DNA of 45,749 nucleotides from the NCBI GenBank assembly GCA_903847405.1, contig CAINDP010000003.1, forward strand, positions 1 through 45,749, written 5' to 3'. This document shows positions 1 through 45,749 of the stretch, piece after piece. This DNA comes from an uncultured Myxococcales bacterium (GTDB taxonomy: Bacteria > Myxococcota_A > UBA9042 > DTJE01). Numbering within the stretch: the first letter of the stretch is position 1; each line of letters starts with the position of its first letter. Made by a program: the position numbers and the translations under genes. The notes under the pieces were generated by a model. It ran no database searches. It was not told the origin of the DNA and saw only the letters and a program-made list of their open reading frames with translations.

Positions 1-132
1 CTGTCCCAACTACGCGAAAAACTGAAGCTACTTACCCTGCCGCCTCGAAGAACGGACAGGACCTACGCGCGGGTCGTGAAATCCGGCACGTCCCGGTATC
101 CGCGGGCGAAGAGGAAGGTCGAGCCTAAGTGA
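1..132 (+). CDS. Possible transposase, C-terminal fragment (cut by window edge)
   Basis: An open frame enters from the left edge and ends at the TGA at 130-132, giving a 43-residue basic C-terminus. It contains the run R-T-Y-A-R-V-V-K followed by S-R-Y-P. A tail of the form 'R-x-Y-x-R-V-V-K ... basic end' is familiar to me from DDE transposases of the IS4-like group. A cluster of short repeats follows at once, as expected at the end of an insertion element. The catalytic part lies outside the window, so the family cannot be confirmed. It could instead be chance coding in a GC-rich repeat region. Confidence 0.42.
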   Translation: MSQLREKLKLLTLPPRRTDRTYARVVKSGTSRYPRAKRKVEPK

Positions 133-138
133 CCAGCA

Positions 139-240
139 TTGGGACAGACACCGATTTCTCGGACGGCGCGGAAATGGGGACAGACACCGATTTCGCGCGG
201 AAATGGGGACAGACACCGATTTCGCGGACGGCGGTCATGG
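139..240 (+). repeat. Three direct copies of a ~24-bp repeat
   Basis: Three head-to-tail copies share the core GGGACAGACACCGATTTC. They begin near 139 (slightly diverged), 172 and 201. The spacers are also repetitive (CGGACGGCG-type after copies one and three). A near-perfect inverted copy lies at 339-362. This arrangement just downstream of a putative transposase end suggests transposase-binding sites at an element terminus, or a dispersed REP-like family. Confidence 0.8.
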
Positions 241-338
241 GCTGCAATACCGAGGATTTGCGAAGGACGTGAAGGAAGAGGGTGAAGGCCTTCAAGTTCC
301 CGGGTGTCGATGGTTGACTGTGGGAACGTGTACTTGCG

Positions 339-362
339 AGAAATGGTGTCTGTCCCCATTTT
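339..362 (-). repeat. Inverted copy of the 24-bp repeat
   Basis: This is the reverse complement of the 139-240 repeat (core GGTGTCTGTCCCCATTT), with one base missing relative to it. It lies 62 bp upstream of the galactokinase start, so it either carries or displaces that gene's promoter. Apart from the repeats, 133-423 shows no gene I can support. A weak -10-like TAAACT is present at 380-385. Confidence 0.7.
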
Positions 363-423
363 CCTGGGTCGTCCTGGAGTAAACTTTGGCGGCGCCCGCG
401 GGGGTGCCGGAGGGGAGTCGAGC

Positions 424-1599
424 ATGGCGACGTGGGCACAGCAGGCGGCACGGGAATTCACGGACGCGTTCGGGGGGGAGGCCGCCTTTGCGGCCGACGC
501 CGGCGGCCGGGTGAACCTGATCGGCGAGCATACGGACTACCACGAGGGGTTCGTGTTCCCGGCGGCGATCGACCTGCGGACGCGGGTCGCGGCCCGGCCC
601 CGGACCGACGGGGTGCTGCGGATCCGCTCGTTGAACCTGTCCGAGGAGGTCGAGGCGGTCCTCGCGGACCTGGTCCCGCCGCCGGTGGCGGACTGGCGCG
701 CGTACGTCCTGGGCCCGTTCTGGGCGCTGCGGGAGGCCGGGATCGCGGTCCCCGGGGCCGACATCGTGGTGAACGGCGGGGTGCCCTTCGGCGGCGGCCT
801 GTCGTCGTCCGCCTCCATCGAGGTGGCGCTGGTCGCGGTGGGGGCGGCCCTCGCCGGCCGGGACCTGCCCGCGATCGAAATTGCCCGGCTGGCCCGTCGC
901 GCCGAAAACGGCTTCTGCAACGTGCCCTGCGGCGCCATGGACCAGATGGCGTCGGCCTGCGGCAAGGAAGGCCACGCGCTGCTGCTGGACTGCCGGACCC
1001 TGACCTTCGAAACGGTCCCGATGCCGGCCGCCTGGGTCCTGGTGGTGGCGGATTCGGGCGTGCGGCACGCGGTGGCGGGGCCCGAGTACGCGAACCGCCA
1101 GAAGGAGTGCGCCCAGGGCATGGCGGTCGTGCGGGCGGCGTTCCCCGACGTGGCGATGGCCCGGGACCTGACGATGGAACGGCTGGACGGCCTGAAGGCG
1201 CGGATGCCCGAGGTGTCCTACCGGCGCCTGCGGCATGCCGTGACGGAAAACGACCGGTGCCTGGCAGCCCGCGACGCGCTGGTCCGGGGCGACGGCGCGA
1301 CGCTGGGCCGCCTGCTGGCCGGCTCCCACGAAAGCCTCGCGCGGGACTACGAGGTATCGTGCGCGGAACTGGACATCCTGGTGGCCGCGGCCGTCGGCAT
1401 CCGGGGCTGCGTGGGCGCCCGGCTGACCGGGGCGGGCTTCGGCGGCAACACGGTCAACGTGGTGGAGGCCGGCGAGGCCGCGGCATTCTGCGACGCGCTG
1501 GCCCGGGCGTACCACGATCGGACCGGCCGCCCGACGACCGTCCGGGTGGTGCGTCCCGCGGCGGGCGTGTCGGTCACGTGCCTCCGGCCCATGCAGTAA
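424..1599 (+). CDS. galK: Galactokinase (GHMP family)
   Basis: Cytosolic enzyme phosphorylating galactose to galactose-1-phosphate with ATP. The 391-residue protein matches the usual family length. It shows the galactokinase signature G-R-V-N-L-I-G-E-H-T-D-Y at about 29-39, the GHMP ATP-binding loop G-G-G-L-S-S-S-A at about 123-130, the catalytic-base segment C-G-A-M-D-Q (Asp173) and the C-terminal GHMP motif L-T-G-A-G-F-G-G at 334-341. The next residue is Asn where most galactokinases have Cys. The ATG at 424 is preceded by GGAGGGGAG; the frame is open upstream to 304, but that extension runs through the repeat region. Nine bases separate it from a pyrophosphorylase, implying one operon. There is no galT or galE beside it. 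Confidence 0.93.
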   Translation: MATWAQQAAREFTDAFGGEAAFAADAGGRVNLIGEHTDYHEGFVFPAAIDLRTRVAARPRTDGVLRIRSLNLSEEVEAVLADLVPPPVADWRAYVLGPFWALREAGIAVPGADIVVNGGVPFGGGLSSSASIEVALVAVGAALAGRDLPAIEIARLARRAENGFCNVPCGAMDQMASACGKEGHALLLDCRTLTFETVPMPAAWVLVVADSGVRHAVAGPEYANRQKECAQGMAVVRAAFPDVAMARDLTMERLDGLKARMPEVSYRRLRHAVTENDRCLAARDALVRGDGATLGRLLAGSHESLARDYEVSCAELDILVAAAVGIRGCVGARLTGAGFGGNTVNVVEAGEAAAFCDALARAYHDRTGRPTTVRVVRPAAGVSVTCLRPMQ

Positions 1600-1608
1600 G
1601 GGGGATCC

Positions 1609-3414
1609 ATGGCCGACCGACTGGACGAACTGCGTACGCGCTTCCCCGCCTTCGACCGCGCCCTGGGGCGGCGCCCCGACCTGGCCCCCCGGGTATGGGC
1701 GCTGGCGGACGGCGGGCTGATCGACGGCACGCTGGCGAAGTACCTTCCCGACGCCGACGACGCGACCCTGGACCGCTTCGTGGCGGACGTGGGGGCGTGC
1801 GACTACGACTGGGTGACGCGCCTGCGCGAGGCCGCGCTGGCCCCCGCGACGGCGTCGGCCGCGCTGGTGCTGGCCCCGGTCCTGCCGACACGCCTGGACG
1901 GGCCTTCGCAGGCGGCGTGGGAGGCCGAGGGGCGCAAGGCGCTGCGGGCCGGCGACTGGGCCGACGTGATCTTCGCGGGCGGCGCGGCCACGCGGTTCTT
2001 TACCGAGGCCGGGGACGACCCGGTGGTCCAGGCCCTCTTCGTCCAGTATGGCGGCCAGCCGCCCAAGGGCGTGTTCCCGCTGACGCCGATCCTGGGCCGC
2101 TCGTTCCTGGACCGGTTCACCGCCGAGGCGCTGGAAACGGGCATCGCGTCGGGACGGCTGCCGCCCCTGGTCCTGATGACCTCGGGCCAGACCTCGGGCG
2201 CGATCGGCGACTGGATCGCGAACGCCGACCACGGCGGGTTCCCGGCGGATGCCCTGTGGGCGATGCCCCAGGCCGAGCACCCGCGGCTGGATCCGGACGG
2301 GGAGCTGGTGGCGCGGCCCGACGGGCGCCTGGTGGTCACCGGCGACGGGCACGGCGGCGTGTACCGGGCCCTGCTGGCCAAGGGACCCCACGGGACGTCG
2401 ATCCTGGACCGCCTGGTCGCCCTGGGGGTCCGCTACACGCTGCTGCACAACGTCGACAACGCGGCGTCGCGGCCCTTCCAGCCGGCGCGCCTGGGCTTCC
2501 ACGTCGCGGGCGGTTTCGGATTCTCGATGACCGTGACGCCCCGGGCCCACGCCTACGAAAAGGTCGGGCTGGTGGCGAAGAACCTGTCGATCGGCCGCAT
2601 CGAGGTGGTCGAATACAGCGTGTGCCCGCCGGAAGTCGCCGAGGCGGTCCACAAGGACGGTTCCCCGGTGTTCGAACTGGCCCACATCAGCGTGAACCTG
2701 GTGACGCTGGCCGCGGTGCGGTCGGACCTGCCGCGCACCCTGTACACCGGGAAGAAGGTGGACGTGGGCGGCCAGGTCGTGCCCACGGCGTCCCACGAGA
2801 TGCTGAACCAGCACCTGTCCGGGCTGCTGGAGCCGTCGGACGTGGGCGTGCTGCTGGTGGATCGGGACACGTTCTTCCTGCCCACCAAGAGCCTGCACGG
2901 CGAGGATTCGCTAGAGACCACCCGCCTGGCCCTGTCGCGGGCCGACGCGGGGCGCCTGCGGGCGGCGGGCGCGGTGGTTGCGGACGACGCGGTCATCGAA
3001 CTGGACCCCTGCATGGGCGTCGAGGATCCGGTATCCGGGCGTGGCGGGGCGCAGGGCTGGCGGATCGGCTCCGGGGCCCACCTGGGGCTGGCCGTGCGCC
3101 ACGGACTGCCCGGCGGGCTGCCGCTGTCGCCCGGTCTGGTCCTGGAGGACGGGGCCCGGCTGGTGGTCGCGGTGGATCGCCCCTACGGCGATCCGGGGTA
3201 CGATGCGGCCACGCGGGGCATCGTCGAGGACGCGGCCGGGGCGGGACGGGTCCGGCTGGGCCGGGACGTGACCGTGGCCGCCGGCGCGGACGTGCTGCTG
3301 CGGGTGCGGGGCAACGGCGTGGTGGAAATCCCCGACGGCACGCGCCTGCAGGGGACGATCCGGGTGGACGTCCTTCCGGGAAGCACCCGGACGGTTGCAG
3401 GAAGTTCCGAATAA
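1609..3414 (+). CDS. UDP-sugar / UDP-N-acetylhexosamine pyrophosphorylase-like uridylyltransferase
   Basis: A 601-residue member of the UDPGP (UAP1/USP-like) family, which makes UDP-sugars from UTP and sugar-1-phosphate. Landmarks in order: nucleotide loop A-G-G-A-A-T-R-F at 123-130 (a variant of L-x-G-G-x-G-T-R), P-P-K-G-V-F at 151-156, M-T-S-G-Q-T-S at 190-196, G-D-G-H-G-G-V-Y at 245-252, N-V-D-N at 281-284, and E-K-V-G-L-V followed by V-V-E-Y-S near 317-337. The C-terminal ~150 residues are beta-rich in appearance. RBS AAGGGGG precedes the ATG. Coupling to galK suggests Gal-1-P is a substrate; substrate choice (glucose, galactose or GlcNAc phosphate) cannot be read from sequence. Confidence 0.85.
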   Translation: MADRLDELRTRFPAFDRALGRRPDLAPRVWALADGGLIDGTLAKYLPDADDATLDRFVADVGACDYDWVTRLREAALAPATASAALVLAPVLPTRLDGPSQAAWEAEGRKALRAGDWADVIFAGGAATRFFTEAGDDPVVQALFVQYGGQPPKGVFPLTPILGRSFLDRFTAEALETGIASGRLPPLVLMTSGQTSGAIGDWIANADHGGFPADALWAMPQAEHPRLDPDGELVARPDGRLVVTGDGHGGVYRALLAKGPHGTSILDRLVALGVRYTLLHNVDNAASRPFQPARLGFHVAGGFGFSMTVTPRAHAYEKVGLVAKNLSIGRIEVVEYSVCPPEVAEAVHKDGSPVFELAHISVNLVTLAAVRSDLPRTLYTGKKVDVGGQVVPTASHEMLNQHLSGLLEPSDVGVLLVDRDTFFLPTKSLHGEDSLETTRLALSRADAGRLRAAGAVVADDAVIELDPCMGVEDPVSGRGGAQGWRIGSGAHLGLAVRHGLPGGLPLSPGLVLEDGARLVVAVDRPYGDPGYDAATRGIVEDAAGAGRVRLGRDVTVAAGADVLLRVRGNGVVEIPDGTRLQGTIRVDVLPGSTRTVAGSSE

Positions 3415-3438
3415 ACGGGCACGGGGCCCGTCGAAGTC

Positions 3439-4029
3439 GTGAGGCCGATCTTGGACGTCCTCGAACGCGACCTGGTAATGGCCGCCCGGAAGGGGGACCG
3501 CGGTGCGTTCAAGGCGCTGGCCGAGACGTATTACCCGAGGATCTATCGCATGTTGCTTGCGATGACCCACAAGGAGGACCTGGCGCTGGACCTGACGCAG
3601 GACACCTTCGTCAAGGCCCTCCAGGGAATCGCGAACTTCGAGATGGGGTCGTCGTTCTACACGTGGCTGTACCGGATCGCGCACAACGTGTTCCTGGATC
3701 GGTACCGCAGGGTCCGGACCGCCGGCTTCCAGAAGGACTTCGACGACGAGGTGAAGTCGCCGATCGCCGAGGGCGCGCAGTTGACCCGCCCGATGGACCC
3801 GGCCCGGGCCGTGGAAACCCAGGAGCGCCTGATCATCGTGTCCGAGGCGCTGGAGCAGTTGAAGCCGGAGCACCGGGAAATCCTGGTGCTGCGCGAGATC
3901 GAGGACCAGTCGTACGAGGAGATCGCCGCGACCCTTGGCATCAAGGTCGGGACCGTGATGTCCCGCCTGTTCGCCGCCCGCATGCGGCTCCGGGAGATCC
4001 TGGAGGTCCGCCTGGGACGGAAGGGCTGA
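3439..4029 (+). CDS. ECF-type sigma-70 family RNA polymerase sigma factor
   Basis: A 196-residue sigma factor with region 2 at about 24-93 (containing D-L-T-Q-D-T-F-V-K-A and F-Y-T-W-L-Y-R-I-A-H-N) and region 4 at about 134-187 (L-K-P-E-H-R-E-I-L-V-L-R, then the helix-turn-helix S-Y-E-E-I-A-A-T-L-G). There are no regions 1.1 or 3, so it is an extracytoplasmic-function type. The GTG at 3439 is taken as start; a TTG at 3451 has a better placed GTGAGG and is an alternative. It is followed 14 bp later by a single-pass membrane protein, which is probably its anti-sigma factor. Confidence 0.92.
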   Translation: MRPILDVLERDLVMAARKGDRGAFKALAETYYPRIYRMLLAMTHKEDLALDLTQDTFVKALQGIANFEMGSSFYTWLYRIAHNVFLDRYRRVRTAGFQKDFDDEVKSPIAEGAQLTRPMDPARAVETQERLIIVSEALEQLKPEHREILVLREIEDQSYEEIAATLGIKVGTVMSRLFAARMRLREILEVRLGRKG

Positions 4030-4043
4030 GGGGGGAGGGCGCC

Positions 4044-4514
4044 ATGTTCAAAACGAAGCGCAATGCGATGCGGGTGGCGGACGGGGACCTGCCCCGGGAC
4101 GCGCTGGGCGCGGCCGGACAGGCCCAGGTCGCGGCCTTCGCGAAACTGTCGGCGGAGGTGCGCGGTGTCGAGGCGGCCCGGGCGTCGGCGGGGATCCCGG
4201 ACTTCGAAATGATGTTCGCGGGCGTCGAGGCGCGGGTCGAGGCGGAGCGGCGCGAGGCGGCCGAAGCGGCGCAGACGGGGTGGCTGGCAGGCGTGATCGG
4301 CAGCCGGCCCCTGTGGGTGCTGGCGCCGGCCGGGGCGATGATCATGGCCCTGGCCCTGGGCTGGGTGCTGATGTCGGGCGGCGAACCGCGGCCCGACAAC
4401 ACGTGCTTCGTGGACTCGTACGACGCGGACAAGGGGTCGATCTTCGTGGACCAGAACCCGGACGATCCGGCAGCCGCCACGGTCATCTGGGTCGTGGACG
4501 AGGAGGAGGGATGA
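4044..4514 (+). CDS. Probable membrane-bound anti-sigma factor
   Basis: A 156-residue protein with an Ala/Glu-rich cytosolic N-terminal ~85 residues, one transmembrane helix at about 90-111, and a short acidic C-terminus of ~45 residues that would face the periplasm. It has no zinc-binding anti-sigma Cys/His motif. Assignment rests on position directly behind an ECF sigma gene and on the one-helix topology; the sequence alone is not diagnostic. The start is clear, with GGGGGAGGGC before the ATG. The next gene starts three bases after its stop, so the three genes form one unit. Confidence 0.6.
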   Translation: MFKTKRNAMRVADGDLPRDALGAAGQAQVAAFAKLSAEVRGVEAARASAGIPDFEMMFAGVEARVEAERREAAEAAQTGWLAGVIGSRPLWVLAPAGAMIMALALGWVLMSGGEPRPDNTCFVDSYDADKGSIFVDQNPDDPAAATVIWVVDEEEG

Positions 4515-4517
4515 GCC

Positions 4518-4997
4518 ATGCGATGTGATGGGGCGCGGGTACTCCGTGCGGTCCTGGCGTGGCTGGTCGCCGCGATGGTCGTCGTCGTGCTGGGGGCGCC
4601 CGCGACGGCGTCGGCCGACCCGAAAGCGGTGGTGTCGGTGACGGTCATCCACGCCAAGAAGGGCCCGCCGCACCTGAATGCCGCGCTGAAGCCGATGTGG
4701 GACACCCTCCGGCAGACCTTCGGGGAAAAGTTCGCGTACTACGAAATCCTGAACCAGGCGTCCCAGAAGGTGGACTCGGGCGCCCCGGTGGACGTCAAGC
4801 TGCCGAACGGCCAGCGGTTCGCGGCCATCTACAACGGGATCACGCCCGACAAGGGCCTCCTGCGGGTCAACGTCGAGATGGGCGAATTCCGGACCAAGGT
4901 CCGCATCCACGACGGCGGCGTGTTCTTCCAGGCGGGCCAGAAGCACGACGGCGGCACGCTGATCGTGGCCGTGCGGGCGATGCTGGACAAGAACTGA
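4518..4997 (+). CDS. Small exported protein of unknown function
   Basis: A 159-residue protein with a signal peptide (hydrophobic core about 11-28, likely cleavage after A-T-A-S-A near 33). The mature part of ~126 residues is rich in beta-type stretches and contains no cysteine. I do not recognise the family. It begins three bases after the anti-sigma gene, so it is presumably co-transcribed and may be the signal receiver or output of that sigma/anti-sigma pair. The GGAGGAGGG just upstream serves as its RBS. It is followed by a hairpin and a separate promoter for the next operon. Confidence 0.7.
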   Translation: MRCDGARVLRAVLAWLVAAMVVVVLGAPATASADPKAVVSVTVIHAKKGPPHLNAALKPMWDTLRQTFGEKFAYYEILNQASQKVDSGAPVDVKLPNGQRFAAIYNGITPDKGLLRVNVEMGEFRTKVRIHDGGVFFQAGQKHDGGTLIVAVRAMLDKN

Positions 4998-5003
4998 GCC
5001 CGG

Positions 5004-5017
5004 GCCGGGTTCCCGGC
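5004..5017 (+). terminator. Possible hairpin terminator after the sigma-factor operon
   Basis: A perfect GCCGGG-TT-CCCGGC stem, extendable imperfectly to 4996-5019, lies seven bases after the stop codon. It is followed by a pyrimidine-rich but T-poor stretch. It fits a terminator in a GC-rich genome, although the short loop and missing T-run weaken the call. Confidence 0.33.
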
Positions 5018-5058
5018 TCCATCCCCTTCCCCTGCCTTTCGTAGTGCAAGGCCGCGGA

Positions 5059-5086
5059 TTGACACGAGGCGCGTTTCTGGTAGATT
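5059..5086 (+). promoter_or_regulatory. Sigma-70-type promoter for the pgk-like operon
   Basis: TTGACA at 5059-5064, a 16-bp spacer, and TAGATT at 5081-5086. The ATG at 5133 lies about 40 nt downstream of the expected transcription start. This is one of the best matches to the housekeeping consensus in the window, and it separates the operon from the sigma-factor unit. Confidence 0.72.
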
Positions 5087-5132
5087 CACGCGAACGCGCC
5101 GGTCCCATGCCTGCGCGCGGAGAACGCCACAT

Positions 5133-6335
5133 ATGGACCTGCTGCGCGGTATCACCAAGCTGGAGTCCCTGCCCCTCGAGGGTCGCCGGGTCTTCGTTCG
5201 GGCCGACCTGGACTGTCCCCTGACGCCCGAGGGGCGGCTGGCGGACGACGGGCGCCTGCAGGCGATCCTGCCCACGGTGCGGCATGCCGTCGCCCAGGGC
5301 GCAAAGGTGATCCTGGCGGGAACCCTGGGCCAGCCCGGTGGTCGCCGTGTGCCCGAACTGTCGATGACCGTGGTCGGCGAACGGCTGGCCGAACTGCTGG
5401 ACCAGGAAGTCTTCCTGCCCGAGGACACCGTGGGCGACGGCCCGCGGAAGGTCGTCATGGAGCGGGTGGACGGCGAAGTGGTCCTGCTGGAAAACCTGGC
5501 CTTCCAGCCCGAAGAGGAAGCGGACGACGACGTGTTCGCCCAGCGCCTGGCGCTGCTGTGCGACGTGTACCTGAACGATGCCCTGTTCGCGTCGGGCCAG
5601 CGCCTGGCCTCCACGCGGTCGGTTCCGAAGCACGTGAACCTGAAGGCCGCGGGCCTGGCCCTGAACCGCGAACTGACCTTCCTGAACCGCATCGCCGGGA
5701 TCCCGGAGGGTCCGTTCACGCTGATGGTCGGCGGGGCCCGGTTCTCGGACAAGATCGGCTTGATGAACACCCTGCTGGGCAAGGTCAAGACGATCCTCGT
5801 CGGCGGGGCCACGGCGGCGACCTTCCTGGCGGCCAAGGGGATCAAGGTCGGTCGTACGACGGTCGAAAAGGAGCGCTTCGAGGCCGCGTCCCAGTTCCTG
5901 TCCCGGGCCCGGCTGCGGGGCGTGGAAGTGATCCTGCCGACGGACGTGCTGGTGTCCGATCTGGCCGGCGGTTCCCCCGAGGTGGCGCTGGTCACGGTCG
6001 ACACGATCCCCTCGGGCGCGGAAATCTGCGACATCGGTCCCGACACGGCGGCGGCGTTTGCCAAGGCCCTGGCGGCATCGCGTACCGTGTTCTGGAACGG
6101 CCCCCTGGGGGCCTTCGAGCAGGCCCCCTTCCGGGAGGGCACCGAAAAGGTCGCAAAGGCGCTGGCGCGTTCGCGCGCGACCAGCATCGTGGCCGGCACC
6201 GACACCGTCGCGGCGGTGACGAAACTGGTCCTGACGCCGTTCCTGACCCACGTGTCGGGCGGCGGGGACGCAGCCCTGGCGCTGGTCGAGGGACGGGACG
6301 TGCCCGGGGTGGAAGCGCTCCGGGATCTGGATTGA
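5133..6335 (+). CDS. Divergent phosphoglycerate kinase homologue lacking most 3-PG-binding residues
   Basis: 400 residues, full PGK length, alignable by eye throughout. Retained: V-R-A-D (Arg23, Asp25), D-D-G-R (Arg41), the nucleotide-side W-N-G-P-L-G-A-F-E at 321-329, Lys207 of S-D-K-I, and the C-terminal P-G-V-E-A-L. Changed: N-V-P to D-C-P; H-L-G-R-P to T-L-G-Q-P (64-68); L-E-N-x-R-F to L-E-N-L-A-F (Ala123); the A-H-R-A-H segment to S-G-Q-R-L (154-158); G-G-A-K to G-G-A-R; G-G-G-D-T to A-G-T-D-T; T-G-G-G-A to G-G-G-D-A. Six of the eight residues of the classical basic patch are therefore replaced, while the ATP side is better kept. It sits in the usual place before tpiA. It may be a pseudoenzyme, an enzyme with another substrate, or a very divergent real PGK. 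Confidence 0.85.
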   Translation: MDLLRGITKLESLPLEGRRVFVRADLDCPLTPEGRLADDGRLQAILPTVRHAVAQGAKVILAGTLGQPGGRRVPELSMTVVGERLAELLDQEVFLPEDTVGDGPRKVVMERVDGEVVLLENLAFQPEEEADDDVFAQRLALLCDVYLNDALFASGQRLASTRSVPKHVNLKAAGLALNRELTFLNRIAGIPEGPFTLMVGGARFSDKIGLMNTLLGKVKTILVGGATAATFLAAKGIKVGRTTVEKERFEAASQFLSRARLRGVEVILPTDVLVSDLAGGSPEVALVTVDTIPSGAEICDIGPDTAAAFAKALAASRTVFWNGPLGAFEQAPFREGTEKVAKALARSRATSIVAGTDTVAAVTKLVLTPFLTHVSGGGDAALALVEGRDVPGVEALRDLD

Positions 6336-6340
6336 GGATA

Positions 6341-7105
6341 ATGGACGAGCGAAGGAAACCCCTGATCGCGGGCAACTGGAAGATGAACCTGGACCTGGCC
6401 GGCGCGACCACGCTGGCGCGGGAAGTGCTGCAGCGGACCGCGCGGATGCGCACGGCGGACATCTGCGTCCTGCCGGCCTCCCCGCTGATCCAGGCCGTGG
6501 CCAAGGTGCTGGAAGGCAGTGCAGTCGGCTTCGGCGGGCAGGACATCAGTCCCGAGGAAGAAGGCGCCTTCACCGGCGACATCAACGCCAGGATGCTCCT
6601 CAGCCTGGGCTGCCAGTACGTGTGCATCGGGCACTCCGAGCGTCGGGAGTTCCACCTGGAAACGGACGAGTCGGTGCGGGCCAAGACCGGCCGGGCCCTG
6701 GCATCGGGCCTGATCCCGATCGTCTGCGTGGGCGAGCGGCTGGCCGAGCGCGATTCGGGCGCGACGTTCCAGCGCATCGAGCGGCAGATCACCGTGGGCC
6801 TCGGCGGGCTGTCGTCCGAGGAGATGGCCCGCGTGGTCGTGGCGTACGAGCCCGTGTGGGCCATCGGCACCGGGCGGACGGCAACGCCGGCCCAGGCCGA
6901 GGAAGTCCATGAATACATTCGGAAGTTGCTCGCCGGAATGTTCGGCGAGGTGATCGCGTCCCGGACACGGATCCTGTATGGTGGCAGCGTCAAGCCGGGC
7001 AACGCCCGCGAATTGATGGGCCAGAAGGACGTCGACGGGGCGTTGGTGGGTGGTGCGAGCCTGTCCGCGGAGTCGTTCGCGGGCATCGTCGAATGCACGG
7101 GGTGA
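6341..7105 (+). CDS. tpiA: Triose-phosphate isomerase
   Basis: A 254-residue canonical TIM interconverting dihydroxyacetone phosphate and glyceraldehyde-3-phosphate in glycolysis. All catalytic residues are visible: Asn12 and Lys14 in G-N-W-K-M-N, His98 in I-G-H-S-E-R-R, Glu170 in Y-E-P-V-W-A-I-G-T-G, and the phosphate-binding Y-G-G-S-V at 213-217. It starts five bases after the PGK homologue and ends three bases before secG, so the three are one transcript. In contrast to its PGK neighbour, nothing is eroded. Confidence 0.97.
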   Translation: MDERRKPLIAGNWKMNLDLAGATTLAREVLQRTARMRTADICVLPASPLIQAVAKVLEGSAVGFGGQDISPEEEGAFTGDINARMLLSLGCQYVCIGHSERREFHLETDESVRAKTGRALASGLIPIVCVGERLAERDSGATFQRIERQITVGLGGLSSEEMARVVVAYEPVWAIGTGRTATPAQAEEVHEYIRKLLAGMFGEVIASRTRILYGGSVKPGNARELMGQKDVDGALVGGASLSAESFAGIVECTG

Positions 7106-7108
7106 GTC

Positions 7109-7417
7109 ATGGGAATCCTGTTCGGCCTGATGATCGCGTTCCACATCCTGGTGTCGTCCCTGTTGATCGTCGTCATCCTCCTTCAACCGGGGCGTGGCGG
7201 CGGCGGCATGGGTGCGGTGTTCGGCGGCGGGTCCTCCTCCTCCCTGTTCGGTGGGCGTGGGGCCGCGACGATCCTCAGCAAGGCCACGGGCGTTCTGGCG
7301 GCGCTGTTCATGATCCTGTCCGTAGCCATCGCGATGTCGGGCTCCGAGCACAGCGTCACCAGCGGAGCCGCCGAGGAAGCGCCTCTCAGCGCGCCTGCCC
7401 AGCCGTCGGGGGAGTGA
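7109..7417 (+). CDS. secG: Preprotein translocase subunit SecG
   Basis: A 102-residue inner-membrane protein of the SecYEG channel. Two transmembrane helices (about 5-25 and 55-75) flank the conserved loop L-L-Q-P-G-R-G-G-G and the segment S-L-F-G-G-R-G-A-A. The C-terminal ~25 residues are an Ala/Pro/Ser-rich tail. It starts three bases after tpiA, the common tpiA-secG order in bacteria. The parS site and parA follow. Confidence 0.95.
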
Positions 7418-7431
7418 CCCCGACCCACCAC

Positions 7432-7447
7432 GGTTTCACGTGAAACG
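7432..7447. promoter_or_regulatory. parS: parS centromere site overlapping the parA start codon
   Basis: GGTTTCACGTGAAACG matches the chromosomal parS consensus TGTTTCACGTGAAACA at 14 of 16 positions, with the inner 14-bp palindrome (7433-7446) perfect. It is the ParB-binding site that nucleates the partition complex. The GTG start codon of parA (7440-7442) lies inside the palindrome, so ParB bound here could also repress parAB. I saw no second perfect copy in the window. Confidence 0.93.
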
Positions 7448-8240
7448 TAGCCCCGCTTCGCACCCCCGGGTCCTCGCCATCGCCAACCAGAAGGGCGGCG
7501 TCGGCAAGACCACCACTGCCGTCAATCTTGCGTCTTCGCTGGCCGTGCTGGAGGTTCCCACGCTGCTGGTGGACATGGATCCGCAGGCCAACGCCAGCAT
7601 GGCGTTCGGCATCGACCACCGCGGCGGCGGTCCCCACGTCTACGAGGCCATGCTGGGTCGCCGGCGCCTGTCGGACCTGGCGCGGCCGACGGACCTGGAA
7701 CACCTGCGGGTCGTGCCCGCCCATCCGGACCTGGTTGCCGCCGAAATCGAACTGGTGGGCGTGGAGGATCGGGCGCTGCTGCTGCGGCAGGCCATCGCGC
7801 GGGAAAAGGATCTTCCGTCCGTCATCGTCATCGACTGCCCGCCCGCGCTGGGGTTCCTGACCCTGAACGCCCTGGTGGCGGCCCGGTGGGTCCTGGTCCC
7901 GCTGCAGTGCGAGTTCTACGCGCTGGACGGCCTGGCGCGGCTGATGCACACGATCAGCCTGACGCAGGGGTCGTTCAACCCGGAACTTTCGATCCTGGGG
8001 TTGGTCCTCACGATGTTCGACAAGCGCAACCGTCTGTCGTTCCAGGTCGCCGAGGAGGTGGAGCGGCACTTCCCGGACCTGCTGCTGAAGACCCGGATCC
8101 CGCGGAACGTGCGCCTGGCCGAAAGCCCTTCGTACGGCAAGCCCGCCATCCTGTTCGACGTGCAGTCCTCGGGTGCCCGGGCCCACCTGGAACTGGCCGA
8201 GGAAGTGCTGGCGCGTCTACCAGGGGAGAACCAAGGATGA
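7440..8240 (+). CDS. parA: Chromosome-partitioning ATPase ParA/Soj
   Basis: A 266-residue MinD/ParA-family ATPase. It has the deviant Walker A K-G-G-V-G-K-T-T (18-25, with the signature Lys18), the V-D-M-D-P-Q segment (44-49) and Walker B I-D-C-P-P (Asp132). It works with ParB-parS to segregate replication origins. The GTG at 7440 is inside parS; there is no later in-frame start before the Walker motif and only a distant GGGGGAG, so initiation may be weak or coupled to secG. Its stop overlaps the ParB ATG by four bases (ATGA). Confidence 0.95.
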
Positions 8241-9157
8241 AGGACAAGCGCCCGGCCCTGGGGAAGGGACTGTCTGCCCTGTTTCCGGCATCGACGCCCC
8301 CGGTCGGGGACCGCCCGTCGGTCCTGGAATGCCCGGTGGATCGCATCGATGCGCTTCCGGACCAGCCGCGCCGCCGCTTCAAGGACGAGGCCCTCGCCGA
8401 ACTGGCGGCGTCGATCCGCGAGTCGGGCGTGCTGCAGCCCCTGCTGGTGACCCGGGACGGCGACCGCTACCGCCTGATCGCCGGCGAGCGGCGCCTGCGG
8501 GCGGCGAAGCTGGCCGGCCTGTCGGCGGTGCCGATCGTCGTTCGCCAGGCGACCTCGAAGGACGCCTTCGTGATGGCGCTGGTGGAAAACCTGCAGCGCG
8601 AGGACCTGGATCCGGTCGAGCAGGCCCGGGCGTTCGATCGCCTGGTCCGCGAGCACGGGATGTCCCAGGAGGACGTGGCGAAGCGCGTGGGGAAGGACCG
8701 CACGACGGTCACGAACAGCCTTCGGCTCCTGAAGGCCTCCAAGGCCCTTCTGGCGGCTCTGGAGGCCGGAGACGTGTCCGAGGGCTTGGCCAGGGCCTTG
8801 CTGCCCTTGGAGGGGCCTTTGCAAGAGTCGCTTTTGCGGGCTGCCCTGGCCGAAGGCTGGAGCGTCCGGCAGGTCGAGGCCCAGGTGCGCCGGCAGCGGA
8901 CGGGCGTGTCCGAACGCCGGCGCCCCGACGAGCCCGCCCTTGCGGGGTACTTCCGTGGCTCCCGGGACGAAATCGAAACCGCCCTCGCCGTTCCCGTGAC
9001 GGTCAGCTTCCGGGGGAACAAGGGCCAGGTGCGCCTGTCCTTCGCCAGCCTCGCCGACTTCAAGCGCCTGCGGGAACGGCTGCTGGGCGTCGAGGACGCC
9101 GGGACTCCGCCGCCGCCCCCCGTGCCCGCACGTCGCGCCGCATCCGCGAAGAAGTAG
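8237..9157 (+). CDS. parB: Chromosome-partitioning protein ParB/Spo0J
   Basis: A 306-residue ParB CTPase and parS-binding clamp. It shows the N-terminal [10 protein letters not shown], the CTP-binding motifs V-L-Q-P-L (65-69), G-E-R-R (83-86) and E-N-L-Q-R-E-D-L (117-124), then the helix-turn-helix around [10 protein letters not shown] (142-151). After a linker comes a C-terminal dimerisation region and a Pro/Ala/Lys tail. It overlaps parA by four bases. A parAB locus with its own parS indicates a chromosomal rather than plasmid segment, probably not far from the origin. Confidence 0.95.
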
Positions 9158-9169
9158 CCGTCGGTCGGC

Positions 9170-9721
9170 CTACGAGAGCAGCGAATCGAAGTCCGCAGCG
9201 ATTCCCAGTCGGGAAGCCCATTCGCGCAGGTATTTCATGTCCAGTCTGGGCCCCTGGACCTCCAGGACGCGCCGGGCATCCATTCGCTGCCGCTCGCTGC
9301 CACCCGACAGCCGGCTCCAGACCAGTTTCTGGAGAATGGTGTCTTCGGGGGTGGATACCGGCATCGCAAGCCCGAACACGGGTACCGTTTCCCGCCGGGC
9401 GAATCGCTCTTGATCGAAGGGGTCTTCGGTCAGCATCCAGAGGTCGACCTTGTCCCCGCCCTCGACATCCAGGAGGTTGACGAGACCGCGGGTCCTGACG
9501 GCGCGCTCCACGCCGGCCCGATCCAGGTGAAACCGGGGGGGCGGAAAGGCATCGACCAGCCGGTCGATCGCCGCCGGAGCGAGGTCCACGACGAGGTCGA
9601 TATCATGCGTCGACCGTGGTTCCCCCTGGAGGCTCGAGGCGAGGGAACCCGTCAGCATGAAGGGGACACCCGCACCCTCGAGGACGTGAACGACCTGGAT
9701 CAGGAGTTCCTTCTGGCCCAC
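9170..9721 (-). CDS. MNT-like nucleotidyltransferase (possible toxin of a TA-like pair)
   Basis: A 183-residue protein with the minimal nucleotidyltransferase pattern: G-S (25-26), D-I-D (Asp40, Asp42) and a third acidic residue in V-D-L-W (Asp93). The middle contains M-P-V-S-T-P-E-D, common in AbiEii/DUF6036-type proteins. It starts with GTG at 9721, inside the end of a small upstream gene (22-bp overlap), so translation is probably coupled. Such pairs are often annotated as toxin-antitoxin or abortive-infection modules. It lies convergent to parB with a 12-bp gap. Confidence 0.72.
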   Translation of the reverse strand: MGQKELLIQVVHVLEGAGVPFMLTGSLASSLQGEPRSTHDIDLVVDLAPAAIDRLVDAFPPPRFHLDRAGVERAVRTRGLVNLLDVEGGDKVDLWMLTEDPFDQERFARRETVPVFGLAMPVSTPEDTILQKLVWSRLSGGSERQRMDARRVLEVQGPRLDMKYLREWASRLGIAADFDSLLS

Positions 9722-9915
9722 TGCAGAACCTCCGCGGCCGCGAGCCGCCGGATCTCGTCGTCGGCAAGGCCGGGGTTCCGGCGACTCAGGCCGGCCCGGT
9801 GCGCTTCGCGTACCAGTTCTTCAAGTTCCAGCGCCTTCGCCAGCCGCTGTTCGGGACTGAGGCGCCGGAGGATTGCGACCTGGAGGTCCAGGTTCGGGCG
9901 GGGTTTCGGATCCAT
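9700..9915 (-). CDS. Small protein paired with the nucleotidyltransferase (antitoxin-like)
   Basis: A 71-residue, highly charged, predicted all-helical protein. It has the pattern S-P-E-Q-R-L-x-K-A-L-E-L ... A-G-L-S-R-R-N-P-G-L-x-D-D-E. I recall this pattern from short proteins encoded just upstream of nucleotidyltransferase genes in many bacteria. It starts at the ATG at 9915, preceded by GGAGGCAAACC. The 22-bp overlap with the following gene supports a dedicated pair. It has no DNA-binding motif I can see. The 83 bp between its start and the kinase stop hold nothing recognisable. Confidence 0.65.
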   Translation of the reverse strand: MDPKPRPNLDLQVAILRRLSPEQRLAKALELEELVREAHRAGLSRRNPGLADDEIRRLAAAEVLQWARRNS

Positions 9916-9998
9916 GGTTTGCCTCCGGATCCGAGGATACCCTTCCCAAGGGACGGGCTCAAGCAACCCGCGAGGGGCTTCCATCGTCGGACGCAGGC

Positions 9999-12650
9999 CT
10001 AGTCGAACCGCCCCCGGCGGGCCGCCACCTCGGCGGCGCTGACCATCCCGGCGGGAACCACGACGGTGACCTGGTCCAGGTCCTCCATCGACATGCCCCA
10101 CTCCCGAAGGGCCGTGCGCATGTAGGTCACTGCCTTCGCGGCGGGCGCAGGGGCGGGGATCTCGGCCATTTCCTCCCGGCGCTGGACCAGCCGGGACAGC
10201 CACCGGTCGGCCAGACGCAGTTGGCGGATGCCGGTGACGGCCATCTGCTCCTGGAAGCGCAGGGCCAGCGGGACGTGGGCGTCGACCAGCCGGTCGAAGG
10301 TGGGCCGGTCCAGCTCCAGCAGTTCGCAGTCCCCCAGGGCCCGCACCGAGGCCGACCGGGGCCCGCCGTCCACCAGGCCGATCTGGCCCACGACGCTGCC
10401 CTCGGCGAGGGTGGCCAGGATCAGTTCGTCGCGGCCCGCGTGCCGCACGATTTCCAGGTTGCCGGACGTGAGGACGAAGCAGGCGTCCCCGGTTTCGCCC
10501 TCCCGGCAGATCCAGGTCCCGCCCTTCACGGATCGGCTGCGGGCCACCTGGCCCAGCACCTTCAGGTCGTTGGCGTTGAAGCAGCCCGACCGGGTCGGCC
10601 GCCGGGGGTCGAACCCCGAGGCGGTTCCGGCCCGACCCGGGGCAGGGGCCCGGGACACCTCCGGCGCGCCGGATGGCTGCCGGCCTACCTCGCGGACCAG
10701 GGCCTCGATGCGCTTGTCGGTTTCCCGCACGCGCTCGGCCACCTGCGAGATCACGGCCCGGATCACGGCCACGTAGGTCCCGGGGTCGGTCTCGCGAAGG
10801 GCGGCCAGCGTGCCCCGGTCGACCACGCAGACCTCGGCGTCCGACATTGCGATGACGCTGGCCCCGCGGGGGGCCGGATCCAGGCAGGTCATCTCGCCCA
10901 CCACCTCGCCGGGCCCGATTTCCGCCAGCAGCGTCGGGCGTCCCGGCCGCATCTGGATTTCCAGGCGGAAGCGCCCGGACACGATCACCACCATCGAGTC
11001 GCCCGGGGCGCCCTCGTGGAACAGTGTTTCCCCCGCCCGGACGTGCGACACGGGCAGTTGCCCCGCCAGCCGCATGTACAGCGAGTTGAAGCCGGCGCCC
11101 CGCATCAGCCCCAGCACCCGCAATTTCACCTCGGCCAGGGACGCGACGTGGTCCTTCGCCTCGGCCAGCCGGCGCTGCAGGAAGGCCGAATCCAGGTCCG
11201 CCCCCTCATCCAGGGACTGCCGCACCCAGAAGTCCACGACCCGCCGTTCCTGGATCAGGCCGGCGTCCAGCGCCTGTCCCAGGTGCGCGTCCGCCCGGAT
11301 GGAGGACACGCTGGCGCGTACCGATTCCTCGAACTTCCCCGCGGGATCGCGGGTGCGGTCGACGGCCGGCGCGCCCCCCCAGGCGCTTTCGCCGCGGCCG
11401 GCCGATTCGCAGGCCCGGCGCAGCAGCCCGGCGGTGGCCTGCTCCTCGGCCGCCAGCGAGGTGAACAGGTTCCGGCCCGAGGCGCTGGTGCACTGCCTCA
11501 CGGCCTGCTCGTAAAACGCGGCGCTCTCGGCGGCCAGCCCCAGGGCCTGCGTCAGCATCGTGACGGCCCGGGCGCGGGTCTTCGAGGCCAGGCGGGGGCC
11601 CGGGTCGCAGACCGTGTCGTGCGGTGTCGGCAGGGGCGACAGGGGCGCCGGGGCGGGGGACCGTGCGGAACGGGCCGGCTGCGGCGCGGAAGCCTGCGGC
11701 GTCGCGTCCCGTCCGACCGCGGCCGACAGGATCCGGCGCGCCTGGGTCGCGGAGGCCGGACGGCGGGCCGGATCGATGGCCAGCAGGCTCGCCAGGGCCG
11801 CATCGAGTGCCGGGGGAAGACTGACCCCCGGCGCGACCGCCGCCACCGTCGGGGCGGGCTCCTTCAGCTTGCGGAGGATCAGGGCGATCGCCGAGGTTTC
11901 GTCGAACGGCAGCCGGCCTGCCAGCAACTCGAACAGGATGGCGCCCACGGAATACAGGTCCGAGCGGGCGTCCAGCTCCTTGCCGCCGGCCTGCTCGGGG
12001 CTCATGAAGGCCGGCGTGCCGAACGTCGTGCCCGCCTGCGTGATGACCGAGTCGTCGAGGCGGGCGACCTTGGCCAGCCCGAAATCCATGACCTTCAGGA
12101 AGTTCGGCGGCTGGTCCAGCACGAAGACGTTGTCGGTCTTGAGGTCGCGGTGCAGGACGCCCTCCCGGTGCGCCTCCTCCAGCGCCTCCAGGATCTGGTC
12201 GACCAGGCCCACGGCCCGGACGGGGTCCATGGGCCGCGCCTCGGTTTCCGCCAGGGTCGACAGCGGGCGCCCGCGCAGCAGCTCCATGGCGATGTAGAAC
12301 TGCCCGTCCGCGGACTGGCCGAAGTCGAACACGGTGATGGTGTGCGGGTTGGTCAGGCGGCTGGCGGCCCTGGCCTCGCGGAAGAAGCGCCGGATCGCAT
12401 CCTCGTCCGACAGGTTTTCGGGCCGCAGCAGCTTCAGTGCCACGTCCCGCTGGATCGAATGCTGGAGGGCCCGGTAGACGATGCCCATGCCGCCGGAGCC
12501 CAGCAGCCCGGTGATCGTGAAACGCCCGTCGATCTTCCGTCCGATCATCGGGTCCGCGGTGCTGACCAGGAAGGTCTGCGAGCCGTCCCTGGGGCACGTC
12601 CGCACGTCGTCATCCAGGCGGTCGTCGCAATGCGGGCAGAAGCGCGTCAT
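9999..12650 (-). CDS. Ser/Thr protein kinase fused to a ferritin-like segment and two cyclic-nucleotide-binding domains
   Basis: 883 residues. Order: a zinc-ribbon-like N-terminus (Cys5, Cys8, Cys19); a complete Hanks-type kinase at about 42-310 (glycine loop 50-55, Lys73, Glu92, H-R-D 167-169, D-F-G 189-191, S-P-E 217-219); a Pro/Ala linker; a rubrerythrin-like helical region at about 360-520 (A-A-F-Y-E-Q-A, then L-A-A-E-E); and two cNMP-binding domains. The first keeps G-E-M and P-R (Glu586, Arg595); the second has Gln756 in place of Glu but keeps Arg765. The ATG at 12650 is preceded by GGAGGGACGG; a GTG at 12683 is possible. A promoter lies at 12711-12738. The kinase looks active and probably responds to cAMP or cGMP. 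Confidence 0.9.
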   Translation of the reverse strand: MTRFCPHCDDRLDDDVRTCPRDGSQTFLVSTADPMIGRKIDGRFTITGLLGSGGMGIVYRALQHSIQRDVALKLLRPENLSDEDAIRRFFREARAASRLTNPHTITVFDFGQSADGQFYIAMELLRGRPLSTLAETEARPMDPVRAVGLVDQILEALEEAHREGVLHRDLKTDNVFVLDQPPNFLKVMDFGLAKVARLDDSVITQAGTTFGTPAFMSPEQAGGKELDARSDLYSVGAILFELLAGRLPFDETSAIALILRKLKEPAPTVAAVAPGVSLPPALDAALASLLAIDPARRPASATQARRILSAAVGRDATPQASAPQPARSARSPAPAPLSPLPTPHDTVCDPGPRLASKTRARAVTMLTQALGLAAESAAFYEQAVRQCTSASGRNLFTSLAAEEQATAGLLRRACESAGRGESAWGGAPAVDRTRDPAGKFEESVRASVSSIRADAHLGQALDAGLIQERRVVDFWVRQSLDEGADLDSAFLQRRLAEAKDHVASLAEVKLRVLGLMRGAGFNSLYMRLAGQLPVSHVRAGETLFHEGAPGDSMVVIVSGRFRLEIQMRPGRPTLLAEIGPGEVVGEMTCLDPAPRGASVIAMSDAEVCVVDRGTLAALRETDPGTYVAVIRAVISQVAERVRETDKRIEALVREVGRQPSGAPEVSRAPAPGRAGTASGFDPRRPTRSGCFNANDLKVLGQVARSRSVKGGTWICREGETGDACFVLTSGNLEIVRHAGRDELILATLAEGSVVGQIGLVDGGPRSASVRALGDCELLELDRPTFDRLVDAHVPLALRFQEQMAVTGIRQLRLADRWLSRLVQRREEMAEIPAPAPAAKAVTYMRTALREWGMSMEDLDQVTVVVPAGMVSAAEVAARRGRFD

Positions 12651-12710
12651 CCGTCCCTCCGCCAAAACGGCAGGATTCGTCACGAAAAACGGCAGGTGGT
12701 GTCGAGCCGA

Positions 12711-12738
12711 ATCCTAACGGTTCCATGCGATTGGTCAA
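12711..12738 (-). promoter_or_regulatory. Promoter of the kinase gene
   Basis: Read on the minus strand: TTGACC (12738-12733), a 16-bp spacer, TAGGAT (12716-12711). The predicted transcription start is about 50 nt from the ATG at 12650. It lies back to back with the hydrolase promoter at 12772-12800. Confidence 0.6.
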
Positions 12739-12771
12739 GATGCCCCCCTTGTACCCCCCTGGCGCACGGGA

Positions 12772-12800
12772 TCGACATTGCCGGAAAAAGGCCGTAGCCT
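12772..12800 (+). promoter_or_regulatory. Promoter of the metallo-beta-lactamase-fold gene
   Basis: TCGACA at 12772-12777, a 17-bp spacer and TAGCCT at 12795-12800. This places transcription near 12807 and supports the ATG at 12856 over the in-frame upstream ATG at 12778. Confidence 0.5.
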
Positions 12801-12855
12801 TGCGTCACGCGGTCCGATACGACGTGCATACGGGACTCCAAGGGCGGGGGGTGCC

Positions 12856-13794
12856 ATGCGGATCACGGTCTATGGCACCCGGGGCGGGACGCCGATCGCG
12901 CGTCCCGGGATCCGGCACTACGGCGGCAACACGACGTGCCTCCGCGTCCATTCCACGTGCCTGCCCGTCGGCACCGCGCTGCTGGTCGACGCCGGCACCG
13001 GGATCGTGCCCGCCTCGTTCGACCTGCTGGCCGAGGGCATCCGGCGCATCGTGCTGCTGATGACGCACTACCATCACGACCACACGCTGGGGTTTCCCCT
13101 GGCGCCGCACACCTTCGATCAGGCCGTCCCCATCGACGTCCACGGCCCGCGCGAACACGGAATCGGCCCGCGGCAGGTGTTCCAGGCCCTCATGAGCGCC
13201 CCGTTCTTCCCGGTGGACTACGCCGTCGTCGCCGGCCACATCACCTGTCACGACCTGGACGCCGTCGGGACCGACGCGCTGGTGATCCACCCGCGGGACG
13301 GCGTTCGTCGCGCGGATCCGGGGGAACTGGAGCGCCGCGCCGGTGCGGGCCCGGATGCCCTGCAGGAGTGCCTGGTCGTCCGCACGCACCGGACGGTGCA
13401 CTCGGGTTGCACGGTGTCGTACCGCTTCGAGGAGCGGCCCACGGGCAAGGTGGCCGTCCTGCTGACCGACCACGAGGACGCGGAAGCCCTGCCCCCGGAC
13501 CTCCGCAGGCACGTGTCCGATGCGGACCTCCTGATCCAGGATGCCCAGTACACCCGCGCGCAGTACCGGGCCCGCACCGCCGGCTTCGGTCACGGGACCG
13601 GCGACCACGCGGCCCGCCTCCTGAAGGAATGCGACGTGGGCCGCCTGGGCCTGACGCACCACGACCCGATGGCGAACGACCCGGACGTCGATGCGATCGT
13701 CGGGGAGGCTCGAACCTGGCTGGCGGACAACGGCGCCGCGGCCCGGGGGGGCGCGGTGTTCGCATGCGCGGACTACCAGGTCATCGAGGTCTAG
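12856..13794 (+). CDS. Metallo-beta-lactamase-fold hydrolase
   Basis: A 312-residue member of the MBL superfamily. It has the metal motif H-Y-H-H-D-H at 71-76, L-T-D-H-E-D further on, G-H-G-T-G-D-H-A and L-T-H-H-D as later metal ligands. The N-terminus V-Y-G-T-R-G-G-T-P with H-Y-G-G-N-T-T-C-L resembles the RNase Z / PhnP-like subgroup that cleaves phosphodiesters. The substrate is unknown. Given the neighbouring cyclase and cNMP-binding kinase, a cyclic-nucleotide phosphodiesterase role is a possibility, but nothing in the sequence proves it. Its 3' end overlaps the convergent lipase-like gene by 14 bp. Confidence 0.85.
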   Translation: MRITVYGTRGGTPIARPGIRHYGGNTTCLRVHSTCLPVGTALLVDAGTGIVPASFDLLAEGIRRIVLLMTHYHHDHTLGFPLAPHTFDQAVPIDVHGPREHGIGPRQVFQALMSAPFFPVDYAVVAGHITCHDLDAVGTDALVIHPRDGVRRADPGELERRAGAGPDALQECLVVRTHRTVHSGCTVSYRFEERPTGKVAVLLTDHEDAEALPPDLRRHVSDADLLIQDAQYTRAQYRARTAGFGHGTGDHAARLLKECDVGRLGLTHHDPMANDPDVDAIVGEARTWLADNGAAARGGAVFACADYQVIEV

Positions 13795-15028
13795 GAGCAC
13801 CGCGCTTCGCGGGGGACGACGCGACGGTCGCCCCGGGCCCCGGGCGGATCACGTCGGCGACCGCCCGGTACAACTGGAAGAATGCGTCGTCCTCGAAGCC
13901 CGAGCCGCTGTCCAGGAGGCCCGTGTCGGCCTTCACCTTGTGCCCCATCGGGTGGCGGTCGTCGCGATCCCGGTCGTAGTGCCCGATCACGTCGGCGTGG
14001 TCCCCATGGACCACCGCGGCCAGGACGCCCCCCTTCGCGGGAATCATCGCGCCCGTGTTGACGATGCCGTCGTTGTCGGTGATTGCCAGCGGTCCCGGGG
14101 TTTCCATCGGGTCGCCGATCACTCCGGGAATCTCGCCGGTTTCGCCGTTCAGGCGTTCCAGGTTCCGCAGGACCTGGGTCGCGAACCCCTGCTCGCCGGC
14201 GCGGCGGATCTCGTCGTAGCACACCCGGTACAGCGATTCCCGGCACCGGTGGTGGTGGCCGGGCATCCGGGGGCGCGGCGCCACCGAGGCGAAGCAGGTG
14301 ACCGTGCGGTCCCGCGGGAAGGGCGCCTGGTGCATGGTTTCGGCCATCCGCTCGGGCAGGAGGTCGTCCACCAGGCGGCGATCGCCCAGGACGTCCTGGG
14401 CCATCTTGCCGGTCGCCCGGGTGTCGATCAGCGCGTTGATCGCCAGGTCGAAGGGGCCGGTGTTCCGGAGGCAGGCATGGCGGCCCAGCGCGGCCAGTCC
14501 CTGTCCCAGCACCTGGAAACCGCGCCGGTTCTGCCAGAGGCCTTCGGGGAAGTCGCCGATCAGTTGCAGGGCCGGGGACCGCGTGATGGCGGCCCCGTAG
14601 AAGGGCGCCGAGATGGCCACGACCGACCCGATCCGGTCCGCGATGCCCGCGAAGGCCCCCCAGGAACCGGAAAACGCCGCCGCCTCCCGGCGCGCCTGGC
14701 CCGTCGCCAGGGGCTTGCCGCATAGCAGCAGCCACGCGTCGACCCCCCCGGTGCTATGTCCCACCAGATGGACCTTCCGGCACCCCCGCAACAGGTCGTC
14801 GCCCAGGTACTTGCCGATCCGCCTCTGCAGGAACTGCTGCCGCTGCCCCAGCGACGCCGTGGGGAGTGTCGCCAGGGGGATGACCGGGACGTCGATCCCG
14901 GTGCGCGCCCAGAGGGCCGTCCGCAGCGTGGCCCCGGCGCGGTCCACGAAATACTGGAAATCGTTCAGTTTGTCGAACCCCAGGAACCCCGGCAGCAGGA
15001 ACACCACCTCGTCGTGACCCTTCGCCAT
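13781..15028 (-). CDS. Lipase-like alpha/beta hydrolase
   Basis: A 415-residue protein with the oxyanion segment L-L-P-G-F-L-G-F at 11-18 and the nucleophile elbow V-G-H-S-T-G-G (Ser92). Probable acid and histidine parts of the triad lie in the C-terminal third (T-D-N-D-G-I-V-N-T and H-G-D-H-A-D-V-I-G-H). The late D-G-I-V-N-T resembles bacterial triacylglycerol lipases. There is no signal peptide, so it is probably cytosolic or exported by another route. The frame is open to 15187, but the ATG at 15028 with GGAG..GGGGG upstream gives the natural family start, and a promoter sits at 15056-15084. The ester substrate is unknown. Confidence 0.78.
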   Translation of the reverse strand: MAKGHDEVVFLLPGFLGFDKLNDFQYFVDRAGATLRTALWARTGIDVPVIPLATLPTASLGQRQQFLQRRIGKYLGDDLLRGCRKVHLVGHSTGGVDAWLLLCGKPLATGQARREAAAFSGSWGAFAGIADRIGSVVAISAPFYGAAITRSPALQLIGDFPEGLWQNRRGFQVLGQGLAALGRHACLRNTGPFDLAINALIDTRATGKMAQDVLGDRRLVDDLLPERMAETMHQAPFPRDRTVTCFASVAPRPRMPGHHHRCRESLYRVCYDEIRRAGEQGFATQVLRNLERLNGETGEIPGVIGDPMETPGPLAITDNDGIVNTGAMIPAKGGVLAAVVHGDHADVIGHYDRDRDDRHPMGHKVKADTGLLDSGSGFEDDAFFQLYRAVADVIRPGPGATVASSPAKRGAPRPR

Positions 15029-15055
15029 CCCCCGACTCCGCTCCCGTAGGCGTCG

Positions 15056-15084
15056 AGTGTCCGACACCGTGCCGACCGACGCAA
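15056..15084 (-). promoter_or_regulatory. Possible promoter of the lipase-like gene
   Basis: On the minus strand: TTGCGT (15084-15079), a 17-bp spacer and GACACT (15061-15056), about 30 nt before the ATG at 15028. The -35 and -10 are each partial matches. Confidence 0.38.
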
Positions 15085-15141
15085 GCGCCGGTTTTCCACC
15101 GGATACCCCCCCCGGGGCGCCCCGCCCCCCGGAATCCCCGA

Positions 15142-15169
15142 TTGACGCGCCGTCCCCCCGTGCGATACT
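15142..15169 (+). promoter_or_regulatory. Promoter of the adenylate cyclase operon
   Basis: TTGACG at 15142-15147, a 16-bp spacer and GATACT at 15164-15169. Transcription would start near 15176, downstream of the first in-frame ATG at 15142, which supports the GTG at 15208 as the true start. Confidence 0.55.
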
Positions 15170-15207
15170 CCGTCTGCACGATCTCACAGGCGGAGTCAGG
15201 AAGCGGG

Positions 15208-17289
15208 GTGTTTACCACCTACCACGTATCCGTCGCCTTTTCGGCCCTGTTGGCCCTGCTGTGTCTGCGCGTCCTCCTGCACGACCCGCGCCGGATCCAG
15301 AACCAGGTCTTCTTCGCCATCGGCCTGGCCGTGGCCGTCTTCACCGGCTCCATCTACCTGTCCTTCCTGTACCCCGAGCGGCCCGACATCACGACGCCCC
15401 TCAACCGGATCTCGGTGATCTTCACGGCGATCGTGACCAGCCTGCTGCTGTACTTTTCGCTGGTCTTCCCGACCGTCCACGTGCGGCGAAAGCGCCTGGC
15501 ACCGGTACTGATCCTGGCACCTGCGCTGGGCATCCTGTTGCTGGGGTTGCTGGACGACCTGTTCGTCGCGCGGATGGTCGTCCACGAGGAGGCCGGCGGG
15601 CTGGTCATGGACCGCCAGACGGGGCCGTTGTACCGGTTCCTGTATGCCCCGCTGGTCATGTTCAACATCGGGGGCGCCATCGTCGGCTTCGTGATCCAGT
15701 ACCGGCGCTCCACGACACACATCGAGCGCAAGCAGTTGGCCTACACGGCCATCGGCATGGCCGGCGGCGGCGTGGCGGCGACGATTACCTGCATCGTGCT
15801 GCCCCTGCTGGGGTATCCCGAGTTCTACGTCATGGGACCCGCGATCGGGACGCCGGTGTTCATCCTGGTGATGGTCTACAACTTCCTGACCTTCAAGGCG
15901 ATGGACGTCGATCAACTGCTGTCCACGTCGGTGCTGTGGGTGCTGTCGCTGTGCGTGTCGGCCCTGCCGTTCGGGCTGGTCACGTACGTGCTGCTGCGCA
16001 ACACGGAGCGCTTCACCGTCGTCACGGGCACGCTGTTCATGCTGCTGGGCCTGGGGTTCGTGTACGGGTACCAGAACCTCGTGCAGCCCGCCATCAACCG
16101 GCGCCTGAAGCGCAAGGTCCACGACTACCGGAGGCTGATCCAGAGGTTCAACCTGCGCATCCTGAAGTTGACGAAGCTGCAGGACCTGCTGACGTCCGTC
16201 ACCGACCTGCTGACCGAAACCCTCCAGCCCCGCAGCATCAGTTTCCTGCTGCAGGGGGTCGGGAGGGGCGAGTACACCATCATCAGCGATGCCCGCGATC
16301 TGCAGCGCCAGGGCTCGCTGACGCTGTCCACCGACCGGACCCGCTACATCGTGGAAAACGCGGAGGTCCTGGAGCGGGAACAACTGGAAATGAACCCGGT
16401 ATACGCCCCGGAGATCCGCGAGGCGGGCAAGCGCTACCTGAAGGCGTTCGACGCCGAGGTTTCGGTGCCGCTGGTCTTCGAAGGTCGCCTGATCGGGGCC
16501 ATCAACCTAGGGCCCCGGCAGAAGGGCTATTACGGGCGCATCGAAATCGAGTTTCTGGACAACCTGCGCACCGGCATGAACGTGGCGCTGTCGAACTCGA
16601 TGCTGCTGAAGGACATCGAGAACATCAACACCGCTTACGAACGCTTCGTCCCGCGCGAGATGCTCAGCTTCCTGGGAGCCGAATCGATCGTGGACGTGGG
16701 CCTGGGCGACCACACCGAGGTCGAAATGACGGTGCTGTTCGCCGACATCCGCGCGTTCACGGAACTGTCCGAGGAAATGACCCCCGACGAGAACTTCCGC
16801 TTCATCAACGCCTACCTGCACCACATCGGGCCCGTGGCGCGCCGGCACAACGGCTTCATCGACAAGTACATCGGGGATGCCGTGATGGCGCTGTTCCCGT
16901 CGGGTCCGGACGACGCCATCCGCGCCGCCCGGGAAATGATGCGGGTGTTGCGGGATTTCAACGTCGAGGAGGCCCGGGCAAAGCCCATCGACATCGGCAT
17001 CGGCATCCACACCGGCGTGCTGATGCTGGGGACCATCGGCGAGGCCCGCCGCATGGAGGCGACGGTCATCGCGGACGCGGTGAACCTGGCGTCGCGCCTG
17101 GAGGGCCTGACCCGTACCTACGGCGTCCACATCATCACGTCGGAGCAGGCGCTGGCGGGCGTGGCCGATCCCTCGGCATACCCGCACCGGCACCTGGGGA
17201 CCGTGCAGGTCAAGGGCAAGCGTCGCGCCGTCGAGATCTACGAGATCCTGGTGGAGGACGAGGCCCCTTCATTCACGGAGGCACCATGA
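15208..17289 (+). CDS. Membrane adenylate cyclase (multi-TM sensor, GAF-like, class III cyclase)
   Basis: 693 residues. The first ~290 hold about eight transmembrane helices of the histidine-kinase 7TM sensor type. A cytosolic region at about 320-475 looks GAF-like (S-V-P-L-V-F-E-G-R-L-I-G-A-I-N-L-G). A class III cyclase domain spans about 500-680: metal-binding Asp513 in L-F-A-D-I-R-A-F and Asp557 in Y-I-G-D-A-V, Lys553 in I-D-K-Y, and D-A-V-N-L-A-S-R with Asp623, Asn626 and Arg630. The Lys/Asp pair is the adenine-selecting combination, so cAMP is the expected product. The GTG start has CGGAGTCAGGA upstream. Its stop overlaps the next ATG (ATGA), so it is translated with a flavoprotein. Confidence 0.92.
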   Translation: MFTTYHVSVAFSALLALLCLRVLLHDPRRIQNQVFFAIGLAVAVFTGSIYLSFLYPERPDITTPLNRISVIFTAIVTSLLLYFSLVFPTVHVRRKRLAPVLILAPALGILLLGLLDDLFVARMVVHEEAGGLVMDRQTGPLYRFLYAPLVMFNIGGAIVGFVIQYRRSTTHIERKQLAYTAIGMAGGGVAATITCIVLPLLGYPEFYVMGPAIGTPVFILVMVYNFLTFKAMDVDQLLSTSVLWVLSLCVSALPFGLVTYVLLRNTERFTVVTGTLFMLLGLGFVYGYQNLVQPAINRRLKRKVHDYRRLIQRFNLRILKLTKLQDLLTSVTDLLTETLQPRSISFLLQGVGRGEYTIISDARDLQRQGSLTLSTDRTRYIVENAEVLEREQLEMNPVYAPEIREAGKRYLKAFDAEVSVPLVFEGRLIGAINLGPRQKGYYGRIEIEFLDNLRTGMNVALSNSMLLKDIENINTAYERFVPREMLSFLGAESIVDVGLGDHTEVEMTVLFADIRAFTELSEEMTPDENFRFINAYLHHIGPVARRHNGFIDKYIGDAVMALFPSGPDDAIRAAREMMRVLRDFNVEEARAKPIDIGIGIHTGVLMLGTIGEARRMEATVIADAVNLASRLEGLTRTYGVHIITSEQALAGVADPSAYPHRHLGTVQVKGKRRAVEIYEILVEDEAPSFTEAP

Positions 17290-18728
17290 AGAAGCTGCGG
17301 ATCGCGGTCGTGGGGGGCGGCATCGGGGGGCTGACGGCTGCGCTGACGCTGCAGGACAAGGGCCACACGGTGGTCGTCTTCGAGAAGGAAAGCCGTCCGG
17401 GCGGCAAGTGCTGGAGCCCGACCTTCGAGGGGCAGGCCTTCGAAATGGGGGCGTGCTCGGTGTCGCCGGAGTTCCACACCGTGCTGAAGCTGGCGCGCCG
17501 GTACAAGCAGCGCCTGCGGCGGCGCTTCCCGTTCTGGGTCATGGGGCCCGACGGATCCCGGACGACCTTCCGCCAGGAGTACTGGAAGGTGGCCGACACG
17601 CCCGCAATCCTGCTGGAGATGGGGCGGTACCTGTACCATGCCGCGAACTTCGGCCTGCGCTACAACCGGCCGTCGGGGTACCTGAACCTGCCCAGGGAGT
17701 ACGAGGCGTCGTTCCGCCAGTTCTGCCGGGAACACAAGATGGAGCACATCGCCCCCTGGATGGAACTGCCGGTCACGTCGTTCGGGTACGGCGACCTGGA
17801 CACCATCAAGACCTGGTACGTGCTGGACTACGTCAACGTGGTCAATTTCATGGGCCTGGCGCTCCAGTTGATCCTGATGGGGCAGTCGCCGGTGCACCAG
17901 TTCCTGGAGGGGTACGGGGCCCTGGTGACGGCCATGGCCCGGGACCTGGACGTGCGGCTGGGGTCGGCCGTCCGGAAGATCGACCGGGGGCGGGCGGGCG
18001 TCACGATCACGACCGACGCGATCGGGGTGGAACCGGAGCGGTTCGACGCGGTGGTGCTGGCGGTCCCGCTGCAGGAACTGAAGGACTGCCTGGAACTGAA
18101 CGCGGAGGAGAAGCTGCTGGTGGGCGACCTGAAGTCGAACACCTACGCCATCGCCGCCTGCGTGCTGAACCGGATGCCCCTGGGCAACCACCTGCTGCGG
18201 TTCAACGCGTGCCAGCAGAACTTCGGCCACGTGGCGCTGATCGAGCGCGGCATGCACGGCGACGCGTCGAAGTTGTGCGTCTGCTACATCCCCGTCATCG
18301 ATCGGAATTTCCGGCTGGACAAGGTCCTGGCCTGGCTGGAAAAGGACCTGGCGAAACTGGGGCTGGACCTGGAGCGGGTGGTGGAATCCCGCGAGTGGAC
18401 GTACTTTTCGCATTTCCTGCACCGCTGGTCCTACACGATCCTCGAGGACCTCCAGGGGCAGGACGGGACCTACTACGTGGGCGGCATGGCCAAGTTCGAA
18501 CTGGCCGAGCGGGTGGCGCGCGACGCGGAGGCGCTGGCCGACCAGCAGTTCGAGGGGAAACGGCCCCGGGAGTGGTTCACCACGCTGCGGAACTGGGCGT
18601 ATTTCTATTTGCGGTCGGAGGGGGCGTATGCAAATCCCCCCTCGACTGCGCTCGGGGCAGGCCCCTCGACTGCAAGCGGGGCAAGGCCCGCTGCGGTGCG
18701 GGCGGCGCGTACTCAGAAGAGCCGCTGA
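17286..18728 (+). CDS. FAD-dependent amine-oxidase-like oxidoreductase coupled to the cyclase
   Basis: 480 residues. The N-terminal Rossmann motif V-V-G-G-G-I-G-G (8-15), Glu33 ending the second strand, and R-P-G-G-K (37-41) identify an FAD enzyme of the amine oxidase / phytoene desaturase superfamily. The C-terminal D-G-T-Y-Y-V-G-G-M matches the second FAD-binding segment. The substrate is unknown. It overlaps the cyclase stop by four bases. The last ~30 residues are low-complexity Pro/Ala/Ser/Arg encoded by a tandem 24-bp repeat, an apparent late extension. The 3' end overlaps a convergent paralogue by 16 bp. Confidence 0.85.
   Translation: MKKLRIAVVGGGIGGLTAALTLQDKGHTVVVFEKESRPGGKCWSPTFEGQAFEMGACSVSPEFHTVLKLARRYKQRLRRRFPFWVMGPDGSRTTFRQEYWKVADTPAILLEMGRYLYHAANFGLRYNRPSGYLNLPREYEASFRQFCREHKMEHIAPWMELPVTSFGYGDLDTIKTWYVLDYVNVVNFMGLALQLILMGQSPVHQFLEGYGALVTAMARDLDVRLGSAVRKIDRGRAGVTITTDAIGVEPERFDAVVLAVPLQELKDCLELNAEEKLLVGDLKSNTYAIAACVLNRMPLGNHLLRFNACQQNFGHVALIERGMHGDASKLCVCYIPVIDRNFRLDKVLAWLEKDLAKLGLDLERVVESREWTYFSHFLHRWSYTILEDLQGQDGTYYVGGMAKFELAERVARDAEALADQQFEGKRPREWFTTLRNWAYFYLRSEGAYANPPSTALGAGPSTASGARPAAVRAARTQKSR
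18638..18686 (+). repeat. Tandem 24/25-bp repeat inside the oxidoreductase 3' end
   Basis: Two adjacent copies: CCCCTCGACTGC then GCTCGGGGCAGG (18638-18661), and CCCCTCGACTGC then AAGCGGGGCAAGG (18662-18686). Each copy is itself partly palindromic (CCCC...GGGG). This CTCGACTGCGCTCGGG type of repeat looks like a dispersed genomic family. Here it is translated as P-S-T-A-L-G-A-G-P-S-T-A-S-G-A. Confidence 0.75.
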
Positions 18729-20038
18729 ACCAGGTCCACGGCGTACTCGATCGAATCCTCCACGCACTCGAAGCAGGCCACCGAGCCGGCGTAGTACGTC
18801 GCGTGGCGGCCCTGGGCGGCCTCGTATTTCCGATAGAAGCCGTCGGCGAGGGCCTGGGACGGGGCGTGGGGGAAGTACCGCCACCGGCGTACCGTGTGGA
18901 CGCGACCGACCGTGATGTTCATGCGCTGAAGGGCCGCCAGCATCTGCGGTAGGACGGCCTCCTCGGTGACGCCGGCATCGGCCTCCGCGTAGACGTTCAG
19001 CACGGGCGAGCCCTCCCACAGGCGCCCCATGAAGATCGGCACGCCGCTGGACGGCAGCGACAGCGCGTTCCCCTCCACGATGTTGCAGTACAGGCCGTAC
19101 CCGATTCCCTCCGCGTCGCAGACCATCGTGAAGAAGTTCCCCGACGTGACCGGGGCGAACAGCGCCGTTTCGTCGGGGTCCAGCGCCATCGGCAGCCCGG
19201 CCAGGGTCTGGGGGTCCTGCTTGCAGGCCACGATCAGCACGTCGAACTCCTCGTCCCGGAGGGCCTGGGCGCCCGTCCGGGAGCGGATCCGGATCGGGTG
19301 GGGCCCCGGCAGGTCGCGGTCGATCCGTTCGATGGTGCAGTCGGTGCGGAGGTCGGTCAGGTCGCCGGCGATGTTCGCCATCAACCCGTGCATGCCCTGG
19401 ACGATCTTCCGCGGCCAGTCGGGGTTCTGGCCCAGGGCCTCGACGCCGCTGATGTACAGGCTGGTCGTGAAGTTCCCCAGGTTCAGGTACTTCAGCGCGT
19501 AGGCCGCCGGGATTTCGGACAGCCGGCCGTACCCGTAGCAGGTGACCGGGATGACCAACTGGTCCTTCAGGGCCGACATGCCGTTGGCGTCCAGCCAGTC
19601 CCCGAAGGGCTGGCACAGGTCCGTGGCCTCCAGGTTGCGGAAGCCCGGGCCCCCCACCTCGTCCGCGTACCGCGCCAGTTCGACGAAGTAGCGGGCCACC
19701 GCGGCCGCCAGTTCCAGCTTGTCCCGCCCGTCCATCAGGAACGTCAGGGGCAGCACCTTTCCGCCGGCCCGATCCAGCAGGTAGAAGGGCGCGACCGTGG
19801 TGGTTTCCATTTCGTAGCGCCGCAGGAACCCGAAGACGTGCCTGTATTCCCAGCTGAGCAGCGCGGCGCCCAGTTCGTAGGGCTTTCCGTCGATGGAAAT
19901 CGCGTCGCAGAGGCCCCCGACGTCGGGCCCCCGCTCCATCACCGTGACGTACCGGTACCCCAGTTCCTGCAGGTGCCAGGCCGCGGCAAGTCCCCCCGCC
20001 CCGGCGCCCACGATCGCGATGCGACGCTCCCGGTCCAT
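18713..20038 (-). CDS. FAD-dependent amine-oxidase-like oxidoreductase (paralogue of the convergent gene)
   Basis: 441 residues with the FAD motif V-G-A-G-A-G-G-L (10-17), Glu35 and D-V-G-G-L (39-43). It aligns over its length with the convergent flavoprotein: P-V-T-C-Y-G-Y-G here against P-V-T-S-F-G-Y-G there, followed by matching Y-A-L-K-Y-L-N / Y-V-L-D-Y-V-N. The C-terminus has T-Y-Y-A-G-S and ends naturally at D-L-V-Q-R-L-F, without the repeat-coded tail. GGAGGAACC precedes the ATG. The two are divergent paralogues pointing at each other; the shared substrate is unknown. The 20039-20178 gap between this start and the next gene holds the promoter at 20117-20146 and little else. Confidence 0.85.
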   Translation of the reverse strand: MDRERRIAIVGAGAGGLAAAWHLQELGYRYVTVMERGPDVGGLCDAISIDGKPYELGAALLSWEYRHVFGFLRRYEMETTTVAPFYLLDRAGGKVLPLTFLMDGRDKLELAAAVARYFVELARYADEVGGPGFRNLEATDLCQPFGDWLDANGMSALKDQLVIPVTCYGYGRLSEIPAAYALKYLNLGNFTTSLYISGVEALGQNPDWPRKIVQGMHGLMANIAGDLTDLRTDCTIERIDRDLPGPHPIRIRSRTGAQALRDEEFDVLIVACKQDPQTLAGLPMALDPDETALFAPVTSGNFFTMVCDAEGIGYGLYCNIVEGNALSLPSSGVPIFMGRLWEGSPVLNVYAEADAGVTEEAVLPQMLAALQRMNITVGRVHTVRRWRYFPHAPSQALADGFYRKYEAAQGRHATYYAGSVACFECVEDSIEYAVDLVQRLF

Positions 20039-20116
20039 GGTTCCTCCGATGCATCGATGACGGTGCGAGCATAGTCGAGGGGGGGCGGGAATTCCATGGG
20101 GTGCGGCGGGGAGGTG

Positions 20117-20146
20117 TTGACGGGGGATGGCGCGCGCCAGTAGGGT
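20117..20146 (+). promoter_or_regulatory. Promoter of the fibronectin-III lipoprotein gene
   Basis: TTGACG at 20117-20122, an 18-bp spacer and TAGGGT at 20141-20146, about 30 nt before the ATG at 20179. AAGGAAAGGCGGG serves as RBS. Confidence 0.48.
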
Positions 20147-20178
20147 GGGTCCGCGATTAAGGAAAGGCGGGACAGAGC

Positions 20179-22191
20179 ATGATCACGGCATCGAGATTCC
20201 TGGGGAATGGCACCCTGTGCCTGGTGTTCCTGATCCTGGCGGCCGGGTGCGGCGGCAGCAGCGGCGAGGGCGCGGACATCGGCGGCGACATGCCCGTGGG
20301 CGCGGACGTCGATGCGTCGACCGGACCCGACGTCGCGGTGCCGGCCGATGTCCCGGTGAACCCCGACGTTCCGGCCGACCCGGAGGTCGCCGGGGATGCC
20401 GTCACCGACCTTTCCGTCGATGGCGACGGCGTCGAGCCTCCGGACGTCGTCCCCGATGTCGTCACGGACGTTCCCCCCGCACCGCCTGCAGTGCCCGGCC
20501 AGCCTGGCCTGGACGGCCACGACAACCAGGTGGCCGTGGAGTGGGACCTGACGGCGGGCGCCGAGGTCTACGAGGTGTGGTATGGCACGGCCAACGACAT
20601 CGCCGCGGCGACGCGGTTCGGCGACGATTTCGTCCAGACGTCCTGCGTGATTGCGCCGCTGGTCGAGTTCACGACGGTCTTCGTCTGGATCCGGGCGCGG
20701 AACGACATCGGCGCCAGCGACTTCAGCCTCCCCGCCAGCGTGCGGGTCCTGCCCACCTCGCCGCGGGTCCCGACCCAGATCACCATCACCCCCGGGGACG
20801 GGACGTTGACCGTGGAATGGGAGGCGGTGGCGGTCGACACCGCCTACTCCGTGGGCTACAGCCTGACCGACGATTGGGACTCGCAGACCACCGCCTGCGA
20901 CAGCATCGCCCAGACCTCCTGCGTCGTCAGCGGCCTGCAGAACGGCGCCGTCTACTTCGTCTGGGTCGTCGGCCTTCGGCCCGACTCCTCCGAGGCCATC
21001 GGGGAATCGCACCGGGCGTCTCCGCAGGCCCAGCCCACGCCGCCCGCCGCGCCGGCGGGGGTGGTCATCGGGGTGGGTCTGAACATGGCAGTCGTCCAGT
21101 GGGACGACGTCATCAACGCCAGCGCCTATGAGGTCTGGTACGGCACCTCCGCCAACGTGGCGTCCGCCATCCAGTTCGGAGCCGATTACCGCCAACTGGA
21201 GTGCCGGGTCACCGGCCTGATCGTGGGCCAGACCTACTGGTTCTGGGTCCGGGCCAGGAATGCCTTCGGGGTCGGGGAATTCAGCGTGCCCGGCAGTGTC
21301 GCCTTCACCCTGGAAAAGGCGTGGCAGCCCTTCTCCCCCTTTGTCTACTCCCGCGACGGCGCCCTCGAGGTCGTCTGGACCACCGTTCCGTACGCGGCAT
21401 CCTACAAGGTGCTGTACGCAGCCGTGGATGACGTGGCGGCGGCGGTCGTGTACAGCGAGGTCACGACGACGACGGAAACCATCACCGGGCTGACGAACGG
21501 GACCGCCTACTGGGTGTGGCTGAAGGGTGTGAACCCGCTGGGGGACAGCCTGGCCAGCGACCCCTCGTCCACCGGGACTCCCTCGGTCGGCGTCCTGACG
21601 GCGGACTGGTTCCAGGTCGATATCGGGGTCGGCATGCCGTCGGGGGCCGCCTCCTTCGACGGCGGCATCTTCACCGTGAGCGGCGGTGGCTCGACCAGAG
21701 ATGGCGTGGACCAGATGCACTTCGTGTACCGGTCTGTCAGTGGCGACTTCACGCTGTCGGCAAGGGTGGATTCCCTGGTGGCGCTCCCCTACCAGTCGTC
21801 CGAGGTCGGGCTGATCGTGCGCGACAGCCTGGCGCCCGACAGCCCCGGGGACAGGATCAACTACCTTCCAGGGGCCAATTCGCTCTGCAGGGGCGGCGTC
21901 TGCACCTACTACGGCCCGATCAACGCCGGAGGCCGCCTGACGTACCGGGGCGAGTGGATCCTGGAATCGGCCTACACGGCGCCGATGATCCCGGCCTACC
22001 TGCGAATCGTCCGCCGCGGCAACGACTATGCAAACGAGTACTCCGCCGATGGCACGGTGTGGATCCCCGTTTCCACCCCGACCACCGTCGTCACGCAGGG
22101 GTCCGTGCTGGTCGGGATGTTTGTCAATTCCAGCACCGAGGACAGCCTCACCACCGCGACCTTCGACAACGTCGTTCTGACGGTCCCATGA
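20179..22191 (+). CDS. Fibronectin type III lipoprotein with C-terminal jelly-roll-like domain
   Basis: 670 residues. A signal peptide ends in the lipobox L-A-A-G-C (Cys24). An Asp/Val/Pro-rich disordered spacer runs to about 105. Four fibronectin-III-like repeats follow, each with a V-x-W near the start and a G-L-x-x-G/N-x-x-Y/V-x-x-W strand (about 105-200, 204-290, 293-390, 395-480). The final ~190 residues resemble a concanavalin/DUF1349-like fold (T-A-D-W-F-Q, V-G-L-I-V-R-D, N-E-Y-S-A-D-G-T-V-W). It is probably surface-anchored, with a binding or carbohydrate-recognition role. No catalytic motif is visible. Confidence 0.82.
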   Translation: MITASRFLGNGTLCLVFLILAAGCGGSSGEGADIGGDMPVGADVDASTGPDVAVPADVPVNPDVPADPEVAGDAVTDLSVDGDGVEPPDVVPDVVTDVPPAPPAVPGQPGLDGHDNQVAVEWDLTAGAEVYEVWYGTANDIAAATRFGDDFVQTSCVIAPLVEFTTVFVWIRARNDIGASDFSLPASVRVLPTSPRVPTQITITPGDGTLTVEWEAVAVDTAYSVGYSLTDDWDSQTTACDSIAQTSCVVSGLQNGAVYFVWVVGLRPDSSEAIGESHRASPQAQPTPPAAPAGVVIGVGLNMAVVQWDDVINASAYEVWYGTSANVASAIQFGADYRQLECRVTGLIVGQTYWFWVRARNAFGVGEFSVPGSVAFTLEKAWQPFSPFVYSRDGALEVVWTTVPYAASYKVLYAAVDDVAAAVVYSEVTTTTETITGLTNGTAYWVWLKGVNPLGDSLASDPSSTGTPSVGVLTADWFQVDIGVGMPSGAASFDGGIFTVSGGGSTRDGVDQMHFVYRSVSGDFTLSARVDSLVALPYQSSEVGLIVRDSLAPDSPGDRINYLPGANSLCRGGVCTYYGPINAGGRLTYRGEWILESAYTAPMIPAYLRIVRRGNDYANEYSADGTVWIPVSTPTTVVTQGSVLVGMFVNSSTEDSLTTATFDNVVLTVP

Positions 22192-22222
22192 GCGGGGGGC
22201 GGGTCCGGCGGGCCCGGGGGCC

Positions 22223-22867
22223 CTAGGCGAGGGACAGGGCGATCAGCCATCCGGCCAGCAGCACGGCCGAGGCCAGGCCCCAGGACAGCGCGGCCCGGCC
22301 CTTCAGGCGGCCTTCGGGGGTCAGCGCGCGCCAGGCGCCCAGGGCCGTCACCGACACCCAGGCGATGAACAGCAGGACGGCCGCGGTGGCCGGTGCGGTG
22401 CGGGGCATCGTTTCGCGCTGCAGGAACTGGAGGTGGCCGGCCTCGTCCAGGCCCGGGCGCCCATCCGGCAGGCGGTCGATGGCGGCCAGGCCCTTCGCGA
22501 TGGCGCGGTCGGCTTCCGCCAGGAGGTCCGCGTCGGGCGTCACCAGCCAGCGCGTCGAGCGTACGGCCGCGCGCAGTTCCTGCCAGGCCCGCAGGGCCAG
22601 GTCGGGGCGCCCGGTGGCGTCGGCCTGCAGGGCCAGGTCCTTCAGCAGTTCCCGGGCCGGACGGGAGACCCCGCCGATCGGCAGGTACCACCGGGCGGCG
22701 CGGGAGGCGAAGTCGATGGCGGTGGACGGGAAGCCGGCCTCCCGGCACTCGATCGCGGTCTGAAGGTCCGAGCGGCCCGAACCGGCGACGCGGATCGCGA
22801 CGGCCGACGCCACGGCCACGAGGGCCAGGGCCAGCACCGTCGCGGGTCGCAGGGCGCCCCGGTTCAC
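22223..22867 (-). CDS. Small membrane protein, last gene of the ABC operon
   Basis: A 214-residue protein with an N-terminal transmembrane helix (about 8-27), a helical Ala/Arg/Leu-rich soluble domain (about 30-150), and two C-terminal transmembrane helices (about 158-178 and 192-212). I do not recognise the family. The GTG start overlaps the permease stop by four bases (GTGA), so it is translationally coupled and likely an accessory part of that transporter. The 31-bp gap to the convergent lipoprotein gene is GC-rich with small inverted repeats but no clear terminator. Confidence 0.72.
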   Translation of the reverse strand: MNRGALRPATVLALALVAVASAVAIRVAGSGRSDLQTAIECREAGFPSTAIDFASRAARWYLPIGGVSRPARELLKDLALQADATGRPDLALRAWQELRAAVRSTRWLVTPDADLLAEADRAIAKGLAAIDRLPDGRPGLDEAGHLQFLQRETMPRTAPATAAVLLFIAWVSVTALGAWRALTPEGRLKGRAALSWGLASAVLLAGWLIALSLA

Positions 22868-23670
22868 GCGAAGTCCCTCCGCTCGAAGATCAGCGCGGCG
22901 AGGCCCCAGAACAGCAGGCACCAGCCCAGGCAGTAGACCCCGGACGCCGCGACGTAGTCCCAGCCGATCGGGATGCCCAGGATCAGTTCCTTGCCCAGGT
23001 TGAACACCGACAGGTCGGGCAGGATCGTCAGGGCGGTCCGGGCCACGGCGCGGGCCGCGTCGTTGGTCACCAGGACGCCCTTCCTGGCCGTCAGCAGGTC
23101 CTCGAGGACGTAGAGCGTGGTGCCCGCCAGGTAGATGCCCAGCGTGAACACGCCCGACAGGATCGGGCTGGCGAACGAACTGAAGAACAGGGCGACCGAG
23201 GTGACCAGGACGGCCTGGAGCCACGTCAGGACGAGGGCCTGGGCGATGTCGTGGGGGATCGGCACGCCCCGCAGGGCCAGCGATCCGATCCAGGCCACCG
23301 ACATCAGGGCCAGGGCGATGGCCAGGACGGCCGCGAGGCCGAAGAACTTGCCCGCCAGGACCTCCGAGCGCCGGATCGGCTTGGTGAGGATCACGTAGAA
23401 GGTCTTCCGATCGATTTCCTTGTAGACCAGGATGACGCCCATCGTGACCGCGATCACGACCTCGAGGATCGCGATCGAGAACAGGCCGAAGTCCACCAGG
23501 ACACGGGCCATCTGGTCGGCGATGGCGAGGCCGGAGATGGCCATGGAGGATGCCACGAGGCCCATGGCGGCGATGCCCAGGCCGATGAAAGCCCGGTTCC
23601 GCGACGCCTCGATGAACGTGTTGCGCGCGATCGCCGCGACGCGACGGGGCGAGCCCAGCAGGTTCTTCAT
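22864..23670 (-). CDS. ABC-2-type transporter permease
   Basis: A 268-residue inner-membrane permease with about six transmembrane helices. It has the typical start (M-K-N-L ... R-N-T-F-I-E-A-S-R-N-R) and the segment K-E-I-D-R-K-T-F-Y-V-I-L-T-K-P, which is characteristic of ABC-2 permeases. It forms the membrane part of the transporter with the ATPase encoded just upstream, whose TGA overlaps its ATG (ATGA). Substrate is unknown. Related families include NatB, gliding and multicopper export systems. Confidence 0.87.
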   Translation of the reverse strand: MKNLLGSPRRVAAIARNTFIEASRNRAFIGLGIAAMGLVASSMAISGLAIADQMARVLVDFGLFSIAILEVVIAVTMGVILVYKEIDRKTFYVILTKPIRRSEVLAGKFFGLAAVLAIALALMSVAWIGSLALRGVPIPHDIAQALVLTWLQAVLVTSVALFFSSFASPILSGVFTLGIYLAGTTLYVLEDLLTARKGVLVTNDAARAVARTALTILPDLSVFNLGKELILGIPIGWDYVAASGVYCLGWCLLFWGLAALIFERRDFA

Positions 23671-24614
23671 CCTGCCACCTCCTTCGCGCCCACCGGGCCG
23701 GATCCCGCGGTCTGCACGAACAGTTCCTCCAGGGAAATGCGCCGATCCGAGACCTGCAGGATTTCCAGGCGGGCCTCCAGCAGGGCCCGCAGCACGCCGT
23801 CGGCGGCGCCGGCTTCCACCAGCAGGCGCGTGACACGGCCCCCGATGCGATCGACGGCCACGACGCCCGTCCGGGCGGCCCAGCCGTCCTCGAGGGTGCC
23901 GGCCACCAGGATTTCCTTGCGGTCGCCCTGGGCCAGCAGGGCCTCCAGGGTGCCGGCGTGGCGGACCTCGCCCTTGTGCAGGATGACCACGCGGTCGCAC
24001 AGGCGCTCGATGTCGGCCAGGATGTGGCTGCTGAAGAACACGGTCTTGCCCTGGTCCTTCAGGCTGGCGATCAGGTCGATCACCTCCTTGCGGCCCACCG
24101 GGTCCAGGCCCGACATCGGCTCGTCCAGCAGGATCAGTTCGGGGTCGTTCAGCAGGGCCTGGGCGATGCCCACCCGCTGCAGCATGCCCTTCGAGAACTT
24201 GCGCAGGATCCGGTTCTTGGCGTCGCCCAGGCCCACCAGATCCAGCAGTTTGTCGATCCGGCGCCGGCGCTCGGCGGCGGGAATCCCGAAGATCCGCCCG
24301 AAGGTGTCCAGCAGTTCCGTGGGCTTGAGGTAGTCATAGAAGTAGGGCTGCTCGGGCAGGAAGCCGACCCGGGCCATGATGTCGATGGCGCCGGGTTCGC
24401 CGCCCAGGATCCGGGCGCGGCCCGACGTGGGCCGGATCAGGCCCACCAGCATCTTCAGCGTGGTCGTCTTGCCGGCGCCGTTGGGCCCCAGGAAGCCGAA
24501 GATTTCACCCCGGCCCACGGTGAACGTCACGCCCTTGACCGCTTCGACGCGGCGGCGACGGAAGGGGGTATGGAAGACCTTCCGGAGGCCCTCCACCGCG
24601 ATCATGTCCTCCAC
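23667..24614 (-). CDS. ABC transporter ATP-binding protein
   Basis: A 315-residue ATPase. Walker A G-P-N-G-A-G-K-T-T (43-51), Q-loop Gln89, signature F-S-K-G-M-L-Q-R (140-147), Walker B I-L-L-D-E-P (161-166) and the switch region S-S-H-I are all present. A C-terminal extension of ~90 residues is usual for ABC-2 exporters of the NatA/CcmA-like group. GTG at 24614 is preferred (GAGGAGG six bases upstream) over the ATG at 24605. The 36-bp gap from the aminotransferase gene suggests continuation of the same transcript. Confidence 0.92.
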   Translation of the reverse strand: MEDMIAVEGLRKVFHTPFRRRRVEAVKGVTFTVGRGEIFGFLGPNGAGKTTTLKMLVGLIRPTSGRARILGGEPGAIDIMARVGFLPEQPYFYDYLKPTELLDTFGRIFGIPAAERRRRIDKLLDLVGLGDAKNRILRKFSKGMLQRVGIAQALLNDPELILLDEPMSGLDPVGRKEVIDLIASLKDQGKTVFFSSHILADIERLCDRVVILHKGEVRHAGTLEALLAQGDRKEILVAGTLEDGWAARTGVVAVDRIGGRVTRLLVEAGAADGVLRALLEARLEILQVSDRRISLEELFVQTAGSGPVGAKEVAG

Positions 24615-24650
24615 GGAGCCTCCTCGGGCGACGGCGTCGCCCCGACCGTG

Positions 24651-25763
24651 TCAGCCTGCCAGGCGGGCCGCCAGACGGTCCGCGACCCGGTCCACCTGCG
24701 AACGGGTCATTTCGTCGAAGAGGGGCAGGGCCAGCGTCGTCGCCGCCAGGGCCTCGCCCACGGGGCACTCCGGCCCGTCGGGGCAGCGCTGCCGCCAGAA
24801 GGTCTGCTGGGTCAGGCAATGGGCCGCCACCCCGGCCTGGATGCCGTCGTCCGCCAGGGCCCGGCGGATCGGGTCCGCCGGGCGGTCCAGGCGCACGGCC
24901 ATCGTCTGCCACGTCTGGCCCGGCCGTGCGTACCCGGCCGGGATCACGACGCCCGGAGAATCGGCCAGGCGGATCCGGTAGCGTGCCACCAGGGCCGCCC
25001 GGAGGCGCAGCGACAGGGCCAGCCGACCCAACTGCACGCGGCCGATCGCGGCCGGCACGTCCGCCATGCGGAAGTTCAGGCCGATTTCGCCGAAGACGTC
25101 GCCCGGGCCGGCCCCCGTGCGCCCGTAGTCCCGCAGTCGCTTGACGCGTCCCAGCAGGGCGTGATCCGCCGTCGCCACCAGGCCGCCTTCGCCGGACGTC
25201 GCCGGCTTGCGGGGGTGCAGCGAGAAGCAGGCGATGTCCCCGACCGTGCCCGACGGGGCGCCCGTCCAGGTGCGTCCGCCCAGCGAGCAGGCCGCATCCT
25301 CGACCACGGCGATGCCGCGCGGGCGGCACAGCGCGACGACGCCCTCCACGTCCGCGGGGATCCCGAAGGCGTGGACCACGACGACCGCCCGGGTCCGGGG
25401 CGTCAGGACGCGTTCGACGGAGGCCGCCGTGACGCCCATCGTCCCCTCGTCCACGTCGGCCGGGATCGCCACGGCGCCCAGGAAGAACGCCGCCTGCGCC
25501 GCCGCCGGGAAGGTGAAGGACGGGACCACGACCTCGGTTCCGGGGCCGACGTCCAGGGCCGACAGGGCCACCAGCAGGGCCGCCCCGCCGCTGGACACCG
25601 CCACGACGCCGGTGCCCTCCAGCAGGGTCGAAACCTCGGCCTCCAGGGCCGCCGTTTCCGGCCCCATGGCGAGGTGGCGGGAGGACAGGACGCGGCGGAC
25701 CGCGTCCATCTCCTCGGAGCCGACGTAGGGGCGCGCCAGCGGGATGCTTCGGTCTTCCTCCAT
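24651..25763 (-). CDS. DegT/DnrJ/EryC1-family sugar aminotransferase
   Basis: A 370-residue PLP enzyme. It shows the PLP-lysine segment S-L-H-P-R-K (Lys186) followed by T-S-G-E-G-G, Asp156 in V-E-D-A-A, and V-S-S-G-G-A-A-L (56-63) near the cofactor phosphate. These enzymes transfer an amino group to keto-sugar nucleotides during glycan or antibiotic sugar synthesis. Its ATG overlaps the stop of the epimerase gene (ATGA), so the two probably act on the same nucleotide sugar. Confidence 0.88.
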   Translation of the reverse strand: MEEDRSIPLARPYVGSEEMDAVRRVLSSRHLAMGPETAALEAEVSTLLEGTGVVAVSSGGAALLVALSALDVGPGTEVVVPSFTFPAAAQAAFFLGAVAIPADVDEGTMGVTAASVERVLTPRTRAVVVVHAFGIPADVEGVVALCRPRGIAVVEDAACSLGGRTWTGAPSGTVGDIACFSLHPRKPATSGEGGLVATADHALLGRVKRLRDYGRTGAGPGDVFGEIGLNFRMADVPAAIGRVQLGRLALSLRLRAALVARYRIRLADSPGVVIPAGYARPGQTWQTMAVRLDRPADPIRRALADDGIQAGVAAHCLTQQTFWRQRCPDGPECPVGEALAATTLALPLFDEMTRSQVDRVADRLAARLAG

Positions 25764-26722
25764 CAGCGCCTGCTCCGGTACCAGTCGATGGTCTTCAGAA
25801 GGCCCTCCTCGAGGTCGATCCGGGGCTCGAAGCCCAGCAGCCGCCGGGCCTTGCCGACGTCGGGGATGCGCAGTTCGACGTCGGCGTAAGGCCAGTCCAG
25901 CATCTCGATGGCCGACGAGGACTTCGCCAGGCGGATCACCTCGCGGGCCAGGTTGTAGATGGTCAGCGTGCTGCGCGGGTTGCCGATGTTGAAGGCCTCG
26001 CCCACCGCCTCGTCCTTTTCCAGCACCAGCAGGATGCCGTCGATGATGTCGTCGATGTAGCACCACGAACGGATCTGGGAGCCGTCGTTGTGGACGCGCA
26101 CCACGTCGCCGGCCAGGGCCCGCACGATGAAGTGGTGGATCGCGCCCTCGCCCACCTGGGCCGGCCCGAAGATGTTGAACGGCCGGACCGAGCACGCCGG
26201 GAAGCCGTGCTGGCGATGGTACGAAAGGGCCAGGTGCTCGGTGGCCAGCTTGCTGACCGCGTAGGTCCAGCGCGCCTCGCCGACCGCGCCCAGCTGGTTC
26301 TGGTCGCCTTCCGTGACCTTGTAGGCGTAGCGCCCGAAGACCTCGGAGGTCGAGAAGTCGACGAACCGGCGGATGCTGCCGGTTTCGAACGCCGCCTCCA
26401 GGACGTTCAGGGTCCCCTGCAGCGCCACGCGCATCGTCAGGACGGGCGAGCGCATCACGGTGTCCACGCCGGCGATGGCCGCCATGTGCACGACCTCGGT
26501 GCAGCCCTTGACCGCCTCGCGGACGCCCTCGCGATCCAGCACGTCGCACTGGACCAGCTTGACCCGCGGCGAGTCCAGCAGGGTGCCGCCCTTCAGGGCG
26601 TTCCGGTGGAGGTTGTCCAGCAGCACGATGTCGCAATCGCGCTCCGCCAGCAGGCGCGCCGCGAGGGACGAGCCGATGAACCCGGCGCCCCCGGTGATCA
26701 GGATCTTTCCGCTGTTGCTCAA
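25763..26722 (-). CDS. NAD-dependent nucleotide-sugar epimerase/dehydratase (extended SDR)
   Basis: 319 residues. It has the NAD motif T-G-G-A-G-F-I-G (10-17), the catalytic S-T-S-E (Ser124-Thr125-Ser126-Glu127) and Y-x-x-x-K (Tyr154, Lys158), and R-P-F-N-I-F-G-P. It belongs with UDP-glucose 4-epimerase and dTDP-glucose 4,6-dehydratase enzymes; the Thr-Ser-Glu pattern could fit either. It starts with TTG at 26722, positioned by GGAGG six bases upstream and overlapping the previous stop (TTGA). No better start exists. Confidence 0.88.
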   Translation of the reverse strand: MSNSGKILITGGAGFIGSSLAARLLAERDCDIVLLDNLHRNALKGGTLLDSPRVKLVQCDVLDREGVREAVKGCTEVVHMAAIAGVDTVMRSPVLTMRVALQGTLNVLEAAFETGSIRRFVDFSTSEVFGRYAYKVTEGDQNQLGAVGEARWTYAVSKLATEHLALSYHRQHGFPACSVRPFNIFGPAQVGEGAIHHFIVRALAGDVVRVHNDGSQIRSWCYIDDIIDGILLVLEKDEAVGEAFNIGNPRSTLTIYNLAREVIRLAKSSSAIEMLDWPYADVELRIPDVGKARRLLGFEPRIDLEEGLLKTIDWYRSRR

Positions 26723-27708
26723 GGCGTTCCTCCGTTCCCGGCCGCGGGCAGCGCGAACAGCCTGCCCTGGCGTTCCCCTTCGTCCAGCAACGAGAACAGG
26801 GACACCGGCACGAACCCCCAGTTCGCCCGCCAGCGTGCTTCCTCGTCCTTCAATCCCTTCGCCAGCACCTCCGACAGGGCGCCGACGCGCCGCAGCAACT
26901 GGATGCGCTGTTCCGGCGTGGCCTCGTAGTATTTCTGCAGCGCGTACCGGGTCGCCAGGCCGCTCTGGTCGTTGCGGTCGAAGAGCCCCGCGACGAAGTT
27001 CGGATCGATGGGGGCGCCCGGCAGGCCGGCGGCGATGGCGAAGTGATCCCGCGCCCGCAGGCGGTTGGCGGCCAGTTCGGCGTCGGTGCCCGCCTTCAGT
27101 TCGAAGTTGAGGTTGAAGCCCAGTTCCATGTGCAGGCGCCAGTCCTTCGGGAAGTGGGTGAGGCCCTGCTCCAGGAACTCGTTGGCCTGCATCACGACCG
27201 CGTCGTCCACGTTCTGGCCCATCTTCATGACCTGGGCGGCCCAGAGGTAGAACCGGGCGTTGTCGGGGTCCAGCGCCGTGATCGATTCCACGTAGACGTG
27301 GAGCCATTCGAACCGGCGATCCGTGAAGAAGTGCGACAGGAAGTAGGCGTGCGCCCGGACGAACAGCAGGTCCGCCACCGCCGCGGGGTTCCCCAGGGAC
27401 AGGAAGCGCAGGACCACGGGGGGCGGCAGGTACAGCGTTTCGGCGGCCAGGGCCGAGCCCAGGGCGCGCGACGATTCCAGTTCGGCCGGCGTCGCGGTTC
27501 CCTCGGTGATGCGCTGCCACAGGGCGGGATCCCGGACGGGGTTCAGGTTCGCGTAGTGCATGGCGACCGAGCCCGCCTGGCTGGTCATCCAGCCCACCGC
27601 GATGACGGCCAGGAACAGGAGGGTCGTCAGCAGCGCCGGCACGGATCGCACCCACGGGCGCAGGAATCGCAACACAGGGCTGCTTTCCGCCAGGGGGGTG
27701 CGCGACAT
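26719..27708 (-). CDS. Membrane-anchored TPR-like helical protein
   Basis: A 329-residue protein with one N-terminal transmembrane helix (about 25-42) and a long helical region. The latter is suggestive of tetratricopeptide-like repeats (A-L-D-P-D-N-A-R-F-Y-L-W-A-A and H-F-P-K-D-W-R-L-H are TPR-style helix starts). The function is unknown. It is the first gene of a six-gene minus-strand operon and is preceded by ACAGGAG. It probably scaffolds membrane proteins or glycan enzymes. The 92-bp divergent gap to the next gene contains the palindrome at 27756-27766. Confidence 0.7.
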   Translation of the reverse strand: MSRTPLAESSPVLRFLRPWVRSVPALLTTLLFLAVIAVGWMTSQAGSVAMHYANLNPVRDPALWQRITEGTATPAELESSRALGSALAAETLYLPPPVVLRFLSLGNPAAVADLLFVRAHAYFLSHFFTDRRFEWLHVYVESITALDPDNARFYLWAAQVMKMGQNVDDAVVMQANEFLEQGLTHFPKDWRLHMELGFNLNFELKAGTDAELAANRLRARDHFAIAAGLPGAPIDPNFVAGLFDRNDQSGLATRYALQKYYEATPEQRIQLLRRVGALSEVLAKGLKDEEARWRANWGFVPVSLFSLLDEGERQGRLFALPAAGNGGTP

Positions 27709-27755
27709 GGGACTCCTGTTGCCTTGCCGGGCGAACCCCGGCTCCGAGGCCCGAT

Positions 27756-27766
27756 GGTATCATACC
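27756..27766. promoter_or_regulatory. Palindromic -10-like element in a divergent gap
   Basis: GGTATCATACC is an 11-bp perfect palindrome. Read leftward it contains TATGAT (five of six to TATAAT) and rightward TATCAT. It sits between two divergent genes, so one element could serve both directions or bind a dimeric regulator. No convincing -35 is visible either way. Confidence 0.3.
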
Positions 27767-27800
27767 TCCCGACCCGTCATGGCCTGGGGCCGAGGACTTC

Positions 27801-29705
27801 GTGGTGCGCCTGGAGGACCGGAAGGACAGCATCGACGACCCCCGGTCCCCGGGGGACCTCCGTCCGTCGTGGCGAAGGATGGCCGTCGCGGTCGCGGCGG
27901 CCTCGGTGCTGGGCGGGCTGGCGGCCGCGTACCCGTCGTCGGATCCCGACGCCTGGTTCCACCTGTCGCTGGGACGCCAGATGGCTGAAACCGGCGGCAT
28001 TCCCGCGACCGAGTCCGCCTGCGCCGTTTCCGAGGGGCGCCCCTTCGCCAACCACGAGTGGCTGTACGACCTGGGCCTGTGGGAGGCCTGGGACCTGGCC
28101 GGGCCCGCGGGGACGACCGCCCTGCGGATCGTCCTGGCCGGGCTGCTGACGGGGCTGTCGGCCGCCTTCGCCCTGCGTCTGGGGGCCGGTCCGGGGCTGG
28201 CGGTGGTGGCGGTGCTGCTGGCGCTGCCGGTGGTCCGTCCCTACCTGGACCTGCGGCCCCACGTGGCCGGGTACGCGCTGGCCCTGGTCTTCGTGCACCT
28301 GCTGTGGGCCCGCGGCCGTCCCGGGATCGGGCGCATCCTGGCCCTGGGCCTGGTGGCGGCGGTGTGGGCCAACGTCCACGGCTCGTTCCCGCTGGCGCCG
28401 ATCCTGGCCGGCATGCGGGTCCTGCGCCCGGGGACCGGGGAATCGACCCGGGATCGGGTGGCCTGGGGCGTGGCGGCCCTGGCCGCGGCGGCGGCGACGC
28501 TGGCGAACCCCTGGGGACCGCTGCTGTACGCCACGGTGGCGCACCACGGGATGCCGGTGCACCGGATGGCCACGGAATGGGCCTCGTGGGATTTCGGCGC
28601 CAGCATCGCCCGGGACGCGTGCTTCCTGGCCCTGACGGCGGGTGCGCTGGCCGGATTCCTGGCCCGGGGGCGTCGCGGGGCGCTGGACGAACTGGCCCTG
28701 CTGGGGGTCTTCCTGGTCCCGGTGCTGGGGTCGGAAAAGTTCGTCCCCGGGCTGCTGGTCGCGTCGGCGCCGATCCTGGCCGCCCACCTGTCCCGGTGGC
28801 GGGTGCTGCGGTCGCCGGTGGCGATCGGTGCGGCGTCCGCGGTCCTGTGCGCGGCGGTTGCCGTCGTGCCCCCGGGGACCTCGGCCGCGGGCGGATTTTC
28901 GTACGTGGAGCAGCCCCGGGAGGCGCTGGCCTTCGCCCGGGACGCGGGGTTGCGGGGGCGCGTGTTCCATCCGTTCATCGCCGGCGGGTACGTGGGATTC
29001 GCCGGGCTGCCGGAACTGCAGCCCTTCATCGACGGCAGGCTGTACATCCACGACGCGGACGGGGTCGCGACCTACACGAAGGCGCTGCAGGACTACGACG
29101 GTTTCCGGTCCCTGCATGCCCGGTTCGGGTTCGTGGCGGTGATCGTCGATCGCCAGGACGCGGGGTTCGGCATCCTGGGCGACGGGCTGTCCCGGGACCC
29201 CGCGTTCCGCCTGGCCTGGCTGGACGACCGGTTCGCGATGTGGCTGCCGTCGGCCCTGCGCCAGGACCTTCCCGGCTTCCGGATCCTGCGGGCCGGGACC
29301 GACCCCCGGTACCTCTTCGACCTGCCGGACGACGATCTGGCGCGGGCAGACGAGGAGGTGGCCCGGGTCCGGGCCTCGGGGCGTGGCGAGGAAACCGGGT
29401 GGCTTGCGGGGGGACTGCTGGGGCTGCGGCGGGCCGGCCTGTCCTGGGCCCCGGCCGATGCGCTGCGCCCGCCGATCCGCCGCGCGGGATGCGTGGATGC
29501 GGCGACCGACCTGGGATTGCTGGTGTCGCGCCGGCCCGACGTGCCGATGTTCGGGTACTTCCACGCCGTGGCGCTGGCCTGCATGGGGCGTTGCGACGAA
29601 GCGCAGGCGGCGGCCGAAGGGGCGCGGGCCTTCCCGGATGCCCGGGATCTGGCCGGGCGCCTCGCGGCGGGGGCCTGTTCCCCCGAAGTGCTCGACCGTC
29701 ATTGA
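27801..29705 (+). CDS. Polytopic membrane protein, GT-C-like
   Basis: 634 residues. About eight to ten transmembrane helices in the first ~370 residues are preceded by a loop with D-P-D-A-W-F-H (48-54) and N-H-E-W-L-Y-D (84-90). This acidic/His first loop is typical of a family of large membrane proteins related to GT-C glycosyltransferases and O-antigen-type proteins. A soluble C-terminal half contains a Rossmann-like stretch and a final TPR-like part. The GTG start has GAGGA five bases before it. It is followed 31 bp later by a glycosyltransferase-like gene. Enzyme activity is inferred, not shown. Confidence 0.62.
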   Translation: MVRLEDRKDSIDDPRSPGDLRPSWRRMAVAVAAASVLGGLAAAYPSSDPDAWFHLSLGRQMAETGGIPATESACAVSEGRPFANHEWLYDLGLWEAWDLAGPAGTTALRIVLAGLLTGLSAAFALRLGAGPGLAVVAVLLALPVVRPYLDLRPHVAGYALALVFVHLLWARGRPGIGRILALGLVAAVWANVHGSFPLAPILAGMRVLRPGTGESTRDRVAWGVAALAAAAATLANPWGPLLYATVAHHGMPVHRMATEWASWDFGASIARDACFLALTAGALAGFLARGRRGALDELALLGVFLVPVLGSEKFVPGLLVASAPILAAHLSRWRVLRSPVAIGAASAVLCAAVAVVPPGTSAAGGFSYVEQPREALAFARDAGLRGRVFHPFIAGGYVGFAGLPELQPFIDGRLYIHDADGVATYTKALQDYDGFRSLHARFGFVAVIVDRQDAGFGILGDGLSRDPAFRLAWLDDRFAMWLPSALRQDLPGFRILRAGTDPRYLFDLPDDDLARADEEVARVRASGRGEETGWLAGGLLGLRRAGLSWAPADALRPPIRRAGCVDAATDLGLLVSRRPDVPMFGYFHAVALACMGRCDEAQAAAEGARAFPDARDLAGRLAAGACSPEVLDRH

Positions 29706-29736
29706 CCCCGCCGGCCCCCGCGGGCAGAATCCGCCC

Positions 29737-30876
29737 ATGATCGCGGCCGTCATCGCTCTCGTCCTGGCACTCCTGTCGATCGCGCTGGCGATCCCGGTCC
29801 TGGCCGCCTGGGTCCGCGGTCGGCGTGTCGTCGCGGGGCGGGATCTGGGACAGTCGGTGCTGGTGGTCGTTCCCCTGCCCCGGGGGGCGGCGCCCGGGCG
29901 GTCCCTGGCCCGATCGCTGGCCGCGGCCGCCCACGGCGGACCGCTGGCGGTGCGGGTGGCCTGTTCCCCCGGCGGGACCGAAGGCGATCGATGGGTCGAG
30001 GAGGCCCGTCGGGCGGCTCCGGCCCTCGATGCCCGCGTCGTGACGGCGGCGCCTCCGGGGCGACACGTTCCCGCGGCGTGGCTGGCCGTCGAGGCGTCCC
30101 GGGGGGATGCGTCGGAGGTGGTCGCCCTGGTGGACTCGCGGGCCCGGCCCACGGCCCGGGACCTGGCGCGCCTGCTGGCGTGCCCGGGCAGCGGGGGCGC
30201 GACCTGGGTGGCCGCGGTGCCGGTCCCGGGGACCGGCGCGGGTGCGATGGGGGCGATGCTGGCCGTCCTGGCGGGGGACCTGGCGCCGCTGGCCGCCGCG
30301 TCGTGCGGTGCCGAGGCCCTGCCCACCCTCCTGACGGCGGGCACCCGGGACGCCTGGGACCATGCCGTCCGGGATCCGCTGGCCCTGAACCGCCCTTCCC
30401 TGGCGGTGTCCGCGGCCCTGCGCGCCGGCCCGGCCGCGGCGCTGGTCCCGGTGCCGTCGGCCCTTGCGGCGGGCTGCGAGGGAACGGTCCTGCGGCAGTC
30501 GGTGGCGGTGCTGTGGCGGTCCCGGCCCGGTGGCATGGCGCTGGTGGCCGCGGCATACCTGGCGCTGCCCCTGGCCCTGGCGGTCCGGGCGACGGCGACG
30601 GGTTCGGCGGCGGCGGTCGCGATGACGGCGGTGGTCCTGGCGTGGACCGCCCGCCTGGCGGTCGCGGCGACGTGGACGCGCGGGACGCGGGGCGACGGGG
30701 CGGCCCTGGCGGCGGCCCTGGCCGCGCCGCTGCGGGATGCTGCGGCCCTGCTGGTCCTGGGGGTCGGGGCGGCCTCGGCGCGAATCGAGGCGGGCGGGAC
30801 CCGGTTCCGGATCCGGCGGGGCGGCGTCCTGGTTCCCACGGCAGACGGCCGCGGGGCGGCGGACGAGGATTTCTGA
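29737..30876 (+). CDS. GT21/HpnI-like membrane protein, probably degenerate glycosyltransferase
   Basis: 379 residues. An N-terminal transmembrane helix (about 3-25), a GT2-type soluble domain, and two or three C-terminal transmembrane helices give the topology of ceramide-glucosyltransferase-like (HpnI) proteins. The position of the catalytic DxD reads V-D-S-R (Asp133-Arg135), so the second acidic residue is lost. A Q-S-V-A-V-L-W segment stands where Q-x-x-R-W is expected, and the end R-F-R-I-R-R-G-G also resembles that family. Very Ala/Arg/Gly-rich. It may be an inactive or altered-specificity relative; assignment is tentative. Confidence 0.5.
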   Translation: MIAAVIALVLALLSIALAIPVLAAWVRGRRVVAGRDLGQSVLVVVPLPRGAAPGRSLARSLAAAAHGGPLAVRVACSPGGTEGDRWVEEARRAAPALDARVVTAAPPGRHVPAAWLAVEASRGDASEVVALVDSRARPTARDLARLLACPGSGGATWVAAVPVPGTGAGAMGAMLAVLAGDLAPLAAASCGAEALPTLLTAGTRDAWDHAVRDPLALNRPSLAVSAALRAGPAAALVPVPSALAAGCEGTVLRQSVAVLWRSRPGGMALVAAAYLALPLALAVRATATGSAAAVAMTAVVLAWTARLAVAATWTRGTRGDGAALAAALAAPLRDAAALLVLGVGAASARIEAGGTRFRIRRGGVLVPTADGRGAADEDF

Positions 30877-30922
30877 GCCCGGGACGGGCGTCGTGCAGGG
30901 CACTGGATCCGGGGGAGGCGAC

Positions 30923-32002
30923 ATGGAAACGGCGCGGCGGGCAGTCATCGGGATCGACGGAGGCAACACCAAGACGGCGGCCGTGCTGGTGACCGAGGAC
31001 GGGCGCCTGGCGGCCCACTCCCGGACCACCTCGTCGAACTGGCAGACGTTCGGCGAGGACGGGGCGCGCCAGGGCCTGTTGCGCGTGGCCCGTCCGCTGG
31101 CCCAGGCCGCGCGGGAGCAGGGGCTGCGGGTGACGGGGTTCGCGTTCGGCCTGAGCGGCCACGACCGCCCGCGGGATTACGAGGTCCTGGCGCGGGTCAC
31201 CGACGACGTGGTGGCCGCGGTGGCGTCCATCGTGCCCGTGGCCGCCGCCGCGCCCCGGATCGTCCTGAACGACGCCTTCCTGGTCCTGCGGGCCGGCACC
31301 GACGGCGGCGCGGGCGTGGCCGTTTCCTCGGGCACCGGCGGCAACTGCGTGGGCGTGGGGCGCGACGGCCGGCGCCTGCAGATCGGGGGCATCACGCAGG
31401 AACTGGGCGACGGCGGCGGCGCGGGCGAAATCGCCCTGCAGGGCATGCGGGCCGCGGGGCTGGCGCGCGACGGCCGGGGCTGGCGCACCGCCATCACCGA
31501 CCTGGTCCTGGGGGCCACCGGGCTGACGTCCATCGAGGACGTGCTGGACTACGCGATTCCCGGCGCCCTTCCGCCCGCCGACGATCCCGAGGCCGTCCCC
31601 CCGCGCCTGTGCGACCTGGCGCCCCTGGTCTTCGAGGCGGCCCGCCAGGGCGACATCGTGGCCCGGCGCATCCTGGAGGACATCGGCCGCAGCCTGGGCC
31701 GGCAGGCGGTTGCCGCGGCGCACCGCCTGTTCGCCCGGGAGGAGGCCTTCCCGCTGGTCCTGGGCGGCACCGTCCTGATGAAGGCGTCCGTGGACAACTT
31801 CGCCCGGGCGATCATCCTGGAAACCCAGGCGTCGTTCCCCGGCGCGATCCCCTCCACGCTCCAGTTCCACCCGGTGCTGGGCGCGGCCCTCCTGGCCCTG
31901 GACGGCGTCGCTGCGACGCCGGAGGGCGAGGGCCTGGGCCTGCCCCTGGCCGACGGTTCCCTGCGCCGGACCATCGGTCCCCAGGTCACCGGCCTCTTCT
32001 GA
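30923..32002 (+). CDS. N-acetylglucosamine kinase-like sugar kinase (BadF/BadG family)
   Basis: 359 residues of the ASKHA fold. It shows phosphate-1 I-D-G-G-N-T-K-T (11-18), N-D-A-F as connecting motif, S-S-G-T-G-G-N-C as phosphate-2, and G-D-G-G-G-A-G. These match GlcNAc kinases of the BadF/BadG/BcrA/BcrD family. It would convert GlcNAc to GlcNAc-6-phosphate, feeding deacetylation and the NagB-like enzyme encoded at 35725-36801. GGGGGAGG precedes the ATG. The alternatives glucosamine kinase or another hexosamine kinase cannot be excluded. Confidence 0.8.
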   Translation: METARRAVIGIDGGNTKTAAVLVTEDGRLAAHSRTTSSNWQTFGEDGARQGLLRVARPLAQAAREQGLRVTGFAFGLSGHDRPRDYEVLARVTDDVVAAVASIVPVAAAAPRIVLNDAFLVLRAGTDGGAGVAVSSGTGGNCVGVGRDGRRLQIGGITQELGDGGGAGEIALQGMRAAGLARDGRGWRTAITDLVLGATGLTSIEDVLDYAIPGALPPADDPEAVPPRLCDLAPLVFEAARQGDIVARRILEDIGRSLGRQAVAAAHRLFAREEAFPLVLGGTVLMKASVDNFARAIILETQASFPGAIPSTLQFHPVLGAALLALDGVAATPEGEGLGLPLADGSLRRTIGPQVTGLF

Positions 32003-32045
32003 CGGCGCCGAACTCCCCGGATCCGTTTCGCCCCCAACGAACCCC

Positions 32046-32074
32046 TTGTGCGACGCGGTGCGGCAATGTAGAAC
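32046..32074 (+). promoter_or_regulatory. Promoter of the DUF1846 gene
   Basis: TTGTGC at 32046-32051, a 17-bp spacer and TAGAAC at 32069-32074. The start codon at 32103 follows a strong GGGAGGGAGG. The rest of the 100-bp gap shows nothing else. Confidence 0.5.
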
Positions 32075-32102
32075 CGCGGCAGTGGTTGGGAGGGAGGCAT
32101 TC

Positions 32103-33638
32103 ATGGGTGGTCCGGTCGTGCACGGTCCCAGGGCGTTCGACAACGAAAAATACCTGGAGGAGCAGTCCGCCGCGATCCTGGAGCGCGTGGAACGCTTCGG
32201 CAACAAGCTGTACCTGGAGTTCGGCGGGAAGATGATCTTCGACTTCCACGCGGCCCGGGTCCTTCCGGGGTTCGACCCGAACGTGAAGATGCGCCTGCTG
32301 CAGCGCCTGAAGGACAAGGCCGAGATCATCGTGTGCATCCACGCCGGCGACATCGAGCGGCGCAAGGTCCGCGCCGACTTCGGCATCCCCTACGACTCGG
32401 ACGTGCTGAAGCTGATCGACGACCTGCGCGAGCGCGACCTGCCGGTTCGTGCCGTCGTCATCACGCGGTATGCCGACCAGCCGTCGGCCGACACGTTCCG
32501 CAACCAACTGGAGCGCCGCGACGTGCCCGTCGTGCTGCACCGCGCCATCCCGGGCTACGCGATCGACGTCGACCGCACCGTCAGCGACCTGGGCTACGGG
32601 TCGAACGCGTACGTCGAAACCACCCGTCCCCTGGTCGTGGTCACGGCCCCCGGGCCCAACAGCGGCAAGCTGGCCACCTGCCTGTCCCAGGTCTACCACG
32701 AGCACAAGCGCGGCGTGAAAGCCGGCTATGCCAAGTTCGAAACGTTCCCGATCTGGAGCCTGCCCCTGCGGCACCCGGTCAACGTGGCGTACGAGGCGGC
32801 GACCTCGGAACTGCGGGACGTGAACCTGATCGATCCGTTCCACCTGGAGGCGTACGGCGTCGCGTCGGTCAACTACAACCGCGACGTCGAGGCGTTCCCG
32901 CTGCTGCGGCGGATCCTGGAACGCATCAGCGGCCAGAAGGACATCTACAAGTCCCCCACGGACATGGGCGTGAACCGCGCCGGGTTCGCCATCACCGACG
33001 ACGGGGCGGCCCGCCAGGCGGCCCGCCAGGAAATCGTCCGGCGCTTCTACCGCTACGCCTGCGAGCACGCCCTGGGGCAGGTGGACGAGGAGTCCGTGCG
33101 CCGGATTTCGATCCTGATGGAGGAACTGGACGCCGGCCCGGACGATCGGCCCGTCGTGCGCCCGGCCCGCGAGGTCGCGGCGGCCGCCATGGAGCATCCA
33201 GGCAAGGGCCATCGCGGCGTGTACGTCGGCGCGGCGATCCAGTTGGCCAGCGGCGAGATGGTGACGGCCTGCAACTCCCCGCGCATGCACGCGGCGTCGG
33301 CCCTGGTGCTGAACGCGATCAAGCGCCTGGCAGGCCTGCCCGCGGGCCTGGACCTGCTGAGCCCGACGGTGTTCGAGGCGGTGGCCGACGTCAAGCGGAT
33401 CGCCTACGGCCGCGAGTTCCCGTCCCTGGACGTGGAAGAAACGCTGATCGCCCTGGGCATTTCGTCCAGCACGAATCCCACGGCCCGCCTGGGCCTGGAC
33501 CGCATCCCGGAACTGCACGGCTGCGAGGTCCACCTGACCCACATGGCGTCCCCCGCGGACCAGAAGGCCCTGCGGCGCCTGGGCATGAACCTGACCACCG
33601 CCCCGTCGTTCCAGTCCGACAAGTTGTTCGCGCAGTAG
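32103..33638 (+). CDS. DUF1846 family protein
   Basis: 511 residues, a close match in length and sequence to the DUF1846 family. The recognisable stretches are E-I-I-V-C-I-H-A-G-D-I-E-R-R-K, P-G-P-N-S-G-K-L-A-T-C-L-S-Q, H-E-H-K-R-G-V-K-A-G-Y-A-K-F-E-T-F and D-P-F-H-L-E-A-Y-G. The P-G-P-x-S-G-K segment looks like a nucleotide-binding loop. The family's biochemical function is not established to my knowledge. It is cytosolic with no membrane segment. It has its own promoter and stands alone, flanked by sugar genes. Confidence 0.92.
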   Translation: MGGPVVHGPRAFDNEKYLEEQSAAILERVERFGNKLYLEFGGKMIFDFHAARVLPGFDPNVKMRLLQRLKDKAEIIVCIHAGDIERRKVRADFGIPYDSDVLKLIDDLRERDLPVRAVVITRYADQPSADTFRNQLERRDVPVVLHRAIPGYAIDVDRTVSDLGYGSNAYVETTRPLVVVTAPGPNSGKLATCLSQVYHEHKRGVKAGYAKFETFPIWSLPLRHPVNVAYEAATSELRDVNLIDPFHLEAYGVASVNYNRDVEAFPLLRRILERISGQKDIYKSPTDMGVNRAGFAITDDGAARQAARQEIVRRFYRYACEHALGQVDEESVRRISILMEELDAGPDDRPVVRPAREVAAAAMEHPGKGHRGVYVGAAIQLASGEMVTACNSPRMHAASALVLNAIKRLAGLPAGLDLLSPTVFEAVADVKRIAYGREFPSLDVEETLIALGISSSTNPTARLGLDRIPELHGCEVHLTHMASPADQKALRRLGMNLTTAPSFQSDKLFAQ

Positions 33639-33654
33639 GCCGCAAGATTCGGCC
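33638..33654. terminator. Weak bidirectional hairpin between convergent genes
   Basis: GGCCG, a seven-base loop, then CGGCC directly after the DUF1846 stop and before the end of the convergent aldose epimerase gene. It has a five-pair stem and no T-run, so this is a tentative call. Confidence 0.25.
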
Positions 33655-33666
33655 CGGACCGCGACC

Positions 33667-34623
33667 CTATCCCGCCAGCACCTCGATCGACGCCCGGCGC
33701 GCATCCCGGCCCCCGGGGGGCAGCAGGATGATCCCCAGCTTGCGATCGAAGGGCTCCTGCGCGACGTGGTCGTCCATGCCATGCCAGGGCTCGATGCACA
33801 CGAAGGGCGCGCCCGCATCGGACCACAGGCCCAGGTGCGGGAAGTCCGGGAAGGCGACGCGTACGCCGAAGGACTCGTCGGGGTCCAGCAGCGTCACGGC
33901 GCGATCGGCGGGCGCCACCGAGGACAGGTCGAACATGTAGGTCAGGTCCAGGCCCAGTTCGTTGAAGGGGAAGTCGTCCCGTCCGTCCATGCCCACCCGC
34001 TGGCCGGTCAGGAAGCAGCGGTCGTCGTTCAGCAGGCGGTCGAAGGGCCGGGCCGGCAGGCGCACGTGGCAACCCGCCTTGTCGCCCGCACCGGGGACCA
34101 GCGGCGTGGCGAAGCCCGGGTGCCACCCCACCTGGAAGGGCATCGGGCGGCTGTCGCGGTTCTCGACGGCGAACGTCACCTCCAGCCGGTCCGGGAACAG
34201 CACGTAGGTCACTTCGAAGACGAACTCCCACGGGTACATGGCCCGGGTGGTATCGTTGGCCTCCAGCCGGTAGTTCAGCAGGAAGCCCCCGCCCCGGGGC
34301 CCGGACTCCACCAGGTCGAGGTCCTCGTGCCGGATGAACCCGTGGAGCCCCCGGAAGCGCACCTCCTCGCCCGTGGTGGCCTGCGACGCATGGTCATGCA
34401 GGCCGCCCACGATGGGGAACAGGATCGGGGCGTGGCTCTTCCAGAAGCGCGGCGGATCCGCGATCTGGCCGTCCCGCCACAGCAGGCCGATGGGGCCCCG
34501 GCGCGGGTCCTGCCAGACCAGCGAAATCGCCTCGGCTCCCCGGCGTCGGACCGTCAGGGACAGCCCCGGACCCTCGACCCGATCCAGGCCGGCGCCTTCG
34601 TCGAACCGGTGCGTGAACGACAT
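33667..34623 (-). CDS. Aldose 1-epimerase (galactose mutarotase family)
   Basis: 318 residues. It shows H-A-P-I-L-F-P (64-70), L-H-G-F-I-R-H (93-99), the catalytic His168 in V-G-W-H-P-G-F and catalytic Glu278 in I-E-P-W-H-G. It interconverts alpha and beta anomers of aldoses in the cytosol. It may serve the galactose pathway, whose kinase is encoded about 33 kb away. The ATG at 34623 with CAGGAGG upstream is preferred to an open extension to 34677. Its promoter is at 34649-34677. Confidence 0.87.
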   Translation of the reverse strand: MSFTHRFDEGAGLDRVEGPGLSLTVRRRGAEAISLVWQDPRRGPIGLLWRDGQIADPPRFWKSHAPILFPIVGGLHDHASQATTGEEVRFRGLHGFIRHEDLDLVESGPRGGGFLLNYRLEANDTTRAMYPWEFVFEVTYVLFPDRLEVTFAVENRDSRPMPFQVGWHPGFATPLVPGAGDKAGCHVRLPARPFDRLLNDDRCFLTGQRVGMDGRDDFPFNELGLDLTYMFDLSSVAPADRAVTLLDPDESFGVRVAFPDFPHLGLWSDAGAPFVCIEPWHGMDDHVAQEPFDRKLGIILLPPGGRDARRASIEVLAG

Positions 34624-34648
34624 GACAGCCTCCTGATCTTCAGGATCT

Positions 34649-34677
34649 AGGATGCGTTGGCGCGGCGGGCCGGTCAA
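34649..34677 (-). promoter_or_regulatory. Promoter of the aldose epimerase gene
   Basis: On the minus strand: TTGACC (34677-34672), a 17-bp spacer and CATCCT (34654-34649). It leaves a leader of about 20 nt containing the CAGGAGG ribosome-binding site. Confidence 0.42.
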
Positions 34678-34774
34678 GAAATCCAGCCTTCCCGGGAGAC
34701 GCGCGTTCCACGGCGCACCTGCAGGCCAGCGCCCTGCCTTCTCCAGCGCCTGCGCCAGGGGGCGGGGAACCTGA

Positions 34775-34803
34775 TTGCGTTGTCCGGCGCGGTGTCGGCT
34801 AAT
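34775..34803 (+). promoter_or_regulatory. Possible promoter of the YihY/BrkB gene
   Basis: TTGCGT at 34775-34780, a 17-bp spacer and GCTAAT at 34798-34803. It would start transcription near 34810, which argues for the ATG at 34823. Confidence 0.35.
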
Positions 34804-34822
34804 GGCTGGCGCAACGTCCTGG

Positions 34823-35758
34823 ATGAAACGGATGGTTCGCCTGAAACCCCTGGGAACCTGGCTGAAGCGCCTGTTCCTGTTCGTCGTCCGGGTGCTGGGC
34901 GCCTTCCTCAGGAACCGCGGCGTCCTGCTGGCCGGCGGCGTGGGCTACAACGCCCTGTTGTCCCTGGTCCCGTTCCTGACGCTGACCCTCGCCACGCTGA
35001 CGTTCTTCTTCGATGAGGCCCAGATCCTGGGACCCCTGGGCCGGGAACTTCGGGCGCTGGTGCCGCAGCACGCCGATACCCTCCTCCAGACGGCCCGGGA
35101 CTTCCTGCAGAACCAGGCCGCCGCCAGCGCGGTCAGCATCGCCGCGCTGCTGTTCTTCAGTTCCATCGCGTTCCGCATGCTGGAAGAGGCGGTGGACGGG
35201 ATCTTCCACACCCCCGGCCGGGTGGTCCGCCGCCGGTTCTGGGTGTCGGCGCTGCTGCCCTACCTGTTCCTGCTGATCCTGACGATCGCGCTGTTCTTCA
35301 TGACCCTGCTCACCTCCAGCCTCGACGCCCTGGGCGATCGTTCGTTCCGGGTGTTCGGCGCCGAAATCGACCTGGCGGCGGGCGTCCGGGTGCTCCTGCG
35401 ACTGGCCGGCTTCCTGGGGATGGTCTTCCTGTTCGTCGGGATCTACCGCGTGCTTCCCGTGGTGCGGATCTCGACGCGCCGTGCCCTCGTCGGCGGACTC
35501 TGCGCGGCGACCTTGTGGCGGCTGGTCGGGATGCTGATGGCCTGGTACTTCACCACCATCTCGATGGTGAACCTGATCTACGGCTCCCTGGCCACGGTCA
35601 TCGTGCTGCTGCTGTTCCTGGAGGCGGCGTTCGTCATCCTGTTGCTGGGTGCCCAGGTGATCGCCGAACTGGAGGCCAGTGCGGGCGCCGGCGTGCCCTG
35701 GTACGTGAAGCCTGCCCCGGAACCTCAGTGCAGGGTGCCCAGGGACGCGTCGCGATAG
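34823..35758 (+). CDS. YihY/BrkB-family inner-membrane protein
   Basis: 311 residues with about six transmembrane helices. The family signature region G-G-V-G-Y-N-A-L-L-S-L-V-P (39-51) and the later F-F-S-S-I-A-F-R and G-S-L-A-T-V-I-V-L-L are easily recognised. Once mis-annotated as RNase BN, these are integral membrane proteins of unclear transport role. Start choice is uncertain: ATG at 34802, 34823 or 34832, none with a strong RBS; 34823 fits the predicted promoter. The 3' end overlaps the convergent NagB-like gene by 34 bp. Confidence 0.85.
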   Translation: MKRMVRLKPLGTWLKRLFLFVVRVLGAFLRNRGVLLAGGVGYNALLSLVPFLTLTLATLTFFFDEAQILGPLGRELRALVPQHADTLLQTARDFLQNQAAASAVSIAALLFFSSIAFRMLEEAVDGIFHTPGRVVRRRFWVSALLPYLFLLILTIALFFMTLLTSSLDALGDRSFRVFGAEIDLAAGVRVLLRLAGFLGMVFLFVGIYRVLPVVRISTRRALVGGLCAATLWRLVGMLMAWYFTTISMVNLIYGSLATVIVLLLFLEAAFVILLLGAQVIAELEASAGAGVPWYVKPAPEPQCRVPRDASR

Positions 35759-36801
35759 AAGCGGATGTCCCGGACGGCGATGCGGGCCCGCTCGGTGGAG
35801 CGGTCCTCCAGGCGGATGCCCCGGGCTTCCAGTCGGGATCGGTTTTCCAGCAGCCCCTCGCCGGCCACGCGGTCCACCAGGTACAGCAGGTCGCCCCCCT
35901 TCGCCGCGTAGATCTGCCCGTAGGAAATCGGCAGGCCGGCCGTGGGTTCGTCCATCAGGCTGCGCGTCACCGGGCCGGTCTTCCGCGGGCCGCTGGCCAG
36001 CACCAGGACGCGTCGCGCCTCGAAGGCCAGTTGGGCCCCCATGGACACGGCGTACCGCGGGCATTCGCGCTCCGACGGGAAGTGCCCGTCGGCCACGGCG
36101 TGGCGCACGGTCACGTCGTCCAGGCGCACCAGCAGCATGCGGCTGCCCTCGAACGGGATGCCGGCCTCGTGGAACGCCACGTGACCCTTGCCGCCGATGC
36201 CCAGGACCTGCAGATCGATCCCGCCCGCGGCCTGGATGTCCGCCTCGTAGGCGTCCAGCACGTCGCGGCGGACCGCCCGGAGGATTTCGGACTGGGCGTC
36301 CGCCCGGATGCCGATGGCGCGCCCGGCGTCGGTCCCGCGTTCTTCCCAGTCGCCGGGATTCGCGGCCAGGGCAACAATCAGGGCCTCCTGGTCCACCAGC
36401 ACCCCGCCCGGGACCCGGGTGTCCGCGAACTTGCGGTTCAGCAGGCCGAACAGTTCCTGGATCATGAAGTACCCGTAGGACTCGGAGTGCAGGGAACGCT
36501 CCTGGGCGTTCCGGCCCGGCAGCCCCACGTACTCGTCGAGGTTGAAGGTCCGCACGCGGCGGGGGTCGGGGCCGCCGTCCTGCCCGAGCGCGCAGGCGGA
36601 GCCGGAGCCGTCCGGGGCGCCTCCAGCGTTCATCGATTTCGCCAAGTGCCGGTACATGCCCGTGGGCGACGCGCCGGTGGCCAGGCCCAGCACGCACTGG
36701 CGCCCGCCTTCCTGCCTCAGGGCGATTTCGGCGGCGACCTCGGCCGCGGCGACCTCGCTGAGATGGTCGAAATCGCGCGTCACGATCACGCGGATGGGCA
36801 T
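35725..36801 (-). CDS. Glucosamine-6-phosphate deaminase-like protein, elongated
   Basis: 358 residues, about 90 longer than usual NagB. Conserved: L-G-L-A-T-G-A-S-P-T-G (38-48), F-N-L-D-E-Y-V-G-L (86-94, catalytic Asp89), H-S-E-S-Y-x-Y-F (105-112), and G-G-K-G-H-V-A-F-H-E (203-212) with His207 and Glu212. The relay Asp of the usual D-G-H-I-A-F-N-E is Lys205 here, and the Asn is His211. A Gly/Ser/Asp-rich insert lies at about 58-83 and a second, larger expansion at about 125-185. It would turn GlcN-6-P into fructose-6-P plus ammonia if active. RBS AGGGAG. A relative acting on another amino sugar phosphate is possible. Confidence 0.82.
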   Translation of the reverse strand: MPIRVIVTRDFDHLSEVAAAEVAAEIALRQEGGRQCVLGLATGASPTGMYRHLAKSMNAGGAPDGSGSACALGQDGGPDPRRVRTFNLDEYVGLPGRNAQERSLHSESYGYFMIQELFGLLNRKFADTRVPGGVLVDQEALIVALAANPGDWEERGTDAGRAIGIRADAQSEILRAVRRDVLDAYEADIQAAGGIDLQVLGIGGKGHVAFHEAGIPFEGSRMLLVRLDDVTVRHAVADGHFPSERECPRYAVSMGAQLAFEARRVLVLASGPRKTGPVTRSLMDEPTAGLPISYGQIYAAKGGDLLYLVDRVAGEGLLENRSRLEARGIRLEDRSTERARIAVRDIRFYRDASLGTLH

Positions 36802-36929
36802 GTCCGTCTCCCTTCGTCGCGAAGCCCGGGCCGCACGTCCCGGAGGGCGCCGAATGTACCCGAAAACGGTCGGATCGGGCAGGGGCAATCGGCGCTGCCC
36901 GGGGGCAAACCCCCCATCGAAGCCCGCAT

Positions 36930-36958
36930 TTGACAGATCGTGCCGTTCAGGTTGGAAT
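36930..36958 (+). promoter_or_regulatory. Promoter of the amino acid permease gene
   Basis: TTGACA at 36930-36935, a 17-bp spacer and TGGAAT at 36953-36958, about 45 nt before the GTG at 37005. The rest of the 203-bp divergent gap (36802-37004) shows only a weak TACATT on the opposite strand for the NagB-like gene. Confidence 0.55.
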
Positions 36959-37004
36959 TCCGGCCGGAACATCTGGGACGTTCCCACTCACCGGGGGCAT
37001 TCGC

Positions 37005-38540
37005 GTGTTGGAGAACCTGTTCACCCGGAAGCCGCTGTCGCTGCTGCTGGAGGAGATGAAGGGCGAAAACCGCCTGCGCCGCGTGCTGGGGCCGGTCGCC
37101 CTGTCCAGCCTGGGCATCGGGGCCATCATCGGCACCGGCATCTTCGTGCTGACCGGCATCGCCGCCCACGACAAGGCCGGGCCGGCGCTGATGCTGTCGC
37201 TGGCCACCTCGGGCGTCACCTGCGTGTTCGCGGCGCTGTGCTACGCCGAGTTCGCGTCGATGGTGCCGATCGCTGGATCCGCCTACACGTATGCCTACGC
37301 GACGCTGGGCGAGTTGTTCGCCTGGATCATCGGGTGGGACCTGATCCTCGAGTACGCCGTCGCGTCGGGCACGGTCGCCCACGGCTGGTCGAAATACTTC
37401 CAGAACCTGCTGGGCATGGCGGACATCCACCTGCCGAAGGCGATCGCCGCGGCCCCCTTCGACTACGACCCGGTGGTCGGGCAACTGGTGGCCACCGGAT
37501 CGGTCGTGGATCTGTCGGCGGTGATCATCGCGCTGCTGGTCACCGCGGTCCTGGTCAAGGGCATCAAGGAAAGCGCGGGCTTCAACGCGGGCATGGTCAT
37601 CGTCAAGCTGGCCATCGTGCTGTTCGTCATCGTGGTCGGCGCGTTCTACGTCGATCCCGCGAACTGGACGCCCTTCGCGCCGTTCGGGTTCGGGGGGCTC
37701 AGCCTGTTCGGCCACACGTTCTGGGGCCAGACCGGCGCCGGCGGCGAGCCGCTGGGGATGCTGGCGGGGTCGGCCATGATCTTCTTCGCGTACATCGGGT
37801 TCGACTCGGTGTCGACCCATTCCGAGGAGGCCAAGAACCCGTCGCGGGACGTCCCGATCGGCATCATCGCGTCGCTGGCCATCAGCACGTTGCTGTACAT
37901 CGGGGTGTCCGCCGTCCTGACCGGGATGGTTCCCTACGATCAGATCGACATCGACGCACCGGTGTCGGCGGCGTTCGCCAGCGTGGGCCTGCCCTGGGCG
38001 CAGTTCCTGGTCGCCGTCGGGGCGCTGACGGGCATCACGTCCGTGCTGCTGGTCATGATGCTCAGCCAGCCGCGCGTGTTCCTGGCCATGGCGCGGGACG
38101 GCCTGGTGCCGCCCTCGTTCTTCGGCGCCGTCCACGAAAAGTACCGGACGCCCTGGAAGTCCACGATCCTGGTGGGGTTCTTCGTCGCCGCGACCGGGGG
38201 CTTCATCCCGCTGCGCGTTCTGGCGGAACTGGTCAACATCGGCACGCTGCTGGCCTTCGTGCTGGTGTGCGCGGCGGTCCTGATCATGCGCCACACGCAC
38301 CCGCACGCCCATCGGCCCTTCCGCGTGCCGTTTTCGCCCCTGGTCCCGATCCTGGGCATCCTGATGTGCCTGATGCTGATGTTCTCGCTGCCGACCGAAA
38401 ACTGGCTGCGCCTGGGGGTCTGGCTGGCCCTGGGCCTGGCGATCTACGTCGGCTACGGCCGGCACCACAGCGTGATGGCGAAACGTCGCCGTGCCGGCAT
38501 CGTCGAAAACGACTCGCTGGCCGCCGCCCCGAAGGCCTGA
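37005..38540 (+). CDS. APC-superfamily amino acid permease (CAT-like)
   Basis: 511 residues and about 12-14 transmembrane helices. The substrate-binding glycine motif G-I-G-A-I-I-G-T-G-I-F (37-47) in helix 1, F-F-A-Y-I-G-F-D in helix 6 and E-E-A-K-N-P-S-R-D-V-P-I-G are typical of cationic-amino-acid-type APC transporters. The GTG at 37005 gives the normal N-terminus; the frame is open upstream, but into the promoter. It imports amino acids across the inner membrane; the specific substrate is not determined. A fatty acid transporter gene follows 44 bp later. Confidence 0.92.
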   Translation: MLENLFTRKPLSLLLEEMKGENRLRRVLGPVALSSLGIGAIIGTGIFVLTGIAAHDKAGPALMLSLATSGVTCVFAALCYAEFASMVPIAGSAYTYAYATLGELFAWIIGWDLILEYAVASGTVAHGWSKYFQNLLGMADIHLPKAIAAAPFDYDPVVGQLVATGSVVDLSAVIIALLVTAVLVKGIKESAGFNAGMVIVKLAIVLFVIVVGAFYVDPANWTPFAPFGFGGLSLFGHTFWGQTGAGGEPLGMLAGSAMIFFAYIGFDSVSTHSEEAKNPSRDVPIGIIASLAISTLLYIGVSAVLTGMVPYDQIDIDAPVSAAFASVGLPWAQFLVAVGALTGITSVLLVMMLSQPRVFLAMARDGLVPPSFFGAVHEKYRTPWKSTILVGFFVAATGGFIPLRVLAELVNIGTLLAFVLVCAAVLIMRHTHPHAHRPFRVPFSPLVPILGILMCLMLMFSLPTENWLRLGVWLALGLAIYVGYGRHHSVMAKRRRAGIVENDSLAAAPKA

Positions 38541-38572
38541 TCCGCCCCCTCCCGCCCCCTTCCCCGCCGTGG

Positions 38573-38578
38573 TAGAAC
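38573..38578 (+). promoter_or_regulatory. -10-like TAGAAC immediately before a start codon
   Basis: TAGAAC ends seven bases before the ATG at 38585, and the intervening CTCCCC contains no Shine-Dalgarno. If used, the mRNA would be leaderless. No good -35 is visible. Confidence 0.28.
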
Positions 38579-38584
38579 CTCCCC

Positions 38585-39967
38585 ATGAAAAAGCACGCAC
38601 ACGCGGACCCCTCGGACGGCTGGCTTTCGCGCTGGGGCGCCGGCCTGGCCGACTGGAGCGAACGCTGGTTCCCCGACGCCTTCGTATTCGCGCTGGCCGC
38701 CGTGGTCATCGTGTTCGTCGGCGGGCTGGCCGTGGGCGCGGGTCCCCTGGACATGGCGGAGGCCTTCGGAAAGGGCTTCTGGTCCCTGGTGCCCTTCACG
38801 ATGCAGATGGCCATGGTCATCGTCGGCGGCTACGTGGTCGCGGTGTCGCCCCCCGTGCACTGGCTGATCCGCCGGATGGCCCGGATCCCCCGCACGGCCC
38901 GGGGCGCCGTGGCCTTCACCGCCCTGTTCGCCATGCTGGCCTCCCTGCTGTCGTGGGGCTTTTCGCTGATCTTCAGCGGCCTGCTGGTGAAGGAACTGGC
39001 GGCCCGGCACCGGCGCGTGGACTTCCGGGCGCTGGGCGCGGCGGCGTACCTGGGCCTGGGCAGCATCTGGGCCCTGGGATTGTCGTCGTCGGCCGCCCTG
39101 ATGATGGCGACGCCCGAGTCCCTGCCCGCCGCCCTCAAGGACGTGACCGGGGTCCTCCCGCTGGCCCGGACCCTGTTCCTGTGGCAGAACCTGGTGCTGA
39201 TCGTGACGCTGCTGGTCGCGTCGGTCGTGGTCGCGTGGTTTTCGTACCCCGCCGCCGCCCGCGTCCGCACCGCGTCCGACCTGGGCGTGAAACTGGAGCC
39301 CCCGACAGTCACCGCGGACCGCCCCACGACGCCCGGCGAGCGCCTGGAAACCAGCCCCGTCCTGGCCCTGGCCGTCGCGGCGCTGGGCATCGCCTATCTC
39401 GTCGGGGTCTTCGTGGACAAGGGCGGCCTGGCCGCGCTGGACCTGAACACCTACAACCTGGGCTTCCTGATGCTGGGCCTGGTGCTGCACGGGCGGCCGC
39501 GGTCGTTCCTGAAGGCGGTGTCGGGCGCGATTCCGGCCACGGGCGGGGTCCTGGTGCAGTTCCCGTTCTACGGCGGCGTCTTCGGGATCCTGACGGGGAC
39601 CGCGCTGTCGGCCACGCTGGCCGGGGCGTTCACCGCGGTGACCACCCGGGACACCTTCCCGCTGTTCACGGCCGCCTACTCGGCAGTCCTGGGCATGTTC
39701 GTCCCGTCGGGCGGCGGCAAGTGGGTCATCGAGGCGCCCTACCTGATGGCCGCTGCCGGCGCCCACGGCGTGGACGCAGGCTGGGTCGTCCAGATCTACA
39801 ACGCCGCCGAGGCCCTGCCGAACCTGGTCAATCCGTTCTGGATGCTGCCCCTGATGGGTCTGCTGAACGTTCGGGCCCGCGAACTGGCGGGCTTTTCCAT
39901 CCTGCAACTGATGGTCCACACGCCGCTGGTGTTCCTGCTGTGCTGGGCGCTGTCGTACACGTTCTGA
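38585..39967 (+). CDS. Short-chain fatty acid transporter (AtoE family)
   Basis: 460 residues with about twelve hydrophobic segments. The hallmark V-P-S-G-G-G-K-W-V-I-E-A-P near the C-terminus, the N-terminal F-P-D-A-F-V-F-A-L and the helix R-D-T-F-P-L-F match the short-chain fatty acid (butyrate/acetoacetate) transporters. It sits directly after an amino acid permease on the same strand, with no RBS and only a -10-like box before the ATG. It would import short fatty acids made by fermenting neighbours. Confidence 0.87.
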   Translation: MKKHAHADPSDGWLSRWGAGLADWSERWFPDAFVFALAAVVIVFVGGLAVGAGPLDMAEAFGKGFWSLVPFTMQMAMVIVGGYVVAVSPPVHWLIRRMARIPRTARGAVAFTALFAMLASLLSWGFSLIFSGLLVKELAARHRRVDFRALGAAAYLGLGSIWALGLSSSAALMMATPESLPAALKDVTGVLPLARTLFLWQNLVLIVTLLVASVVVAWFSYPAAARVRTASDLGVKLEPPTVTADRPTTPGERLETSPVLALAVAALGIAYLVGVFVDKGGLAALDLNTYNLGFLMLGLVLHGRPRSFLKAVSGAIPATGGVLVQFPFYGGVFGILTGTALSATLAGAFTAVTTRDTFPLFTAAYSAVLGMFVPSGGGKWVIEAPYLMAAAGAHGVDAGWVVQIYNAAEALPNLVNPFWMLPLMGLLNVRARELAGFSILQLMVHTPLVFLLCWALSYTF

Positions 39968-39992
39968 CGGCGGTCGCGGCGGGTGCGGGCGG

Positions 39993-41210
39993 TCACGGGA
40001 TCGGCGCGAACACGTCCCCCTTCTGCCGGACCCAGGCTTCGCTGACGTGGACCCAGCCGATCGTGTGGCGGGCGTGGGTGTAGGTGATCCACGCCGAACC
40101 GTCGGTCGGGTCGGCGGCCAGGGACGGGTACGAGCACTCGCCGTCTCCGCAGGCGGCCACGACGTTCGCCACAGCGCTCCAGGTCAGCCCGTCGTCGTCC
40201 GACAGCGCCACGGCCAGTGGGTTGCGCGCGCTCGGGTTGTTGTTGAACACGGCCAGTACGGCGCCGCTGGCCAGGCGCGTCATGTCCATGGCCGCGCCGG
40301 GGTTCGGGATCGGGCTGGCTGCCGCCTCCGACCAGGTCCGGCCACGGTCCCCCGACGTGACCTCCAGGGCGTGGCCCTTGAACTGCACGTTGCCGTTGCG
40401 CATCGTGGCGAACAGGCTGCCGTCGGGCCGTTCGATGATCGACGGCTGGATCTGGCCCAGGTAGAGCAGCAGCGTTTCGTCGGGCGGCGTGATTTCGGTC
40501 CATTGCGACGTGAAGCCGTCCCGGCTGGCCAGCCACGTCGGCACGAACAGGGTTTCGTCGTAGCAGGGCAGCAGGACCTCGCCGTCGGACAGGCGCAGCG
40601 GGTGGTTCCGGGTCATCCACTGCAGATCCTGGCGCAGGGTCGTGGGCGTGGACCACGCCTGGCCGCCGTCCGTGCTGCGGCGCATGATGATCTGCCCGTC
40701 GTTCCAGGACGTGCCGACGACCCGCATGTAGAACAGCCACAGTTCGCCGGTTCTGTCGTCCACCCAGATGACCGGGTTGCCCTCGGGGACGTTGGGTTCG
40801 TCGACCAGCACCGCCCAGGGGGTCCAGTCCTGGCCGGGCGCCTTCCGGGACCACACGATCCGCGAGTCCTTCGAGTATTCCCCGCGGCCCGTGTACCAGA
40901 CTGCCAGGACCGTGCCGTCGGCCATCACGGCTACCGACGATCCGTGGTGGTTGCAGGCGTTCGTCGGCGTGCCGTCCGCCGCGGTGCAGGGGATCGCGTC
41001 CAGAGGTGCGACGAGGCCGGTTTCGTAGAGCGGCGGGAGCGGCGGCACGTCGCGTCCGGCATCGGTCGGGACGTCGGCGGGGACGTCGGCGGGGACGTCC
41101 GCGACGGCGTCGATGCCCGTGTCGATGGGGGCATCGCTTCCGGCCCCGGTGCAGGCCGGGAGGGCGGACAGCGCGACGCCGGTCAGAAGGAACAGGGCGA
41201 GTCGAAGCAT
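39993..41210 (-). CDS. Sialidase-like (BNR/Asp-box) lipoprotein
   Basis: 405 residues. A signal peptide ends at lipobox L-P-A-C (Cys20), followed by an Asp/Val/Pro/Ala repeat spacer (about 25-60) and a six-bladed-propeller-like domain. Three Asp boxes are visible: S-T-D-G-G-Q-A-W, S-G-D-R-G-R-T-W and S-D-D-D-G-L-T-W. Candidate active-site features include Y-S-K-D-S-R (an early Arg), R-N-H-P-L-R and Q-P-S-I-I-E. The match is to exo-alpha-sialidase-type domains; true sialidase activity is uncertain because many such proteins act on other glycans. It would be anchored in the outer or inner membrane. Confidence 0.78.
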   Translation of the reverse strand: MLRLALFLLTGVALSALPACTGAGSDAPIDTGIDAVADVPADVPADVPTDAGRDVPPLPPLYETGLVAPLDAIPCTAADGTPTNACNHHGSSVAVMADGTVLAVWYTGRGEYSKDSRIVWSRKAPGQDWTPWAVLVDEPNVPEGNPVIWVDDRTGELWLFYMRVVGTSWNDGQIIMRRSTDGGQAWSTPTTLRQDLQWMTRNHPLRLSDGEVLLPCYDETLFVPTWLASRDGFTSQWTEITPPDETLLLYLGQIQPSIIERPDGSLFATMRNGNVQFKGHALEVTSGDRGRTWSEAAASPIPNPGAAMDMTRLASGAVLAVFNNNPSARNPLAVALSDDDGLTWSAVANVVAACGDGECSYPSLAADPTDGSAWITYTHARHTIGWVHVSEAWVRQKGDVFAPIP

Positions 41211-41261
41211 CCCGATCCTCGACGAACGACGCCCGAGGATAGCGATTCGACCCCTGCCCGC

Positions 41262-44200
41262 CTAGGAGGGACCGGGATCGGCCGGCACGCCGCGCGGCCG
41301 GGGCGCCTGGCGGACCTGGTGCGCGAAGGCCTCCAGGCGGTTCACGTTGTGGGTGGACTGGAGGCCCTCGTAGACCAACGTGCACGTCGCCATGCCGCCG
41401 TGGTCGTGCCGCATGGCCGGGAGCAGCGCCGACGTGACGGTGCCCAGCATGCAGTTGTGGCACATGGCGTTGATGACGCCCGAGGCGCCCGCCTGCTGCA
41501 GTTCCTCGACGCGACTGAGGTTCAGGGACAGGCACTTGTCGATCCAGTGGCTGGCGTAGGTGTCGGCGACCCGGGACACGTCGGGGAACTGGCGCTCCTG
41601 GGGCGTCCGGATCGTGTCCGGGAAGTGGCGGTCCACCAGGGCCCGCAGGGCGGCGACGGCGGGGATCGCGACCCGGGCGGCGTTGCCGGTGACGGTCTTC
41701 CCCTGCCGGATCATCTCGGCGTGCAACTGTTCGCCGCCCAGCAGGGACACGTCCACCAGGCTGCACGAGGGCCAGACCTCGAAGCCCATCCCGCGCAGGC
41801 GGTCGTACAGGCCGTCGTTGGCGTGTTCGTTGATGCGCGTGTAGGTGTCGCCGATCACGCCGATGCGGGGGCGCGTGCCGTCCGCCGGCGACAGGCGCAC
41901 CGCGGCCATCCCGGCCACCGCCTCCCGCAAGGCCGGGAACACGCGCCGGCGGGCCAGGCCGTCCTCGACCAGGTCCACGGCCCGGGCGTAGGCGATCGCC
42001 ATCGCACCCGTGTCGTCGTAGGGCTCCGTTTCGATCTTCCACTTGTAGAGCCGGTCGATCGCGTACATGCCCAGCGCCAGACGCGCCACGTAGCCCCGGC
42101 CCAGCGGCGCCATGGTCGGCGGATCGGCGATGTTGACGATGCTGACGTCGGCCAGCCCGATGCGGTCCAGGACCAGTTTCATCGCGACCATGAACTGCGG
42201 CAGCAGGCACGGGCCGAAGTACGACGGGCCGTAGTAGCACGCCTCGGCGGGGACGAAGTCGGGGCGCCGGCTGGCCCGCACCAGGTCCCCCAGGAACGAC
42301 ACGTACGGGTGGCACTCGCGGCCGTAGGCGTGCGTCAGGCCCAACTGCCAGGACTCGTCGTCGGTGGGCGGCAGCAGGTGTACGCGGCAGCCCACCGACT
42401 TCAGGGCGCCCACGAAGGCCCGGGAGTGATCCGACAGGAAGGGCACCCAGTACGTGTAGTCGCGCAGCGGTTGCGTCGGCACGCCCGGGGGCGTCCCGCG
42501 GCGGCGTTCGGTGCGCCCCTTCGGACCGTCGGGCTCGCGCTCGCGGCGGACCGTGCGGGCGAAGGCTTCCAGGCGCGTCACCAGGCCCGCCTCGGCCTGG
42601 TGGTCGTCGAACTCCAGCACGATGTGCGGCGTGTCCGTCAGTTCGTCTTCCAGGTACTGGTCGATGAAGGCGTCGGGGCCGCAGCCGAAGTTCGTGACGA
42701 TCACCGCCGACAGGGACGGCGTGCGGCGGACGATGCGGGCGGCCTGCAACTGCTCGCGGCCGAACCCCCAGCGCACGCGGGCCCAGAAGGCGGGCAGCGG
42801 CTCGTCCTCCAGGGGCAGGAAGTCGAAGGGGATCGGCTGGATGCCCAGCGTGGCCAGGCGGCGGGCCAGGTTCAGGTTCAGGCGGCGGTCGGACGTGTTG
42901 TAGGGGCGGCCCAGCAGCACGGCGCCCGGGCGGCCCTCTGCGGCCAGGCGGTCCAGCAGCAGGCGGCCTTCCGCCCGACAGGCGGCGCGGAAGCGTTCCT
43001 GGGCGGCCGTCGCGCGACGGAAGGCGGCATCGACTTCGGCCCGGGGGACGTCCAGGGCCTGGGCGGTGGTCGCGATCCAGTGCGTTTCCTCGCCGGGGAC
43101 CGGGGTCTCCAGGCTGACCACCTCGACGCCGGGATGGGACTGGGCCAACTGGGCCCGGACCACGTACGGGGCGGCCTGCGTGTAGGCGCAGGCGTACCGG
43201 TTGGCGGTGTCGGCCGGCGGCCGGAACTGGCGCAGGTGGGGCAGGAACAGGCGCGTCGCGCCGTGGGCCACCAGGTCGTGGACGTGGCCGAACAGGATCT
43301 TCACCGGCTGGCAGAACTCCTCGGGCACCCGGGCCAGGCCCTGGGCGGCCTTCTCGCTGTCGGTGCGGCCGGACAGCGTGACGCGGTAGCCCAGGGCGGT
43401 CCAGAAGGTCCGCCAGAAGGGGACGTCGTCGGCCAGGCTGAGGGCGAAGGGGATGGCGATGGGGCCGCGGTCCGGGGGCAGGGCGGCGACGGCGGCTGCG
43501 GCCTCGACGGGGCCGGTCGGGGCAGAGGGCTCGACCATGCCCGCGCACTCCGCCAGCAGGCGCTCGCGGGTGGCGAACGCGTCCCCGGCGGGGGTGGGAG
43601 CCTCCTCGCCGCGTTCGAAGCGGCCGCAGACGCTGCCGAAGAACGACCGGCGGCCCTCGCCGGCGGAAACCTGCTGGATTTCGCACTGGTTTTCGCACGC
43701 GGCGCACTCGAAGGTCCGGATGCCGACCGCTTCGTTCGCGGTCGCGAAGCCCCGGAAGCGCGACGGCGCGGCGTCCCGTCCGGCGGCCTCCCGGGCGATC
43801 AGGGCCGCGCCCCAGGCGCCGGAGGTTTCGGGGTGGGGATGGACCGCGACGGAGCGGCCCAGGATGGCCTGGAAGGCGGCGCACACGGCGGCGTTCCGGG
43901 CCACGCCGCCCTGGAAGACGACCCGGGCGCCCACGGGACGGGACCCGACGACCTTGTCCAGGTAGTTGCGGGCGACCGAGTAGGCCAGTCCGGCGCACAG
44001 GTCGGCCTTGGATGCCCCGTGCTGCAGGTGGTGCACGAGGTCCGAGTCCATGAACACCGTGCACCGGCTGCCCAGGCGCACGGGTGCCCGGGACGACAGG
44101 GCCGCGGTGGCGAAATCGCGCCGCACGTCGATGCCCAGGCGCCCCGACTGCTCCTCCAGGAAGGCCCCGGTGCCCGCCGCGCACGCCCGGTTCATCTGGA

Positions 44201-45542
44201 AGCGCGCCACGCGGCCGCCGGACAGGCGGATGTACTTGCTGTCCTGCCCGCCGATCTCGAACACCGTGTCGGCGTCGGGCACGAAGTGGACCGCCGCCCG
44301 GGCCTGGGCCGAGATTTCGTCCACGACCTCGTCGGCGCCGGCCAGGTCCCGGGCCAGGTGGCGCCCCGAGCCGGTCGTGACGACCCGGGCGACGCGCACC
44401 CCGACGGCCAGTTGACCGTGGAGGTCGTCGAGGGCCGCGTGCACCGCGTCCACGGGCCGTCCGGCCGTTGGCAGGTAGGCCGAGGCGGCCAGGCGGCCTT
44501 CGGCGTCGATCGCGACGGCCTTGGTGCTGACCGAGCCCACGTCGATGCCCAGGAACACGACGTCGGCCGTCGAGCGGGGCAGGGGGGCGGCGGCGACCGT
44601 GGGGTCCGGCGCGGCGTTCCCGGAGGGGGCCTGCCCGGGGGTTGCCGCGGTTGCCAGCGGAGCCAGCCCCGAGGCGCGTTCCGGTTCACCGGCCTGGAGC
44701 GGCGTCCGTCCGGCCAGACGTCCCAGCGACACCGGCTGCACCCACGGATGCTCGCGGGCCAGCAGCGCCGCCCCCAGCGCGCCCATGACCTTGTGGCCCG
44801 CCGGTCGTATCAGGTCGCCGTCCGACAGGCCCAGGACCTCGACCAGGGCCCTCGCCACGCCGTCGTTCGCCGCGACGCCGCCCTGGAACAGGATCGGCGG
44901 TTCGGGCGCCCGGCCGTGGCACAGGCTGGCCAGGTAGGTGCGCACCAGGGCGAAGCACAGGCCCGCGACGATTTCCCCGGGCGGGCAGGCCCGCTGCTGC
45001 AGGTGGATCATGTCGGTCTTCGCGAACACCGAGCAGCGCCCCGCGACGCGCGCCGGGTGAACGGCCGCCGCGGAGGTGTCGGCGAAGGCCTCGATGGACA
45101 TCCCCAGGCGCTCGGCCATCTGGTCCAGGAACGCCCCCGTGCCTGCCGCGCATAGTTCGTTGAAGGCGTGGTCCAGAACGAAGGGGTGCCCGTCGGCGCC
45201 GCGCCCCACGCGGATGAACTTGCTGTCCTGCCCGCCGATCTCGACGATGCTGCGGACGTCGGGGTGCAGCGTCCACGCCGCCGTCGCGTGGGCCACGATC
45301 TCGTTGACCGGCTCGGCCGCCAGCGGCCCCGCCAGCAGCTCCTTCCCGGACCCCGTCACGACCGCACCCGCCACGGGGGTGTCGGGCCCCAGGGCCGCCG
45401 CCGCCTCGGCCAGGATCGCGGCGGCCGCTTCCAGGGGCCGGCCCTGCGTGCGCCTGTATGCCTGGAACCGGACGTCGCCGTCCGCCGACAGGACCACGGC
45501 CTTGACGCTGACGGACCCGACGTCGATGCCAAGCGTGTCCAC
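41262..45542 (-). CDS. Giant fused acyl-CoA dehydratase activase / dehydratase-like protein
   Basis: 1,426 residues. Two successive BadF/BadG-type ATPase (HgdC-like) domains: first about 4-265 (I-D-V-G-S-V-S-V-K, G-G-Q-D-S-K, cluster Cys131 in C-A-A-G-T-G, Cys170), second about 330-585 (I-D-V-G-S-V-S-T-K, Cys454, Cys494). They are joined by a Pro/Ala linker. Then comes a Cys cluster (Cys613, Cys616, Cys620, Cys639) and a DUF2229/HgdB-like C-terminal half with N-F-G-C-G-P-D-A, G-R-E-C-H-P and M-C-H-N-C. Known activases couple ATP hydrolysis to injection of one electron into 2-hydroxyacyl-CoA dehydratases. Start GTG with CGGAGG upstream. No partner genes are nearby, so its substrate is unknown. 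Confidence 0.9.
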   Translation of the reverse strand: MDTLGIDVGSVSVKAVVLSADGDVRFQAYRRTQGRPLEAAAAILAEAAAALGPDTPVAGAVVTGSGKELLAGPLAAEPVNEIVAHATAAWTLHPDVRSIVEIGGQDSKFIRVGRGADGHPFVLDHAFNELCAAGTGAFLDQMAERLGMSIEAFADTSAAAVHPARVAGRCSVFAKTDMIHLQQRACPPGEIVAGLCFALVRTYLASLCHGRAPEPPILFQGGVAANDGVARALVEVLGLSDGDLIRPAGHKVMGALGAALLAREHPWVQPVSLGRLAGRTPLQAGEPERASGLAPLATAATPGQAPSGNAAPDPTVAAAPLPRSTADVVFLGIDVGSVSTKAVAIDAEGRLAASAYLPTAGRPVDAVHAALDDLHGQLAVGVRVARVVTTGSGRHLARDLAGADEVVDEISAQARAAVHFVPDADTVFEIGGQDSKYIRLSGGRVARFQMNRACAAGTGAFLEEQSGRLGIDVRRDFATAALSSRAPVRLGSRCTVFMDSDLVHHLQHGASKADLCAGLAYSVARNYLDKVVGSRPVGARVVFQGGVARNAAVCAAFQAILGRSVAVHPHPETSGAWGAALIAREAAGRDAAPSRFRGFATANEAVGIRTFECAACENQCEIQQVSAGEGRRSFFGSVCGRFERGEEAPTPAGDAFATRERLLAECAGMVEPSAPTGPVEAAAAVAALPPDRGPIAIPFALSLADDVPFWRTFWTALGYRVTLSGRTDSEKAAQGLARVPEEFCQPVKILFGHVHDLVAHGATRLFLPHLRQFRPPADTANRYACAYTQAAPYVVRAQLAQSHPGVEVVSLETPVPGEETHWIATTAQALDVPRAEVDAAFRRATAAQERFRAACRAEGRLLLDRLAAEGRPGAVLLGRPYNTSDRRLNLNLARRLATLGIQPIPFDFLPLEDEPLPAFWARVRWGFGREQLQAARIVRRTPSLSAVIVTNFGCGPDAFIDQYLEDELTDTPHIVLEFDDHQAEAGLVTRLEAFARTVRREREPDGPKGRTERRRGTPPGVPTQPLRDYTYWVPFLSDHSRAFVGALKSVGCRVHLLPPTDDESWQLGLTHAYGRECHPYVSFLGDLVRASRRPDFVPAEACYYGPSYFGPCLLPQFMVAMKLVLDRIGLADVSIVNIADPPTMAPLGRGYVARLALGMYAIDRLYKWKIETEPYDDTGAMAIAYARAVDLVEDGLARRRVFPALREAVAGMAAVRLSPADGTRPRIGVIGDTYTRINEHANDGLYDRLRGMGFEVWPSCSLVDVSLLGGEQLHAEMIRQGKTVTGNAARVAIPAVAALRALVDRHFPDTIRTPQERQFPDVSRVADTYASHWIDKCLSLNLSRVEELQQAGASGVINAMCHNCMLGTVTSALLPAMRHDHGGMATCTLVYEGLQSTHNVNRLEAFAHQVRQAPRPRGVPADPGPS

Positions 45543-45613
45543 AGGTGCCTCCGGGTTTGAGGCATGCTACCCGCCCCGACCGGGCGGGGCAAGGTCGCGT
45601 GCCATGCCTGTAA

Positions 45614-45658
45614 GAAGCGGAGTAGATGTCCGGGTCATAAGCGGGAGTAGATGTCCGG
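45614..45658 (+). repeat. Two direct copies of a 20-bp IS-end-like repeat
   Basis: GAAGCGGAGTAGATGTCCGG (45614-45633) and AAGCGGGAGTAGATGTCCGG (45639-45658) differ by small changes and are separated by five bases. They lie about 30 bp before the start of a transposase-like frame, where the terminal transposase-binding sites of an insertion sequence are expected. Confidence 0.7.
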
Positions 45659-45688
45659 TCTTCGGGCGAGGTGGGGTAGACGTGTCGG

Positions 45689-45749
45689 ATGCGACACGTA
45701 GCGACCCCGGTAGCCCGGGAGGCCAAGGCGATGACGAGGGCGGAAGTGA
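45689..45749 (+). CDS. N-terminus of a probable transposase (runs off the window)
   Basis: The ATG at 45689 opens a frame of 20 codons still open at the window edge, beginning M-R-H-V-A-T-P and reaching A-M-T-R-A-E-V. An A-M-T-R-x-E-V start is what I remember from integrase-core transposases of the ISNCY/IS481-like type, where a helix-turn-helix follows. The preceding 20-bp repeats support an element end. The family cannot be fixed from 20 residues. Confidence 0.5.
   Translation, partial: MRHVATPVAREAKAMTRAEV

Follow-up and report, generated by a model that had tools for sequence, protein, structure and literature searches.

In PKG, a Ser/Thr kinase and tandem cyclic-nucleotide-binding (CNB) domains reside in a single chain, with the CNB domains N-terminal to the kinase and an arginine in both phosphate-binding cassettes (PBCs). 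The PBC glutamate normally bonds to the 2'-OH of the ligand, and at this position Epac1 has Gln270, which governs how it responds to 2'-O-methyl analogues (PMC4300089). According to Table 1 of Kannan et al. 2007 (PMC2246266), Epac is the sole family with a G-Q consensus among 30 CNB families. The same survey notes bacterial combinations of kinase and CNB in passing, among the 'Other_bacterial' CNBs, and Planctomycetota Ser/Thr kinases with CNB domains are mentioned in PMC11032199. These resemble the protein described here in joining kinase and CNB within one bacterial protein, but where the two surveys mention them they are given as domain combinations, without a tandem unit pairing a Glu site with a Gln site (E/Q) and without gene context. 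Since bacterial kinase-CNB fusions have thus been noted, only direct regulation by a cyclic nucleotide would be new. In our literature search, in which subscription journals were thinly covered, we found no report of direct control of a bacterial Hanks kinase by cAMP or cGMP, nor of an E/Q CNB pair or a kinase-hydrolase-cyclase gene context. In myxobacteria, PP2C phosphatases with a C-terminal cNMP domain are described (Mxan4398, sce2855 and sce6950; PMC2887360); these too are phosphorylation enzymes with a C-terminal CNB from the same phylum, but they are phosphatases and carry a single CNB.

We analysed a stretch of 45,749 nucleotides (the window) from a 5.65-Mb Myxococcota assembly of 273 contigs, in which one gene encodes a kinase followed by two CNB domains (Table 1). 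The open reading frame listing offered an alternative upstream start at a GTG (12683). The ATG at 12650 was preferred because the orthologue in a related genome (L001 of G001) begins at the matching Met with the same MTRFCP. The bounds given for the gene in an earlier sequence-only reading are therefore better than those of the GTG-start frame, and all residue numbers in that reading were right in ATG numbering. The third-position GC content of the 883-residue frame, 0.93, agrees with that of the coding genes in the window. From the N-terminus, the protein consists of a zinc ribbon, a Hanks kinase, a helical bundle, CNB1 and CNB2. The zinc ribbon and the helical domain of about 170 residues, as well as the neighbouring hydrolase and cyclase genes, are features beyond those recognized earlier.

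Table 1. Features of the kinase locus, with positions in the window.
Feature	Position	Strand	Basis or remark
Kinase/tandem-CNB protein	9999..12650	-	883 aa; ATG 12650, stop 9999; ORF, orthologous start, Pfam domains
Zinc-ribbon-like motif CPxC...CPxDG (C5, C8, C19)	12576..12641	-	Three Cys invariant in six orthologues
Hanks Ser/Thr kinase domain, PknB/StkP type	11742..12515	-	Pfam Pkinase 1.1e-41; PDB PknB/StkP; invariant residues
Four-helix domain between kinase and CNB1	11103..11621	-	AlphaFold2 helices, mostly good confidence
CNB1 (site 1)	10788..11045	-	PF00027 2.9e-22
PBC 1, GEMTCLDPAPRGASVIA, with Glu586 and Arg595	10848..10898	-	Glu/Arg invariant in six orthologues
CNB2 (site 2)	10278..10535	-	PF00027 6.2e-21
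PBC 2, GQIGLVDGGPRSASVRA, with Gln756 and Arg765	10338..10388	-	GQ..R in 49/51 tandem-CNB loci
C-terminal tail LREWGMSMEDLDQVxVVVPxG	10041..10109	-	L848, E850, W851 invariant
Metallo-beta-lactamase-fold hydrolase, candidate cyclic-nucleotide phosphodiesterase	12856..13794	+	PF12706 2.4e-7; divergent from kinase
Lipase/hydrolase-like protein, no known family	13781..15187	-	Between hydrolase and cyclase; 66% identity in L001
Membrane/GAF/class III nucleotide cyclase, predicted adenylyl cyclase	15142..17289	+	PF00211 1.5e-17

Kinases of the PknB/StkP type are normally activated by dimerisation, and PknB itself by trans-autophosphorylation. The kinase domain of the window (residues 46-303, Pfam Pkinase E=1.1e-41) carries every mark of an active Hanks-type enzyme: the Gly loop, the VALK Lys, the helix-C Glu, HRDxKxxN, DFG and SPE. 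In an alignment of six orthologues GxGGMG, K73, E92, HRDxKxxN (D169, K171, N174), D189-F-G, S217-P-E219 and R297 were all invariant, so the complete set of catalytic motifs claimed earlier was confirmed. Its best matches in the PDB were PknB/StkP, at about 1e-44 against about 1e-25 for PKG, and it is not of the AGC type to which PKG belongs. Homology to PKG is therefore rejected. The sequence-only reading had proposed a PKG-like layout in reverse order; the C-terminal placement of the CNB domains holds, but an evolutionary link is not supported, and because the kinase is PknB-like the resemblance is convergent, the two architectures having no common origin. The PknB/StkP PASTA kinase equivalog (NF033483) scored 266 bits against a cutoff of 450 and matched the kinase part only, so the protein is not assigned to it.

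Outside the catalytic domain, the Pfam match of the N-terminus to Zn_Ribbon_1 was sub-threshold. AlphaFold2 folded the region between kinase and CNB1 as a four-helix bundle, for which a ferritin-like topology is possible from the model; the full-length model had a pTM of 0.39, its domain packing being unreliable, and the linker at 316-350 was of low confidence. A match of the bundle to DUF2383 was sub-threshold, and Foldseek gave no significant match for it. A diiron ferritin-like sensor was considered but drew no support from that Foldseek result or from the putative metal ligands (ExxH-like), which are not kept in all orthologues. At the other end of the protein, a tail similar to the C-terminal one (LDQVxVSVPxG) closes the CNB2 proteins that family f12, described below, encodes separately.

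The Pfam search also found the two CNB domains that had been predicted, with a joint E-value of 4e-44 for the two cNMP_binding stretches. Site 1, GEMTCLDPAPRGAS, shows the canonical PBC pattern of G-E and P-R-x-A-S/T, and its Glu586 and Arg595 were invariant in the six orthologues, as expected of the canonical site proposed earlier. Site 2 departs from this pattern in that Gln756 replaces Glu, with Arg765 kept. The alteration noted there stands: R765 was invariant, and position 756 was Gln in four orthologues and Leu in two (G010 and G011), so ligand binding at site 2 is perhaps dispensable. Across 51 tandem-CNB loci, G-E...R was present at site 1 in 49 and G-Q...R at site 2 likewise in 49, and G-Q is absent from all seven other CNBs of the window's genome. 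Because the Gln is a phylum-wide signature of tandem CNBs, it is a conserved asymmetry and not a drifted site. Mere degeneration of site 2 was therefore rejected as a general reading, G010 and G011 having moved on to Leu. By its residues, the predicted state of site 2 is that of Epac1, whose PBC also begins with G-Q and keeps the Arg. Epac1, however, is a guanine nucleotide exchange factor, whereas here the Gln site is paired with a canonical Glu site.

A CNB domain alone is no proof of cyclic nucleotide sensing, since some other CNB proteins of the same genome carry degenerate PBCs. Three further proteins of this genome were recorded. On contig C149 (L143:625-1983) a PP2C phosphatase, like the PP2C-cNMP proteins known from myxobacteria, has a C-terminal CNB with a non-canonical PBC that lacks the Arg; on contig C31 (L142:1519-3501) a type II/IV secretion ATPase (T2SSE with MshEN) has an N-terminal CNB; and on contig C197 (L145, ~28378-30150) a 781-residue open frame encodes a zinc-ribbon Hanks kinase that ends in a class III cyclase domain, the latter probably degenerate.

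Homologues were searched with the C-terminal part of the protein in 13 genomes of one Myxococcota family. The full-length architecture, with its domain order kept, was found in six of them, which span four genera, at 41-71% identity. In G005, a similar zinc-ribbon kinase N-terminus lies head-to-head with the same hydrolase gene, and the contig end cuts the gene. In G002 the kinase is missing and the flanking genes are retained, which reads as a loss. No record in a plasmid collection spanned 80% of the 883-residue protein.

The tandem-CNB unit itself was present in 52 of 284 sampled Myxococcota genomes, mostly without a kinase, and then as one gene or two adjacent genes, both in the class and in the phylum. 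Among the tandem-CNB loci, some of which have short flanks, fusion to a kinase was seen in only six genomes of the family. G012 (L051 9347-12513) also has a stand-alone tandem E/Q paralogue, 47% identical to the fused one, and the opposite strand next to it carries the gene of a further CNB protein. In G031 (L117 2368-4553), an unfused tandem CNB gene has a divergent class III cyclase gene as its neighbour.

Unfused CNB domains are linked to a kinase in another family, f12. There, in 12 genomes, the CNB pair lies upstream of a Ser/Thr kinase gene in a fixed order on one strand (L096-L109): CNB1 and CNB2, or a single CNB1-2 stretch, then usually a tRNA-modification-like gene that on our reading is dihydrouridine-synthase-like, then the kinase. 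Between the kinase and the gene before it lie about 0.4-0.7 kb, so that a common transcript would be no more than a possibility. Gene order is inherited among relatives, so that 12 genomes do not amount to 12 independent events. At eight further f12 loci the CNB genes are present and the few kb of downstream sequence covered contain no kinase. In a tree of the kinases, the fused ones formed one clade (support 98) and the f12 linked ones another (support 100), and the two were not sisters. Orthology of the two kinases is thus rejected, and the association of CNB with kinase arose twice. The f12 arrangement, in which free-standing CNB proteins and a Ser/Thr kinase have their genes close together, recalls the R and C subunits of PKA and may yield an R/C-like pair. 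It differs from PKA in that CNB1 and CNB2 mostly occur as a protein each, and their interaction with the kinase is suggested by gene order.

The hydrolase gene is head-to-head with the kinase gene in the window (G000) and in G001, G010, G011 and G012, and the G005 locus is cut by the contig end. The HxHxDH motif and the other metal ligands were the same in all four intact copies of the alignment; the G001 gene appears frameshifted. Its match to the cyclic-nucleotide phosphodiesterase family NF041851 was weak, at 33.6 bits against a cutoff of 400. With a score so far below the cutoff, phosphodiesterase activity is offered here as a hypothesis. Pfam gave no match for the lipase/hydrolase-like protein. 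The cyclase aligned best with CyaB-type adenylyl cyclases (3r5g), keeps the DKxxGD and VNLASRLE motifs and, with its PF00211 match, has the features of a class III adenylyl cyclase; from the catalytic residues and general knowledge of the family, we take it to be of the adenylyl and not the guanylyl type. The G001 locus has an 85% identical cyclase gene. The kinase-hydrolase block is inverted between G000 and G001, and the cyclase is nearby in both, about 2.5 kb and 1.4 kb from the kinase, respectively. In G004 only about 50 bases separate the cyclase orthologue from the hydrolase gene, and the kinase is on another contig. Within the family, no genome other than these three has a cyclase orthologue, and all three have the fused kinase; in G010, G011 and G012 the cyclase is not near the kinase. 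An anti-phage role was considered and set aside, since any Hanks kinase or class III cyclase should give PADLOC matches of this kind. Downstream of the kinase, two short overlapping genes (9170-10203, minus strand) encode a nucleotidyltransferase-like protein and one weakly similar to an Rv0078B-type antitoxin, possibly a toxin-antitoxin pair.

As judged from these residues, the protein has an intact kinase and a canonical site 1, while site 2 retains its Arg and carries Gln in place of the Glu that binds the ribose. The proposal that a cyclic nucleotide may gate the kinase is strengthened by the invariant PBC residues, by the second, independent CNB-kinase association and by the nearby adenylyl-cyclase-like gene. 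We favour, with a probability of roughly 0.6, a soluble PknB-type Ser/Thr kinase that would be switched by its C-terminal tandem CNB unit through cAMP, which is a more likely ligand here than cGMP. The cAMP would come from class III cyclases such as that encoded at 15142-17289 and bind to site 1, the main switch. Site 2 would bind more weakly or depend less strictly on the 2'-OH, in the manner of Epac1, serving as an asymmetric second or co-operative site; the E/Q asymmetry predicts that 2'-O-alkyl cAMP analogues are tolerated at site 2 and not at site 1. Once ligand is bound, the paired CNB domains would shift relative to the helical bundle and the kinase lobe, and this movement would relieve (or impose) inhibition of the kinase, the direction not being readable from the sequence. 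The metallo-beta-lactamase-fold enzyme would be the likeliest candidate for terminating the signal. The protein would have originated by fusion of the phylum-wide tandem-CNB unit to a lineage-specific kinase. It would then work like PKG or PKA by convergence, with a PknB-type kinase, the site-2 Gln, the zinc ribbon and the helical bundle setting it apart from PKG.

The CNB pair could instead bind a cyclic nucleotide without gating the kinase, setting its dimerisation, location or choice of substrate while the kinase trans-autophosphorylates as PknB does. The low-confidence linker and the separate bundle between kinase and CNB1 are consistent with such an arrangement, as is the kinase type, dimerisation being its normal route of activation. 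We nevertheless regard it as unlikely, since an association of kinase and CNB that arose twice fits direct coupling slightly better. What the domains bind is a distinct matter. A different cyclic nucleotide, a nucleoside, or nothing at site 2 would be compatible with the missing Glu there; PMC6440977 and PMC10959531 give accounts of trypanosome PKA in which the CNBs have switched to nucleosides, and PADLOC found weak similarity of the cyclase to Pycsar pyrimidine cyclases. The retention of both phosphate-binding Arg, the canonical and invariant site 1 and the closer similarity of the cyclase to CyaB-type adenylyl cyclases make a ligand other than cAMP or cGMP improbable. The absence of the protein from several genomes of the family, including G002 with its retained neighbours, could be taken to mean that the fusion is accidental or in decay and serves no conserved function, but a gene that is intact in six genomes of four genera, with catalytic and PBC residues invariant, leaves very little room for this.

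Gating of the kinase by cAMP thus remains the preferred reading. More tentatively, and on balance short of an even chance, Myxococcota may own a cAMP-dependent kinase system independent of that of eukaryotes, in which an E/Q tandem CNB controls Ser/Thr kinases and is either separate from its kinase (PKA-like) or fused to it (PKG-like), some genomes also having a cyclase and a phosphodiesterase dedicated to it. If true, control of kinases by cyclic nucleotides would have a second evolutionary origin, independent of PKA and PKG, and a comparison of related families with the unit fused or unfused would reveal how regulators of this kind are put together.

Follow-up and report, generated by a model that had tools for sequence, protein, structure and literature searches.

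The 1,426-residue protein encoded in the 45,749-nucleotide stretch of DNA analysed here (the window) is very probably an ether-lipid synthase of the PlsA/Ger family from an anaerobic bacterium, with its modules fused, and the enzyme most likely draws on ATP-powered electrons when it converts a membrane-lipid ester to an ether. The traits of this family are present: two activation domains precede two reduction/dehydration domains, an order published for PlsA as Act1-Act2-Red1-Red2 (PMC12838417, Fig. 8 legend), cluster Cys are conserved in all modules, and some relatives encode Red2 as a separate second gene (plsR). The case for homology to a proven enzyme is built on the architecture, on lineages named in the literature and on the literature itself rather than on comparison with characterised PlsA or Ger sequences. 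The first-pass annotation's idea that a single chain might carry ATP-driven electron transfer is supported in that the ATPase pair and the reductase modules lie in one chain. The novelty it implied finds no support, however: the family function is published, as are Ger homologues in Myxococcota, and the protein is a further member.

The gene is a single open reading frame in the ORF listing (41262..45542, minus strand), with GTG as its start codon and GGAGG a few bases 5´ of it. Pfam matches comprise two BcrAD_BadFG (PF01869) stretches (E 7.6e-76) and DUF2229 (E 5.3e-53), NCBIfam matches comprise two TIGR00241 stretches, and profile matches together with alignment point to a fused PlsA/Ger-type ATP-dependent ester reductase over the whole gene. 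The module order is Act1-Act2-hairpin-Red1-Red2. The modules hold 14 Cys, 13 of which are present in all 76 aligned sequences; the other, Cys616, is present in 75. For these alignments, 79 loci from the best 80 of 296 confirmed stretches were reduced to 74 by leaving out L027, L069, L072, L077 and L085, which had fewer than 1,350 matched residues in one frame. The double-activase fusion reported earlier is real, but what was called a dehydratase-like half is made up of two dehydratase-like folds in tandem, and each of them has three Cys.

Act1 (44748..45542, minus strand; residues 1-265) and Act2 (43773..44570, minus strand; residues 325-590) are activase (ASKHA ATPase) domains, as seen in a predicted model of the N-terminal half (pLDDT 87.2, pTM 0.84) in which Act1 matches 4ehu_B (Z 30.1, model residues 1-269) and Act2 matches 9gai_D (Z 33.4). 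Each has two conserved Cys, Cys131 and Cys170 in Act1 and Cys454 and Cys494 in Act2, all found in 76/76 rows; the first-pass annotation had noted Cys131 and Cys454 and overlooked their partners. The ASKHA fold and two cluster Cys per protomer are the traits of an HgdC-type activase, and in the printed alignment C454 and C494 fall on C127 and C166 of 1hux, the pair that bridges one cluster across the HgdC dimer. Because Act1 and Act2 each have both HgdC ligand positions, one shared [4Fe-4S] cluster is predicted, and the earlier idea that each ATPase module has a cluster of its own is unsupported. The structure prediction proposed earlier as a check on this pairing suggests that Act1 and Act2 likely pair as the HgdC dimer does, given the 2+2 Cys pattern and the pTM of the N-terminal half.

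The two reductase-like modules follow. Red1 (42528..43475, minus strand; residues 690-1005) contains DUF2229 and Cys744, Cys785 and Cys954, and Red2 (41286..42467, minus strand; residues 1026-1419) has no Pfam match and contains Cys1077, Cys1112 and Cys1364. The predicted model of the C-terminal half has a pLDDT of 87.2 and a pTM of 0.88, and its VIA structural list, which speaks to the fold of Red1 only, places HAD, DCCP or benzoyl-CoA reductase chains in all ten best rows, with the next row at Z 8.3. Red1 matched 3o3n_B (Z 14.4, rmsd 4.0, 261 aligned), the DCCP 7yzm_A (Z 13.5, rmsd 4.2, 281 aligned) and 8s02_B (Z 12.7, rmsd 4.4, 266 aligned); a PDB sequence search with the C-terminal profile gave weak matches (best E 0.12). 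The basis for a reductase-like fold in Red2 is profile comparison and a matching order of secondary structure. In profile-profile comparisons, Red1 scored 96.7% and Red2 82.2% against the standard HGD-D profile, and Red1 scored 88.3% against Red2, with three Cys lining up in all three comparisons; 14 control comparisons reached 7.2% at most, and a second HGD-D profile gave 37.7% for Red1 and 0.1% for Red2. These comparisons show the homology of Red2, which several Myxococcota and Fusobacterium encode as an ORF of its own.

The first-pass annotation proposed that the substrate may not be a CoA ester, and this is probably right: the closest described enzymes of the same architecture, the plasmalogen synthase PlsA(R) and its relative Ger, a glycerol ester reductase, act on membrane phospholipid esters (PMC12838417, PMC13274423, PMC11150832). 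An activase-dehydratase for a CoA ester, in the form of a fused HgdCAB or benzoyl-CoA reductase, would share the superfamily, the ATPase folds and the reductase folds, and is what the present annotation names (CoA dehydratase activase) say; we nevertheless consider it very unlikely. It had been suggested that homologues always lying next to standard dehydratase genes would mark an ordinary activase. Instead, across 74 loci (from the best 80 of 296 stretches), no standard dehydratase matched by profile among 739 called neighbour genes, and a separate activase lay nearby at one locus; separate side-by-side activase and dehydratase subunits are not the arrangement here. Ordinary dehydratase-type genes (C21 and C201) already exist elsewhere in the same genome, and the fused and split architectures equal those of the proven plasmalogen synthase. 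Among 52 relatives, DUF2229 and standard HGD-D occurred together in 25, DUF2229 only in 11, HGD-D only in 7 and neither in 9 (Fisher p 0.12, not significant); in 11 of the 36 relatives with DUF2229, an HGD-D gene could not be detected.

The observation that no partner is nearby holds with a limit, as only the downstream side is readable in the window: upstream of the gene start, 207 bases remain before the contig end at 45749. Locus L009, which is 88% identical and has about 10 kb on both sides, is likewise without a partner among the neighbours scanned, and the scanned neighbour genes include no CoA gene. No conserved gene neighbourhood was found across the 74 loci (from the best 80 of 296), the commonest neighbour family, represented by a radical SAM protein, occurring at 11/74 and another, represented by a TetR regulator, at 6/74. 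Nor was a lipid gene found conserved beside the gene in these loci. However, more than 3 kb is available on both sides in only 29 of the 74, and the neighbour genes were called with a rough length and GC3 picker, with only ten representative genes scanned with Pfam; therefore, lipid partners could be missed. In the organism's own family, the CarF-type desaturase PF10520 occurs in 0/13 genomes and DUF2229 in 12/13, and the anaerobic ether-lipid route is thus the only one of the two routes detected in these 13 genomes. Over the 52 genomes, the correlation between DUF2229 and PF10520 was not significant (p 0.21).

Whether the protein is closer to PlsA or to Ger was approached with a tree of the window, 29 of the 74 loci (from the best 80 of 296), together with 23 rows taken from plasmid records and stretches of genomes, leaving out L150, L151, L152 and L170, whose stretches lack a module. 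According to the literature, the two are not yet separable by sequence. Alkyl-ether-only producers carry two-activase homologues validated as Ger (PMC13274423), but two activase domains are likewise found in the homologues from Listeria, Collinsella and Fusobacterium, and this count does not mark Ger off from PlsA. The Listeria homologue, from a genus named among those with plsA/plsR orthologues (PMC9702350), has the same modules and Cys as the window protein at only 26% identity over 1,330 columns. The window protein groups with Desulfobacterota and anammox rows (SH-aLRT 93), and Listeria, Collinsella and Fusobacterium fall in another group (SH-aLRT 100). With the Listeria and anammox rows as named stand-ins for characterised PlsA and Ger, which are absent from the tree, our judgement leans somewhat towards an alkyl-ether Ger over PlsA.

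The family has several deep paralogue groups, two of which are often carried by the organism's own genome and its relatives, and functions within the family may therefore differ. DUF2229 proteins often come in two copies, and D. alkenivorans Ger2 expressed in E. coli gave no ether lipid (PMC11150832). Both would fit a PlsA/Ger paralogue that has lost its own ether-lipid synthesis and instead serves as an electron-transfer helper or acts on another ester, but all 14 family Cys are retained in the window protein and its clade, and we regard such a loss as highly improbable.

Between Act2 and Red1 lies a four-Cys hairpin (43593..43730, minus strand; residues 605-650), a candidate site for an extra Fe-S cluster (or Zn). 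The C-x2-C-x3-C...C pattern described in the first-pass annotation is there (Cys613, 616, 620 and 639), and 25 of 26 ORFs combining Act2 with Red1 have the hairpin, Listeria included, which rules it out as a Ger-only signature. Across an alignment of 53 rows, 52 retain three of its Cys and 49 align at Cys616; in three rows the second Cys is shifted. The single ORF without it, from Paraclostridium bifermentans (L171), also lacks all three Red2 Cys and keeps all activase and Red1 Cys. We found no mention of the hairpin in the portions of the PlsA/Ger literature searched, and do not claim that it is undescribed. The remaining alternative, a double-cubane cluster protein (DCCP) fused to its own reductase and reducing a small molecule at an [8Fe-9S] cluster, would account for the match of Red1 to 7yzm_A and for the 'CPYxQ' stretch at Cys785 that aligns with DCCP (weak profile match, E 0.12), but we give it hardly any credence, as six irons of a double cubane are ligated by Cys (PMC11971306) and three Cys are conserved in each of the two Red modules, although the hairpin Cys could in principle make up six.

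For the ether-lipid synthase, we infer the cluster occupancy, electron route and lipid substrate as follows. Act1 and Act2 would pair within the one chain, bridged by a single [4Fe-4S] cluster, the potential of which would be lowered by ATP hydrolysis. Electrons could then be pushed singly, perhaps via the hairpin cluster, to two site-differentiated [4Fe-4S] clusters, one each in Red1 and Red2, where the sn-1 acyl ester carbonyl of a membrane phospholipid would receive an electron. Once a further electron and a proton have been added, the intermediate would either lose water, giving a vinyl ether (plasmalogen, as for PlsA), or be reduced further to a saturated alkyl ether, as for Ger. With every site filled, a chain would hold 16 iron atoms if the hairpin has a [4Fe-4S] cluster and 12 otherwise. 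A more specific joint reading is tentative and on balance doubtful: the hairpin as a redox site of a third kind, with an additional cluster passing electrons from the activase pair to Red2, with the whole ATP-driven wire (bridging cluster, hairpin and two open [4Fe-4S] sites) in one chain, and the window clade taking the lipid ester to the saturated ether.

Anaerobic ether lipids are relevant to the bacterial side of the 'lipid divide' and to sediment biomarkers. The family is widespread, and databases give only 'acyl-CoA dehydratase activase' and DUF2229, hiding an ether-lipid gene in many genomes; a count of two activase domains should not be used by itself to call Ger. The Cys map provides first targets for spectroscopy and mutagenesis, namely one shared cluster, one hairpin and two open clusters.

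Among known systems, the protein resembles PlsA-PlsR in its Act1-Act2-Red1-Red2 order, its conserved cluster Cys and its encoding by a single 4.2-4.9 kb gene (as in E. faecalis, L. cremoris and B. longum) or a two-gene operon (C. perfringens CPE1194/1195) (PMC12838417). It differs in being distant, as judged from the Listeria homologue and not from characterised sequences, and a supported split in the tree places it on the opposite side. By description, though not by sequence comparison, it is like Ger of T. maritima (Tmari_0479) and Desulfatibacillum alkenivorans (SHJ90043), a PlsA-like protein of about 159 kDa with two activation domains that converts ester to alkyl ether (PMC13274423, PMC8788747, PMC11150832). 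The activase Cys pair and the Red1 fold are shared with 2-hydroxyacyl-CoA dehydratase and its HgdC-type activator (3o3n, 1hux, 4eht), which are separate proteins with a CoA substrate. Class I benzoyl-CoA reductases (MbdONPQ and BzdNOPQ; 9gai, 8s02) likewise use a CoA substrate, have a double cubane in BzdN and, in the descriptions consulted, no four-Cys hairpin between activase and reductase. These enzymes combine an activase pair with two reductase subunits, and for both halves of the protein their chains rank among the best structural matches; built there from four separate subunits, the benzoyl-CoA reductase tetramer has its one-chain version in the 1,426-residue protein.

The open reading frame proposed in the first-pass annotation was borne out: it spans 41262-45542 on the minus strand, starts at a GTG codon with GGAGG a short way upstream, and encodes 1,426 residues. 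Pfam places two BcrAD_BadFG stretches and one DUF2229 in the product, and NCBIfam two TIGR00241 activase stretches. From fold models, structure matches and profile comparisons, the domain order is two activase domains (Act1, Act2), a cysteine hairpin (residues 605-650), and two dehydratase/reductase-like folds (Red1, Red2). This architecture is already in print for the plasmalogen synthase PlsA (PMC12838417). Ger is described as a PlsA-like enzyme that has two activation domains and yields alkyl ethers (PMC13274423, PMC8788747, PMC11150832), and Ger homologues are reported for 61 of 347 Black Sea Myxococcota MAGs (PMC11868695).

The model of the N-terminal half (residues 1-655; 75 sequences) reached a pLDDT of 87.2 and a pTM of 0.84, the latter suggesting that Act1 and Act2 are held in a fixed placement relative to each other. 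Both predicted domains found solved activases as their best structure matches, 9gai_D for Act2 (Z 33.4, rmsd 1.5, 259 aligned) and 4ehu_B for Act1 (Z 30.1, rmsd 2.2, 258 aligned). A 76-row alignment joined the window protein to 74 homologues on named genome contigs (from the best 80 of 296 stretches) and to a paralogue from its own genome. Cysteines 131, 170, 454, 494, 613, 616, 620, 639, 744, 785, 954, 1077, 1112 and 1364 are conserved in all 76 rows, except for Cys616 (75/76). In the PDB comparison, with positions counted on the alignment, Cys454 and Cys494 lie opposite Cys127 and Cys166 in the activator HgdC, where these two bridge a single [4Fe-4S] cluster across the dimer. Act1 and Act2 would thus supply the same four ligands within a single chain. 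The earlier proposal that each ATPase module keeps its own cluster, made after noting half of the four activase cysteines, was not supported.

The C-terminal model (residues 600-1426; pLDDT 87.2, pTM 0.88) is less certain in the hairpin (block means 66 to 77). The VIA structure matches listed for this half cover Red1 and do not extend to Red2; the top ten are to 2-hydroxyisocaproyl-CoA dehydratase, DCCP and benzoyl-CoA reductase (Z 10.4 to 14.4), after which Z falls to 8.3. Red2 is predicted to share the strand and helix order of Red1, with each of its three cysteines immediately preceding the equivalent helix. Profile-profile comparison linked both folds to a standard HGD-D subunit family and to one another, with the three cysteines of each in register in every comparison. 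Against another HGD-D family, Red1 gave a weak match (37.7%) and Red2 none (0.1%); reversed and unrelated control profiles gave at most 7.2%. Three cysteines in BzdO are described as holding a catalytic [4Fe-4S] cluster with an open site (PMC11971306), and each Red domain here has three conserved cysteines.

The hairpin is present in 25 of the 26 ORFs that hold Act2 and Red1. The exception, from Paraclostridium bifermentans, has also lost the three Red2 cysteines and kept the others; the hairpin may serve Red2, a single case being no proof of coupling. This plasmid-borne homologue (L171:2971-6846), with its activase and Red1 cysteines retained, lies beside a set of ABC transporter genes and one for a Crp/Fnr regulator, and possibly represents a sub-family with a different role.

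The contig ends with the window at 45749, so neighbours within it are legible only on the downstream side of the gene. A locus 88% identical (L009) has downstream a BNR_2 protein, a short-chain fatty acid transporter, an amino acid permease and an aldose epimerase, and the same kinds occur in the window. The first-pass annotation saw no CoA ligase, transferase or partner subunit nearby; the scanned L009 neighbours, several of which lack a Pfam match, likewise yielded no CoA ligase, transferase or dehydratase. Across 74 loci (best 80 of 296 stretches), none of 739 neighbour genes matched standard dehydratase subunit profiles and one was a separate activase. Among 52 relatives, 25 carry both DUF2229 and standard HGD-D, 11 DUF2229 only, seven HGD-D only and nine neither. 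The own genome holds, elsewhere, a dehydratase-type set (C21), a DCCP-like pair (C201) and another fused paralogue, 1,494 residues long (contig C82, L095:8307-12788). This paralogue, 30% identical to the window protein, has altered hairpin spacing, and its group is found again in relatives. Another PF01869 protein in the window (30737-32002), N-acetylglucosamine kinase-like and under that model's cut-off, seems an unlikely activase partner. In 11 of the same 74 loci (L023:7574-8524 among them; one member scanned), the homologue is closely preceded on its upstream side by a radical SAM protein of ~310 residues with a C-terminal helix-turn-helix, and a TetR-type family lies upstream in six (one member scanned). 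A TetR/AcrR regulator also immediately follows the Collinsella homologue (L169:5912-6601), and a TetR-type regulator is likewise described for E. faecalis pls (PMC9702350).

Published accounts hold that sequence cannot yet separate PlsA from Ger (PMC13274423, PMC11868695). The number of activase domains was ruled out as a discriminator, as homologues from Listeria, Collinsella, Haliovirga and Fusobacterium also have two. In a 53-row tree with several long branches, the window protein and its Myxococcota kin group with rows that include Desulfobacterota and anammox organisms (SH-aLRT 93), apart from the Listeria, Collinsella and Fusobacterium homologues. Ether lipids but no plasmalogens are reported for D. 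alkenivorans and for Kuenenia, an anammox organism (PMC8788747). Given this grouping, Ger is the likelier label, on a tree in which Listeria and anammox rows stand in for the characterised enzymes. The CarF-type plasmalogen desaturase (PF10520) was detected in none of 13 genomes of the family (the own genome and 12 members) and in 18 of the 52 relatives overall.

Beyond the cysteine map, we infer each step of the mechanism from this anatomy and the established chemistry of the superfamily. Most likely, an external low-potential donor would reduce the bridging Act1/Act2 cluster, ATP binding and hydrolysis would push the electron into the Red clusters, and the lipid ester carbonyl would then be reduced by one-electron steps. 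For PlsA, two sequential electron reductions, protonation and dehydration are proposed (PMC8788747); the Ger route would have to continue as far as the saturated ether. The class I benzoyl-CoA reductase complex has the same component list, here contained within one polypeptide. PMC12838417 describes PlsA as a two-gene operon in C. perfringens and as a single gene in E. faecalis, L. cremoris and B. longum, and reports plasmalogens on its expression in E. coli. The C. perfringens split recurs in relatives: a separate Red2 ORF accompanies an Act1-Act2-Red1 ORF at six loci (L148, L149, L153, L154, L161 and L165), and Red2 is likewise split off as its own ORF in Fusobacterium (L173).
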